Assembly (NCBI GenBank): GCA_947184155.2
Contig: CAMXCT020003668.1
Coordinates: 562,501-626,500, forward strand
Direction of reading: 5' to 3'
DNA length: 64,000 nt
From: Cladocopium goreaui
Lineage: Eukaryota; Sar; Dinophyceae; Suessiales; Symbiodiniaceae
The notes beneath the pieces were generated by a model. That model ran no database searches, had not been told where the DNA came from, and was given only the letters and a program-made list of their open reading frames with translations. Positions 1 through 64,000 of this stretch are shown one piece after another (position 1 is the first letter of the stretch; every line of letters starts with the position of its first letter). The position numbers and the translations under genes are program-made.

Positions 1-952
1 CAGACACAGAGCCACAAGTTTGATTGAATTCCCCCCATTGTTTCCTGTTGATCATGTGACACGTGACTTTCCACTTGCTTCCATGAACCCAATAATAATG
101 ATAGCGGGAGGGCCCCAAAGGCCCCAACTCCAGATAACTTCACGATCAATCCATGTTGGTTTATAGCTTATATCTACAATAACAATATATAACAATAGTG
201 TATGATACGCACATAACTATATTTAGATGGGGTTATAAACCAACAAACATAACTGAAGGGCCCCATCCTGTAGCAACTATATACACCAAACTAGGTACCC
301 GCACCAAGTACCTCTCAAGCCATTGGGGCCCTTCGACACCAACGCCAGCCTTTTCGAGCTGCTCTGAAGCATACTTGTCATCTGACACCAAGGGATGTCC
401 CAGGTGTTGCCTACAGCCGGGCCACTGGCACAACATGAAGCTGTATCCCCTTTAAAAAAAAAAAACATCCGGAAGGCCACAAAATGCAACAAATCAACCT
501 TGAAACAGCAGAGAATCATCTTACCTGACCTCATTTCCTGGTGCTTTCCCGTTTGATCTTTGAGTCCGATGATCATCGAATGTCACCTCTGCAATCGCTA
601 GTGAGTACGAAGTCCATCTTCCTACTCCCTCATTTGGTGGTGGGGCCGGAAGCACATGGAAGCACCGTCCATAAAGGCACGCCCAAAACACCGGTAACCA
701 GAAATGAAGCGTGGTAATGATTGTTTCGGACATATCATAAAATACTATGTTTTTTTTCAAGCAGCTTTCACTTGTGATAACAAGGGCCGTAGTCAACAGC
801 CCTGCTGCATTATATCCCCGGTGTTCTACACCATCTGTTCCTGGTTCCCCGAGATTGGTCACAATAGATCAGAAACAGAGAAATCCGCCCGGAGAGATTC
901 TGGTCTGCAAGCTCCTTTGGAGGACGAAAACACATTTTTTTTCAATGTTCAG
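1..952. other. Window start; possible 3' exons of the adjacent minus-strand gene
   Basis: No repeat array is seen. On the minus strand around 297-437 there is a moderately GC-rich open stretch (start CQWPGCRQHLGHPLVSDDKY) that could be a later exon of the gene ending at 953. A second open stretch lies at about 521-640. I could not place splice sites for either, so both are suggestions only. The rest shows no recognisable feature. Confidence 0.2.
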
Positions 953-1539
953 TCATTCTTCATCAATGCCCTCCAGTTCTTGTTCTCTTGGACGACGAAT
1001 TTGACTGGAATCAAAAGATGACAGATGCATCCGGAAATGGATGGGTCTCTGCTGATCAATGGGATAAACGGATGGCTGGCCCAAAGTGATGTAGGTTTCT
1101 CTGGAACAAATATAGCTCCGGGAAGAACCCGGCACGCGAAAAAGCATGGGATGGCGAAAGTAGCAGCGGCGCTCTATGTCCGCAGGAGGCAGGTTGATGA
1201 CATTTTGAATCATCTGTTCAATCCGATCTCAATCAGAAGGTCTGATGAATCTCCGCAGTGTCGGCATGCCTGATTCGATGTTGGGTGCCCATGATTGACG
1301 ATGAAATACCAAATGAACCTGTTTAATATCCAGAAGTCCAGTCTCATTGCTGAAGAGCAAAGCCACTTCCATTAGGTCTTCGTATGCATCGACAATTTCA
1401 GTATCTGAGCTCCGCGTAGGTCGCGTGCGTGTGTGAGAGGAAGCTGAAGCAACTGCAGGAGGAACTGAACCGGGCGCAGCATCTGGTGGAGGTTTCTCCT
1501 CTGGATCTTCTTTCATGGCCAGCAAGCAGTAGTCGTTGC
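953..1539 (-). CDS. C-terminal exon of a PAS-like dinoflagellate membrane protein, with an in-frame TGA
   Basis: One reading frame runs from the acceptor at 1539/1540 (AG|GCAACG) to a stop at 953. It is interrupted only by TGA at 1229-1231. Before the stop it reads GNDYCLLAMKEDPEE, then a Pro/Ser-rich linker, then DTEIVDAYEDLMEVALLFSN and MPTLRRFIRPSD. After the stop it resumes in the same frame with DRIEQMIQNVINLPPADIER and ends EQELEGIDEE. From memory, this resembles a large dinoflagellate family with N-terminal membrane spans and a PAS-like region, in which a Trp follows FIRPSD. A TGG to TGA change would then explain the stop. The frame is otherwise clean, so decay is recent, or the stop is a sequencing error. 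Confidence 0.6.
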
Positions 1540-1897
1540 CTCCAACAATTGGGAGTTGGTTACAACAAAGAGAATCAAGTTCTCAATTAGTAATACCTAC
1601 CGCACATACCCCCATGTTGTATTTGTCTGTCCAAAAATCAAGTTGGTTTCATGTGGCGGTCAAACGTATTCACACATATCTATACATAATTATACATATA
1701 TTGCACATAGATGTAGCATGTGTGCGTGTGCGCATCTGTGTATTGTGTGAGTATGACTGACTTTAGCAAAGATATACGCATGATGTGTTTTTTTGTATAA
1801 TTACATGTGTGGGGATAACATCAAGATATCTACGTACTTGTCTACATTATTCTACACGTAACCAGGGTTAACCATGTAATTACTGTGGCCGCCTTGC
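1540..1897 (-). other. GC-AG intron of the PAS-like gene
   Basis: On the minus strand the upstream exon ends ACAATAG and the intron begins GCAAGG. The intron ends GGAG and the next exon begins GCAACGAC. Joining gives IPSTIGNDYCLLAMKE with no frame break. The GC donor and the near-identical sequence at both junctions (AGGCAAGG and AGGCAACG) fit dinoflagellate introns. A CA/TG-rich low-complexity patch lies near 1670-1800. Confidence 0.6.
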
Positions 1898-2088
1898 CTA
1901 TTGTGCTGGGAATTCTGGTGTGGAAGAGATCCATGGAGACGGGACCGTGGGCGCCCTGAAGGAAGACCCTCAAGCCCCGTGGAATCGCAAGATCTGCAGA
2001 AGTCTCATCGGTGTGCAGGAAATGTAGGAATCGCTGACGGCTCTCCGTGTCCAGAAAGAGGTCCAAAAAACTGGTTTCACAGAGTTTC
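1898..2088 (-). CDS. Internal exon, C-terminal half of the PAS-like domain
   Basis: The minus-strand frame reads KLCETSFLDLFLDTESRQRF, then FLHTDETSADLAIPRGLRVF and GPVSMDLFHTRIPSTIG. An AG|GAAACTC acceptor at 2088/2089 and a GC donor at 1898/1897 keep the frame with both neighbours. The pattern of an acidic helix followed by a beta-rich segment ending in LFHTR fits the second half of the PAS-like fold in the recalled family. No catalytic residues are evident; a sensory or protein-interaction role is inferred from the fold only. Confidence 0.6.
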
Positions 2089-2538
2089 CTCAGATCTGGT
2101 GGGGAAAAGATGAACGTTTTTGCGTTGGCCAACTCTGCGAATAGTACAAAAGTGTTATTCCTCCAACATGAAAAAAATAAAGGACCGGATAACCCCACAA
2201 GTCAACTTCTTCCAATAATCAGAAAAAGTGGTTGAAGCGGCACGGGAAAAGAAGAAAGGACAAAGGAGATGGTGAAAAATTGATCATCTTAAAAGTTGTA
2301 TGTGAAGAGTTGTGTGTGACTAAGTTGTGTGTCAAAGTTGTGTATGTGTGTGAAAGAGTTGTGTCTTTCATCCCGGCGACTAATGTTGAACAAATCATCA
2401 CCTGGAAAACCCCCGTTTTACACGGGAAAAAAAGATTGTTCGAGGCCATTCGGGGCTCCAACACCCCAAATACAAGGGGGGAAAATGGCTGGACAAAGAT
2501 CAACATGATCCATTCTTCACCCATCCCTAACCCTGTGC
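2089..2538 (-). other. GC-AG intron of the PAS-like gene
   Basis: The donor is TTTGG|GCACAGG (minus strand) and the acceptor is CTGAG|GAAACTC. Splicing joins LLKSNKTFG to KLCETSFLDLF in frame. A TG-rich stretch of repeated GTTGTGTGTG-like words at about 2290-2365 is the only low-complexity feature. Confidence 0.55.
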
Positions 2539-2693
2539 CCAAAGGTCTTGTTGGACTTCAACAAGCGTTCGAGTCCACTGGCATCGTCCACAATTCTGCA
2601 GCTACTCCTGTCCAGTAGCAAATCTCCATCGCAGAGACCCCGCAAGACGTGGCGAAAACCCAGCATCAGGGATGAAGCGTCGCTTGAATCAAC
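2539..2693 (-). CDS. Internal exon, N-terminal half of the PAS-like domain
   Basis: The minus strand reads VDSSDASSLMLGFRHVLRGL followed by CDGDLLLDRSSCRIVDDASG and LERLLKSNKTFG. The acceptor is CTCTGCAG|GTTGATTC at 2693/2694, and the donor is the GC site at 2539/2538. The order LRG-CDGD-LLLD ... LERLL matches the recalled dinoflagellate PAS-like family. The upstream boundary is the least certain, because an alternative acceptor (GCGCAG) lies 11 bases further up. Confidence 0.55.
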
Positions 2694-3188
2694 CTGCAGA
2701 GTTTCTGCGCATCGTTTGGGTGTGAAGATTGGGTACACCCCAATGGCCTTGGCCATTTCAAGGGGATAAAGGATGATCAACCATTTAGATGCCATATAAA
2801 CTTATATAGCACATATATGAACCAGATTCGTGGCTCAAAATTGCCGAACTACCGTGCCCTTTTTGCCCAGATTTGCCAAGGGGTAGCCAAGCCATGTCAA
2901 TGTGATCCATGCCTCAGCATTTTAATCAATCCATGTCCAGCATTCACCAGTCGGTTTACCTTCCCCATTCTAGGTTTGTTACCCTCTGGTAAACTAACAT
3001 GGCTATTGAAAATTGCCATTTATTAATAGTGGATTTACCCATTAAAAAAACTGATTTTCCATAGCTATGTTAGTTTACCAGAGGGTATGGTTTGTTACAT
3101 TTTGTTACATCGAAATGTTGTGGTGTCGTCAGATCCCCAGTTCTGGTCTTCAGCAAAAATACCCGTCACCACCTTAGTCAGAAACTGC
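2694..3188 (-). other. Intron of the PAS-like gene carrying a MITE
   Basis: This stretch separates the membrane-span exon (donor AAG|GCAGTT at 3189/3188) from the first PAS-like exon. It contains the complete MITE at 2980-3087 and nothing else recognisable. The MITE therefore sits inside a transcribed intron. Confidence 0.5.
2980..3087. mobile_element. MITE, CCCTCTGG family, complete copy
   Basis: About 108 bp bounded by TA dinucleotides, with inverted ends CCCTCTGGTAAACTAACATA and the complementary TATGTTAGTTTACCAGAGGG. The core holds CATTTATAATAGTGGATTTA-like and TGATTTTCCATAG blocks shared with all other copies in this window. TA flanks plus short palindromic structure suggest a Tc1/mariner-type non-autonomous element; no transposase is present. 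It lies inside an intron. Confidence 0.8.
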
Positions 3189-3702
3189 CTTAGCCACATT
3201 GGTCGAGCGCACTGTGATGTCCACCAAAGCAATGGTGGCAGCACAAAGGATGTGTGAAGCAACCGAAGCGAAAACCATGATGGGCGTCAGGTCTTTGAAA
3301 CCGATGAGATCCCATAATCTGTACATCAGCAAAACTGCTTCGAAGGTATAGAGGCTCAATGTGACTTTGCAATCAAGCAAGACCAAATTCAAAAAGCACA
3401 CGGTGAAACCCAAGATCTTGTCTGTTATACAGAACAGTACTAGATCGGGGTCGTTGAATGCGGTGAGAGCGCTGGTGAAATGAATGAAGATAAAGGTTGC
3501 CCTCCAAACACGAAACTCACCATTCGAAAGAACTCTCCCGTCTGCCCAGCAATGCAAGCAATATCCCATGAGGATCACAAGAGTTTGAATAAGTAAGAAC
3601 AAAGCGGGAGTGTGCATCAACCGCCAGAACGCCGCAAGGCATAAGCCGAAGCTCAAGTGAATGAAGGGTGTGTTCCTTGCGATAGCTGGCTTAGCTGATC
3701 CC
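3189..3702 (-). CDS. Membrane-span exon of the PAS-like protein gene
   Basis: A 514-bp minus-strand open stretch starts after acceptor TTAACAG|GGG and ends at GC donor AAG|GCAGTT. It encodes a strongly hydrophobic protein with about five to six predicted membrane segments: around FIHLSFGLCLAAFW, LFLLIQTLVILMGYCL, ATFIFIHFTSALTAF, KILGFTVCFLNLVLLDC, and IMVFASVASHILCAATIALV. Short charged loops lie between them. It sits just before the PAS-like exons, so the product is probably an integral membrane protein with a cytoplasmic PAS-like region. Transport, channel or receptor roles cannot be told apart from sequence. Confidence 0.6.
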
Positions 3703-3789
3703 CTGTTAAAAGTTGACATTCACTGCTAATACGTGACGTTTATCTATCTTTTTGCCCAAGACATAATTCAAAATGTATGGCTTATCTAT

Positions 3790-4064
3790 TCATCCAGCTT
3801 CAAGTACATGAAATTCTGAATCCGTGTCTTCTGCAATTCCGTCTCGTATCGTCTCTGTTGATCCAGTTGTCGTTGGGACCCTTGAAATCGGACGTGTGAC
3901 GGCTGTAACCAGGTCCAAAGTCTGCGAAGCACATCAGAGATATCGGGATTTCTGAAATGCAAATGTAGAGAGACCAAAAGGACCACGCCAAAGATGGCGA
4001 GGAGGTGACGAACATCAGCCTTCCACAGCGAAAAACCATCGCGGCGTCTCGGGGGCCACCCCAC
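3790..4064 (-). CDS. Probable N-terminal exon of the PAS-like membrane protein gene
   Basis: The minus strand encodes a hydrophobic segment (HLLAIFGVVLLVSLHLHF), then a charged, Gln/Arg-rich stretch (GSQRQLDQQRRYETELQKTR) ending NFMYLKLDE. The 5' limit is not fixed: no ATG starts this frame, so an upstream exon or acceptor is needed. The donor may be a GA site (AAGCTG|GATGAA) or lie slightly upstream, and I could not make the phase agree with the next exon. A different frame is also open here, so this assignment is only moderate. Confidence 0.4.
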
Positions 4065-4587
4065 GTGTCAATTGATGCGATGAGTGAACTTGAAGCCAGC
4101 AGATGGAAAGTCAACTCAAGCAATGATTATCTGGTTGGTGGTTTTAACCATCTTGAAAAATATTAGTCAATGGGAAGGATTATCCCATATATTATGGAAA
4201 ATAAAAAAATCCAAACCACCAACCAGCTATATATACATGTATACACAGGATATACTCATGATATAGTTATGATATACCCCAATGTTGGACAAACCTATGT
4301 GTCGCTTTGTAAAAGCTCATCCCTGAAATCCCTGTTCCGCGATGCCAAGGGCATCCAAGGGCTGCCAAGGGGCATGTGCACTCGGATTTGATGCGTTCTC
4401 CCTGTGGCGATGTCACAAGCCAATAAGCTATAAGCGCTTCCATAGGTGGCCTCAGTTCTGCTCCTGAACTGTGAAGAAAAACGTCTTTGCCAAGGTCAAA
4501 AGCAAGAAAAACATGGCGCTATTCATGCTTATTAATAGTTATTAATTATTAACAGTTATTGTATCGACAGTTACTATTAACAGCATT
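4065..4587. other. Spacer upstream of the PAS-like gene
   Basis: No coding signal is recognised. It holds the small inverted-repeat element at 4131-4226 and an AT-rich stretch (TTATTAATAGTTATTAATTA) just before the interrupted MITE. If the PAS-like gene starts near 4064-4123, its promoter or 5' exons should lie here. Confidence 0.3.
4131..4226. mobile_element. Short MITE with 14-bp perfect inverted ends
   Basis: A 96-bp unit begins CTGGTTGGTGGTTT (4131-4144) and ends with its exact complement AAACCACCAACCAG (4213-4226). The inside is AT-rich, with a weaker inner palindrome around a TATCCCATATATTATGG core. The ends differ from the CCCTCTGG family, so this is a separate family or a single fold-back unit. 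Confidence 0.5.
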
Positions 4588-4610
4588 TAACCTCTGGTAA
4601 ACTAACATAA
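4588..4610. mobile_element. Left fragment of a MITE split by the 7.9-kb insertion
   Basis: It reads TAACCTCTGGTAAACTAACA then TAA, the normal left end of the CCCTCTGG family with one substitution. The rest of the same MITE resumes at 12494-12586. The last eight bases (TAACATAA) are the target-site duplication of the insertion. Confidence 0.75.
4603..4610. repeat. Target-site duplication, left copy (TAACATAA)
   Basis: TAACATAA directly precedes the left inverted repeat at 4611 and recurs exactly at 12494-12501 after the right one. Intact copies of this MITE contain the word only once, so the second copy was made by the insertion. Confidence 0.8.
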
Positions 4611-4632
4611 CAGTGCAGGGGCAAAGGGGGCC
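4611..4632 (+). repeat. Left terminal inverted repeat of the hAT-like element
   Basis: It begins CAGTGCAGGGGCAAAGGGGG and ends CC. It matches the reverse complement of 12472-12493 at 18 of 22 positions. Confidence 0.75.
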
Positions 4633-4677
4633 GAAGCGTGGGTTTCCGACGTTGCGCTGTGACGCTCCCGGGGGCGG

Positions 4678-5131
4678 GTGGCGCTGCGACGCTGCGACGC
4701 TGCGACGCTCCGGGGGGCGGGTGGCGCTGGGACGCTGCGACGCTGCCGTTGGGCCAGTGACGCTGCGACGCTGTTGGCGCTGCGACGCTGCGACACTGGA
4801 GTGACGCTGCGACGCTGTTGGCGCTGCGACGCTGCGACGATGCGATGCGGGAGCGACGCTGCGACGCTGTTGGCGCTGCGACGCTGCGACGCTGCGACGC
4901 GGGAGCGACGCTGCGACGCTGTTGGCGCTGCGACGCTGCGACGCTGCGACGCGGGAGCGACGCTGCGACGCTGTTGGCGCTGCGACGCTGCGACGCTGCG
5001 TCGCGGGAGCGACGCTGCGACGCTGTTGGCGCTGCGACGCTGCGACGCTGCGACGCGGGAGCGACGCTGCGACGCTGTTGGCGCTGCGACGCGGGAGCGA
5101 CGCTGCGACGCTGTTGGCGCTGCGACGCTTC
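4678..5131. repeat. GCGACGCT array with a 52-bp higher-order unit
   Basis: The basic word GCGACGCT repeats throughout. From about 4869 a 52-bp higher-order unit is regular: the marker GTTGGC occurs at 4869, 4921, 4973, 5025 and 5077, then after 36 bp at 5113. Open frames on both strands are translations of this array (arginine/alanine/serine-rich) and are not genes. Confidence 0.85.
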
Positions 5132-5384
5132 CTTCTGCAAGAGTGCACACGGCGTTGCGTCGCGGCGCGACACGGAAACCCCCATTGAAGATCGTCAATG
5201 AATGTAGAAGTTTATATGGGGGTTGTCCTAAATTACTGTTCCCACAAAGGCCTCTTGGGCCGAGCTTGCGCCAACCTTGCGCGTTTCTTGCGCGACCACA
5301 CTCCCGGATCACTTTCATCATTTCAGTTGTCTTTCATCATTATTCTCGTACTTGTTTTCGAATGTTAAATATTTAGTATTCACT
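5132..5384. repeat. Spacer holding one isolated unit of the later 56-bp satellite
   Basis: At 5184-5215 the words CATTGAAGATCGTCAATGAA and TGTAGAAGTTTA match the satellite that forms arrays at 9630-10605 and 11362-11925. A TTGCGCG-rich stretch at about 5255-5300 resembles 9500-9545. The two ends of the large unit therefore share spacer sequence. Confidence 0.6.
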
Positions 5385-6650
5385 TAGTATTTCGTACTGG
5401 GAAGTAGTTTGTGCAAGCTTTGTAGTACACAGTAGTACTGGGAAGTAGTTTGTGCAAGCTTTGTAGTACAAAGTAGTATTGGGAAGTAGTTTGTGCAAGC
5501 TTTGTAGTACAAAGTAGTACTGGGAAGTAGTTTGTGCAAGCTTTGTAGTACAAAGTAGTACTGGGAAGTAGTTTGTGCAAGCCTGTGCAAGCTTTGCAGT
5601 ACACAGTAGTACTGGGAAGTGCTTTGTGCAAGCTTTGTAGTACAAAGTAGTACTGGGAAGTGCTTTGTGCAAGCTTTGTAGTACACAGTAGTACTGGGAA
5701 GTGTTTTGTGCAAGCTTTGTAGTACAAAGTAGTACTGGGAAGTGCTTTGTGCAAGCTTTGTAGTAACCAGTAAAGTACTGGGAAGTAGTTTGTGCAAGCT
5801 TTGTAGTACACAGTAGTACTAGGAAGTAGTTTGTGCAAGCTTTGTAGTATAAAGTAGTACTGGGAAGTAGTTTGTGCAAGCTTCGTAGTGCAAAGTAGTA
5901 CTGGGAAGTAGTTTGTGCAAGCTTTGTAGTACACAATAGTACTGGGAAGTAGTTTGTGCAAGCCATGCAGTACAAAGTAGTACTGGGAAGTAGTACACAG
6001 TAGTACTGGGAAGTAGTTTGTGCAAGCCATGTAGTACAAAGTAGTACTGGGAAGTAGTTTGTGCAAGCTTTGTAGTGCAAAGTAGTACTGGGAAGTAGTT
6101 TGTGCAAGCTTTGTAGTACAAAGTAGTACTGGGAAGTGGTTTGTGCAAGCTTTGTAGTACAAAGTAGTACTGGGAAGTGGTGTGTGCAAGCTTTGTAGTA
6201 CACAGTAGTACTGGGAAGTGGTTTGTGCAAGCTTTGTAGTACACAGTAGTACTGGGAAGTGGTTTGTGCAAGCTTTGTAGTACAAAGTAGTACTGGGAAG
6301 TGGTTTGTGCAAGCTTTGTAGTACAAAGTAGTACTGGGAAGTGTTTTGTGCAAGCTTTGTAGTACAAAGTAGTACTGGGAAGTAGTTTGTGCAAGCTTTG
6401 TAGTACAAAGTAGTACTGGGAAGTGCTTTGTGCAAGCTTTGTAGTACAAAGTAGTACTGGGAAGTGTTTTGTGCAAGCTTTGTAGTACAAAGTAGTACTG
6501 GAACGTGTTTTGTGCAAGCTTTGTAGTACACAGTAGTACTGGGAAGTGCTTTGTGCAAGCTTTGTAGTACACAGTAGTACTGGGAAGTGTTTTGTGCAAG
6601 CTTTGTAGTACACAGTAGTACTGGGAAGTAGTACTGGGAAGTAGCTCTGC
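5385..6650. repeat. 41-bp satellite array, about 30 copies
   Basis: The unit has TACTGGGAAGTAGTTTGTGC followed by AAGCTTTGTAGTACAAAGTAG. Copies differ by single bases, for example AGTA/AGTG and ACAAAG/ACACAG. Because 41 is not a multiple of three and the unit has no stop in three minus-strand frames, the minus strand is open in every frame for hundreds of codons. This is a repeat artefact. Confidence 0.9.
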
Positions 6651-6788
6651 ACGTGTTGAACTTCTGTGGTTTCAGAGCGGTTTCAGAGTGGTTTCAGACC
6701 CCTTCGGGGGGTCTAGCTGACCTTGATGAAAAAAACAATTTACAGACAGAAAAGACTTGAACACAACATACAAGGAAATACATTTAAA
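6651..6788. other. Spacer between the 41-bp array and the palindrome
   Basis: Unique sequence with three close copies of GTGGTTTCAGA-like words. These also occur inside both palindrome arms. Confidence 0.5.
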
Positions 6789-6954
6789 GAGCAGATAGAT
6801 AGATAGATAAATAGATAGAGATAAAGCAGCCAACGCGGTCCGGAAGACATGCAGCAGCAGCCCGGAGATGGTGAGCAGGAAGGTGTTTCAGAGTGGTTTC
6901 AGACCTCTTTTGGGCTTGTTTTTTGGGTACCCCCAGCTTTGGGAGATGAAAAAA

Positions 6955-7007
6955 GAAAGAGAAAAGGTAGAGAAAGAGAGAGACAGAGAGAGGAAGAGGG
7001 AAAGAGA

Positions 7008-7038
<31 letters not shown>

Positions 7039-7290
7039 GGAGAGAGAGGAAGATGGAAGATGGAGACAAAAAGAAGGCGAGAGAGAGAGAGAGAGAGAGA
7101 CAGAGAGAGGAAGAGGGAGAGGAAAGAGAGAGAGCGTTGTAAATGGTGAGCAGCGGGGTGTTTCAGAGTGGTTTCAGACCTCTTTTTGTCCGTAGGCTAC
7201 CTCAGCTTTGGAGAAAAAACAGGAAAGAACGGGAAAAGAAAGAAGAGAAGGGAGAAAGAGACAGAGAGAAAGAAGAGAAGTCTTGAGACG
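6955..7290. repeat. GA-rich microsatellite tracts, left palindrome arm
   Basis: Two purine runs (GAGAGAGA, GAGGAAGAGG) are separated by TGGTGAGCAGCGGGGTGTTT. The right arm has the complementary CT-rich tracts at about 8765-9030. Open frames here are low-complexity Arg/Glu translations. Confidence 0.8.
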
Positions 7291-7394
7291 GTGAGCAGGA
7301 AGATGTGTCGAACTGGTTTCAGACCTCTTTTGGGGCCGGTTATGGGGCTACCTAGTTCTTAAGACATCCAAAAGAAGGGGCTCAAAACAGATTG

Positions 7395-8002
7395 TACTTG
7401 AAACACATGCGGTCCGGAAAGACGTGCAACGGTCCGGAAAAGCAAGCACCCAAAACGTACTCTAATCGTAGCGATTGCGGTCCGGAAAGGCATGCAGCGG
7501 TCCGGAAAAGCGAGCACCCAAAACGCACGCTAATTGTAGACATTGCAGTCCGGAAAGATGAGCAGCGGTCCGGAAAAGCAAGCACCCAAAACGTATTCTA
7601 ATTGTAGCCATTGCGGCCCGGAAAGACATGCAGCGGTCCGGAAAAGCAAGCACCCAAAACGTACTCTAATTGTAGATATCGCGGTCCGGAAAGACCTGCA
7701 GCGGTCCGGAAAAGCAAGCACCCAAAACGTACTCTAATTGTAGCCATTGTGGTCCGGAAAGACCTGCAGCGGTCCGGAAAAGCAAGCACCCAAAAAGTAC
7801 TCTAATTGTAGATAGTGTGGTCCGGAAAGACGTGCAGCGGTCCGGAAAAGCAAGCACCCAAAACGTACTCTAATTGTAGACATTACGGTCCGGAAAGACA
7901 TGCAGCGGTCCGGAAAAGCAAGCACCCAAAACGTACTCTAATTGTAGCCATTGTGGTCCGGAAAGACCTGCAGCGGTCCGGAAAAGCAAGCACCCAAAAC
8001 GT
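7395..8002. repeat. 68-bp satellite array, left arm, about 9 copies
   Basis: Each unit carries two CGGTCCGGAAA boxes (with the palindrome TCCGGA), then AGCAAGCACCCAAAACGTAC and TCTAATTGTAGNNAT. Units differ mainly at the base pair after GTAG and in the AGACATGCAG/AGACCTGCAG spacer. The regular spacing makes overlapping short frames that are not genes. Confidence 0.88.
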
Positions 8003-8046
8003 GATTGCGGTCCGGAAAAGGCATGCAGCGGTCCGGAAAGATGAGT

Positions 8047-8660
8047 ACGTTTTGGGTGCTTGCTTTTCCGGACCGCTGCATGTCTTTCCGGACCACAATG
8101 GCTACAATTAGAGTACGTTTTGGGTGCTTGCTTTTCCGGACCGCTGCAGGTCTTTCCGGACCGCAATCGCTACAATTGGAGTACGTTTTGGGTGCTTGCT
8201 TTTCCGGACCGTTGCACGTCTTTCCGGACCGCGATATCTACAATTAGAGTACGTTTTAGGTGCTTGCTTTTCCGGACCGCTGCGCGTCTTTCCGGACCGT
8301 AATGTCTACAATAAGAGTACGCGTTTTGGGTGCTTGCTTTTCCGGACCGCTGCAGGTCTTTCCGGACCACAATGGCTACAATTAGAGTACGTTTTGGGTG
8401 CTTGCTTTTCCGGACCGCTGCAGGTCTTTCCGGACCACAATGGCTACAATTAGAGTTCGTTTTGGGTGCTTGCTTTTCCGGACCGTTGCACGTCTTTCCG
8501 GACCGCGATATCTACAATTAGAGTACGTTTTAGGTGCTTGCTTTTCCGGACCGCTGCATGCCTTTCCGGACCGCAATCGCTACGATTAGAGTACGTTTTG
8601 GGTGCTTGCTTTTCCGGACCGTTGCACGTCTTTCCGGACCGCATGTGTTTCAAGTACAAT
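8047..8660. repeat. 68-bp satellite array, right arm (inverted copies)
   Basis: About nine units in opposite orientation to the left array (GTACGTTTTGGGTGCTTGCT then TTTCCGGACCG). Unit-by-unit variants, such as GCGATATCTAC and ACAATGGCTAC, occur in both arms. Confidence 0.88.
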
Positions 8661-9210
8661 ATGTTTTGAGTCCCTTCTTTTGGATGTCTTAAGAACTAGG
8701 TAGCCCCATAACCGGCCCCAAAAGACGTCTGAAACCAGTTCGACACATCTTCCTGCTCACCGTCTCAAGACTTCTTCTTTCTCTCTGTCTCTTTCTCCCT
8801 TCTCTTCTTTCTTTTCCCGTTTTTTCCTGTTTTTTCTCCAAAGCTGAGGTAGCCTACGGACAAAAAAGAGGTCTGAAACCACTCTGAAACACCCCGCTGC
8901 TCACCATTTACAACGCTCTCTCTCTCCTCTCCCTCTTCCTCTCTCTGTCTCTCTCTCTCTCTCTCTCTTTCCCTCTTCCTCTCTCTGTCTCTCTCTCTCT
9001 CTCTCTCTTTCTCTACCTTTTCTCTTTCTTTTTCCATCTCCCAAAGCTGGGGGTACCCAAAAAACAAGCCCAAAAGAGGTCTGAAACCACTCTGAAACAC
9101 CTTCCTGCTCACCATCTCCGGACTGCTGCTGCATGTCTTCCGGACCGCGTTGGCTGCTTTATCTCTATCTATCTATCTATCTATTCATCTATCTATCTAT
9201 CTATCTGCTC

Positions 9211-9629
9211 CTTTTTCTTTGGATGGCCTATTTACCACCCTGGTTATCTATGTTTATCAACTCGAGATATTAATATTTAAGATCTAAATCAGATACGGTA
9301 GTAGTAGTAGTAGTAGTTGTTGTTGTTGTAGTAGTAGTAGTAGTAATAGTAGTGGTAATGTTGTAGTAGTAGTAGTAGTAGTAGTGGTAGTAGTGGTAGT
9401 AGTGGTAGTGGTAGTAGTAGTAGTAGTCGTCGTCGTAGTAGTAGTAGTAATCAAAATGTTAACTAAAAATAGTACTTGTAATAATGATAACAATAGTACT
9501 TGCGCGTACCTTGGGCCGCCCTTGCGCGAAACTTGCGCGATGCAGGTTTTAGACCATGGGAAAAATGCGAGAATAGGTCCTTTACTAAAAACCTTTCTGG
9601 GGTTTTTGGACGGCTCCCATATATAACGG
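9211..9629. repeat. GTA trinucleotide microsatellite and flanking spacer
   Basis: From 9296 to about 9452 the sequence is mostly GTA with GTT, GTG and GTC interruptions. The following 9453-9629 is unique, with a TTGCGCG-rich stretch near 9500-9545 resembling 5255-5300. Confidence 0.85.
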
Positions 9630-10605
9630 GGCTGAAAGAATTAAACCCTTATTGAAGATCGTCCATGAATGTAGAAGTTTAACGGGGCTGGGAGAATTAA
9701 ACCCTCATTGAAGATCGTCAGTGAATGTAGAAGTTTAACGGGGCTGGGAGAATTAAACCCTCATTGAAGATCGGCCATGAATGTAGAAGTTAAACGGGGC
9801 TGGGGAGAATTAAACCCTCATTGAAGATCGTCCATGAATGTAGAAGTTTAACGGGGCTGGGGAGAATTAAACCCTCATTGAAGATCTTCAATGAATGTAG
9901 AAGTTTAACGGGGCTGGGAAGAATTAAACCCTCATTTAAGATCGTCCATGAATGTAGAAGTTTAACGGGGCTGGGAGAATTAAACCCTCATTTAAGATCG
10001 TCCATGAATGTAGAAGTTTAACGGGGCTGGGGAGAATTAAACCCTTATTGAAGATCGTCCATGAATGTAGAAGTTTAAGGGGGTGGGGAGAATTAAACCC
10101 TCATTGAAGATCCTCCATGAATGTAGAAGTTTAACGGGGCTGGGGAGAATTAAACCCTCATTGAAGATCGTCCATGAATGTAGAAGTTTAACGGGGCTGG
10201 GAGAATTAAACCCTCGTTGAAGATCGTCAGTGAATGTAGAAGTTTAACGGGGGTGGGGAGAATTAAACCCTCATTGAAGATCGTCAATGAATCTAGAAGT
10301 CTAACGGGGCTGGGGAGAATTAAAACCTCATTGAAGATCGTCCATGAATGTAGAAGTTGAACGCGGGTGGGGAGAATTAAACCCTCTTTGAAGATCGTCA
10401 ATGAATGTAGAAGTTTAACGGGGCTCGGGAGAATTAAACCCTCATTGAAGATCGTCCATGAATGTAGAAGTTTAACGGGGCTGGGAGAATTAAACCCTCA
10501 TTGAAGATCGTCCATGAATGTAGAAGTTAAACGGGGCTGGGGAGAATTAAACCCTCATTGAAGATCGTCCATGAATGTAAAGTTTAACGGGGCTGGGGAG
10601 AATCC
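9630..10605. repeat. 56-bp satellite array, first block, about 17 copies
   Basis: The unit contains AGAATTAAACCCTCATTGAA, GATCGTCCATGAATGTAGAA and GTTTAACGGGGCTGGG. Units are 55-57 bp long, varying in the final G run. The same unit occurs alone near 5184 and as a second block at 11362-11925. Confidence 0.9.
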
Positions 10606-11361
10606 GCCCGCACCGAAGGTGCTGGGGCGTGATCTTCCGGATGGCACTCGTAAAAGGTTACAGGTTTACCTGGGGGGGGGGGGGCATTTTTCGGCCAAAA
10701 CCTCCTGTTTTTGATAGGTCGTGACGCTCGCCTTCAAAAAACACTGTAAAAAACAGTACGGAAGACACCTGTTCGTGAACGTGCCCGTCCAAAATCGGCA
10801 AGCGAAAAGTGAAAAAAACCCGTGTTTTTCAACTTTTTGACCTCAATTTTTTGGTTTGCAACATCTTTTTTTGCGGTTCCGCAGGTGGCCGGGCCCGGAG
10901 GCGGATTTTTGAGTTTTTGGACCCGTTTTCGGACTGATTTTCGTCGTTTTGTGATAGCAGAAACACTGGTTTTTACAGTGTTTTTCTGTTTTCTGCATGC
11001 TTGACGGCTAGCTTCAAAACTTCCAAAAACCTCGTGAAAACATCGTAAATACCAGTGTTTTTTGACGTTGGTTAAAAAAACACTGTAAATTACAGTGTTT
11101 TTGGCCACCTGACCCTCAAAAACCATGGTATTTGCAGTGGTTTCTGCTTCTCACCGCGCAAAAACACTGTAAATAACAGCAATTTCGCCGTTTTTCATGT
11201 TTTTCGTTATTTTTTGAACTGCGTTGGTCCGCTATACATGGCCATCAAATTCTTCGCGTTTTTTTTTTCCGACAATCAGTACTTTCGGATGTTTTTGGTC
11301 TCAATGCCCCTGCTGTATGAGCCCAACGATGCGGTGCGGGCGGTTGCCGTCGCGAAGCGAC
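10606..11361. other. Non-repeated core between the two 56-bp blocks
   Basis: About 750 bp that is neither satellite nor MITE. It has a 12-base G run near 10673-10684 and several palindromic words built on AAACACTGTAAANNACAGTG (near 10738, 10960, 11078 and 11162). A minus-strand frame of 130 codons spans 10734-11126 but is rich in repeated NTV/KHW words from these palindromes, and no domain is recognised. This core and the ends are the only candidates for the original element body. Confidence 0.5.
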
Positions 11362-11925
11362 GTGAATTAAACCCTTATTTAAGATCGTCAAAGAAAGTAG
11401 AGGTTTAACGGGGCTGGGGAGAATTAAAACCTCATTGAAGATCGTCCATGAATGTAGAAGTTTAACGGGGCTGGGAGAATTAAACCCTCATTGAAGATCT
11501 TCGATGAATATAGAAGTTTAACGGGGCTGGGAGAATTAAACCCTCATTGAAGATCGTCCATGAATGTAGAAGTTTACCGGGGCTGGGAGAATTAAACCCT
11601 CATTTAAGATCTTCAATGAATGTAGAAGTTTAACGGGGCTGGGAGGAATCAAACCCTTATTGAAGATCTTCAATGAATGTAGAAGTTTAACGGGGCTGGG
11701 AGAATTAAACCCTCATTGAAGATCGTCAATGAATGTAGAAGTTTAACAGGGCTGGGAGAATTAAACCCTCATTGAAGATCTTCGATGAATGTAGAAGTTT
11801 AACGGGGCTGGGAAGAATTAAACCCTCATTGAAGATCGTCAATGAATGTAGAAGTTTAACGGGGCTGGGAGAATTAAACCCTCATTGAAGATCTTCAATG
11901 AATGTAGAAGTTTAACGGGGCGAGG
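11362..11925. repeat. 56-bp satellite array, second block, about 10 copies
   Basis: Same unit and orientation as 9630-10605, with variants such as GATCTTCAATGAA in place of GATCGTCCATGAA. Confidence 0.9.
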
Positions 11926-12105
11926 TAGTGTTCAGAGGGGGTCGCTGGCTTGATCTTCGAAGATGCAACATATACTCAAAGGGGGTGGCGGGGCTGATGT
12001 CTCAAGGTGCAATGTATTGTTCAGAGGGGGTTGGGGAGTTGATGTCTTGTGATGGTGAAGATGCAACATAGTGTTCAGAGGGGGTTCCAGGGCTACTGTC
12101 TCAGC
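11926..12105. repeat. Short repeats on GTTCAGAGGGGGT
   Basis: Three spaced copies of GTTCAGAGGGGGT, with GATGCAACATA between them, give a loose ~60-bp periodicity. This links the second 56-bp block to the 8-bp array. Confidence 0.6.
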
Positions 12106-12460
12106 TTGTCCGGTGGCTTCTCGGCTTCTCGGCTTGTCCGGTGGCTTCTCGGCTTCTCGGCTTCTCGGCTTGCCCGGCGGCTTCTCGGCTTCGCGGCTTC
12201 TCGGCTTCTCGGCTTCTCGGCTTCTCGGCTTGCCCGGCGGCTCCTCGGCTTCGCGGCTTCGCGGCTTCTCGGCTTCTCGGCTTGTCCGGTGGCTTCTCGG
12301 CTTCTCGGCTTCTTGGCTTCTCGGCTTGTGCCGGGCTTCTCGGCTTCTCGGCTTCTCGGCTTCTCGGCTTCTCGGCTTCTCGGCTTGTGTCGTACTTCGC
12401 GGCTTCTCGGCTTCTCGGCTTCTCGGCTTGTGTCGGGCTTCTCGGCTTCTCGGCTTCTGG
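12106..12460. repeat. CGGCTTCT 8-bp minisatellite
   Basis: The octamer CGGCTTCT repeats in runs broken by CTTGTCCGGTGG, CTTGCCCGGCGG and CTTGTGTCG variants. Open frames on both strands (RLLGFSAS- and REAEKPRS-like) are artefacts. Confidence 0.88.
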
Positions 12461-12471
12461 TCGCATTTCTG

Positions 12472-12493
12472 GGCCCCTTTTGCCCGTGCTTTG
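12472..12493 (-). repeat. Right terminal inverted repeat of the hAT-like element
   Basis: The plus strand ends GGGGCCCCTTTTGCCCGTGC-type sequence and TTTG; in reverse it begins CAAAGCACGGGC. It matches the left repeat at 18 of 22 positions. Confidence 0.75.
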
Positions 12494-12586
12494 TAACATA
12501 ACTATGGAAAATCACCCTTTTGAATTAGTAAATCCACTATTTCACTGGCCATTTTCAATAGCAAACTGTTTGTTTACCAGAGGGTA
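12494..12586. mobile_element. Right fragment of the MITE split by the insertion
   Basis: It starts with the duplicated TAACATAA (12494-12501), then CTATGGAAAATCACC and the standard core, and ends TTTACCAGAGGGTA. Joined to 4588-4610 with one copy of the duplication, it gives an ordinary full-length family member of about 108 bp. Confidence 0.8.
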
Positions 12587-13517
12587 ATAGCTATTGATGG
12601 CTATAACCATGACAATTCACCACCAGAAGTTGGGGCCCGTCCAGAATTACAATGGTTCGATTGGGGAAAGCAATGGTTTTATGGGGTTGCAACAAACATA
12701 AATAAATAAATAAGAAAATTAGAGAAGCACTGGATTTTGAGCAACTTCCGAGGATTTTCAGTGCTCGACTCACTTCAGAATTGTGGAGACTCACTTCAAT
12801 CATTGCTCTTATCCAGCTGATGGCAATTGTTTGGCTCAATAAAATAAGTGCTAGGCCTAAGCCATTGGATAAGTTCCCCCTGAAATTCAACAAGCCGGAT
12901 GTTTTCAGTTAGTGACTTAGTGGCAATCTCTACAGCCAAATTCAGCTGAACAGTTCTGCCGGCATAGTTAGCCCTAGAATTCCCGTATCATTCCAGCGAA
13001 AAACATCCTTGAAGGTACCATGGTACCCCCAATGGCTAGTCACCAGCCCCCACTTGATTTGATGAAATCCACGAAAAATTGTTGCTGACCATCTTTCTCC
13101 ATGAGATCTCTACTTGATATCTCAAGCTGGAGTACCAGTTGACAAAAAAATGCGACTGTCATCTGGTGGGGAACCACCCCAATTTGGAGGGTCAATTTTT
13201 TTTTGAACCATGCTCAAATGTCGCAAAAAGTAGGATTTCATGGCCCGACCTCATTCGCGAAAATAAAAAATCCTTCGAAATTCGAATCATTCACCAACCA
13301 TGACACGATTTTGCGGAGAATTCCCTCGCAACCGATGATTTTTCTAGGCCTCCGTCCGCAAATGTCGCTACTTGGGCATGCATCCCAACGGCATAGAAAC
13401 CTATGTTTTTTTTAAGGGTATTTCCCGCAGGTCATACAGCCAACCATTTGAGATTGGGAACATCCTTCCATAGGGAAATACTGTTTTGGGGATGGTTCAT
13501 GGCATTTGGTTTACCAC

Positions 13518-13622
13518 ATGGCTATGGATCAATACCTACACATACCATTTTTAGGGGAATGAACATCCATTTACCAGCTATATCCAGCTATTTTGATGTT
13601 CACCAGGGGTACAAGGTTTTGA
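13518..13622 (+). repeat. Dispersed short repeat, family 2
   Basis: It contains GGCTATGGATCAATACCTAC, ACCATTTTTAGGGGAATGAA and GATGTTCACCAGGGGTAC. Related copies are at 23594-23697 and 26345-26430, and in inverted orientation at 33492-33575. The ends are not resolved. Confidence 0.55.
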
Positions 13623-14254
13623 CACACTGCCACATGTGTGCATATGGATCTGAAAATGCTGAGGGTTTATGGAATATCAACGGAGATCATTCGATACAAC
13701 CAACGCTCAAAACTGGGATCCAAGATGTTCATGTTGAGTCATGACCCAATCAGATGTGCAGGACATTCAGATGTTCCCAAACGCCGAGTATCAATCACCT
13801 GGAACTGCGTCTCCGCCCAGTCCCCTGGATGAAGTCACTCACACCCGTGCATTGGCTGGTAACGATAGGGATATATAACGAGATTCACAAGATAACTAGG
13901 ACTCACTAGGAATGTTGGGATGTGAATCAACACGTCAACACGTAATACGCCTCGTGGTTGTTTTTCAGCCTTTGTCTGAAAATATATTGGGCATTTTGAA
14001 GCATCGTCGTCCCAAGTGCAGAAAAAATCTGGTAATAAAGTATATATATATACTGTATATTGTATGTATGCGGATATACATTCGAGTGCTGAAGTGACAA
14101 CAATTTTCTTGAATGTGGAGAAAATTTCTTGGTCACTTGGTCACAGGATCGGGTCACAGCAATCCATCAAAACACAGGGGGATTGCCTTCATCTAAAGGA
14201 TATAACAGGGGTAGCAAGACCACCCTAGACAATGCGTTAGGGTACCAATGCATT

Positions 14255-14600
14255 GTCCTGTTTTATGTCCCTATTTATTTCTCCATTCATTTCCATATCC
14301 TGGATATCCATATTTTTCACTATTTATTTCCCTAGTTATCTCCCTATTTATTTCCAATGCATTTCTCTATTTCCCTATGTGTTTCCCTAGTTTCCCCATT
14401 GTGTCCCCATTTATTTCCCTATTTGTGTCCCTATTATTTTCAAATTATTTCCCTATTTATTTCCCTATTAATTACTGTCCCTATTTATTTCCCCATTTAT
14501 TTCCCTATTTAATTATGTCCCTATTCATTTCCCTGTATAATCCTTTATTATTGTCCTATCTGTTGCCTTACTATTTTCCTATCTATGTCCATATTGTTGT
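14255..14600. repeat. CCCTATTTATTT-type minisatellite
   Basis: Imperfect repeats of TCCCTATTTATT. The same theme forms the larger block at 19022-19700. Confidence 0.8.
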
Positions 14601-15794
14601 TATTTCTCTGATATCATTCAGATGAATCTGTCTGATATTAGGGCACGCAGAAAATTTGAAATCTCATTCTTTATCAATTTCCCAATCAAAGTTGTCGTTT
14701 TGGAGTAAACCCCGTTTCCTGACAAAGCGAGATGTAAACAAGAATCAAGGGTTTTTTTTTGGCTCAGGGCTGTGATTTGGGAACTTGAATGCTGGTTGTC
14801 ACTGAATACTTGGAAGATCACCCAACGAATCGTAACTGGTTCGTCAGTGGTTTGTAACTGGGATTAGTTCGCCCATTTATAAAAATCCATGAATCGGGGA
14901 CCTACTAACCAGCTTATTAACCACTTGTTCGTGGGATAATTTCTCACAGTACTGAACCCTTTTTGACCCATTGTTCTGCCGGTCATTTCCTCCAGTTTTA
15001 GGGTCGTGGTCCACCTGGTTCGCTCATGGTTGCTGGAAAAAGATCCCACTCTCTACTGCACTCCCATTGTTAGACGTTTCGTTGAACATGTTGATTCAGT
15101 TAATACTTTAATTGTTATTCGGATTGAATACTATATGTATTTCAGTGAAAAAATAATTATTCAGTTAATATTTATGGCATTTCGGGTTCAAACTGAGCCC
15201 TCCGTCTCTCTTTCAAAATAACCATCGTTGTACGGGCCCTGTTTCCCAACCTGTGAAGCTTGAAATCCCTACCGTCATATCCATCAAATAGCCATCAATA
15301 TTATACCATCGTTATTATACCATAGTATACCATCAATATTCATAACATTTCATGCTGCACCATTAAACCCACGGTAGTTCATAGCCATCAATTTACCCAG
15401 TTATACCATAGTTATACCCATCAAAATCACCTGTCCAAGGACTGGTAGCCCCTACGGTACTACGCCTGATGCAGAGATTTCTGACCTGTCGAGTCTGTCG
15501 AGACCATCCCATCCCAGGACGAAAAACGGGCTATGATAAACTCAAATCTGTCTCTATAGCAATCAAATTAAAAAAAAAAAAAAACAGAACAGGCAGAAAT
15601 GGAGAATTAAAATTTACCTACTAAAAGTCGTGGTAAATTCAACATGTTCTATCTGCGTTGGTCTAATCTGGAGGTGTGCGACCAGATAAACCGCTTCGGC
15701 CCATGTTTCATCATGGATTGATGTGCTAAATCTTGCAGGAAAAGCTGCAAGAAGAGGCTCCTGAGTTGGTTTACAACCCCCCCTGAGTACATTA

Positions 15795-15915
15795 GTTATC
15801 ATCTGGTTACTTAACATAGCTAACTAGAAAATCACCATGCTATTAATAGGTAAACCATCTATTTCAATAGGCCATCTATACCATGGCTATGTTAGTCATA
15901 ACCAGGTTGGGTATT
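15795..15915. mobile_element. Degenerate MITE, CCCTCTGG family
   Basis: It keeps ATCTGGTTACTTAACATAGC, the AAAATCACCATGCTATTAAT core and CATGGCTATGTTAGTCATAA, but the terminal CCCTCTGG has decayed on both sides. Confidence 0.5.
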
Positions 15916-16336
15916 GCGCTAGTTCCCCTGTTGATCAAGCCTAGAAATTGGACAAATCAGCGAACTTCTCATGGTGGATTTTCAATGGTGACGTTTCAGT
16001 ACCGGATGGGTAATCAGGTAATCAATATGTTTCTGTCAATCAAATTTTGCCTGGTTTAAAAAAAAAAAAAACATCATTCATATGAAACATCCCTATTCTA
16101 TGGTCTCAAATATGTGGTTTTATCCCCAACAACAAAACATGGTTTCTGGTGGGTGCTTATTTTTTTCACGAGGGATGGGATTAATTCCCAGGAGATCCTG
16201 TGTTGGTGATAAAATTCTATCCCAGTATATTTCTATCATCATTCAATCCCACTAAATCATCATTTCATAAATTTCATATCTATAAATCCTATGAAGGGAT
16301 TAGTTGGACCATTTTTTTGAATGTGAAATAGCAGAC

Positions 16337-16434
16337 CTTCCGGGGGCCCGAAGCTTCAAGACTTCGAAAAATGGCTAGGACCGAGTAGGACGGGGGTACC
16401 CCCAACTCATCATCCGAGTCAGAGCATTTCAGTG
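16337..16434 (-). CDS. Candidate exon, possibly RluA-like
   Basis: The minus strand lies between acceptor TTTCAG|CACTG and donor GGAAG|GTCTGC and reads CSDSDDELGVPPSYSVLAIF then RSLEASGPRK. The YSVLAIF segment could match the beta-strand after the VHG motif of RluA-type pseudouridine synthases. The phase does not join directly to the exon at 16729-16865, so an exon may be missing or the boundary wrong. Confidence 0.3.
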
Positions 16435-16476
16435 CTGAAAGCTATGGTATACCACCATTTTAAGAAACCACATGTA

Positions 16477-16585
16477 TACCCTCTGGTAAACAAACAGTTT
16501 GCTATTGAAATGGCCATTGAAATAGTGAGTTTTCCCATTAATAGCATGGTGTTTTTCCATAGTTATGTTGGTTTACCAGAGGGTA
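16477..16585. mobile_element. MITE, CCCTCTGG family, complete copy
   Basis: TA-flanked ends CCCTCTGGTAAACAAACAGT and its near complement GTTGGTTTACCAGAGGG. The inner blocks are in the inverse order to the 2980 copy. Confidence 0.8.
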
Positions 16586-16728
16586 TCTTCCAAAAAAAAC
16601 TGTAGAAAACAAATCGAGACCAAACCCACCACATGTATATCTGTATATCTTCAAAAAAATCTGTAGAAAACGAAGTCGAAACCAAACTTCCAGATGAAAC
16701 CTCCAACAGATGTCACATTTCTTCGCGC

Positions 16729-16865
16729 CTGGTGGTGGCATCGGTGCGCAAGGTTCGGATGTTGGCATCCACCAAGCCCTTCGCCTGTGAGACGCGACCA
16801 TGCACCAGACACACGTAGCGCTTGGAGATCTCCGTCTTGTGGAACCTCAGCGAAAGGGACTCCGG
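16729..16865 (-). CDS. Exon resembling an RluA-family pseudouridine synthase
   Basis: After acceptor CATTCAG the minus strand reads PESLSLRFHKTEISKRYVCL then VHGRVSQAKGLVDANIRTLR and TDATT, ending at a GC donor (ACCAG|GCGCGA). K-x-Y-x-x-L-V-H-G followed by a DA-I segment matches the region just after the catalytic HRLD motif in RluA enzymes, which isomerise uridine in RNA. The catalytic exon itself was not found. GC3 is high compared with the AT-rich flanks, supporting coding use. Only one exon is seen, so a pseudogene is possible. Confidence 0.5.
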
Positions 16866-17540
16866 CTGAATGGCCCAGTTATAGGCATATAAAAAAACCG
16901 CTTTTCGAAGGGTGACACACCAAGATTTCAAAAGAAAGTGTTGGCAACAGCGCTGTGGTTTTTTTTTGGCCACTCGGCCACTCTAAACAACAAAAAAAAC
17001 GCCATATTTGATGCAGTTCAATGGATAATAATATGTGTGGTTTTTCGTGATTTCCAGATACCCTCTGGTAATCTAACATAGCTATTGAAACTTGCCATTT
17101 ATAGTGGATTTACCCAGTGAAAATGGTGATTTTCCATAGTTATGTTAGTTTACCAGAGGGTATGTCCAGTACATGGAGAGAGCCAGAATGAAACCATGGA
17201 TGTTTTTTTACACTCGGGGAGCTTCCCAAGTTGATTTCACCATCAGGTTTTTTGCGAAATGCGAACCTGGCAGGATCTAAGTACCAATGAAAACCTTCGG
17301 GACATCACGGTACAACCATACAAGCCTATCCTTACTGGTCACCAAGCTATCGGTGAGTTGGGTTAAAATATGTTTTTAATGATCCAGTCACAAGAGGTGG
17401 AACCATTCATCATCTAAGTTGGTTCCCGTTCTCCATGATCTCCATGTCAGATTGGATCATCATCCCAACTATTGGGGAAAATACGTTAAGGAAAAATTGT
17501 TCCAAACCACCAGCCAGAACATGTTGTGGCACCGGCCTTT
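16866..17540. other. Intron-like stretch with one MITE
   Basis: Contains the MITE at 17059-17162; otherwise there is no recognisable feature. Confidence 0.35.
17059..17162. mobile_element. MITE, CCCTCTGG family, complete copy
   Basis: TA-flanked ends CCCTCTGGTAATCTAACATA and TATGTTAGTTTACCAGAGGG, with core CATTTATAGTGGATTTACCC. Confidence 0.8.
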
Positions 17541-17622
17541 CTGACCTTTCGGGCAGACCCCGGGACCCCCAACTGCTGCCGCAGGTGTTTGTGGGCCTTG
17601 GCCAGATAGATAGCGCCATGAT
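17541..17622 (-). CDS. Weak exon candidate, GC-rich
   Basis: The minus strand reads AIYLAKAHKHLRQQLGVPGS in a GC-rich patch within AT-rich sequence. The splice sites are not clear. It lies upstream of the RluA-like exon on the same strand and might belong to that gene. Confidence 0.25.
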
Positions 17623-18343
17623 AGCGGAAATCTTGGAGAAAAAGATGCTACCAACTGGAAATAACAGGGCATATTGCAGAAATGATGATTATTGCCGGGA
17701 AAAAGGAAAAGGTGTAGACTCACACCTTCATGGGGCATTGTCATAGCGACTCCAACGCACTTGTGGTTTTCAAGTTGTTGTCGACTGTTGTGGTGGGTTA
17801 CCAGCCATCGGTTTAGACCCATCTTGAAAGACATGAAATCATTCGAGTTTCTTGAATTAAAAGATGAAAGCACCAACCAAATGACATAGGGGTCTTTATT
17901 GATCGACATACTCACAAACATAGCTAGCCTTTTATGCCCTTGCAAAACAGTTTCTAAACACTCTGTATGTCTCCTGTAGAAAAATGTGTTGGGTGAAATC
18001 CCGCTGTGAAAAACCGCCATGCTACCCCTTCACACTCACCTTCCAGCCAAAAAATCGTGCCAAGTTTACTGTGAAATCCCTCTGATCGTTCCATGTGTTC
18101 TTCTTTAAAAACTATATACAGTAGAGTGTCGACAAATTTAGGGCGAACTGACTAAGATTCCACGGCATTGTACTTAATCATCCCACTTAGTAAGTGGTTA
18201 ATAGCCCACAGGTTGTTAAGTCTCCATTCAGTGGGGCTGCTCCATAAACCTCATAAGTTCTAGTTCACAGACTGAGTCAAACATACCCCATTGTCCCATT
18301 GTTGGACAGAAAGACAATTCGACAATTTGGATCAAGTGGGCCA
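17623..18343. other. Unique stretch, nothing recognised
   Basis: A minus-strand frame of 183 codons covers 17469-18020. Its composition is that of AT-rich non-coding DNA, no domain is recognised, and it overlaps the better exon candidate in another frame. Confidence 0.3.
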
Positions 18344-18451
18344 TACCCTCTGGTAAACATACAAAAAACTATGGAAAAACACCATTTTTAATGGGAAAAT
18401 CCACTATAAATAGCCAGGCTTCAATAGCTATTTTGACATAACCAGAGGGTA
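18344..18451. mobile_element. MITE, CCCTCTGG family, complete copy
   Basis: TA-flanked: CCCTCTGGTAAACATACAAA at the left and TTGACATAACCAGAGGG at the right, with the usual ATCCACTATAAATAGCC core. Confidence 0.78.
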
Positions 18452-18525
18452 ATATTTCACCATAGTTGAGACGGGGCCCCATATCCCAAGTTATGGAGCT
18501 TAGAATCCCAACTGCCCCCGTGGAG

Positions 18526-18578
18526 CTGAGCCCTGAGACCGCCGGTGTGCGCGCAGCCAACAAAGGTCCACTGGTCTC
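18526..18578 (-). CDS. Candidate 53-bp exon
   Basis: The minus strand lies between CTCCAG|GAGACC and a GC donor (GGGG|GCAGTT) and reads DQWTFVGCAHTGGLRAQLHG. Another frame is also open. It stands out by GC content. Confidence 0.3.
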
Positions 18579-19021
18579 CTGGAGCTGGAGCTTTGACAAA
18601 CCAGGAGGGATTTACCTGGCACAACAAGCTGCTTAAAATCCATGGGATTATGGATTATTATATGGGTTTAATGGAGGTTTAATGGAGGTTTAATGGGATT
18701 TAATGGGGTTTAATGGGATGTAGTGAAATTTAATGATATACCCTCTGGTTATGACTAACAGTTCGCCATGGTAGAGGTATAGATGGCCCATAGAAATAGA
18801 TGGTTTGCCGTTCTTAACAATGGTGATTTTCCATGGCGAACTGTTAAATAACCAGATGGTAAATATCAGCAAAAATCTGGATTTCAGCAGAAAATGTGTA
18901 CAATTCTCAAGAAAACAGACATGTGGCCCCAACAGACATAGGAACTACGTGGAATATCCATGCGCAAATGAACCCTCAAGAAATCCACTGGGCCAGTAGG
19001 TCACTCTGGGTTGGTGGGTTG
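18579..19021. other. Spacer with TTTAATGG short repeats and one MITE
   Basis: TTTAATGGAGG/TTTAATGGGAT words repeat at 18665-18735, before the MITE at 18739-18861. Confidence 0.5.
18739..18861. mobile_element. MITE, CCCTCTGG family, TTATGACTAAC subtype
   Basis: TA-flanked, beginning CCCTCTGGTTATGACTAACA and ending GTTAAATAACCAGATGG. The inner block has ATAGATGGCCCATAGAAATA. The copy at 39207-39337 is the same subtype. Confidence 0.75.
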
Positions 19022-19720
19022 GTACCTGGCAAGACTCCTTTCTATCTCCCTTTGTTCCTCTCTATTCTCCTTCCTATTTATCTCCCGTTGTTACCTTCCT
19101 ATTAATCTCCCTATCAATCTCTCTATGTCTCTGTCTCTTTTACTCCCTGTTTATCTCTCCATGTTCCTCCCTATTTGTCTCCCTATGTTCTTCCCTATTT
19201 ATCTCCCTCTGTTCCTCCTTATTCTTCTCCTGAAAAAGCAATCTACAGTATCCATTTATATCCATATGTTCCTCCCTATTTATATCCCTATTTACCTGTC
19301 TGTTTTCGTCCCTACTTTATCTCTCCGTGATTGTCCTTATGTATCTCCTTTTTGTCCCTATTGTTTGTTCCTATTTTATCTCCCAAGTTTCCTCCCTATG
19401 ATCTTCCTGTTTTCCTTCCCATTGTTCTCCTTGTTCTCCCTGTTTACATTCCTACTAACCTTCCTATTAATCTCCATATCTATTTTCCTATTTATCTCCC
19501 TATGTGCCTTTCTATTTATCTCCCCGTTTATCGTCCTATTGTTCTCCATATGTATCTTCCAATTCATCTCCCAAATTATCTCGTGAAATTCACCCGATTC
19601 CCCTCCTAGAAACCTTCCTTTTCATCTCCCTATATCCCTATTCATCTCCCTAAATCCGATTTAAAAAGAAAGATCCCTATTCATCTCCTATGATAAATTG
19701 ATAGCTTCCATTAACATCCT
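19022..19720. repeat. CTCCCTATTTATCTC minisatellite
   Basis: Degenerate repeats of TCTCCCTATTTATC and variants, related to 14255-14600. Both-strand frames rich in Leu/Pro/Ile/Phe are translations of the array. Confidence 0.85.
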
Positions 19721-20559
19721 CATTATCAATAGCTCATTATCACCACTCATTATCATCCATCATCTTCCATTTACCTTCATTTAAAACACTCATTTTTCTT
19801 CCATTGTCATTCCTCCCCATGTGTTTCCCCTGTTTTCCTCCCCAAAACTTCGCGTTTTTGCGGCTCCGCGGCTCCTGGTCAATGCGATGCGACAGGGGAC
19901 CGAACCCCGTGCCGCTCTGCGCAGGATTGGACCTTGCTTACCATGGCAACGCCAAAGATGGGGGAAAAAACACCAATAAAAATGGGAAAAGTATGGGAAA
20001 ACCCATCAAAAATGGGAAAAATACTGGTATTTACAGTGTTTTGTGACCAAGGTTTTAAAAAAAAAAAAAGGATTGGGGAAAAACCACAAAAAAAATTGGA
20101 AAAGTATGGGACAATATTTCAGCAGATCTGAAAATGAGATCTGAAAATATGGACACCACCGGAAAGATATGGGAAAATGAGACCTGAAATCATTTGATCA
20201 GCCAAAAAAATGAACGATTTGATCATTTGATCAGCAAGAGTCAGTGGAATTAAGCAGCAATTGATGTGAATTTCAGCAACAACGCAAGTTCAAGCCTTCA
20301 ATCTTTGGCCAACTATTCTAACTTCCAGGAAATATGGATGGTTCTGGGTCTGGGTCTCAGAGGGACTCGGCTTAACAGCAGTTCGGTCCCTCGTCAGAAC
20401 TTTCCAAAATTGTCAAGCTGAATCTTTGGCTTGTATCTTTGAGACACACATCTTTCCTTCAATTCCCAGGTTTCGCGAAATTTCCTACAAAAAAGGTTTC
20501 CCTATTTTTTTCCTACTGTCTTTTCATCATTTCTAGTGTTTTTGCTCCCAATTTCTTGC
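19721..20559. other. Unique AT-rich stretch
   Basis: It begins with CATTATCA/ATC-rich repeats (19721-19800). An AAAATGGGAAAA-rich patch with TTTACAGTGTTTTGTG near 20030 echoes the ACACTGTAAA palindromes of 10606-11361. No exon is recognised. Confidence 0.35.
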
Positions 20560-20619
20560 AGGGCAGCCGGTTCCTCCAAGCGACTCCACTTCAAAGAGCT
20601 TGGGGTCGATGCCGGTGAC
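20560..20619 (-). CDS. Candidate 60-bp exon
   Basis: The minus strand after ATGAAG reads VTGIDPKLFEVESLGGTGCP and stops at a possible GC donor (CCCT|GCAAGA). It is GC-rich against AT-rich flanks. A GGTGCP ending occurs in some secreted eukaryotic families, but one short exon cannot identify the protein. Confidence 0.35.
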
Positions 20620-20639
20620 CTTCATGTGGTCTGAGTTTG

Positions 20640-21830
20640 GATATCTATCAAGCTATCTATTGGATCTATATGTATATCTGATCTTATCTCATATCATATA
20701 TAGATATATATATATATAGTGTCTTATCTAAACTAAACTTATCTCATATAATCTAATCTTATCTAATCATCCATCCATCTGTATGTATGTGTATATGCAC
20801 ATGTATGCGTGTATATACACATAAAAAGATGTGCAAATGTCTGTACATGAATACATATATATATATGTATATATATGTATATATATATATGTATATATAT
20901 ATATATAGGTAGGTAGATAGATAGATAGATAGAGAGAGAGATAGAGAGATATAGAGATAGATAGAGATAGATAGAGAGAGAGATAGATAGAGATAGATAG
21001 AGATAGATAGAGATCGATAGAGATCGATAGAGATAGATAGAGATTTATACAGATAGATAGATAGATAGAGATAGATAGATATAGATAGATATAGACATAG
21101 AGATAGAGATAGAGATAGATAGAGATAGATAGAGATAGATAGAGATATATAGAGATAGATAAAGATAGATAGAGACATAGATAAATGTAGCTAGATATAG
21201 GTAGATATAGATAGATCTAGATAGATATCGACATAGATATCGACATAGATATAGACACAGATATCGACATAGATATAGACATAAATATAGACATAGATAT
21301 AGACATAGATATAGACATAGATATATAGACATAGATTTAGACATAGACAAAGACATAGATAAAGCCATATAAATATATATATATACATAGATATAGACAT
21401 AGATATAGATATAGACATAGATACAGACATAGATATGGACATAGATATGGACATAGATATGGACATAGATATAGAAATAGATATAGACATAGATAGATGT
21501 AGGTAGGTATAGGTAGATATAGTTAGATATAGATAGATATAGATAGATTTAGATAGATTTAGATAGATACAGATAGATACAGATAGATATTTATATAGAT
21601 AGATATAGGTAGATATAGGTAGATATAGGTAGATATAGTGAGATATAGTGATATATATATATATTGATATATAGTGAGATATGAGATAAGATATATGAGA
21701 TATGAGATTTGAGATAAGAGATATGAGATATGAGATAGGATATATGAGATATGAGATAAGAGATATGAGATATGAGATAATAGATATGAGATATGAGATA
21801 TAGATATATTATAAGTGTTTGCCTGTGGGT
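20640..21830. repeat. Large GATA/GACATA microsatellite field
   Basis: About 1.2 kb of AGATAGATAGAG, AGATATAGACAT and GAGATATGAGAT blocks in succession, with an (AT)n core near 20700-20910. Frames translating to Ser/Tyr/Leu/Ile repeats are artefacts. Confidence 0.9.
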
Positions 21831-22213
21831 TTGGATCAGGATGGGAACCCTAAGTCTGCAATGTCACTTAGGATTTGGGTACTACACGTCGCCCCATCTG
21901 CCTGAAAAAAACCTAATCCAACCTCTATCCATATCCCCATTGTATTCCCATGAAGCCATACTAACCCCAGGGCCCCTGGTGACCAGTTTTTGGGGCAAAA
22001 TTGGGGGTCTCAATCTCTGTTGTCATGTTGGGGGTAACACCCCCCCAATCCCGCCCATTTTTGGGTTGTGACCATGTACAACCCTCGATCTTTACTGATC
22101 AAACTATGCTAACGTGGTAAGCCCCATACTAAACCTACCCTCTCGTAATCAAAACGTGGCTAGCTGGGAAAAATCTTTGACAAATCGATATTTGAATGAG
22201 AAAATCATCGAAC
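21831..22213. other. Unique spacer
   Basis: Pyrimidine- and CCC-rich unique sequence. It ends in a degenerate TACCCTCTCGTAATC half-MITE at about 22134. Confidence 0.35.
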
Positions 22214-22307
22214 TACCCTCTAGTAAAGTAACAGTTTGCTATTGAAAATGGCCCATAGAAATAGCTGTGGCTTACCTCACAAAATGGTGATGTTCCATAT
22301 TTGTTTG
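22214..22307. mobile_element. MITE remnant, CCCTCTAG variant
   Basis: TA then CCCTCTAGTAAAGTAACAGT, with the inner TTGAAAATGGCCCATAGAAA and AATGGTGATGTTCCATA blocks. The right end is lost where the next copy begins. Confidence 0.6.
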
Positions 22308-22427
22308 TACCCTCTAGTAAACTAACATAACTATGGAAAATCACCATGCTATTAATGGGAAAACTCACTATAAATGGCCATTTTCCCATGGTTTTCCCAT
22401 GGTTTTCCCATGGTTTACCGGAGGATA
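22308..22427. mobile_element. MITE, CCCTCTAG variant, abutting the previous copy
   Basis: It begins CCCTCTAGTAAACTAACATA and ends TGGTTTACCGGAGGA TA. The internal GGTTTTCCCAT word is triplicated (22389-22412), lengthening this copy. Confidence 0.65.
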
Positions 22428-22479
22428 AATGGTGAAATCTCCGGAATCCATCTCTGCCATCTCCGAAAACCAATCCCAC

Positions 22480-22515
22480 CTTCTCACGTAGCCAGCTGGG
22501 GAGATACAGACCATC
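22480..22515 (-). CDS. Candidate 36-bp exon
   Basis: The minus strand between CTCCAG|GATGG and GAGAAG|GTGGGA reads DGLYLPSWLREK. Both splice sites are good, but the length gives little certainty. Confidence 0.3.
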
Positions 22516-23593
22516 CTGGAGATGACATAGAGAATCCTCTGTTTCACATATCTAATGGGATATCTATTGAATTCTACTTGAATATGTGTATGTATATACA
22601 TATACTGTATATATATATATACATATATATATATAATATGTATGTATATATATATATATGTATATACGTGTATTATATAGTGGGATACATACCCTTTAGT
22701 AATATACGCAATAGATCTAATACATGCATTAAATAGACCATGTCCTCTTCTACTTCATCGAACCTGTCAATTGATAAAATCATAAGAAGTTCCGTTGCCA
22801 TGTTTGATTACCGAGGACGTAGTTGATATATAGCATATTAATTACAGTTGATATAGGCCCTAAATATGGATATATTAATGGGATAATGGATATATCAACT
22901 GTAATTAATACTAATATTGATTAATTGGATATATTAATGGAATATCAATGGCCCTAAATCATCCGATTCAATAGGATTTGCCGATTTTCCATGAAATAAA
23001 CCATTCAGCTATTGGGGTGCCCATATTTTCGGAAACCTCAATATAATATAATATAATGATATAACGGAGATTGTTGTTATACACAAATCGGATTACCGTA
23101 CAATATCTGTTGTCTCCCCACATCTTCACTTCTTGGTTGGCCTGGCAGATCAATGTGATATGGAAGGTTTCCTTAAGTGCAGGTACCCCTACATCATCCA
23201 AGTCATTAAACCATGACTTGGGGGGTTCCATCAATGGGGTACCCCAATTTTGGGATGGCTTATAAGGGAAATCCGATCTACAAATGGATGATATTATCAT
23301 CCAATATTGGTGATATTTTTTGGGTGGATGATCATGGGAATATCATGGGGATATAGTACATCATCAACTTAACTATGGGGATGTAATGAGAGTCATGAAA
23401 AAAACAACGACTTAGTATTGATTCCCCAGACCTCCTTTGAAGTTGAAGGAAGTTCTACTTTCCAGTGAGGTGGTTTGTAGACGACCAACCTCGGCGTGAA
23501 AAACAAAAACTTGTGCCACTGCAGTTGGGGGGAATTCACAGGAACTTGAAAAAAATCGCGGGAAAAAAGAAAAACAAGTCACAAGTCCTTATG
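22516..23593. other. AT-rich stretch with microsatellite and small inverted repeat
   Basis: (AT)n with GTATAT words at 22565-22680. An inverted pair ATTAATTACAGTTGATAT (about 22838) and ATATCAACTGTAATTAAT (about 22890) lies before TATTAATGG repeats. A CCATGAAATAAACCATTCAG block near 22990 recurs near 39075. No exon is seen. Confidence 0.45.
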
Positions 23594-23697
23594 AGATGGG
23601 TATGGATCAATACCTATGAAAATACCATTTTTAATGGGATGAACATCCATAAATCCCAGCTATGACTTGGGGTTCACCAGGGGTACCAGGGTTTTGA
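23594..23697 (+). repeat. Dispersed short repeat, family 2
   Basis: Contains TATGGATCAATACCTATGAA, ACCATTTTTAATGGGATGAA and GGGGTTCACCAGGGGTACCA. Confidence 0.55.
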
Positions 23698-23839
23698 CCC
23701 ATCCCCAGATACAGCCCAGCTTGCCGTCGAAATCGATTCCCTACATAAAATAAACACAAGGTGAGGCCCCCCAGTCATATTTGCTGCTTAGTTTATCTAC
23801 TCCATGACTAGTTCGTCATATCCCCCAACCAGAGAAATA

Positions 23840-23945
23840 TACCCTCTGGTAATTTAACATAACTATGGAAAATCACCATTTTGAATGGGAAAATCCACTA
23901 TAAATGGTCATTTTCAATAACAAACTGTTAAATTGCCAGAGGGTA
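23840..23945. mobile_element. MITE, CCCTCTGG family, complete copy
   Basis: TA-flanked CCCTCTGGTAATTTAACATA left end and TGTTAAATTGCCAGAGGG right end, with the standard AAAATCACCATTTTGAATGG core. Confidence 0.8.
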
Positions 23946-24050
23946 TAAACCAGGTGAACTGGGTGTCATTGGTTGGTTCTGAATCTCATTGGACCGATGC
24001 CTCCCCGTCCTGGGATTACCAGCTCCATGCTTTGCTGGAAAATCCCCAAA

Positions 24051-24160
24051 TACCCTCTGGTAAATTAACATAGACCCTGGCAGATAGGGTTGGAAGATTA
24101 GTTTCCATTAAAACTAGGCTATTTTCAGGGTCTAAGTCTATGTTAATTTACCGGAGGGTA
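24051..24160. mobile_element. MITE, CCCTCTGG ends with a different core
   Basis: Ends CCCTCTGGTAAATTAACATA and its complement TATGTTAATTTACCGGAGGG, TA-flanked. The interior instead pairs GACCCTGGCAGATAGG with TTTTCAGGGTC, so the core was replaced while the ends were kept. Confidence 0.7.
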
Positions 24161-25964
24161 GATTGCAGATGCTTTTCCCGTTTTTAGGGGTCTCTTTTTT
24201 TCGTAAACGGGGACTTCAGCAGATGTCCAATTGCCAACCATGTTTGTATCCCATATCAGTGATGCAATAATCAAACATGGGATATGGGATACAATCCCCA
24301 GATACAATCCCCATACAATTGCTCTATCTGTTTGATTATTGTTGATTGTATCCCATATCCCGTATCCCCAGTCCAGAGCACTGTGTCACATTTTTCTCTC
24401 CATTGGATCTCATTTGGATCTATCCTTCAACCCCATATCTAGGTCCATTCCATTAGAAACAGCATTAAAGTTAAATTGTCCCCTATTAAAATCCCCATGA
24501 AATCCCAAACAACCAGAAAAAAATGCGTGTTTTCCTATGGTAGGGCCCACAATCCCCAGACTCTTCTGGTAACTGGGAAACCACCATGGCGCTATTTCTG
24601 GTTGGAACTGGGCGTTATAAATTGGTATAATCCCCGTGAAATCTCTCATTTAATTCCCCATTTTTTTTTCACAACATAAACGTCACAGCGGGATAATCCA
24701 TTGAAAATCCCATGGAACAAAACCCAGTGAAAAATCCCATGAATTTTCCAATCCCATTGAAACACCATCAGAATAAAAGCCGGTTGATTCATGACTTTGG
24801 GTTAGCTAACCCCATTGATAGAAGATTTTCCCAGCTAGAAACCTCCATTGATCATGGATTTTCCATGGCTATGTTGGTCATAACCAGAGGCTTAGCTGCC
24901 AAGTGACACCTGATCCAGGTCGAGCATCACTTCGGGCCTCGGATCACTCGAATCTTGGATCGATTTTGCTGCAGATCTTCACCGGAATGATTTAATGATA
25001 TTTCATGGGGATCATATGATGTTCATGTCTGTTTTTTGTTGGTTTTTTGGGGGGGATTCCCATGATTCTCAAGTCGGACTTTTGACTTTCAGATCATGAA
25101 AGATATGGATCTGAGTGCATGTCATGATGACAAAAAATGACGTTTTTCAGGCCGGGGCTGGCTTCGGGGCAAAAACACACAACGTTGAAACCATCCAAAA
25201 AATCAGGCGCCACGCCACAAAGCTGCATGTGTTTATCGTTAAAGGGTAGTTCAAGGGATCATAAGAAAATAGATACATGTGTATGTGTATATATATATAT
25301 ATACATATATAGATATGTATATGTATATGTATATGTATCATATATATATATATACATATCTATGTCTTTTCTGTGTTTGGCTGAATGACTTCCAGTATAT
25401 GGATGGCTTGCAGGGTTGACATCCTGATTACCTTGATTTTATGGCTAGATCCAGCGGGAAAATCCAATGTTCTACGGTAGAACTGATCAAATATCTCTAC
25501 GACTTGTAGATTTGTAGTACAGTAGCCCCCGAAAAGATAGAAAAGTGCTTAATTTACGAATGTTTTGGTGGTACCTTACGTGTCTAGCTTTGGGGATGCC
25601 AAAAAAAACAAAGACTCATGGCCCCCCAGGCTTCCAGATAGTGAATGCACTGGTTCTGGTAGTTGTAACGCCAGCTACAATGTGATATGGTGTTACAACT
25701 TGCCAATTTGTTGCAGCTACAGGAAACCCTTGAAATCTAACGGCTGGACCAAAAAAAAAAAACGTGAGCCACCAAAAGTCATCACCAGTTTTGATTGGTC
25801 CAAGATGTTCCAAGTCAATCATCATCATCGATCTACATACCCTCGTGAGCCACCTATCCTATTTATCACATTGGGAGTGACAAAAAAAAGGTTTTTTTGA
25901 CGGTTGAAGAATTTCCGATCTCTTTGGTTCAATCCCATGACTTTTCTCATCATATCCGGTGACC
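24161..25964. other. Intron-like AT-rich stretch
   Basis: Holds an inverted/direct repeat of GTATCCCATATC-type words (24245-24365), a decayed MITE end (TATGTTGGTCATAACCAGAGG, near 24869-24889), and an (AT)n/ATGT microsatellite at 25275-25370. No exon is recognised. Confidence 0.4.
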
Positions 25965-26073
25965 CGGCCTGGTAAACATACAAAAAACTACGGAAAATCA
26001 CCATGTTTAATGGAAAAATCAACTATTTCTATGGCCACGTTCAATAAGAAACTGTTAAATTACCAGAGGGTAT
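25965..26073. mobile_element. MITE, CCCTCTGG family, left end decayed
   Basis: The left end reads CCGGCCTGGTAAACATACAA; the core is normal; the right end is TTAAATTACCAGAGGGTA. Confidence 0.65.
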
Positions 26074-26439
26074 GTTCAACAACGGGTTTGAATCTCCCAG
26101 GAAATGTCCTGTCCGATCTTCCCATTGGGTCAAATCGTTCCAGAAAGATCCAGGTTTCGTCCCCAAATTGGTGACCACACAATGCCACCGTTGATATTCA
26201 CTGAAATCTACCGTTAAAAAAAATATGTCTTTTACCCAAACGAAAAATATCCAACTAGTTGAACACCTGTTCTTTAAAATAACCAATTACTGTAAATCCA
26301 CATCCACAAAATTACCATCTGGTGATCATGGCGTGGATGATTTTGTTCGATGGCTATGGATCAATACCTATGAAAATACCATATTTTTAGGGGGTTATTC
26401 ACATCCATTTTAACCCAGCTATGACTTGATGTGAACTAC
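26074..26439. other. Spacer with one family-2 repeat
   Basis: The family-2 copy at 26345-26430 has GGCTATGGATCAATACCTAT and ACCCAGCTATGACTTGATGT. The remainder is unique. Confidence 0.45.
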
Positions 26440-26556
26440 AGGGGGATAGGGCACCCAGCAAGCTGTGAAGCGATGGCCCTTTCTTGGACTTTTCGATCCA
26501 GGACATCCCCTTGATTGGAGCGAAAAATCAAGGCAGAAACGACAGATCTGTGTGGA
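26440..26556 (-). CDS. Weak exon candidate
   Basis: The minus strand after CTCCAG|GTCCAC is open in two frames. One reads LIFRSNQGDVLDRKVQERAI then ASQLAG. The stretch is less AT-rich than its surroundings; the donor is not clear. Confidence 0.25.
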
Positions 26557-27100
26557 CCTGGAGATCTGCCAACCGTTTCTGAACTTTTTATGGCCACTTC
26601 AATGGGAAAATTCATGGGAAAATCCATCGAACTATATAAATTAACTTTTGATGGGGGACTGTTCAGCAAGCCATGTTTGATCGCAAAAATATCGCTGGAT
26701 GGTAATTGGATTTGATTGGCAAAATTGGTGATACCACCAATCAATGATTGGTTTACCATCTGGTTGAAGCAATTCTGAGGTAAGACTGATTCAGAATGCT
26801 GATTGTTTTCGTTGAAGGGAAAGAACTTCCCAATTTTTTCGGGGAATTTCCCCGGACGACCAGTGGGATACTGTTCCAAGAAAAAAAACCACTCGGTCGA
26901 GCATCGCAAATCACGGCCGGAAGAGAACAACACAAAGCTGTGCAAATCAAATACCAAGACCAAGAACACCAAACATATTTCATCATATCCAGTGATATTT
27001 CCCAATCAATACAATGGGATCCATATATTTCATCATATTTCCATTCTATCCAATGATATCCCACTGTATTCACCGACATCCAAAACGGGGGGTTCCCCAC
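26557..27100. other. AT-rich stretch
   Basis: Unique sequence with MITE-like words near 26590-26765 (TTTACCATCTGG). No exon is recognised. Confidence 0.35.
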
Positions 27101-27163
27101 CTTTCGCTCGGCCATTTGGACAGGCCTGGCCGCGATTTTTGGACAGGCCCATCATGGGGAAAT
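27101..27163 (-). CDS. Candidate 63-bp exon
   Basis: The minus strand between CCACAG|ATTTCC and CGAAAG|GTGGGG reads FPHDGPVQKSRPGLSKWPSE in one frame. GT donor and AG acceptor are both good. Confidence 0.3.
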
Positions 27164-27483
27164 CTGTGGGTGAAATCAAAGCATAAATGATGAAACATGA
27201 TAAGTTTTGATACATCATAAAACATCATAAAACATCATAAAGGCAATAAATGTTGGGGTCTTCATAGTTCAAAAATGTGAAACCCTGCGATTTCGAAGCA
27301 CTGCTCGCAAGCCAACTGATCATGGGATCCGGGGGATCCTTATTGTGGGTTGTCCACATCGCGTATTGGTACTTTAACTGATGTGGAAATAGAAAAATCA
27401 TGGTTTTTCATGAACATCAATAGTGGCAACAAACCATGATTGATCAATATTTTTCATAAACCACTCTTCAAAGCTTAAAAAAA
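27164..27483. other. Spacer before the 4.7-kb island
   Basis: Three ACATCATAAA repeats near 27208-27240; otherwise unique AT-rich DNA. Confidence 0.4.
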
Positions 27484-27599
27484 AGTAATGTTGGATCCTG
27501 ATTAGTGTGGGGATACTGAATTGTGTCCACAGACCTCAAAATTATTCTGAAACTTTGGAAATGATCGAGGGTACAGTTTTGTGTCCACAGGATTTTGGT

Positions 27600-27880
27600 G
27601 TAAGTTTTTTTTTTCATTTTTTTCATTTTTTTAGTTTTTAATTGTTTTTTATTTTATTTTAAAATTTTAAAATATTTTTTTTTTTATTTTTAATTATAAT
27701 AATTTTTAATTTATTTTTTATTTTATTTTTTTTTTTAATTAATTAATTAATTAATTATAATAATTTTTAATTTAATTATTTTTTATTTTATTTTAAATTA
27801 TTTTTTATTTTTAATTATAATAATTTTTAATTTAATTATTTTTATTTTTAATTATATATTTTTTTTATTTTGTAAAATTG
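27600..27880. repeat. T/A homopolymer-rich tract
   Basis: TTTTTATTTTAATTATAATA-type sequence with (TTAA)n. Confidence 0.85.
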
Positions 27881-29240
27881 TGTCAGGATACACAATTGTG
27901 TCATTGTGTCAGGATACACAATTGTGTCTTGGTCTTTTTTTGTTCTTCAAACATTTTTCATTTTTTTCATTTGTTTAAAGCTTTTACCTTTTACTTTTTA
28001 TTTTCCATCATTGAAATTTTCCAGATGCCTTCCACAGAAAATTACATCCAGGTACAAAATAGTGTGGTTTGTTTGGAGGGTACACTATTGTGTCCAGCTG
28101 CTTTCCTGAGGTCATGATTTTTTTTTTCAATCATTTCCTTTACCTTTTCCTTTGCTAGCTAAAGTGTTTTCCTTTCAATTAATTTATTTCTTAGTTTCTT
28201 TCATTTGAAATTCTCAGCAATGACCAGTTTCCCAAAATATATGATGCCTTATTAAAACCAAATAAAAAAAAAACATCACACAAACAATTTTTCAAGGGGG
28301 TAGTCCATGAGCAACCCTGATACAGAATAGTGTGGTTTGTTTGGAGGGTACACTATTGTGTCCAGCTGCTTCCTGAGGTCATGATTTTTTTGTTTTTTTC
28401 AATCATTTCCTTTACCTTTTCCTTTGCTAGCTAAAGTGTTTTCCTTTTAATTAATTCCTTTCTTAGTTTCTTTCATTTGAAATTCTCAGAAATGACCAGT
28501 TTCCCAAAATATATGATGCCTTATTAAAACCCAATTAAAAAACATCACTCAAACAATTTTTCAAGGGGGTAGTCCATGAGCAACCCTGATACAGAATAGT
28601 ATGGTTTGTTTGGAGGGTACACTATTGTGTCCAGCTGCTTTCCTGAGGCCATGATTTTTTGATTTTTTTCAATCATTTCCTTTACCTTTTCCTTTGCTAG
28701 CTGAAGTGTTTTCCTTTCAATCAATTTCTTTCTTAGTTTCTTTCATTTGAAATTCTCAGAAATGACCAGTTTCCCAAAATATATGATGCCTTATTAAAAC
28801 CCAATTAAAAAACATCACTCAAACAATTTTTCAAGGGGGTAGTCCATGAGCAACCCTGATACAGAATAGTGTGGTTTGTTTGGAGGGTACACTATTGTGT
28901 CCAGCTGCTTTCCTGAGGTCATGATTTTTTGATTTTTTCAATCATTTCCTTTACCTTTTCCTTTGCTAAAGTCTTTTTTCTTTTAATTGCTTAATTACTT
29001 TCTTAGTTTCTTTCATTTGAAATTCTCAGAAATGCCCAGTTTCCCAAAATATATGATGCCTTATTAAAACTCCATCAAAAAACATCACGCAAACAATTTT
29101 TCAAGGGGGTAGTCCATGAGCAACCCTGATACACAATAGTGTGGTTTGTTTGGAGGGTACACTATTGTGTCCAGCTGCTTCCTGAGGTTATGTTTTTTTT
29201 CAACCATTTCCTTTTCCTTTTCCTTTGCTAAAGTTTTTTT
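27881..29240. repeat. ~269-bp satellite, five copies
   Basis: The marker GTTTGTTTGGAGGGTACACT occurs at about 28067, 28335, 28604, 28874 and 29144. Each unit contains the hairpin ACACAATAGTGT ... ACACTATTGTGT around that marker, a TTTCCTTTACCTTTTCCTTT tract, and TTTCCCAAAATATATGATGC. Half-hairpin words (TACACAATTGTGTC) occur twice just before the array near 27887-27925. Confidence 0.88.
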
Positions 29241-29249
29241 CTTTTATGG

Positions 29250-30625
29250 TATTTCTATGGTATTACTATTGGATTTCTATGGAATTCCTATGAGGTCTCC
29301 ATGATGTTTCTATGATATTTCTGGAGGATTTCTATGGGATTTCTGAAGGGGTGCTATGGGAGTTCTATGGTATTCTTATGGGATTTCCATTGGATTCCTA
29401 TGGGATTTTTATGGTATTTCTATGATCTTTCCTATGGAATTTCTATTGGATTCCTGTGATGTTTCTATGATCTTTCTATGGGATTTCTGTGAGATTCTTA
29501 TGGGATTTCCATGTTATTTCTATGATCTTTCTATGGGATTTCTGTGAGATTCCTATGGGATTTCCATGTTATTTCTATGATCTTTCTATGGGATTTCCTT
29601 GTGAGATTCTTATGGGATTTCCATGTTATTTCTATGATCTTTCTATGGGATTTCTGTGAGATTCCTATGGGATTTCCATGTTATTTCTATGATCTTTCTA
29701 TGGGATGTCTGTGAGATTCTTATAGGATTTCCATGTTATTTCTATGATCTTTCTATGGGATTTCTGTGAGATTCCTATGGGATTTCCATGTTATTTCTAT
29801 GATCTTTCCATGGGATTTCTGTGAGATTCCTATGGGATTTCCATGTTATTTCTATGATCTTTCTATGGGATTTCTGTGAGATTCTTATGGGATTTCCATG
29901 TTACTTCTATGATCTTTCTATGGGATTTCTGTGAGATTCTTATGGGATTTCCATGTTATTTCTATGATCTTTCTATGGGATTTCTGTGAGATTCCTATGG
30001 GATTTCCATGTTATTTCTATGAGAGATTCCTATGGGATTTCCATGTTATTTCTATGATCTTTCTATGGGATTTCTGTGAGATTCTTATGGGATGTCCATG
30101 TTATTTCTATGATCTTTCTATGGGATTTCTGTGAGATTCCTATGGGATTTCCATGTTATTTCTATGATCTTTCTATGGGATTTCTGTGAGATTCCTATGG
30201 GATTTCCATGTTATTTCTATGATCTTTCTATGGGATTTCTGTGAGATTCTTATGGGATTTCCATTTTATTTCTATGATCTTTCTATGGGATTTCTGTGAG
30301 ATTCCTATGGGATTTCCATGTTATTTCTATGATCTTTCTGTGAGATTCCTATGGGATTTCCATGTTATTTCAGTTATTTCTATGATCTTTCTATGGGATT
30401 TCTGTGAGATTCCTATGGGATTTCCATGTTATTTCTTGATCTTTCTATGGGATTTCTGTGAGATTCCTATGGGATTTCCATGTTATTTCTATGATCTTTC
30501 TGTGAGATTTCTGTGAGATTCTTATGGGATTTCCATGTTATTTCTATGATCTTTCTATGGGGTTTCTGTGAGATTCCTATGGGATTTCCATGTTATTTCT
30601 ATGATCTTTCTATGGGATTTCCATT
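29250..30625. repeat. 55-bp satellite, over 20 copies
   Basis: The unit contains ATGATCTTTCTATGGGATTT, CTGTGAGATTCCTATGGGAT and TTCCATGTTATTTCT. The start (29250-29460) is more diverged. It interrupts the 269-bp satellite within its TTTCCTTTGCTAAAG tract. Confidence 0.9.
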
Positions 30626-31675
30626 CCCTTTACATTTTCCTTTGCTAAAACTTTTTTTATTTTCTCAATTAATTTCTTTTATTTAGAATTCTCAGAAATG
30701 CTCAATTTCCCAAAATATATGATGCCTTATTAAAACCCAATTAAAAAACATCACTCAAACAATTTTTCAAGGGGGTAGTCCATGAGCAACCCTGATACAG
30801 AATAGTGTGGTTTGTTTGAGGGTACACTATTGTGTCCAGCTGCTTCCTGAGGCTATGTTTTTTTTCAACCTTTTCCTTTTCCTTTTCCTTTGCTAAAGTT
30901 TGTTTCCTTTTACTTAGCTTCATTTTTCTTGGAATCAAAACCAAAGGCTTTCCAAAGGATTAGTTTCAGCCAAGCAAAAAAACATGAATGATCATGATAC
31001 ACAATAGTATGGTTTGTTTGAGGGTACACTATTGTGTCCAGCTGCTTCCTGAGGTGATTTTGTTTTTTAACATTCCCTTTACATTTTCCTTTGCTAAAAT
31101 TTGTTTCCTTTTACTTAGCTTCATTTTTCTTGGAATCAAAACCAAAGGCTTTCTAAAGGATTAGTTTCAGCCAACCAAAAAAAAACATGAATGATCATGA
31201 TACACAATAGTATGGTTTGTTTGAGGGTACACTATTGTGTCCAGCTGCTTCCTGAGGTGATTGTTGTTTTTTTCTTTTACTTGAAAGTAAATTGAAATCA
31301 ATTGCAAGTAAATTGAAATCAATTGAAAGCAACTTGAAATGAATATGATCATGATACACAATAGTATGGTTTGTTTGAGGGTACACTATTGTGTCCAGCT
31401 GCTTCCTGAGGTGATTTTGTTTTTTTTACATTCCCTTTACATTTTCCTTTGCTAAAGTTTGTTTCTTTTATTTTCTCAATTAGTTTCTTTTGTTTAGAAT
31501 TCTCAGAAATGCTGAATTTTCCAAAATATATGATGCCTTATTAAAACCCAATTAAAAAACATCACTCAAACAATTTTTCAAGGGGGTAGTCCATGAGCAA
31601 CCCTGATACACAATAGTATGGTTTGTTTGGGGGTACACTATTGTGTCCAGCTGCTTCCTGAGGTGATTGTTTTTT
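30626..31675. repeat. 269-bp satellite resumed, shortened variants
   Basis: The hairpin marker GTTTGTTTGAGGGTACACTA recurs near 30810, 31014, 31218, 31370 and 31623 at irregular 150-250-bp spacing. Some units lack the CCCAAAATATATGATGCC part. One copy near 31270-31340 already has TTGAAATCAATTG words of the next array. Confidence 0.8.
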
Positions 31676-32067
31676 TTCTTTTACTTGAAAGTAAATTGAA
31701 ATCAATTGCAAGTAAATTGAAATCAATTGAAAGTAGCTTGAAATGAATTGAAAGTAACTTGAATTCAATTGAAAGTAAATTGAAATCAATTGAAAGTAAA
31801 TTGAAATCAAATGAAAGTAAATTGAAATCAATTGAAAGTAACTTCAAATCAATTGAAAGTAAATTGAAATCATTTGAAAGTAAATTGAAATCAATTCAAA
31901 ATCAATTCAAATCAATTGAAAGTAAATTGAAATCAATTCAAAATAAATTCAAATCAATTGAAAGTAAATTGAAATCAATTGAAAGTAAATTCAAATCAAT
32001 TGAAAGTAAATTGAAATCAATTCAAAATCAATTCAAATCAATTGAAAGTAAATTGAAATCAATTTAA
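31676..32067. repeat. 21-bp minisatellite (ATTGAAAGTAAATTGAAATCA)
   Basis: About 18 copies. The unit is a multiple of three, so a plus-strand frame reads SIESKLK heptads for 102 codons. This mimics a coiled coil but follows from the repeat. Confidence 0.88.
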
Positions 32068-32195
32068 ATCTATCATTTTTTTTTGATTTTACCGTATTCT
32101 GTACCCGGTACCTTGTTTTTTCCACACTATTCTGTAACGCAAATTTGTTTGGGGGGGGGGGGGCCTCCCCACACTAATCAGTAACCTACATTACT

Positions 32196-32669
32196 CATAA
32201 AGCACGGGGAACACAGCTGTAACTCTGGACAGATGTTCACATGGCTTTGTCTGAAAATATGGAACCCCAAAATCCCACTGGGTGATAATCATGTTTCCCT
32301 ACAAAAAACAGAACCATTTTGGGGGATAATTATCCCCATGTCCAAACCCGCCCAAATCATATAATGTTGGTTACAACGGTTACAACCCAACTGAATTCCC
32401 ATTAAATATCCATTCTATCCTCTATCCCATGAAATCCCTAATTAAGTGCAATAAAATCAGCCATGTTTCTTCGTTAAATCCCGCTGATGTCAACCGTCCA
32501 TGGAGTCAGTCAGCCATCTCGGCTGATCAGACTATGACATGTGTCACCCCAAACAGGATACACAGGTAGATGTATATATACATATATACATCTAGATATA
32601 TGGTTTGTGGCTAGACAATGATACATGCATAAACGCATCTTCACCTATCTATCTATCTATCTATGAAAG
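32196..32669. other. Unique spacer
   Basis: AT-rich; a TATATACATATATACATC microsatellite at 32570-32600. No coding signal. Confidence 0.35.
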
Positions 32670-32745
32670 CACCAGCCAGGCTGTTGCGTCCTCGATGCCG
32701 CCACCGGATACCCCGACCTTGGCGGCTTGGCGGATGGTGTTTTTT
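32670..32745 (-). CDS. Candidate exon, strand uncertain
   Basis: A GC-rich patch. The minus strand reads TIRQAAKVGVSGGGIEDATA then WLVLS; the plus strand is also open (CCVLDAATGYPDLGGLADG). Minus is preferred only because the other exon candidates of this interval are minus. Confidence 0.28.
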
Positions 32746-32999
32746 TCCATGGATCCATTCATTGAATTAGCATCTTATCATGTGGAAACGATCCCAAATT
32801 TGTGGATAACTGGATAAATTAGCATCTAAACTGGATATTATTTGTGGATAACTGGATAAATCATCCCAACTTTATAAAAACATCGAATTAGCATCTAAAT
32901 CCCTCATGTGGTTAAATGGTCGGGAATTTAGGTCAAATTGAAAGGAACCCACCTGGACCCAGGATGGACGGGGGGTCAGCAGTGACCTTATTTTGGCCT
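32746..32999. other. Intron-like AT-rich spacer
   Basis: Repeated TTAGCATCT and GTGGATAACTGGATAAAT words; nothing else. Confidence 0.35.
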
Positions 33000-33065
33000 C
33001 CCCCAATAAAGCGTCAAGGACCCGGTTTCCTTCCGGGGCGCCCAGCGGCTTCGGGGCTGCACGAG
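33000..33065 (-). CDS. Candidate exon, strand uncertain
   Basis: The minus strand after CCTGCAG reads VSRAAPKPLGAPEGNRVLDA then LLGEAK. The plus strand after TCAAG reads DPVSFRGAQRLRGCTRDLQG. Both are GC3-rich and have AG acceptors. Certainly not typical of the AT-rich flanks. Confidence 0.3.
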
Positions 33066-33353
33066 AGACCTGCAGGGGCTGCTGAATGCCAAGGAGTTTG
33101 TGATGTGTAAATCATATCCCAAAAACAATGGCAATAGCCCTAAGATATCTGCAAATCCTGTGGTTGGTCATTGCCATCTTCTCCAATTGAATGGGATAAT
33201 TCGGTATGTTATATTATAGTTTGTAATGATCATTTATGACCATTTATGATCATTTATGCTAGCTTGTTGCTCTAACACGTTAACTTTAGACCCCTATGTT
33301 ACCTTAACTTTGACTTTGTGTTAGCTTAACTTTGACTTTCTTAACTTTTTATT
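33066..33353. other. Spacer with TTAACTTTGACTTT repeats
   Basis: CATTTATGA repeats near 33228-33260 and TTAACTTTGACTTT words at 33300-33350 lead into the inverted-repeat unit that follows. Confidence 0.5.
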
Positions 33354-33689
33354 TGTGTCACCTTGACTTTTTACCTGCGTCACCTTAATTTGTGCCTTTG
33401 TCACCGTTGGGTGGGGGGTCTGGAGGGTTATAAAATCACCCCAAAATGGGCCTATGTGTGTCCTCCGAAAAGCTCAAAATTCTGGTAGCTAGTGAACCCC
33501 AAAATAGCTGGTAAATGGATGTTCATCCCACTAAAAATGTATCTATAGGTATTGACCCATACCCATATAAGGTGACACAAAACGCGGTTCCCCACCAGAA
33601 TAGGGTTTGTGTCACCGACTTTGTGTCACCTTAACTCCCGGACTTAAGGTGACACAAATTGGCTCATTTTGGGGTCATTTTGGATCAGA

Positions 33690-33794
33690 TACCCTCTGGT
33701 TATGTCAAAATAGCTATTGAAAATTGCCATTTATAGTGGATTTACCCATTAAAAATGGTGATCTTCCATAGCTATGTTAAATTACCAGAGGGTA
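33690..33794. mobile_element. MITE, CCCTCTGG family, complete copy
   Basis: TA-flanked CCCTCTGGTTATGTCAAAAT left end and TATGTTAAATTACCAGAGGG right end, with the CATTTATAGTGGATTTACCC core. Confidence 0.8.
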
Positions 33795-34181
33795 GATAGA
33801 GTGTGAGGATGAAGTCCGTCTCGACATAGCCGGGGACTGCACCCGATTGAGCATTGACGGTAAATCAAACTGACTAGCATCCGATCATTCCCATTGCACT
33901 TTCAAGAGATGAGATCTTATCTTGCAAAACAATTGAACAATACTCAGGTCATATTCATCATTATCATGAGAAGACCAAGCCAAACTAGACTGCAAAGGGC
34001 AAGTTGGGCGCCTGGGCAACGGATAAAGTGTTGAGACATGGGTGCCCCTCAGAGAAAGAACACATGGGACGGACATCATCCCTGGAGATGATGAAGAAAC
34101 AGGGCTGACTCCCTTGGGGCCACCTTACAACATGGCCGGCGGGCTGGCCGAAGGCAATTAAATATCCCGGATTTGCTCAAA

Positions 34182-34626
34182 TTAAGCTCCACTACACTTC
34201 TTCAACAACTTGGTCAGACCTTCCAGAAGCATTTGTTCAGTCTGCGTGCGTTTTGTTGTTGCTGATCCGCCAGCTCCACCCCGCAGCCAGTGTGAGCTCT
34301 GCGTGAACCTTTCAAAGCTGGCTTTGTGTTCATTTCTTGGAAAACTTCTTGGGATGGCGGTTTCTTGGTGGTTGCTCTTTTCTCCGCATGTTCTTTTGCT
34401 GCAGCTCAAAACTCCGAACAGAACGACTGACAGGTCTCTGCAGCAAGACAGGCAAAACCATTGCAGGCATTTGCGAGCCTGGCTGAGCATTGTCACCTCT
34501 TCCGATAGCGAGTTGCCACTTGTCGGCCCGCGCAAACCAAGCAAAGATCTTGTGCTGGGGGTAAGCCCAGAATATTGTGCGGGTCATCTTAGAACCCTTC
34601 CCAGATCCCCCACCAGACGGTGACAA
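34182..34626 (-). pseudogene. Degenerate coding-like stretch, unidentified
   Basis: GC-balanced sequence open on the minus strand in two overlapping frames. One begins MSPSGGGSGKGSKMTRTIFW and the other ends RTQTEQMLLEGLTKLLKKCS. A frameshift may join them. Its 5' end overlaps the inverted repeat of the 1.3-kb unit, so it may be coding cargo of that unit. No domain is recognised. Confidence 0.3.
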
Positions 34627-34655
34627 AGGTAAAAGTTAAGGTGACACAGAGGGAG

Positions 34656-35047
34656 AAGTAGGCTGTAAAGAGACCCCTCCAAAACGTGGTAGAGCTACAC
34701 CCTAATATATATATATATATATATAGATATAGATATATAGATATATAGATATATAGATATATAGATATATAGATATATAGATATATAGATATAGATATAT
34801 ATATATATATACACATATAACCACCAAATATGACATGGAACTATCCAACAATAGGGCCGGCCATGCTTTGGAATGCAGGTAAACTCAAAAATGCTTTCCC
34901 GTTTGGAAAATGATCTACAAATAATGGTCGGCTTGGAAAATGATCTGCGTTCGAGTACCCAACAAATATGGAAAATGGAGGTTTTAATGGGAAAACCATA
35001 GGAAAACCATAGGAAAACCATAGGAAAACCATAGTTCACCTGGTTTA
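34656..35047. other. Spacer with (AT)n/GATATA microsatellite
   Basis: ATATATAGATATATAGAT at 34705-34815, then CCATAGGAAAA repeated four times at 34988-35030. Confidence 0.7.
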
Positions 35048-35142
35048 TACCCTCTGGTAATTTAACATAGCTATTGAAAATGACCCAGTCGAAATAGTGG
35101 ATTTTTCCCATTGAAAATGGTGATTTTCCATACCAGAAGGTA
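35048..35142. mobile_element. MITE, CCCTCTGG family, shortened
   Basis: TA then CCCTCTGGTAATTTAACATA at left; at right GATTTTCCATACCAGAAGG TA lacks the ATGTTAGTTTA block. Confidence 0.7.
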
Positions 35143-35555
35143 TTTTTTACTGGGCACCATGGAGAACTCTTGGATGTTGCTAGAATTCAAAGAATTCAAT
35201 TCTTCCAGGCCACCGTACTGGTTTTTTTTTGACGAAAAAAGGGGGGATGGCATTGGAAGCCCCCAAAAGCCCCATTGGCAAGCCCCAAATGCCTAAATCC
35301 AAGAGCGATGGCGGCTAGCTGGGGGTACAGTTCCACTGAGTCTTGTGGCGTTATTTTTTATAACGCTAGTTATAAGAATTATGTGTTCCAACCTATGAAG
35401 GTTAGAATCCCATACTTATCTTCATTAATCACCATTAATGGCCATTAATAGCAATTGGTAGCCATTACTGTAATAGCAATAACCATTCACAGTTCATATT
35501 AACCAGTTATTTCTACAGTTCTACCGTATACCCATTGACAAGGCCAGGCTTGCAC
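35143..35555. other. Intron-like spacer
   Basis: ATTAATGGCCATTAATAGC words near 35430-35470. A 26-bp exon-like patch on the minus strand at about 35295-35322 (LAAIALGF, GC donor) is too short to call. Confidence 0.3.
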
Positions 35556-35616
35556 CCTGAGCCGTACATTGCCAGAAAGAAACCACGCCTCTGGAAGAGC
35601 TTTCGCTTCTCGGAGC
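35556..35616 (-). CDS. Candidate 61-bp exon
   Basis: The minus strand has a strong pyrimidine-rich acceptor (CTTTTTCAG|GCTCC) and a GT donor (CTCAGG|GTGCAA). It reads SEKRKLFQRRGFFLAMYGSG. This is among the more convincing short exons of the interval. Confidence 0.4.
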
Positions 35617-36424
35617 CTGAAAAAGTGGATTTAAAAATCTGGGGTAGGGGGTGTCTTGCATTGTTTAGTCGAAAAATCAGGTTTTGAACATTTTAAACGA
35701 TTTGGGTTTTGGGCGGTATCTTTTTTTTTGTTTAAACCCATTCCAGTGTAAAACCCAAGAACAGACAAAGGGGTTCGCCACCAAATGGTGGGAAGTTTGC
35801 TGCTGGAAAAAAATGGGTACGCACAAACCACATGGTGAATCTATATGAAAAGCAACACCTGCTATCTTTTCATGAGTCTTGTCCCTACTATAGGTGTGGA
35901 AGAGTTGTAAACCTAACAATGTCAGAAATCCTTCCCATGTTACCTTACCAATGCCTAACGTTTGAGTACCTAAACATTCCATCAGCATGCAAATGAATCC
36001 AGTATCATCTATGTAGCTTTGAACTTGACAGTGCATGCAACACTCATTCCAGGTAAGGTGATAAAAGGTGTTGCCACTATTTTACCAAGAGTAATGCATT
36101 GGACCCCCAGAAACAATTAATTGATACTTACTACAGTAAGAATAATAGCAATAATGACAATGATAGTAATGATAACAATAACATTTCAACAACAAAAATG
36201 ATACTATAATAATAACAAGTATAATGATAGTAATCATGGTAATAATAATGATAATGATAATGATAACAATATAGAGACACATGTGATACTGATGAAGGAT
36301 CAAAGTCAAAACACCCCCATTTTTGGCACCAATATCCCCCACCTTCGCAGCCCAACAGCTGTGATCGGACGATTTCCCCATGTTTTGTTCAATCCACATG
36401 TCAATTCCACAAATCCATGGAAAG
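35617..36424. other. Unique stretch with ATA/ATG microsatellite
   Basis: AATAATGATAATGATAATGA-type repeats at 36125-36280. A 119-codon minus-strand frame (35677-36036) is not recognised and its composition is non-committal. Confidence 0.4.
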
Positions 36425-36532
36425 TACCCTCTGGTAAACTAACATAACTATGGAAAATCACATTTTTTTCTGGGAAAATCCACTATTTCTATGGCCATTT
36501 TCAATAGCTGTTTGTATGTTTACCAGAGGGTA
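36425..36532. mobile_element. MITE, CCCTCTGG family, complete copy
   Basis: TA-flanked CCCTCTGGTAAACTAACATA left end and GTATGTTTACCAGAGGG right end, with core AAAATCCACTATTTCTATGG. Confidence 0.82.
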
Positions 36533-36594
36533 ATCATCCAATTCCCCAGGATTCCCATTTCCATGGTAACCCCATAACGGCGACCTCTTCCATA

Positions 36595-36635
36595 GAAAGG
36601 CTGCGCGGTTCTTCTTGGGGTCACTTGCTCGGTAC
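36595..36635 (-). CDS. Candidate 41-bp exon
   Basis: The minus strand between GTCAAG|GTACCG and GAAGAG|GTCGCC reads YRASDPKKNRAAFLWKR. The plus strand is also open. Confidence 0.3.
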
Positions 36636-37577
36636 CTTGACTGGGCAAAGGAGGCCGTGGTGTGTCTTGTGAGAGTCTTTGTCAAAATGTGCATATGTCT
36701 TGCCCTTTACATCACATGAATACATGTATAGATATATATGTATGTATATGTATGTATGAACATTTGACTTAAAAATATTGCCTTATATATATACACATAT
36801 GGTTGTATATATGTTATATATGTATATATGGTTATATATATATACACTTGTAATGCATATATACATATACCCAGCTCCGCAAACCACTGGATGATGGTAT
36901 TATTTATTGGGGAATGTTATCTCACAGCATCACCCAATGAGCAAGTGGCTCATACATGTGTATAATATGTATATATATATATAGAAAATCCCAGCTAGTC
37001 CATTACCCACAGTTAAGAAAAAACATGCGATACGCATTCAAGGAGACTTCTTGTTTGTGGTTGAATGTGTTGGTGCATCCATGTATTGGTTGAAGACATT
37101 GTTTGAATACCAAGACCCAATATGAAAAATCTGCTTGGTTCCCTTGGTCCTACCACTAAATTTAGAAAATGCAACGAGAATGGAGACCCACAAACTTGGA
37201 GGGGCGTAGACTTAGAGACACATCAGTGTGGGTGAAAATGGTATCTGGAAAAATGCTGAAGTCTGCAGAGACTCTTAAGTCGATCTTGTGTTTTGAGTTC
37301 TCACTATCTAGACACTACTTACAGGCGTTCATGCTGGCAAAATGATGAAAGCATGTGCCTAGCTGCAGACTTAAGATTTCCAAGTGCCTGAGCTACGAAA
37401 AACTGATTTTGCCACTGCTTCACAATTCATTGTGACGTGCTTGTTGCCAATTTCAAACAGTCCAAAGAATCTTGGTGTCAATTGAGATCATGATCCCAAA
37501 TTTAAAATCTTTGAAACTTCTGAAACCACCAATCAGAATTTCCCCTCGGTTTTTGGAACTTGTTGGATCTCTTTTTT
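36636..37577. other. AT-rich stretch
   Basis: (AT)n/GTATAT microsatellite at 36725-36990; the remainder is unique with no recognised feature. Confidence 0.4.
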
Positions 37578-37661
37578 CCCCGGAAATCCGGGTTGTTCGC
37601 GGCGCGCCATTGGACTTTCTCGGGCTTCTGGAGCAGGTCGCCAGGGTCCATGAAGTAGGAC
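37578..37661 (-). CDS. Candidate 84-bp exon
   Basis: After acceptor CCTTCAG|G the minus strand reads SYFMDPGDLLQKPEKVQWRA then ANNPDF in GC3-rich codons, ending at a possible GA donor (CCGGG|GAAAAA). Strong contrast with the AT-rich flanks. The protein is not recognised. Confidence 0.42.
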
Positions 37662-39206
37662 CTGAAGGATTTCGACAGTGACCAGAGTTGACAATAATCT
37701 GATGTGAGGGGAATTTGAAGTTGAGACTTTCCTTCAAACCAATTGGTTTGAGGAGGATCATTGAAGTGTAGTAACTTTCCTACCATTTCACTTCTTTTTC
37801 TATGATTACTGTTGGAATTGTGGAAGCCAGCTCAGCACCTAGAGCCTAGTGGCACCAGCGGACTAGTTCGATTGGGGTTCCATAAACCCACAAACATCAT
37901 TGCAATTCCGTAGAAAAAACACGGAGGATGTGAAGACGAGGTGAGCATTTTTTTCATGATCCGCAATGGTTCTTTTACAGGACAAAATGCTTCCCCAAAT
38001 GTAGAAGGAAACCTTTGGAAATGTACTGGTTTTTGTCGATAGATCTAAACATCAAGGATCATCTTACAGCCAATTGCTGAGTTTTCACCTACCAATCGCA
38101 GCCATTGGTTGAAAAAAGAACGACTGGACTGATGCTATTAAGTCTGGACATGGACACGCCAACCTTCAAAGGTACAGAACATCATCCAGCGATGCCTTAC
38201 AACCAAACCCAAAATTATCAAAACTTAATCACTTTGGGAATATAAGTTGATACTAATTTCCATAATTAACCCAATTAGCAGTTGGGGAAAGTAGTGGATT
38301 TAAAAGCGTTTTGATAACCACCAGGCTGTTTTTTGCCCAAATTTTGGTCCCGGATCAGGACACCAATTTTGATCCTTTGTCTTGATGGCCGCACAAAACG
38401 CTATGGAAAATGGCCCATAGAAATAGATGGTTTACCGAACTAAAAATTGTGATTTTCTATAGCTATGTGAAATTACCAGAGGGTACATAATGATACACAC
38501 AATGTGGGTAAAACAATGTCATCCACCATCCCCCAAGTCGTCACTATTTTTATAGGTGATAGTCTTAGCATTCCAAAATGGGTGGATGACATTCCAGAGC
38601 TTTAGTCCTACCCCTCGGACTGGGAATCAGGCTGACCCCACCACAATCGACATGACCCTGCGTCGAACGAGAGCTTAAACCTGACCAATCGCATGGATTG
38701 ATTGGTACAACCACAACGGTGGAGTGTCATAGGATTGATGGTCTGCAATTACAGTATCGGGAATACGTAAGAAAATAAGGAATTTAGCCGCAAAAATTGG
38801 GATGAAACCATTTTATTGGGATATGATGGGATACACTAGGATACTGTATAACTAGGAATTGTGGGAAGTGCTTTGATATCCCAAGGTAGTTGCTAATTAC
38901 ACGGGGGGTGCAAGATCTTTCTTCGGTTTCTTGAAGACACTATGTGGCATTTTCTGCCACTGAAAACACCATCCAATTTTAGGGGGGCAAATCTTAAACC
39001 ATACCCAAATGGTCCCAAATGAAGGTAATGAAGGTTTCCTGAAATGGTGCTACCATTTTAGACTCGACTTTTTCATGAAATAAACCATCCAGCTATGGGG
39101 GAACCCCCATGACTCCATGAAATCTCCAACATCCCCCAAAAATGGGCGATTAACCAACGTCAAAAACGCAAGCTTTTTTCTTGAACCACCCAACAAAAAA
39201 ACAAGG
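37662..39206. other. Intron-like stretch
   Basis: Holds a truncated MITE (about 38400-38485, right end TTACCAGAGGGTA) and a CATGAAATAAACCATCCAGC block near 39075 shared with 22990. A 47-bp exon-like patch at about 38630-38680 (minus, GHVDCGGVSLIPSP) is too short to call. Confidence 0.35.
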
Positions 39207-39337
39207 TACCCTCTGGTTATGACTAACATAGCCATGGTATAGATGGCCCATAGAAATAGATGATTGTCCCAGCGAACGAAACCTCCATTTAGTTTGGGGA
39301 TTTTCCATGGCAAACTGTTAGTCATAACCAGATGGTA
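39207..39337. mobile_element. MITE, CCCTCTGG family, TTATGACTAAC subtype
   Basis: Begins TACCCTCTGGTTATGACTAA and ends GTTAGTCATAACCAGATGGTA; same subtype as 18739-18861. Confidence 0.75.
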
Positions 39338-39379
39338 TTTCAAAAATTACTTCACTTCGAATGATCCCCACCATGGCAT

Positions 39380-40680
39380 TTATACAGTTTCTTACTGGCA
39401 AATCTTCTGGCATTCTATCTGACATATCTTCTGACATTCTATCTGGCATATCTTCTGACATTCTATCTGGCATATCTTCTGGCATTCTATCTGGCAAATC
39501 TTCTGGCATTCTATCTGGCATATCTTCTGGCATTCTATCTGACATATCTTCTGGCATTCTATCTGGCATATCTTCTGGCATTCTATCTGGACATATCTTC
39601 TATCTTCATTCTATCTGGCATTCTATCTGGCATTCTATCTGGCACATTCTATCTGACATATCTATCTGGCATATCTATCTGGCATTCTATCTGCAATATC
39701 TCATGGCATTCTATCTGACTATCTGATCTATCTGATCTTCTTGCATTCTATCTTAATTTCTGACTATCTGGGCTTCTATCTGGCATCTTCTGGCATATCT
39801 TCTGGCATATCTTCTGGCATATCTCTGCATTCTTCTGGCAATCTTCTATCTGGCATATCTTCTGGCATTCTATCTGCATATCTTCTGGCATTCTATCTGG
39901 CATATCTTCTGGCATATATTCATCTGACATATCTATCTATCTTCTTCTGGCATATCTGCATCTCTGGCATATCTTCTGGCATTCTATCTGGCATATCTTC
40001 TGGCATATCTTCTGGCATATGTTCTGGCATTCTGGCATCTGGCATTCTTCTGGCATTCTATCTGGCATATCTTCTGGCATTCTATCTGGCATATCTTCTG
40101 GCATATCTGTTCTATCTGGCATATCTTCTGGCACTCTATCTGGCATATCTTCTGGCATATCTTCTGACATTCTATCTTTGGCATTCTATCTGGCATATCT
40201 TCTGGCATCTTCTGGCATTCTATCTGGCAAATCATTCTGGCACTTCTATCTGGCATATCTTCTGGCATTCTAGCTGGCATCTATCTGGCTTCTGGCATAT
40301 TTCTGGCATATCTATCTGGCATATCTTCTGGCATTCTATCTGGCAAATATCTTCTGGCATTCTATCTGGCATATCTTCTGGCATTCTACTGACATATCTC
40401 TGGCATTCTATCTGCATTCTATCTGGCATATCTTCTGGCATTATATCTGACATATCTTCTGGCATTCTATCTGCATTCTATCTCTATCTTCTGGCATATC
40501 TTCTGACATATCTTCTTGGCTTCTATCTGGCATATCTTCTGATATCTTCTGACATCTATTATTTCTGACATTCTTTCTGGCATTCTTCTGACATTCTTGG
40601 CATATCTTCTGACATTCTTTCTGACATTCTTTCTGGCATTCTATCTGGCATATCTTCTGACATTCTATCTAACATCTTTT
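39380..40680. repeat. TCTGGCATTCTATCTGGCATATCT minisatellite
   Basis: A 10-12-bp theme (TCTGGCATAT, TCTGGCATTCTA, TCTGACAT) repeats for 1.3 kb, increasingly irregular to the right. Long frames (SGISSGILS, MPEDMPDR) are translations of the repeat. Confidence 0.9.
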
Positions 40681-40685
40681 CTTCC

Positions 40686-41040
40686 CGTTGAGGTCCGGCA
40701 GTGCCCACTGGGATCTGCCCACGGTTGAGGTCCGGCAGTGCCCACTGCGATCTGGAAGTCGCGGTTGAGGTCCGGCAGTGCCCACTGGGATCTGGAACTC
40801 GCGGTTGAGGTCCGGCAGTGCCCACTGGGATCTGGAAGTCGCGGTTGAGGTCCGGCAGTGCCCACTGGGATCTGGAGCTCGCGGTTGAGGTCCGGCAGTG
40901 CCCACTGCGACCTGGAAGTCGCGGTTGAGGTCCGGCAGTGCCCACTGCGATCTGCAACTCGCGGTTGAGGTCCGGCAGTGCCCACTGGGATCTGGAGCTC
41001 GCGGTTGAGGTCCGGCAGTGCCCACTGGGATCTGGACTGC
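40686..41040. repeat. 40-bp GC-rich minisatellite, about 9 copies
   Basis: The unit is CGGTTGAGGTCCGGCAGTGC plus CCACTGGGATCTGGAACTCG, with GGGATC/GCGATC and GAACTC/GAAGTC/GAGCTC variants. All three minus frames are open (LPDLNRELQ-like words), a by-product of the 40-bp period. Confidence 0.9.
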
Positions 41041-42171
41041 GAGGAGGAGGCGGCGGGTGAGGAGGCGGAGGAGGAGGAGAACAGCTCGAACAAAATCTAA
41101 CAACCCTCACCTGGCAGGTGGGGAAAAACACAAAAATCCACAAAAAATCTATCCGAAGACTCCTAAGTCCCAACGTCTTCGTATCTTGATGAATCACCAA
41201 CAAAAAAAGTCTTAAAACGCAACAAAAATTGATCCCCACCTCCTTGATTCTCCGCCATTGCTCCGCACACCTCATGTCTGATACATATCGGCTACGTACA
41301 TTGAGATATTTATTATTATCTATATTATACATAGTCTCTATGGTTATAATATTAAATATGTTTATAGACCATGGTCTACCACATAGATGTACATCTCATA
41401 TATTATATGATATGATACAATATCATAGTATATTATACAGAGAGGGAGAGAGAGACCATGTACATATCCATGCAGTATGTACGCATCTGTGTGAGCGAGA
41501 TAAGTTGAAAAATTGGAGTATCACTGATGGGATACCACTGATGCAACCAACAAGAACCAGGATTTTATCATGACGTTTGGGCAAGTGACCATTGGTTTAC
41601 CAATGTTCTTGATTCCCGTGCTTTTCTGAATCCTATCCTTGGATTATGAGTTCCGAGTCACTTTAAGTTTCACTGGTGACTTGCTGGTTCCGGTGCCTAC
41701 ATGGCTATCCTTGTAGATGACTGGCAGTCGGATAAAACCCAAGTTTTGCGGTGAAATCCAACTTGGGGTTGCGGTTGACACCCACTTGGTTTTTTCCAGA
41801 GGCCCGAAGGTCATGACACGTGACCCTCGGGACCCTCGGCCGATTTGTTTACCCTAACTCAAGAAAAACACACTCATCAGTTGGCTATCACCCCAGTTGA
41901 GTCCTACTTCACCTCAGGGACAGTCGTTGCAAGCCACAACTCTAAGCATAGCCAGATCCCCTAAGGTCCTTGGCCCAAGCCAACCGCAAACCGCGAATCA
42001 CTAATTTCAATCTGCTTTCCAGTCACTAGAATGGTGCCATATTTTTGGGAAACTTCACTAGAATGGGGCCACAAAAAATGGGAAACTTGCTCTACTACTA
42101 CTACTGGAGTGGCCAACTTGATCAACGACTGATCAACTGATCAACTGATCAACTGATCAACGGCTGAGCTT
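41041..42171. other. Unique stretch with minor low complexity
   Basis: GAGGAGGCGG run at 41040-41080. TGATCCCCACC at 41230-41240 repeats 39362-39372. AT-rich 41280-41450; TGATCAAC repeated four times at 42119-42162. No exon is recognised. Confidence 0.35.
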
Positions 42172-42352
42172 CAAACAGGACCAGCTGCTGGCGAATTCAA
42201 AGGCATACGTCTCATTCAAGTCCCGCTCCTCCAGAATGGCCACGGGCAGGTTGGACCCCTCTTTGGAATGGGACCTCGAGCCTCCCCCCGAAAAAAGTCC
42301 CTGGTTCTGGGACCTGAAATTCATGTTTGCCCTGGTTCCGGACATCATTTTT
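42172..42352. CDS. GC-rich exon candidate, strand unresolved
   Basis: Plus reading: CAAACAG|GAC acceptor, GTGAGT donor after CAA at 42352, encoding DQLLANSKAYVSFKSRSSRM and WDLEPPPEKSPWFWDLKFMF. Minus reading: AATTTCAG|G acceptor near 42327, encoding SQNQGLFSGGGSRSHSKEGS and NLPVAILEERDLNETYAFEF. Both are open throughout, GC3-rich and spliceable; comparative data are needed to choose. Confidence 0.4.
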
Positions 42353-44658
42353 CAAGTGAGTACTCTCCAGCAATCTAACCATGAGCTGGAAAATTGCCCG
42401 CCAAAAAATGAGATTGAATATAGAATGATTCATGATTCTATACATATTACAATGATTCTCCCATCATATAAATGCATGATAATATACAACAATAAAAACA
42501 ACAATGACTGTACCAATGGCAATAACAATAATTAAATAACAATAACAATAAGAAGAATAATTTACAATAGTAATACATTTATGATATGCATCTTCTGTAT
42601 AATGGTTCTCCACCCAGCCATATCAGCCACGTTGAAAAATGCTGGATGCTGTTACCAATGCAACAAACTTTTCGTGCGGTGGTTGTGTTAACCTCCATTG
42701 GAATGTCCCGGAAAAATTGCAAAAAATGGTGCCCCTGAAGTTTGAAGGAGAGTAGTATTTTTTTGCGGGCAACCACTGCAACATGCGAATTCCACCTACT
42801 GTCAGGTGAAATGCTGAGGAATATTTTTGGGTTTGTCTAACCATCTATGATTGGGCAAGTCAGTGGACTGAATTTGCATTGGGCGACCATAATGGACCAG
42901 GAAATTCACTTGAACCATGCAGGATTAACTGTGCCATGGTCAAGTTACATGGGTTACTATGGTTTGTGGTTATCTCATGATGGCTAATTATATAATCCCC
43001 GAACTTAATGGAGGATGAGCATCCACCAATATGGCGATACAATATTATACAATGCAACCATGGCACGCTTCATTTTGTTTTCCAAAGGTTGATGAGAATC
43101 GAACCATGCTTCAGAGAGGTGACCGCTTTGGTGGTTCATGTCATTATGAGTTCACCTACAGCCCAAATGGGGGATGCACCAAAATACAATTCGATTGATA
43201 GGGAAAAAATTGATCGTCTCGACCATGAAATCTTTGGCCCAAATTTGAGACCACCCCCTAAAAAATGTCATGCATAGGTAGTATTATCCAGTTTATTCAG
43301 CAGATAGGATGCACATCGAAGCAGTCCTGAAGTAGACAGAATATGGGATGCTTCAAATTATGTCCATTCTAGTGAGGATGGTTTGAAAATTTCAGATTCT
43401 ATCTAATCACTAGTCCAGGATGACGGATAAAATCAAGAAATGCTATGAATTTCCGGTCTTCACAAGATGAAGCCCCCAAAAGTGATGTTTATTGGTTTAG
43501 TGTCACCAGGTGAATTCATATATATATATATAATATATATATATATATGTATGAATATATATCCCCCAAAATCAAGCATAGAATTCACTAAGTCTTTGTT
43601 GGTTTTTTGTTTGTTGGTTCACTATAAGACTCCCATAGACCCGTGAAGCAAGTTGCAGGGCGGTCCTTCCCCCAAATGAAATTCAGGTTCTTCTTCACTT
43701 CAGCGATGGTCAATGGCATTTCTCAGCCTCCACGCTGTGTTTAGCTGGGATCCATGATTCGTAAGTTGGCTCCCAAACAATCCCAGATTGGAGGGAATAA
43801 GTGCACTAAGCCAAAGATCACAAGCAAGCTACATCCCACTAAACGTTTTTTGAATTTCAGGGATCCAAATGACACATTTCCTTTTGGAATATCATCAACA
43901 GCATGGGAAGAAGAGTGTCAGCAATTCTCCACAGCCAAGTTCCTGAAATTGATCATCAGCTATTGGACACTGCATTTGGTGGCCATGTCTCGTCTCAATG
44001 GTTTGATTGGTACTAGTGCAAGTTCAATAAAACCTGTTTTCCCGGTCAAAGATAAAACATTCGCAGCTCGATTTTTCCTGAAATCACTGAAATCCCTTCT
44101 GGAGCATCATCTTTTGGAATTGTTTATGCAATATTGGGGACTTCTTAAAGCCAAAATATAAGGCAGAGGGCGGGGGTCATAGAAAGTGGACTGGTAAAAA
44201 CTATGATTACGTCTATGAATGTATATATATATATATATCATATATCTCTCTCTATCTATATTGTGATTGTCAGTCATGCTGCAACCATGTCCGCCCTGTA
44301 TAATCAAGCTGGTCCAGCTGCTAAAGTAAAGGCAAGCCTCTGTGAAGGCTTTGCGGCTCAGGGAGCTTGGAGAGGGTGGGTGGGAAACCGTTGCCAGTGA
44401 GCCATTGGATCCTTAGGTGACAGGGTCACCAACCTGGTGTTTTGGACGTGGCAGTCCATTTTGCATGTGGAGAGTGTGGTGCAGAGACCTTTTGTGCAAC
44501 CATTTGCAGGCCAAAACAGAGCAGCGGATTATCTGAAGCCGTGGTGAGATCGTTGTATGAGGACACCTTCAATTCTTGGGACTTTAGATCATTCTGTGCC
44601 TGTTCCTGCGTGATTACATTGGTAGCGGAGCTCCGGCTCCAGCTCCAAAGTTCCAGAT
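42353..44658. other. Transition region without clear genes
   Basis: Contains AATAACAATA microsatellite (42480-42560), (AT)n (43520-43560 and 44220-44240) and a 135-codon plus frame at 43754-44161 (GISSTAWEEECQQFSTAKFL part) that is unidentified. No MITE of the CCCTCTGG family is seen from here rightwards, apart from a decayed trace near 54050-54140. Confidence 0.35.
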
Positions 44659-45387
44659 GTGACATCAGATGGTGACGGCCAAAGCAATCCTCGAGTGAAT
44701 TCACAGTTGGCATCTTTGGTACCGAGCTTTGATCCATCAAAGGATGATTTGCAGACGTATCAGAAAAGAGTACAGCTTGTGTTGGCAGCATGGCCAAAGA
44801 CTCGAATCACCCTGGCAACGCGAGTAATTCTGAATTGCCAAGGTGGTGCGTTTGACAAGCTGCAACTGCATCAAACCGAGCTGATGGAGAATGATGAGAA
44901 ATCCGTCCAGCGTATCATCACGTTGTTGGGGAGACACTGGGGCATTCGTAACCCCAACTTGAGTGAGATTCACCAACACACCCAAGCCTGTCAATTTGAC
45001 ATGTGCCGTGCCGGCGATTTGAGGGATCCCGAAAACAAGCAACACATGAAGAAGGGAATGGTTGTTTTGACCACTTATCCACCACTGTTCAACTACCTTC
45101 ATGTGGCAAAACATGACCAACACCAACATCAACCAATTGAAGGATCATGTAAACCTCATTCAATTAGCCCATCCATTTTGAGATCACAATACTCTGAGAC
45201 CTACACCCGCAAATTTGCCAGACCAGTAGTCAAAGTGTTGATGGCCGGTGGCCAACAATGGCCTTACAGTTGGAGTCCTGGTATGTTGAGTTTTGCACAT
45301 CAAGACACTATACTGCCTGTGCTGCCTCGTCGGTCAAAGTTCGAGGATCACGGCAGTTTGCCCGTTCCGAGCTTGTTCAACCAGTAG
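44659..45387 (+). pseudogene. copia gag-like segment
   Basis: Reads LVPSFDPSKDDLQTYQKRVQ, LVLAAWPKTRITLATRVILN and LMENDEKSVQRIITLLGRHW, the capsid-like N-terminal pattern of dinoflagellate copia gag. From about residue 100 the frame is disturbed: the GGQQWPYSW to YVEFCTSR part continues in another frame from 45258. Not functional. Confidence 0.65.
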
Positions 45388-46095
45388 CTCATGCTGGCCC
45401 AGGTGACAAACGGCAAAAGACTGATAGTAGGCAAGGGAACGCGCCATCCCTAGAAGCATGTCAGCAGGTCATCCAGATGACCAGTGCCAATTTTCCCAGG
45501 GTTGCGAAAAGCAGATTGTCAAGGTTGTAATATGTCAAGGATCTGAGAGGACGTTGGCACCGCCAACAAACATGCACCAGCAAGAAGCACCGTTTCGTAA
45601 GCCTTTGTTGCTTAGACGTGATGGCAGCCTTCAATATGAGAAGAACTGGGAACGTTGGACCCACTCGGCCCAGAGACAGCTTGCATGTCCAGCTCATGCC
45701 AGCAGACTGAACATCACAGTGTTTGCAAAAAAATTGGGAACCCGTGAAACACATTTGCCTGACAATGCAGGACCTAGTTCACCGGTGCCATCTAATAATC
45801 ATGCCAACACGGAACCAGCTGGTGATTTGCCAGTGCCTGATAGCGTAGACGCAAACTCCGAGCCACAGCAAGTCATGAGGGCAGCGACCGTTGCCAACAA
45901 GGCTTTCCGAGGTGGGAACCGAAGAGTTTCCAAATCGAACAACATCCGATGCAAGTGATTCCACGACCGCTCCCGAAGTGCCAAATGCCGAGAGACGGAT
46001 CCCATACTGAAACAGCAAACACATCGCTTCCAGCAACTTCTAACATGAAAACATGACAATTCTCCGAATGCAAAAGAATCTCGGACATTCGTCCA
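45388..46095 (+). pseudogene. copia gag-to-protease linker, frameshifted
   Basis: Frames 45258-45530 and 45458-45958 overlap and carry SVKVRGSRQFARSELVQPVA and KNWERWTHSAQRQLACPAHA. No DSG/DTG protease motif was seen. Confidence 0.45.
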
Positions 46096-46425
46096 ATGAC
46101 CGATTGGCCAAGGCACTTCAAATTAGCGGTTATCGATCCGAAGTTGTTCAGGCTGCTCAGGAGATTCAGTGCCAGGTATGCGCAGCTAATGCACCCCCAA
46201 AGCATGCCCGCTCTTAAGCACATGCTAGACTTCAATCACAAAATCTATGTTGATGGGACAACCTGGACCAATAAAGCGGGTAAGAGTTACCACTTCTACC
46301 GTATTTTTGGATGCTGGCACCAATTATAACGTTGCCATCTCAGCTCCTTCCAAGACCACTGAGGACTTCATCCACATGATGACTCAACAGTGGATAAGCT
46401 GGGCAGGACCACCGGTAGTTGATTC
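46096..46425 (+). pseudogene. copia integrase core, N-terminal part
   Basis: The words ISGYRSEVVQAAQEIQCQVC and HMLDFNHKIYVDGTTWTNKA then GKSYHFY and SAPSKTTEDFIHMMTQQWIS lead to AGPPVVDS. The two Asp of the DDE triad are probably those of the DFNHKIYVD region and of VVDS. Frames shift at least twice. Confidence 0.6.
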
Positions 46426-46429
46426 TGAC

Positions 46430-46711
46430 AACTTTGACACACATCTTTCACACACAACTTTGTCACACACCATCTTGCATACACACCATCTTTCATACAC
46501 CCCATCTTTCACACACCAACTTTGTCACACACCATCTTTCACACACTAACTTTCACCATCTCTCACCCACGATCTTTGTCACAGACCATCTTTCACACAC
46601 AACTTTGTCACACGCCAACTTTCACCATCTTTCACACACCACCTTTGTCACACACTATCTTTCACACACAACTTTGTCACACACCATCTTTGTCACACAC
46701 CATCTTTGACT
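46430..46711. repeat. CACACATCTTTCACACACAACTTTGT minisatellite
   Basis: Imperfect CTTTCACACACCAACTTTGT-type repeats. It starts right after the second integrase Asp segment and displaces conserved sequence. Confidence 0.85.
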
Positions 46712-46975
46712 TCGTTTTGCGTGGCAAGCGTTGCACTTGGTGACATCCACCTTCGTTTCGCATGGCAGGCGTGGCACTTGGTGACATCCACCTTCGTTTC
46801 GCGTGGCTGGCGTGGCACTTGGGGCACTGGGCTGGCTCTGGTGGCGCGCTTTTTGCGCGCTGGGTCGCCCAGGGCGCCGTGCCTCTTTGCATGGGCGTGG
46901 CACTTGGTGACATCCACCTTGGTTTTGCGTGGCAGGTGTGGCACTTGGTGACATCCACCTTGGTTTCGCGTCGCA
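46712..46975. repeat. 41-bp GC-rich minisatellite
   Basis: Unit GGCACTTGGTGACATCCACC then TTCGTTTCGCGTGGCAGGCGT, about 5-6 copies, with an unrelated GCGCGCTTTTTGCGCGC palindrome near 46840-46862. Minus frames give false Cys/His words (CHACHAKR). Confidence 0.85.
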
Positions 46976-46979
46976 GGCA

Positions 46980-47420
46980 CGACTCCAGACGCTCATTGGC
47001 AGAACGGCAAGATAGAACTTCATGGCAGCTTTTTGCAAACAATGCCGGAAAAAATGGATATGGAATATCCCATCCAAGACTACAATGCACTACAAACGGC
47101 TCTGAACCAGGCCACTCATGCCAAGAACTCACTCAGTATCAGACATGGTTATGCACCACGGATAGTTGTGTTACGTGTTTGGTAAACACTCTGGATTGCC
47201 CGGATCTGTTTTGAGTGATGAATCTTTGCCAGCTCACGAGCACCTGATGGCAGAAGATGCTACCATTTCCAGCCAAGAGTTCCGTCAACTGCTGAACATT
47301 CGTGAGGCCGCTCGTTGTGCCTACCACATGGCCGACAATAGCGATGCGCTTGGAAGGGCAGCATTATACGCCAAGCTTGTCCAAGCCGGGGACAATTTGG
47401 TAAAGGGGAATGGGTAATGA
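46980..47420 (+). pseudogene. copia integrase, C-terminal part
   Basis: Reads AHWQNGKIELHGSFLQTMPE, KMDMEYPIQDYNALQTALNQ and ATHAKNSLSIRHGYAPRIVV; after a small insertion near 47170 it continues in another frame as VFGKHSGLPGSVLSDESLPA and ISSQEFRQLLNIREAARCAY. The Glu of QNGKIE is the likely third DDE residue. Best preserved part of the element. Confidence 0.7.
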
Positions 47421-47634
47421 TTTGGCGAACTAATCCTCTCAAACAGTTACGATGGCAAGGACGGACCCCATAGAGTAATCATTCAAGACGGTCAACATGC
47501 TGTGTGGTGTACCTCAAGGGAAAAAATATCGTAGTGCTCCCGAAAATACCCGAAAAGCTTTTCCACAGGAGGGCACCCCAGAAGGCCCAGAACTTCCTGA
47601 AGATGTCACGCCACTCATGATGTAGATCCAGAGA
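47421..47634 (+). pseudogene. copia integrase/RT linker, degenerate
   Basis: Short words such as HRVIIQDGQHAVWCTS and KYRSAPENTRKAFPQEGTPE are visible in shifting frames. Confidence 0.4.
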
Positions 47635-48249
47635 ATGCAATCCCATGACAATAATCCTGATGAGATGGGCCTCTCCAATCAAGACAACACCTCAAGCCTT
47701 AATCCACCAAATTATCTCCCAGGCAATAACTCGCATAATAATCAATCCAGTGATATTGCCCACGATGCCAACCAGACAGCCAACAACCAAATGGAGAGAG
47801 AGAGAGAGAGCGAGCGAGCGAGCGAGGGAGGGAGGGAGGGAGGGAGGAGAGAGAGGAGAGGGAGAAGAGAGAGGAGAGAGAGGAGAGAGAGGAGAGAGAG
47901 GAGAGAGGGAGAGAGAGAGAGAGAGAGAGTCAGAATGAATCCACGTCACAGCCAGATCACGAACCAGAAAAATCAAATTGAGAGCGATGCTCCAACAACT
48001 TCCGACGCAGATCCAGAAGAAGATCCAATCCTTCACAATCAAGCAACACAACATGAAGTGATCATGCTCACATGTCATGAGCCAGAAAATGCTCTCACCA
48101 GTGCGGAAATGCAAACCCTTGCATGGAGATGTGAGTTTGACATGGATCTAGGACTTCCTCTTGATCAACATGTGCCAACTGGTGAAGAATCATGGGCAAT
48201 GTTGGCAACCACCGCCAAGAAACAGAGATTCGAAGTTAAATTCACCACC
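47635..48249 (+). pseudogene. copia pre-RT segment with GA microsatellite
   Basis: A plus frame holds an Asn-rich linker, then a GA/GGGA microsatellite (47792-47932, read as RERESERASEGG), then SAEMQTLAWRCEFDMDLGLP and EESWAMLATTAKKQRFEVKF. The similarity ends abruptly at about 48249. Confidence 0.55.
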
Positions 48250-49005
48250 AAGTCAGTTCTACCTGGCATATGGGAAAGGGCTATCTGTTCAGCTGGGGCC
48301 AGTGGGATGCCCTTTGCTCCAGCTGCAGCCCACGCTGCAGCCGGATGGCGAACTTGTTCACTCCAACATTCTTCGTCAGTGGCCAAGACACGAAAACATG
48401 TCGTCCACGGCATGTCAGGATCTCAATCTGGTTCTTCGCGGTGTCCACCCTCAATTTGCGCCTGGTTTTGTCTAGACGCTCAGCACGGGCTTTATCTTCA
48501 GCTTGATATATCAACCCCCAACATCTGGGCCATTGAAGTACAAGGCGTTCAATGGCCTTCTCATAGATCTGAAGGGATGCCAAGCTTGAAATCCTGAGCA
48601 TCAGGCATGCTGCTTTGTATAAGCGCCATGATGTCAGCCATTGCTGAAGATTTTGGGGGCCTGGAAGCTCTCTCATAATATATGACCCGTCCCCCAAGGG
48701 GTGGTGAACTCAAAACTTTTGGGCTTTCAAACGCTTACGGCCGAATGGCGTAAAGATGGCCAGGTCGGTATACAGTGGACGTTTGAAAATGAACGTCTTC
48801 TTGTGCAAGGCGGCCAATTGTGCATCCGGGGCGGGCTGCCCATTCTTGTTATATGTATGTGCTCATCCATTGATCCACCTGATCTCTTAGTTGCAGGTGT
48901 CAGCTCCGAATCATCTGACGGATCCAACAGGGCTGGCATCCTCAGCACCCGCTCTTTGAATGCAACTGTGCCTGCACTGATCCCTCCGGTAAGCCAGACC
49001 ACATA
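48250..49005 (-). pseudogene. Dinoflagellate retroelement gag-like remnant, opposite strand
   Basis: In minus order: VWLTGGISAGTVAFKERVLR and SELTPATKR (about 49000-48880); ALHKKTFIFKRPLYTDLAIF then TPFGRKRLKAQKF (about 48810-48710); GDGSYIMRELPGPQNLQQWL, SSLASLQIYEKAIERLVLQW and GLIYQAEDKARAERL (48697-48450); then, in another frame, EECWSEQVRHPAAAWAAAGA and KGIPLAPAEQIALSHMPG. This order matches a gag-like protein widespread in Symbiodiniaceae retroelements (from memory). The middle is deleted and there are frameshifts. Confidence 0.6.
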
Positions 49006-49775
49006 TGCACCAGTTTTCTAGGTGCCCGCCAAACCAGCCCCACATGCGCGGAAAAACCGGCACCTGTACAATCATCGTTTACGGGAGGGTGGCGATGAGT
49101 CGAACATGATGTCCTGGATCCCTGTTGTAGAAATGCCCCCCGCAATCCACCAGGAATTGTGTAGGTAGTCCAAGAGCTCCCTCAAAGTGGAGATGCCCAG
49201 CAGCTCGGGGACTCCGCAGGCAAGGCGCTCGCGGCCATAGCCACAGCAAGAAGGAAACCAACCCCCTTCTAAACTCCAGGGGAATCCTTCCTGCCCACAT
49301 TGTAGCAAAATGGCCAGGCAACCACCTCCCTTTGCCCTTATTACTTTGTCCATCACAAACAAGTTTGTTCTACACAAATTAAACTAATGATGATAAACGG
49401 TCATAATCTAATTTGGCTTTTGGTTTTCCAAATTTTGAGGCCACTCAAGTCACACCCATGGCATGGCTACCGCCGCTGCCTGGCTGCATCGTATCGCTCA
49501 TAGGCGAACTGCCTAGAAATTCGTGGCTGCGGTTATGTCTCAATGGGGAACCCTCCCATTTTCTTGAATTTGCAGGAAAACCGTATCAACCCACAATCAA
49601 CAAATACAGCTGCTGATCTATCTCACATGGATGGATTTGGAATTTTTAGTTTTGTGCAAGTGGGAGCTGCCCACAGGAGCGGTTGGCATTCTGAAAGCTT
49701 TGCAGCCAGAAAGCAGCGGAAGAGCGCGAACAGAAACAGTGAAAAGGACATCCACCAAAACTTGGTTCTGATATA
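49006..49775. other. Retro-flanking spacer
   Basis: GC-richer than the left half of the window. Overlapping frames on the minus strand at 49072-49377 are unidentified and may be further retroelement remains. Confidence 0.3.
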
Positions 49776-50393
49776 ACCAATCGAAGGAAGTTTAGAAGTC
49801 AAGATAGATACAGAAGTAGATAGATGGACGGGAAGAAAGAAAGATAGGTAGAGAGAGAGTAGAGAGAGGGAGATAGCTAGTGCTGGACAGACAGACAGAC
49901 AAACAAAGAGACAGACAGACAGATAGAGAGGAAGAGGGAGATAGAGATAGATAGACAGAGCGAGGGATAGAGATCGAGAGAGATAAACAGATAGACCGAG
50001 AGAGAGAGGGAGAGAGAGAGAGAGAGAGAAAAAAAGAGACACAGAGAGACACAGAGAGACACAGAGAGACACAGAGAAGAGACACAGAGAAGAGACACAG
50101 AGAAGAGACACAGAGAGACACAGAGAGACACAGAGAGACACAGAGAGACACAGAGAGACACAGAAAGAAAGAAAGACAGAAAGACAGAAAGAAAGAAAGA
50201 AAGACAGAAAGAAAGAAAGACAGAAAGAAAGAAAGACAGAAAGAAAGAAAGACAGAAAGAAAGAAAGACAGAAAGAAAGAAAGACAGAAAGAAAGAAAGA
50301 AAGACAGAAAGAAAGAAAGAAAGACAGAAAGAAAGAAAGAAAGAAAGAAAAGGAAGGGAGGAAGGAAGGAAGAAAGAAAGAAAGAAGAAAGAC

Positions 50394-50426
<33 letters not shown>

Positions 50427-50745
50427 AAAAGAGACACAGAGAGACACAGAGAGACACAGAGAGACACAGAAAGAAAGAAAGACAGAAAGAAAGAAAGACA
50501 GAAAGAAAGAAAGACAGAAAGAAAGAAAGACAGAAAGAAAGAAAGACAGAAAGAAAGAAAGACAGAAAGAAAGAAAGACAGAAAGAAAGAAAGAAAGACA
50601 GAAAGAAAGAAAGAAAGACAGAAAGAAAGAAAGACAGAAAGAAAGAAAGAAAGAAAAGGAAGGGAGGAAGGAAGGAAGAAAGAAAGAAAGAAAGAAGAAA
50701 GACAGAGAGAGAGAGAGAAAAAGAGAGAGAGACTCGGAGCCTCAA
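49776..50745. repeat. 1-kb purine microsatellite, duplicated block
   Basis: GAAAGAAAGACA, AGACACAGAG and GAGAGAGA tracts. The order ACACAGAGAG, GAAAGACA array, AAGGAAGGGAGGAAGGAAGG, AGAGAGA occurs twice (about 50040-50430 and 50430-50730), so a ~300-390-bp compound block was duplicated. Long minus-strand Phe/Leu/Ser frames are artefacts. Confidence 0.9.
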
Positions 50746-53038
50746 CCACCTTTCGGTCCATCAGTGGGTTCGCTCTGCCATCCATGCATCACAACAACTC
50801 GCCTCTCCTATAAGTTTCCTATCTTTGAAACTTCCGCCACCGCCTTGTACGGCACTACTGGTATGACCAGCAATTAAGGTCGATAGAAGTTCTGTCAATG
50901 AATCCCGTACGGGGCCGCTTGATCAGCCTCTCTCTAAATCATGAAGGAAAAGATTTGCAGCTACCTGAAACTAACAAAATCGAACCCAAGTAAAAAGCTA
51001 AGTAAGCCACAGAAACTAGAAATACAAAGTAAAAATATATCCACCCACCAGCTATGTGCCGATACCTTGCCAACCCTTCAGGTATATAAACATGTCCTTG
51101 CCCTATCAATATTTGTGTCGCAGTCCAGTCCAATCCTCTCCGCATTCTGGTCTTCTTTGCTACAAAATCACACTTGCTTTGTCATGCCACATCTGAACTT
51201 TCGGACATGACCGCCAGGCTGCAAGGATTCATTTTTATCCTTCCCTTAAGCCGGCTTCGCAGGTGGTAGCGCATCACACCAAATGTGTGTGGTGTTGTCA
51301 GCTGCCACAAATTTCTTCGTCCGTGAAAAGCAGCGACTTTCGCTGCACACGCCACGCCCGCCCAGCGGTGCGACCTCTGAGGCTCCCCTGCAGCCCAGTG
51401 CTGAAGGTGGATCTGATCTAAAATTGTCATGGGGTTCGTAGCGACATTTTTTTCACAAATGGAAGAGTGGTTCCAATATGTTCCAATGTCTCCGATTGGA
51501 TTGCCTCATTAAAGGCAAACCTTCTCTGATGTGTCAGTGACTGAAGCGGTTGAGAAAATAATATTTGGGTTTTCCCTGGAAGCCAACTTCGACATCATGA
51601 CTTCAGCCTGAAAGATATCGCAAGTTTGTCCCAAAAAATCTTCACGTTGCGCACCAAATGCACTACAAAATATAGACCTGTCTGCCTCGTGGCCTGTAAC
51701 GGGCCGCGTGTCTTTTGCCAGCACAAGTGGATAGCTTCGTTGGGTGCAGTTTCCACTGTGCTCTGCACCCCCCTGCGAATAAATAGGATGATGTCAACGG
51801 AAGTTTCCTGTGAATAAATAAGACAATGAAAACAGAAGTTTACATCTTTTCAGATGTGTCACCCACACACACACGCTGTTTGGGGTATCTTGCCGGTGCA
51901 ATTTGACACCCTGTCAAATGGGCCCACGCTCCATGATATTCATGGACACAAGAGAGGACAGATTTGGGGATCACGCTGCAAACACCTGCATCAAATGAAT
52001 AAGGATCCATACACTGCTTCGTCGATTCGTCTTCCGCTGTCCTTGTGGAAGCATCACCTCTTGAGGATAACGAAGCACAGAAAAGGATTTGGTTGTGGCA
52101 ACACAATCCCATCAAACCACGGCAAGGGTTACTCAAAGGATTACTCTAACTTTCTGCACCGGCATTCACAGCTGCGTATACGTATGCGTTGCAATTTGCA
52201 CATACCTATGATCTTTTGTTTTTATGACATAGGCAGGAGATCATCGGCAGGAAGGGTTCAAACACAGAGACAGTTCGATGTTCATCTATTTTCGCACTTG
52301 GACACCTCCAGTTTCTAAGTCGAATTGCTTCGTTGCTTTTGATTTGTTTTTGGCTCGCGGCTATTCAATTTCTGCCGGAAAGGGGCCATGTCCCACTTTC
52401 CAAAAAAGACTTGTGTAGCACTGCAACTTCAAGAAATTCCAACTTCTAATTTTCCACAAAGTGTTGTTGCTGATCCGCTACAGGCGTCAATTTCTAGCAA
52501 CTGAAATCTAAATCTGATGCTCTCTCCAAACTACACCTCCAGCTGCCGGTCGCAGTTGCTGGGACAGGACGCTTCTTACACACATACCACGTTGCAAACT
52601 CCCGGGAAGTTGCAAATGGCTGCGATGCAGCGTTGGTACATCTTAATCTCTTGGGTTTCTTGGGTCTGGCAGTTGGCATTCATCGATGTACCCTTTAGCC
52701 AGTAGGCCTGGGGCTGCAAAGATTGATTTGATGCTGAAACGACATGGAAAGTAGCTGGCCAGGCCCAAGCTGTGCGCTAAATAAACACCTCTTTGGTGGG
52801 CCTGGTAAATCAACACCTCTTTGGTGGATTCCCCCTTGGGGTACTACTGCATGGCCCTGAAGAAGATGGTTTCAGCGTGAGGCCCATGCACCCCCTTTTC
52901 AAAAACTTCGGGGCGTAGATCTCAACGCTCAGCAAATCGTCCATGCAAAAAAGAAAGCAGCCAATACCTCTGACTATTCAAACTGTTTCCATTGCGTATC
53001 AGTAACTTCAGACCTGCGACTAGATAAATCTCAGGTCC
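50746..53038. other. Low-repeat unique stretch
   Basis: Balanced composition and no satellites. Short frames on both strands (for example 51854-52318 plus) show no recognised domain. A GTGAATAAATA/GCGAATAAATAG repeat sits at 51774-51820. CACCTCTTTGGTGG occurs twice near 52787-52830. Confidence 0.3.
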
Positions 53039-53356
53039 TCAACCGTTGAAGTCTGACCACAACCTTTTACTGTACTGCAAACACTGGCTGCATATCTCTT
53101 TGCATGGAAAACTGCCAAGAAACTTCGGCAGTTCTGCATTAAACAAACGATCAAACAGTTGGCCAAACTGCCAAGCTGTTCTCACATCCATGACGAATTC
53201 AATATCTCGTCCTTCTGCGTTTCTTGTTGCCTGGGTCAAATCTCCGCCAATCGCATTTTGTACGGTCATGGCAGCCCAATACGAAAATAGATCTCTGGCG
53301 CAAATCATATCAGTATAGGAACTACCTGGACTTAATTTCGAACCCCCTGGCACCAT
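53039..53356 (-). CDS. Unidentified open frame, coding-like
   Basis: A 105-codon minus frame starting MVPGGSKLSPGSSYTDMICA with a mixed, non-repetitive composition (WQFGQLFDRLFNAELPKFLG). It continues, by frameshifts, coding-like stretches at 53437-53818 that include a Cys-rich segment (GRTCPACHAS). Could be a decayed mobile-element gene; no family is recognised. Confidence 0.3.
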   Translation of the reverse strand: MVPGGSKLSPGSSYTDMICARDLFSYWAAMTVQNAIGGDLTQATRNAEGRDIEFVMDVRTAWQFGQLFDRLFNAELPKFLGSFPCKEICSQCLQYSKRLWSDFNG

Positions 53357-54932
53357 GAGATTCCAATGAGGTAATCACATGTTCATGTTGACAAAGGATG
53401 TCAAGTCGCCATTCCACAGTGATCTGGATGTTGGTCTCAATCCACCAAAAAACAAAAAGTGGCCATCATATTCTCAAGTACTCGCATGGCATGCGGGACA
53501 TGTGCGACCTGCTGGTTTTTGGGGCCCGGGGTCAGTGCAAAACCAACGAACTGATGCTGACATTCCGTACACGCGACACCATCTGTGGGGAACAAAAAAA
53601 TCAACCGCCCAACTTCTGCACTGACATTAATTTTGCCCGAGAAACTCCACCACGACATTGTTCGTCTCAGCTTCTTGTTGGATGTCCTTGATTTCAATGT
53701 CCTTCTTGGGCGCCAGCTCGGTTTCCCCCTTGCTGCTTCTCAGCGATTGCGGCTTCCTTTTCAGCATTGGGTCAAAGGAGGCCGAAGCAATTCGCCTCAG
53801 GTGTCTGCAACCCATCAACCGTCATCAACCCAGCCTGACGCCTCAGTATGCCCATCGGCTTTCTAAGCCGATTTCTGAAGTCAATACGGAACAAAAAAGG
53901 ATATCATCTCTGCTAGGGTCAAAACATGGGATGAAGCGCTTGTGGTCATCCCATGCGTAGGAATACTCACATGATGGGTATAAAAGTCTATATTAACGGA
54001 TTGATGACCATCCCCTACTTGCCTATTTGCAATGTACCCTAAAGTTTTTACCATGGCACATCTGGTTATCAAACATGGCAATGGAAAACTCCCCATGTAT
54101 AGATGATTGTCCCAATAAAACCCCTACTTAAAAGGGGTAACCAAACAATATGTGCTAAATACTTTTCGGAAAAGGAATCTTGGCACAAAACTGTTCTCCG
54201 CCCGTACGAAATCCTCCCGAGAGTCCTCTAGAGGATTCCTACCTGCTTTCTTGCCAAGTGTTTTCCTGAGGTTAATTTCTATGATCAGGGTTTGTCTGAA
54301 ATTAGAATACCCCAAAATCATGGTTTATGATAATTTTCTCCAGAAAAAGGGCCATAACTCGGGGGTGTACGGCATCCACCCCCATGTTCGGACCGACCCA
54401 AATCACAGGCAATTGCTGGTTGTATCCCTATGACGTCCCCAGTTATAGTTATAAACATCGTGCCATTTTAGGACTGAATCCTGGCTCACTTTGCACTCTG
54501 CACCCGAGCTGCTTGTTGAACTTGAAGGAATACCCATGCTCAGCAGGCGGCGCAACCTGAAAAGGTGTCAAGACATGTGGGCCGCCTCTGAGAAACATCC
54601 AAGTCACCATGGGTTTCAATACTAAAAGTGATCTAATTTGGCTGATTTGGGGGTACTCCCGTTTTAGCAACCTCCAAATGGCTTTACACCCTTCAAAGAA
54701 AAGGTCCTTAGAGTGGAAAAGCGAACGGATCCGGAACTGTTTGATTTGGCCCACTTTCGCTGAGACTTGCATATAGGCAGATAGCTCATGTTTCACCATC
54801 CATGAACTGAGTTCGAAAGTTTTTCAAAAACGACACTGTCGCTGATTCTGACGAACCTGGTTGGGTCGTTTCGCTTGACAGGTGCTGCCCATCAAAGCCG
54901 GGTGAAATTCTTAGCCCACCCTACTCGTTGCC
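53357..54932. other. Unique stretch with decayed MITE trace
   Basis: Coding-like minus frames at 53437-53818 (DPMLKRKPQSLRSSKGETEL and VPHRWCRVYG words). ATCTGGTTATCAAACATGGC and TAGATGATTGTCCCA at 54050-54120 resemble the TTATGACTAAC MITE subtype. The remainder is unrecognised. Confidence 0.3.
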
Positions 54933-55310
54933 TCAGTCGCCAATAATGTGATGCAAGTGGTGACTTTTTTGATGTCGAAAGTCGCCAAGCCATTCAGCCT
55001 CAATTGTCGGAAGACCCACAGACATTCTTATCTCCGCGTTAGGTTCACAACCCATGTAGATATGTCCATCCATGTCCGAGATTCTACGTCTCAATCTGGA
55101 TCCGTGTCTGTGCCATCTCAGAAGTGACTCGTATTTTCTTGGAACAGAAGCAATGTGCGCCTTCCCAGTGATCTCCTTATCAATCCAGATCCGCTTCAAC
55201 TGGAAACCCAGCCCATGGCACATCAACAGCCCAGATCGCCAAAGGGCTTCTGGGACACATCTGCCACCTCCATCCTCTCGAGTTCCTTCACCATCTCCTG
55301 CCGTGTCCAA
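54933..55310 (-). CDS. Unidentified open frame, coding-like
   Basis: A 125-codon minus frame, MDTAGDGEGTREDGGGRCVP through KRIWIDKEITGKAHIASVPR to SVGLPTIEAEWLGDFRHQKS. Mixed composition, not repeat-derived. No domain is recognised. Confidence 0.3.
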   Translation of the reverse strand: MDTAGDGEGTREDGGGRCVPEALWRSGLLMCHGLGFQLKRIWIDKEITGKAHIASVPRKYESLLRWHRHGSRLRRRISDMDGHIYMGCEPNAEIRMSVGLPTIEAEWLGDFRHQKSHHLHHIIGD

Positions 55311-56944
55311 CTTCGACTAACCAACCGATCATAGCGACTTGCGTTGGTCATCAATCGATTATCTAGATTCGCTTCGGGTGAGAACAGATTGCTCCATTCA
55401 ATTCATACTAACATATTTATGCTAGCGGATCCTTTACCGGCCCACAAAACTGGGGTGGGGTGAGGTGGGGTGGGGCAATAACGTTCACTTACTTGCGCAC
55501 TTCTATGATGTGAGGCCACGGCACGTTCACTTGCACTTGCGCACATACGTCATGCTACGTTGAAGATGTCTTACGTCACGCATGGGGTGGGGTGGGGTGG
55601 GGTGAAGCAATAACGTTCACTTACTTGCGCACTTCTATGATGTGAGGCCACGGCCGAAACTGGACAAACCCTGGCGACGTTCTGAAAAACGAAAAAGTCG
55701 TGTCAGTATCCGACTCGTTTTAAGACACAGAGCCCTGTAAGGGTTCACAAAACATATTTTCTTGAAAAAAATAAGAGACTATTTGGCCTCAAGAAATTGA
55801 CACGCTACTGTGGCGACAGAAAGATTTTATCATAATCGTGGGACGGTGAAAGATCCGGCGCGGTATTTATGACGTACCAATCTGGGCACACACACACACA
55901 CTTGTGGATGTCGTTCAAATTTCCTGGTGACAACTTTCAGAACATTAGGTTGCCATTGTTAAATTCGCAAGGGCACTCGATCACCAGTTTGTAGAATTGA
56001 AGTAGTGGGAGTACTGGGAGTGGTGGGAGTAGTGGGAGCAGTGGAGGCAATGGGAATAGTGCGAGCGGGAGTGGGGGTTGGAATGGGTGTGGGTGTGGTG
56101 GGGTGCGGTGGGGCGTGGTGGGTTGTGGGTTAGTACAAAAACGGCGCGAGTGTTGTGGAGGCTCCAAAACTTGCATCAGCCAATTATTGGTAGGGGTAGG
56201 GATAATAAATTGGCGACACGTTTCTGCAATGAATACATCGCATTCACCTAAAGCTAACAATGCAATTAAAGGAACTCCAAGCTTGCCCCCAGCCACTTCG
56301 CTGCCACAGGCCCAAATCCAATCCAATTTGGTTGTCTTGCAGTTCGGTGAAAATACTACTTTCATCTCCTTTCAGACTATGTGTAAGAACAGGTATCGGT
56401 AAGTGGGTGATCTACTATCGGTTTTGCCAGTTGCAACGCGATTTGACTATCCGACATCCACCGTTGCTACTTTGGTCTTCAGCCATTTTTGTCAGTTACT
56501 CATATACATCCGTTTTTTTGATTCTACCGGCATGTGCGACTTCTTTGGCTCATCGTCATCCCTGACGGTTTCCACCGAGCACAGAAGATGACACGTCCTG
56601 GACTTTCTTCGCCAGGCCCTCGGAAGTCGGAGTACTGCCCAAGTTGAAAAACTTGAGCTCCTGTGCCGTAGTTCAAAATGGAGACATCGCCCGAAGCCAC
56701 ACAAGGTCACAAGGCCCACTGAATTGTGAGTCAACCACTGACATCCACTGATCCGAAATTGAAAACGCCAAAGGCACTTTTCATGGAAAAAATATCGCCA
56801 CGTGCGCTCAGCTAGATCACCTTCTAAGTTGAGTTATCATACTTCCGAGTTGTGGACAAATGTCTATAGTTAGCCTTCACACCATCATGTCAACAACATC
56901 ATCACGCAAGAGGTGAAACAGTTCAGCAATTCGGGGGGGAAACC
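55311..56944. other. Spacer with a duplicated G-rich block
   Basis: A 70-bp block, (GGGGT)n then CAATAACGTTCACTTACTTG and CGCACTTCTATGATGTGAGG, occurs at about 55453-55521 and 55584-55652. A GTGGGAGTAGTGGGAG/GGGTGTGG tract lies at 56004-56130. Minus words ALLALGECDVFIAETCRQFI near 56210-56280 may be an exon but cannot be confirmed. Confidence 0.4.
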
Positions 56945-58366
56945 ATGGAAGCGTGCGAATCTTTGCATTTTTACCGGGGCAGTGACTCCTGGGTTCGCGA
57001 AGGTCGAGTGTTTCCGTGGTTTTCGGGATTTGAAAAAGCTGTTGACAAAAAGCGCATGAGGCTGCAGCGAGAGCTCGCTGTCCACAATTCAAGTGTTAAA
57101 CAACTGCGTGCTCCGACCACTTTTGGTCGGAAAAATGCACACTATAGACTGTAGTAGCGAGAGCTTGATTTCACGAAAAAATGCAAAAAAAAAACTCCGG
57201 CATTCGAACCAGCCGGATTTGGAAGATGGAGGAGACAGGCCTGATAAGTCTTGGGTGGAGACTATCCCGAGCCCAGGCGACTATGAGAAGAAAAAGAGGA
57301 AGAGAAAGAAAAAGAAGTCCAAACGGGGACAACCACAAGAGCAGGAGGAAGAAGACTCCACGATGGAGAAGCCAGAGACTCGGGGCACCGAACCCAACAT
57401 CTGGTTTGAGGGGCGATCATCACCAAGCTATGAAGGCCGGGCAGGCAGGCAGCTCGCAAGCAGTATACTGTGGAGGGCTCGGAGAAGCCCGAAGAAGAAT
57501 CTGAGGTAGCTGCTAACCATGAGAAATGGCCAAGCTGGGAAGGGATCCCAGAGGAAGAGTCAGACGAAGAGGCTGGCCCAGGCCAGGCTTTGCCTCATGA
57601 GGAGCTGGAGCCAATGGATCGAGGTCGATCCGGTAGCACCGGGCGCAGTGCCAGAGCCAAGGTACCGTACCCACCGAAGGGGGTGTACAAACCACTGCGG
57701 CGCTGATGCCAAAGCTCAAAGCGACGCAGCCGAAGCCTAAGCCCGTGCCGAAGCCAGGCCTGTTGGTGGATGAAGCCTTAAGCTCGGCATCTACAACGCC
57801 GGGAACATTGCCCAACCCTATGGCGTCTGCTCCAGAGAGGCCGGAAGGCCCAGTCACATACTCGGTCAGAACGTTTGGCCAAATGGACCGTGAGTGTGGC
57901 TACGTCAACAGTCGAGGTGATCGAGTTCCACGGAGACGCATCAACCAAGATGGTGACCTAGAAGTTTACCGTCAGGATGGCTTGGTGGAGGTTTCCCGAA
58001 GGCCGGAGCTGACCAACAAGAGGATGAAGATGAAGAGCCGACAGATGACGATGAGGAAGAGCCGAAAGGTGACGATGAAGACGAGAAGGATGACCAACCT
58101 GGAGACGGAAATCCTCCTGGTGGTGGTGGTGCTGCTGCTGGTCGAGACCCTCCGGGTGATGGTGGTGGATCTTCAAGTCATCAAGGCCCTGCTGGAGGTG
58201 ATTCCAACACTGCGCCAAAGGCTGCTCCGGCGACTTGCTATGCTGGTGGCAGTGGGCTGTTGGACCGAGCACAGCCTGTGCTGGCCGACCTTTGCCGCCG
58301 CGATGGGGATCTTCAACCGGAAGAAGAAGCACTGAACGAGGGTTGGAGTGAGGCTTCAAGCTTTTG
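56945..58366 (+). pseudogene. Frameshifted acidic retroelement-like ORF
   Basis: Consecutive plus-strand frames join with at least three shifts. First a Lys-rich segment (EKKKRKRKKKKSKRGQPQEQ), then EEESEVAANHEKWPSWEGIP, then GPVTYSVRTFGQMDRECGYV and GDRVPRRRINQDGDLEVYRQ. Next an Asp/Glu- then Gly/Pro-rich tail, then LLDRAQPVLADLCRRDGDLQ and a final NEGWSEASSF before TGA at 58364-58366. A polypurine tract follows 40 bp later. I infer an LTR-retroelement remnant; no RT or integrase is seen. Confidence 0.4.
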
Positions 58367-58405
58367 AACCCGCGTAGTTTTTCCCAATGGTGACTTGTCA
58401 TAGTG

Positions 58406-58417
58406 GCAAGGGGGGAG
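58406..58417 (+). other. Polypurine tract and possible 3' LTR start
   Basis: GGCAAGGGGGGAG is followed by TGTGGATGATG. A purine run directly before TG is the usual junction of an LTR retrotransposon's internal region with its 3' LTR. The LTR end and the 5' LTR are not identified. Confidence 0.35.
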
Positions 58418-58585
58418 TGTGGATGATGAAAGGTCTCCATTACTCATTTTCACCGACGGCTGTACATGTGTGACATAGCAGTTGAAACTTGCAGCATGCA
58501 TGGCTATACCAACGCTGCTCCACCTATGGCTCAAGAAAACCTATTGGCAGCTCAGAGCGCTGTTGACGTCCCTGTTCAAAACCCC

Positions 58586-59225
58586 AAACATTAATTCATT
58601 CATTCATTCAGTCAGTCAGTCAGTCAGTCAGTCATTCAGTCATTCAGTCATTCAGTCATTCAGTCATTCATTCACTCGTTCACTCTTTCACTCATTCACT
58701 CATTCACTCACTCATTCAGTCAGTCAGTCATTCATTCAGTCATTCCTTCCTTCCTTCCTTCATTCATTCATCCATCCATTCATCCATCCATCCATCCATT
58801 CATGCATTCATTCATTCATTCATTCATTTCATTCATTTCATTTCATTTCATTTCATTTCATTCATTCATTATTTCTTTCATTTCATTTCATTTCGCTTCG
58901 TTTCATTTCATTTCATTCGCTCATTCATCCATCCATCACCATCCATCCATCCATCCATCCATCCATTCATTCATTCATGTCATTTATTGCATTCATTTCA
59001 TTCATTTTATTCACTTCATTCATTTCATTCATTTCATTCGTTCAATCATTCATTCATTCATTAATTTCATTCTTTCATTCATTCCTTCCTGCCTTCCTTC
59101 CTGCCTTCCTTCCTTCAGTCATTCATTCATGTAGTTAGTTCATTCATTCTTTCAGGCGTTCTTTCAAGCAATCAGCGCCACATTCATTCAGTCATTCGTT
59201 CATTCATTCTTTCATGTCATTTCAT
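58586..59225. repeat. CATT/CAGT tetranucleotide and TTTCA pentanucleotide field
   Basis: (CATTCATT), (CAGTCAGT), (CATC)n, (TTTCA)n and (CTTC)n blocks in succession. SFIHSFIHS-like frames are artefacts. Confidence 0.9.
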
Positions 59226-59661
59226 TAGCATGTCAACAACCCATTGCCCATTCGTTGATGCACCTCACAACCTCAAAATGTCATTACTTCTGCATCTCAC
59301 AGGCATTACGCCATTGATTTCTTATAGCCATTTGTTTCTCGAAACTTCCGCCCGGCGGGGCTGCGCACTATCTGGTAGGGGATGCTTTGCTTGCAAGACT
59401 TAAACCAAGAATCAGAAGAAATAGGTGAAGAACTAACACGGCCCACTCAAAGATGCTTGGTAACGTCGCTTTTGAGCACTGTGCTTGCCTATCTGGCAAA
59501 CTGTAAAGCTGCCAAGAAGAAGGTGATTGTAAGACGTTTGGCTGCAGGTCAAGTCGTCTGCAGGTCAAGTTGTCTGCCATTTAGGTTCAAGAAAATGGGA
59601 TTGGAGGGGACGTTATATGGGAAAAGTCATTCGAATACAACCACAAGTCCGACCTTCTTAC
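59226..59661. other. Spacer 3' of the small membrane-protein gene
   Basis: A minus-strand hydrophobic stretch (FEWAVLVLHLFLLILGLSLA, about 59395-59455) may be another exon of the gene at 59662-60083. CTGCAGGTCAAGT is tandemly duplicated near 59545-59570. Confidence 0.3.
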
Positions 59662-59785
59662 CACCCATCGCACTGCGGTAGAAGAGTGCACTCGCAGTCA
59701 TAACGATCATGATGCCAATGGCTACAGCAATGCCGCTCAGCATAGCGGTCGAGACCGCACTGGCAAAGCCATACATAGTCTCATC
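59662..59785 (-). CDS. Exon with one membrane span
   Basis: The minus strand between CTGAG|GATGAG and a canonical GTAAGA donor reads DETMYGFASAVSTAMLSGIA then VAIGIMIVMTASALFYRSAM. One membrane helix is clear. Codons are GC3-rich. The phase to the upstream exon at 59977 does not fit a direct join, so an exon may be missing or a boundary shifted. Confidence 0.45.
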
Positions 59786-59976
59786 CTCAGACGCTCAAGC
59801 AAGCATCGTGAGAATCAAGCTTGATGGCAGACAGCAATGCTTGAAAAATGGCTCTACTAACTACTAACCCCAAAGATCCACTTGCTGCGCCAAGTTCAAG
59901 CTTGAGTGAATGCTGAAACTATAAATTGATTTGAAATCAGGTTTGCGATTTACTATCGGGCCGCGAATCATGCTAC
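59786..59976 (-). other. Intron between two membrane-span exons
   Basis: AT-richer, with no open frame across it; bounded by GT donor (GGCAG|GTAGCA) and AG acceptor. Confidence 0.4.
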
Positions 59977-60083
59977 CTGCCGTGCGAGAAAGTTTCAATC
60001 TTGTTGAGGTAGAGCGCAGAGCAGGTCACGAGCAACACGATGCAGAAGGAGAGGATGCAGTCGGTCGCATTCAGCATTGGCAC
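59977..60083 (-). CDS. Exon with one membrane span
   Basis: After CTTGCAG the minus strand reads VPMLNATDCILSFCIVLLVT then CSALYLNKIETFSHGR, ending at a GT donor. The LNATD sequence followed by a hydrophobic helix is, from memory, seen in dinoflagellate multi-span proteins of unknown function. Confidence 0.45.
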
Positions 60084-61400
60084 CTGCAAGGTTTCGGGAC
60101 TGAAGCGGCTTTTGGCTTGGGGCCCGCGCTTTTTGTGGCGCGCGATCCGATCGGGTTGTGAAAAAAGGCAGACTTTTGTTGACAAGTTCGACACTTTGGT
60201 ATATAATCCCTACTTTTGTATGGTTGCCTAACCGACTTGTTAGTGGAACCGCACCAAAGGATGGGTCTCTAGGAGGGGCCGGGCCACAATTGCTCACGCT
60301 GGCAGCAACCTGCACTTCATCGAAAAAAATCCGACCGAGGGTTGCGAGCATTGCAACACATGCATGTTTTTTTTCCGACTGGCATGGCTAACTCATTGAA
60401 AAACCTTGCAGGGAACAGTACTGGAACCCCTATGCCACAACATCGAAAACTCAAAAGCAAAACGGCAAAGAGACTCATTGCGTTGCATCTTTCTCACCGA
60501 CCGCTCGAATTAACACACATGAATCAGCTCCCAAGCGCGCTCTTTTCTTAGGACCCTTTCTGTCGACATTTGGCCATAGCCACTAGCCACCTGAAATTGG
60601 GTACTTGTAAGGAGCCACAAAAAGCTGACCATTTTCAGGATCTTAAAACATCCAGTTCTGGGACTAGCTTTGGGCCATGCCATTTGAGCGCCAGCATGAG
60701 CCCAGGGTGCCTTCCATGGCCAAGCCAACATCTGCATCACCTCGGAAATATCCAATGGATTTCAGTGGCATGTCCTTTTTTGGGATGCATGTTCCTGTGC
60801 CTGTTACACTTGGGACACGCCAAAAAAAAAGAAAAAACCAAACACAGACTGCCACGCTGTCAACAAAACCCCGATGTCAATTTCATGTTGTTGGCTTACT
60901 TTTAACAATATAAAAGTCCCTGCGTTTGGTTCCACAAGCACCAGCGAACAGAGTAAATTGAGTAAATGATCATCCAAAAAGTGACGCAGGGAACAAGGGG
61001 AACAAGCAGGCACAGTTGTCTCAAATTAGAATTACCACAATAACTTTGAAAACTACAACATACTTCAAAACACATATCAATTTGAAATTGGGTTCAAACC
61101 ACAACTAATTTCGAACTACAAGTAGCTTACAAACGCAGCTAACAGCAAATTACATTTTTGCAAATTAAGTCTAACTCGGGCACAAAAAACTTCAAACCAA
61201 GACCAACTTCAGGTCACAACTAAATTCAAAAGCATACTCACTTCACTAGTTTTGCAAACACCATCAATCAACTTCAAATTACATCTCACTTGCATTAGCC
61301 ATGAAAACCTCCAAAACCCACAACCGTCCAGCTCCAACTAACCGCAACAAAGTAACTTCAACTGACAAGTTGGTTGACATCACGTTCAGTTCCGCTTCGG
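60084..61400. other. Upstream of the membrane-protein exons
   Basis: A possible further minus exon at about 60230-60325 (VAASVSNCGPAPPRDPSFGA after TGCAG). 61020-61270 is rich in TTCAAANCACAACTAA words. Nothing else is recognised. Confidence 0.3.
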
Positions 61401-61439
61401 ATTTCACTTGCAACGACCACGACCAGAACCATCAAACAG

Positions 61440-61845
61440 AATTGTCACAACAACAACAACAACAACAACTACTACTACTACTACAGCTACTGCTACTGCT
61501 ACTGCTACTGCTACTGCTGCTGCTACTGCTACTGCTGCTGCTGCTGCTACTACTACTACTACGACGACGACTACGACTACGACTACGACTCTGACTACGA
61601 CCACTACTACGACCACTACTACGACCACTACTATGACCACTACTACGACCACTACTACGACCACTACTACGACGACGAGGACGACGACGACGACTACTAC
61701 TACTACTACCACCACGACTACTACGACTACGACGACGACGACGACGACGACGAAGACGACGACGACAAAGACGACGACGACTACTACTACTACTACTACT
61801 TCTTGGACGTCTGCTTCTACTTCTACTTCTACTTCCACTAGCTAG
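61440..61845. repeat. CAA/CTA/CTG/CGA trinucleotide field
   Basis: Successive (CAA), (CTA), (CTG), (ACGACT), (ACGACC), (ACG) and (TACTTC) blocks. All frames are open over long spans (poly-Thr, poly-Val, poly-Asp/Tyr), which is a microsatellite effect. Confidence 0.92.
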
Positions 61846-62100
61846 CTAGCTGGCTAGCTAGTAAACGGACGAACGAACGATCGAACTAACCGCCCAACCA
61901 ACCAACCAACCGACCGACCGACCGACCGACCGAACCAAGCAACAAACCAACGATTGAATTAACTAATTAACTAACAAACTTACCAGTTAACTAACTATCG
62001 AACTAAATAACTATCTAGCCAACTAACTAAGTAACTATCTAACTAACCAACCAACCAACCAACTAACTAACTAACCAACCAACCAACCAACAGACTAACT
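61846..62100. repeat. Tetranucleotide field (GCTA, CCAA, CCGA, CTAA)
   Basis: Runs of GCTAGCTAG, CAACCAACC, CCGACCGACC and AACTAACTAA form the left flank of the 911-bp element. Confidence 0.9.
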
Positions 62101-62108
62101 AACTACTT
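62101..62108. repeat. Target-site duplication, left copy (AACTACTT)
   Basis: AACTACTT precedes the left inverted repeat and recurs exactly at 63020-63027 after the right one. Confidence 0.75.
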
Positions 62109-63019
62109 GGAAAGCGGCGGATAGAACGCCGCCTGTTTTTCCAACTGTTGCGAGTTCACTTTCCCTGTGTTTTCTCAGGGTTTTTTGCTTTCGTCCATTT
62201 TTTGGACCCTTTCAAATCCTGCGAAAAACTACTTCGTTTTTGCAATGTTTTATGTATGTGGAAGTGTTCATTTCTTTTTATCACAAGCTTGGCAGGACGT
62301 GGGTTTAATTTTGACACACTTCGATAGGACTGGCGCCAGGTGCCGAAATTCTGTACAACCATTGTTTGATCAAAGTATCGATTTCAGGGTGCAGCTTGGA
62401 ACCAAAGGTTCCCTTGAGTTTTCGAGGGAAAGTTTTTCCAATGAATTCCTTTAAACTTCTCCAGTGGCGATCAATGCATTGAGTTCCTGCGACCTGCGAC
62501 GAGTGCTTGGGAATGGTGCGCAAGAGCTTGGCGTAGACCTTGTCCTGGTGGACAACTTGACGAGCGTAACATCAAGAGCGTGTCGGAAGTTCCTAGAGAA
62601 AAGTGCAGAGCGTCACAGCAAGAGCATGTCAAAAGTTCCTAGAGAAAAGTGCAAGGCGTAACATCAAGAGCGTCTTAGAAATGAGCATGTTCCACGCACT
62701 CGGAAGAGGACGTTAATACCCCACCCCACCCCACCCCAGGGAACAGTGCACAGCGTAACATCAAGAGCGTCTTAGAAAGGAGCATGTTCCACGCACTCGG
62801 AACAGGACGTTAATACCCCACCCCACCCCACCCCAGGGAACAGTGCACAGCGTAACATCAAGAGCGTCTTAGAAAGGAGCATGTTCCACGCACTCGGAAC
62901 AGGACGTTAATACCCCACACCCCACCCCAACCCATCAAAACAGCAAGAAAGCGTGACAAAAAGTAGAGGAGAAACAGAAAAACGCAGAAAAGCAGGCGGC
63001 GTTCTATCCGCCGCCTACC
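62109..63019. mobile_element. 911-bp DNA transposon-like element with 33-bp inverted repeats
   Basis: The left end 62109-62141 has GGAAAGCGGCGGATAGAACG then CCGCCTGTTTTTC. The right end read in reverse has GGTAGGCGGCGGATAGAACG then CCGCCTGCTTTTC; 30 of 33 positions match. The repeat itself can fold (GGCG ... CGCC). Flanks are the exact 8-bp duplication AACTACTT. The left interior is unique without a transposase; the right interior is a 97-bp tandem repeat. An 8-bp duplication fits hAT or several other superfamilies; the GG terminus is unlike usual hAT ends, so the superfamily is left open. Confidence 0.75.
62560..62935. repeat. 97-bp tandem repeat inside the 911-bp element
   Basis: Marker CGTCTTAGAAA at 62671, 62768 and 62865. 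The unit has GAGCATGTTCCACGCACTCG, GACGTTAATACCCCACCCCA and CAGCGTAACATCAAGAGCGT. Diverged GCGTAACATCAAGAGCGTG words start at about 62563. Each unit holds a C-rich (CCCCA)n tract. Confidence 0.85.
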
Positions 63020-63890
63020 AACTACTTAGCTCGCTTGCAAGGTAGCTACCTAGCTACCTAGCTACCTAGCTACCTACGTACCTACCCATCTAACTACTTA
63101 AATACCTAAGCAACTAAACTAACTAGCTAGCTAGCTAGCTAACTAACAAACTAACTAGCTAGCTAGCTAGCTAACAAACTAACCAAACTAAACTAACCAA
63201 AACTAAATTAAAGTAATTTACTTACATGCATGCTAACTTACTTACTAATACTAACTACTACTAACTACTACTAACTACTACTAACTACTACTAACTACCA
63301 CTGACTACTACAAACTACTACTAACTACTACTAACTACCACTGACTACTACAAACTACTACTAACTACTACTAACTACTGCAAACTACTACGAACTACTA
63401 ACTACTGCTAACTACTGCTAACTACTACTAGCTACTAGGAACTACGAATAACTACGACTTACTTTACGACTAACTACGACTACCTACGACTGACTACCAA
63501 TAACTACAACTAACTACGACTAACTACTACTGACTACGGCTAACACCGACTAACTACAACTAGTTACAACTAACTACGACAAATATGACTACCTGCGACT
63601 AACTACGACTAACTATACGACTAACTACGACTAACTACGACTAACTACGACTAACTACAACTAACTACGACTAACTACGACTAACTACGACTAACTACGA
63701 CTAACTATACGACTATATAACTAGAACTAACTACGACTAGCTACGACTAGCTACGACTAACTCCTACTAACTCCTACTAACTGCTAGTACCTGCTACTGG
63801 CTACTGCTAGCTACTACTAGCTACTACCAGCTACTAGTAGCCACTAGTAGCTACTACCAAATACTACTAACCACTACTAACTACTACTAA
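63020..63890. repeat. Target duplication and tetra-/trinucleotide field
   Basis: After AACTACTT (63020-63027) come GCTACCTA, GCTAGCTA, AACTACTACT and ACTACGACTA repeats up to about 63890. This continues the field that flanks the element on the left. Confidence 0.9.
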
Positions 63891-64000
63891 GTAAAAGGTT
63901 CGTGTCATCTTTGAAGCACTTTGATCAGTTGCCAAGTAGCAAAATCCTCACGCTGGCCACGCAAAGTGGCAATGAAGGATAAAATTGGCATAATACTGTC

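Follow-up and report, generated by a model that had tools for sequence, protein, structure and literature searches.

The insert and its host MITE

The 64,000-nucleotide stretch of Cladocopium goreaui DNA analysed here (the window) contains a satellite-rich insert of 7,883 bp, at 4611-12493, that interrupts a 108-bp MITE. The left piece of the host MITE (4588-4610, + strand by alignment) ends in a first TAACATAA, the right piece (12494-12586, + strand by alignment) ends GTTTACCAGAGGGTA, and TAACATAA is exact on both flanks of the insert, at 4603-4610 and 12494-12501, with 8 of 8 bases duplicated as a target-site duplication (TSD). Rejoined, the MITE (4588-4610 plus 12502-12586, 108 bp) aligned unbroken across the junction with eight distinct copies elsewhere in the window at 75-86% identity (near 36425, 16585, 3087, 23837, 17162, 33797, 25969 and 18344). 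A weak ninth alignment also crossed the junction (18739-18864, 67%), and two further copies (22308 and 38488) spanned the junction and matched the MITE only in part. The eight full copies and the latter two make up the 10 that were aligned at the junction. A single TAACATAA stood at the insertion position in 4 of the 10, representing paralogous empty sites within the same window, and three of these four shared the longer CTAACATAACTATGG; the site had diverged in the other six, and the 8-bp duplication was seen at the junction in 0 of the 10. The two MITE halves are reunited, the 8-bp duplication aside, with no base lost or gained. It is near certain that the MITE was split by one insertion event in which 8 bp were duplicated; the satellite arrays may have arrived as one unit in this event or have grown after a smaller element landed.

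Inverted ends and chance expectation

The first 22 bases of the insert, CAGTGCAGGGGCAAAGGGGGCC (left terminal inverted repeat (TIR), 4611-4632, + strand), and the reverse complement of the last 22, CAAAGCACGGGCAAAAGGGGCC (right TIR, 12472-12493, - strand), are identical at 18 of 22 positions, precisely where the MITE is split, which bears out the original prediction of imperfect 22-bp inverted repeats at the insert ends. Local alignment of the 50- to 54-base ends scored 30, compared with 27 for the top-scoring of 300 shuffles. Chance occurrence was assessed by searching for 8-bp direct repeats beside inverted ends matching at least 17/22, with GC of at least 40% and a spacing of 80-15,000 bp. 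Five pairs were obtained in the real window: this insert, the pair 62101/63020, two pairs within the palindrome described below, and one between two MITE copies. The 1,398 composition-matched block-Markov windows gave 16 pairs at 17/22 or better and none at 18/22 or better; ten Markov windows of another kind gave one pair of 16 and none better. Both nulls preserve local composition and not tandem structure. When the GC filter was removed, many AT-microsatellite pairs appeared in the real window. The split MITE with its 8-bp duplication, as predicted, is well supported by TAACATAA on both sides, by paralogous empty sites in the window, and by random windows that contained no equal.

Searching the whole window with the 22-mer ends, at up to 5 mismatches, returned self-matches only and no second copy; the first 12 bases of the ends, at up to 2 mismatches, matched 2 (left) and 8 (right) scattered sites. 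Exact searches for the left 22-mer in genome_contigs (a prokaryote collection), and for the MITE pattern in genome_contigs and viral_contigs, gave 0 matches, in collections that may omit the window's own records, so that these exact-match results carry little weight. Both ends fit C-A-R-N-G, which we take to be an end pattern of hAT elements, and which was absent as such among the matches listed in a literature text search. The same kind of search with both insert ends and the MITE end returned one paper, on a hepatitis C assay, in which the left 12-mer occurs, a match taken as chance.

Content of the insert

Tandem repeats found by TRF covered 69% of the element and 22% of the remaining window. 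From the left, a GC-rich array of the octamer CGCTGCGA (4655-5129, TRF), with 43-bp units at 4655-4746 and 52-bp units at 4778-5129, is followed by a lone stray copy of a 57-bp monomer (5176-5221, + strand, by sequence match) and by a 41-bp minisatellite of about 30 copies (5394-6644, repeat analysis). Next comes a palindrome of about 2.5 kb (6767-9225), whose arms (6767-8016 and 8032-9225) are identical at 1122 of 1180 aligned positions (95%), plus 84 gap positions, and whose centre is formed by 68-bp arrays in opposite orientation at 7408-8002 and 8043-8643. A 57-bp satellite array follows in two parts (9624-10603 and 11364-11921, repeat analysis), divided by a 760-bp nested insertion (10604-11363) with GAAT either side; the array stays in register once the 760 bp are skipped. 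The last array, of the octamer GGCTTCTC, has about 40 copies (12115-12458, repeat analysis). By arithmetic from these coordinates, arrays and palindrome make up about 80% of the element and the nested insertion about 10% more, so that the predicted content, with little besides tandem arrays and a giant palindrome, is slightly overstated.

In the 41-, 52-, 57- and 68-bp arrays, neighbouring monomers are 86-94% identical, and the stray 57-bp monomer has up to 93% identity to the 57-bp arrays 4.4 and 6.1 kb away. There was no BLAST match at 1e-3 among the five main array types (8/52, 41, 68, 57 and 8 bp), and none at 1e-5, with the low-complexity filter on, between the element and the rest of the window. 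One exact pattern each from the 68-, 57- and 41-bp arrays gave 0 matches in viral_contigs, which may omit the window's own records. Two inverted features within the element were weak: the inverted ends of the nested insertion scored 33 compared to a shuffled maximum of 32, and a hairpin common to 5151 and 11339 was equalled in 5 of 500 shuffles. An inverted repeat around the CGCTGCGA array (score 31, below the shuffled maximum of 33) was rejected. The octamer arrays adjoining the two ends had few 5- or 6-mers in common in either orientation (a comparison with no null run), and are therefore unlike a common transposase-binding repeat.

Ten open reading frames of the element gave no Pfam family at the curated cut-off and no recognised transposase; matches in 6 of the 10 all fell below their curated cut-offs, the best being RPN1_C (E 0.00031). 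None of the 20 reading frames scanned outside the element reached a Pfam cut-off or matched a hAT transposase, the sole match being Not1 (E 0.034, below its cut-off). Rfam and ARAGORN searches found nothing. The abundance of MITE copies and tandem repeats, with no recognised genes, pointed tentatively to a protist such as a dinoflagellate, but a spliced-leader pattern gave 0 matches at up to 3 mismatches.

Origin of the insert

The block occupies the MITE in the manner of a DNA transposon, and the preferred reading is therefore of a transposon that lacks genes and is filled with satellite DNA. We consider that 4611-12493 is probably a non-autonomous cut-and-paste DNA transposon with imperfect 22-bp TIRs that entered the MITE with duplication of 8 bp, and that its movement most likely depended on a hAT-type transposase acting in trans. 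The transposase would thus have been supplied from elsewhere. Slippage, unequal exchange and an inverted duplication may have enlarged the arrays within the element, in part ahead of the present insertion and perhaps in part later. Internal growth is favoured by the stray 57-bp monomer, which resembles the distant 57-bp arrays.

The family assignment is the weak link of this explanation; hAT is plausible and the likeliest family. The 8-bp TSD and 22-bp TIRs agree with the hAT criterion given in PMC3942097 (TIRs of 10-25 bp, TSD of 8 bp), and the element, at 7.9 kb, exceeds the 2.5-5 kb given there. Compared with the target preference nTnnnnAn described for Hermes (PMC10368747), TAACATAA, a single insertion, agrees at 1 of 2 fixed positions on either strand. 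Of the predicted marks of a hAT-type insertion, the short inverted ends and the 8-bp duplication fit; the target only half-fits, and neither a transposase in the reading frames scanned nor a second copy in the window was recognised.

The same type of insertion might instead belong to another superfamily that duplicates 8 bp (P/Galileo, Zisupton/Dileera, or an undescribed group), which we regard as somewhat unlikely. Beyond the incomplete fit of the target site to hAT, this is suggested by the 8-bp TSDs reported for Zisupton and for Zisupton-1_PGr of the Dileera lineage (PMC12730594), and for most P insertions and three Galileo copies (PMC4168063); furthermore, the longest Galileo copy described in the latter likewise consists of inverted and tandem repeats with no transposase. 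However, arrays of the Galileo type lie inside long terminal inverted repeats, whereas here TIRs of 22 bp accompany an internal palindrome, and the agreement with Zisupton/Dileera known from PMC12730594 is for the 8-bp TSD alone. Merlin, a superfamily with duplications of 8-9 bp, was excluded because it needs conserved GG ends, as described in PMC8101967, and this element has CA...TG ends. Another course, which we hold possible and on the doubtful side, is that the original insertion was of a small non-autonomous element, within which nearly all of the arrays and the palindrome later expanded; the satellites would then not have travelled. Tandem arrays occur commonly in this DNA, taking up 22% of the window beyond the element, and the absence of any BLAST match to the element elsewhere in the window would also agree with such expansion. 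Against it, the duplicated 8 bp are identical, yet array monomers match at 86-94% and palindrome arms at 95%; this weakly favours arrays no younger than the insertion, since 8 bp offers few positions to compare and the arrays may turn over quickly or slowly. Satellite DNA is also prone to misassembly, and two unrelated MITE halves could have been joined to a satellite contig by the assembly or by a rearrangement. We rate this as very improbable: the joined flanks align with other MITE copies, 4 of 10 of which have the single TAACATAA, and the halves, which the original prediction allowed might derive from different loci, form one MITE bar the 8-bp duplication, with inverted ends exactly at the break.

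Comparison with known elements

The preferred reading, a satellite-filled transposon, resembles several described systems. The Merlin families of Symbiodinium (Sy.m_F1, Sy.k_F1 and Sy.k_F2), as described in PMC8101967, are likewise DNA transposons with inverted ends and tandem repeats, and Sy.m_F1 has 8-bp duplications and a 52-bp tandem repeat region with a second copy in opposite orientation. Merlin ends start with GG, however, and the Sy.m_F1 copies are 2.57 kb with a transposase, whereas the present element has CA...TG ends, is 7.9 kb, has no recognised transposase and carries far more array. The longest Galileo copy of Drosophila willistoni (P superfamily), in the account of PMC4168063, is similarly long, with inverted and direct tandem repeats, an inserted transposon and no transposase segment; it differs in that kilobase-long terminal inverted repeats enclose its repeats and that Galileo duplications are usually 7 bp, with the consensus GTATTAC. 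In comparison with hAT elements as characterised in PMC3942097 and PMC10368747, the element is alike in TIR length and 8-bp duplication, and unlike in having no recognised transposase, greater length, a half-fitting target and few shared subterminal motifs. Satellite-bearing MITEs covered in the review PMC9659126, such as miDNA4 of Xenopus tropicalis, also carry satellite arrays on non-autonomous DNA transposons; miDNA4 has one satellite motif, whereas here there are five main array types and a palindrome. The content, held at the outset to be unusual for such an element, is accordingly less unprecedented than supposed, the Symbiodinium Merlin families (PMC8101967) and the longest Galileo copy (PMC4168063) being comparable. 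From the descriptions in these sources, a satellite-filled element is uncommon, not unprecedented, and this one is larger than the Symbiodinium Merlin precedent; it is a larger form of a known kind, because that precedent already pairs tandem repeats and an inverted duplication with an 8-bp TSD (PMC8101967).

How satellite DNA is dispersed is a standing question, and a mostly-satellite element that keeps its inverted ends and a clean target duplication would give a direct example of satellite DNA carried by a DNA transposon. It would become important if further copies turned up with these arrays in an unchanged order. A broader proposal, which we think unlikely, is that a genome family of large gene-less transposons moves whole multi-satellite blocks, palindrome included, and seeds satellites across chromosomes, with 62109-63019 as a parallel case from another superfamily.

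Other array blocks in the window

A scan of five other array blocks for duplications of 6-9 bp paired with inverted ends gave nothing convincing. Blocks at 46.4-47.0 and 49.9-50.7 kb had no such duplication, and those at 20.85-21.8, 27.9-32.1 and 39.4-41.0 kb had a few pairs at 11-13/16, which were AT-rich in 27.9-32.1 kb. A second TIR-bounded element, at 62109-63019, carries minisatellites.

Insertion of a satellite-rich element within a MITE

The 7,883-bp element (4611–12493) interrupts a 108-bp MITE, whose relatives end TACCCTCTGGTAA...TTACCAGAGGGTA; TAACATAA immediately adjoins both boundaries of the insert (4603–4610 and 12494–12501), and its terminal 22 bp (4611–4632 and 12472–12493) are inverted repeats identical at 18 of 22 positions. 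We compared this arrangement with empty sites, i.e., paralogous copies of the MITE within the same DNA. The flanks (4588–4610 and 12502–12586), joined without the insert and one TAACATAA, aligned unbroken with eight other sites in the window at 75–86% identity; a ninth alignment was weak (67%), and two more copies spanned the junction over part of their length only. TAACATAA was present exactly once at the junction in four of ten jointly aligned MITE copies and the other six were diverged there; the 8-bp duplication at the junction was found in none of the ten. Given this comparison, the pattern is very unlikely to stem from misjoined contigs or from a repeat that arose by chance, and the original observation of a 7.9-kb block of satellite DNA lying in a MITE with an 8-bp duplication is confirmed. 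The MITE family (about 104–116 bp, TACCCTCTGGTAA ends, mostly TA-flanked) has at least 10 copies across 2979–39337, about 75–86% identical to the host copy.

Chance expectation was assessed by searching for 8-bp direct repeats with inverted ends matching at 17 or more of 22 positions and GC of at least 40%. Five pairs were obtained in the real window. Of these, two represent the element's own palindrome arms and a third links two MITE copies; all three were discounted as insertions, their "duplications" being self-palindromic, leaving the element and a second pair at 62109–63019. The many AT-microsatellite pairs appearing once the GC filter was lifted were discarded as low complexity. Random windows with local composition kept (1,398) yielded 16 pairs at 17 matches and none at 18, and ten simpler-Markov windows yielded one pair at 16 and none at 17, both nulls keeping composition without tandem structure. 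Exact-match scans for array, left-end and MITE patterns, which covered viral and prokaryote collections only and so carry little weight for DNA of probable eukaryotic origin, gave no matches in either.

Anatomy of the element and timing of array growth

Inward from the left 22-bp TIR lie an octamer array (4655–5129), a 41-bp array (5394–6644), a palindrome (6767–9225) centred on a 68-bp array in two orientations, whose arms share 1122 of 1180 aligned positions (84 gap positions), a trinucleotide stretch (9298–9449), a 57-bp array in two parts (9624–10603 and 11364–11921), a 44-bp repeat (11929–12047) and a second octamer array (12115–12458) before the right 22-bp TIR. The 57-bp array is split by a 760-bp insertion (10604–11363) with GAAT on both sides, and stays in register once this is skipped. 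CCGCCCGCACCG is found at the left tip of the 760-bp insertion, with an inverted copy 20 bp inside the right tip; the inverted ends of this insertion were barely better than shuffles. TRF coverage was 68.7% for the element versus 22.2% for the rest of the window; among 7.9-kb stretches to the right of the element, scanned in steps of 200, the richest reached 53% arrays. Ten ORFs of the element gave no Pfam family at the curated cut-off. A lone 57-bp monomer (5176–5221) is up to 93% identical to the distant 57-bp arrays, a sign that one array or more grew out of sequence the element already possessed.

The insertion and its marks are directly observed, and from them we infer a transposase supplied in trans, its family and a source site: the enzyme would have recognised the short inverted ends, excised the element from that other site and inserted it where the MITE had been cut with an 8-bp stagger, the two TAACATAA copies arising when the gaps were repaired. 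Within the element, the tandem arrays probably expanded through slippage or unequal exchange, one region underwent an inverted duplication, and a further element inserted in the 57-bp array. In the four arrays with longer units, neighbouring monomers are 86–94% identical, and the two palindrome arms agree at 95% of their aligned positions. The 8-bp duplication, by contrast, is perfect, which leans towards most array growth preceding insertion, a reading tempered by how little sequence 8 bp represents and by uncertain array turnover rates.

Family assignment and known parallels

The hAT type originally proposed stood in part: the 22-bp TIRs and 8-bp duplication are within the ranges given for hAT (10–25 bp and 8 bp; PMC3942097), but of the two fixed positions in the Hermes target preference, nTnnnnAn, TAACATAA matches only one (PMC10368747). 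Duplications of 8 bp are also described for Zisupton (PMC12730594) and for most P insertions (PMC4168063). Merlin was ruled out because its ends, as described in PMC8101967, start with GG. We file the element as a non-autonomous TIR transposon, hAT-like and not a hAT member.

Tandem-repeat content of DNA transposons is already known. The Merlin families of Symbiodinium likewise carry internal tandem repeats, with one tandem region duplicated in opposite orientation (PMC8101967). In Drosophila willistoni, the longest copy of Galileo is described as a large element that lacks a transposase and holds tandem repeats together with a transposon inserted in it (PMC4168063). Compared with these cases, the present element differs in its larger array share, the greater variety of arrays, the internal palindrome and the different type of ends.

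Other repeats in the window

A further composite satellite block (27870–32068) is built of 270-bp, 55-bp, 201-bp and 21-bp arrays, and ACACTATTGTGTCC-like motifs recur in it. Inspection for a bounding TIR/TSD turned up nothing convincing. The second TIR-bounded element (62109–63019, 911 bp, in the region 62101–63027) has ends that match at 30 of 33 positions, a score equalled by 0 of 500 shuffles, and contains 46-bp and 97-bp tandem repeats. It is flanked on both sides by AACTACTT; of the four occurrences of this word in the window, one lies within the element, and all are in or near a CTAA-rich stretch. In its GG...CC ends and 8-bp duplication it resembles Merlin elements with internal tandem repeats.
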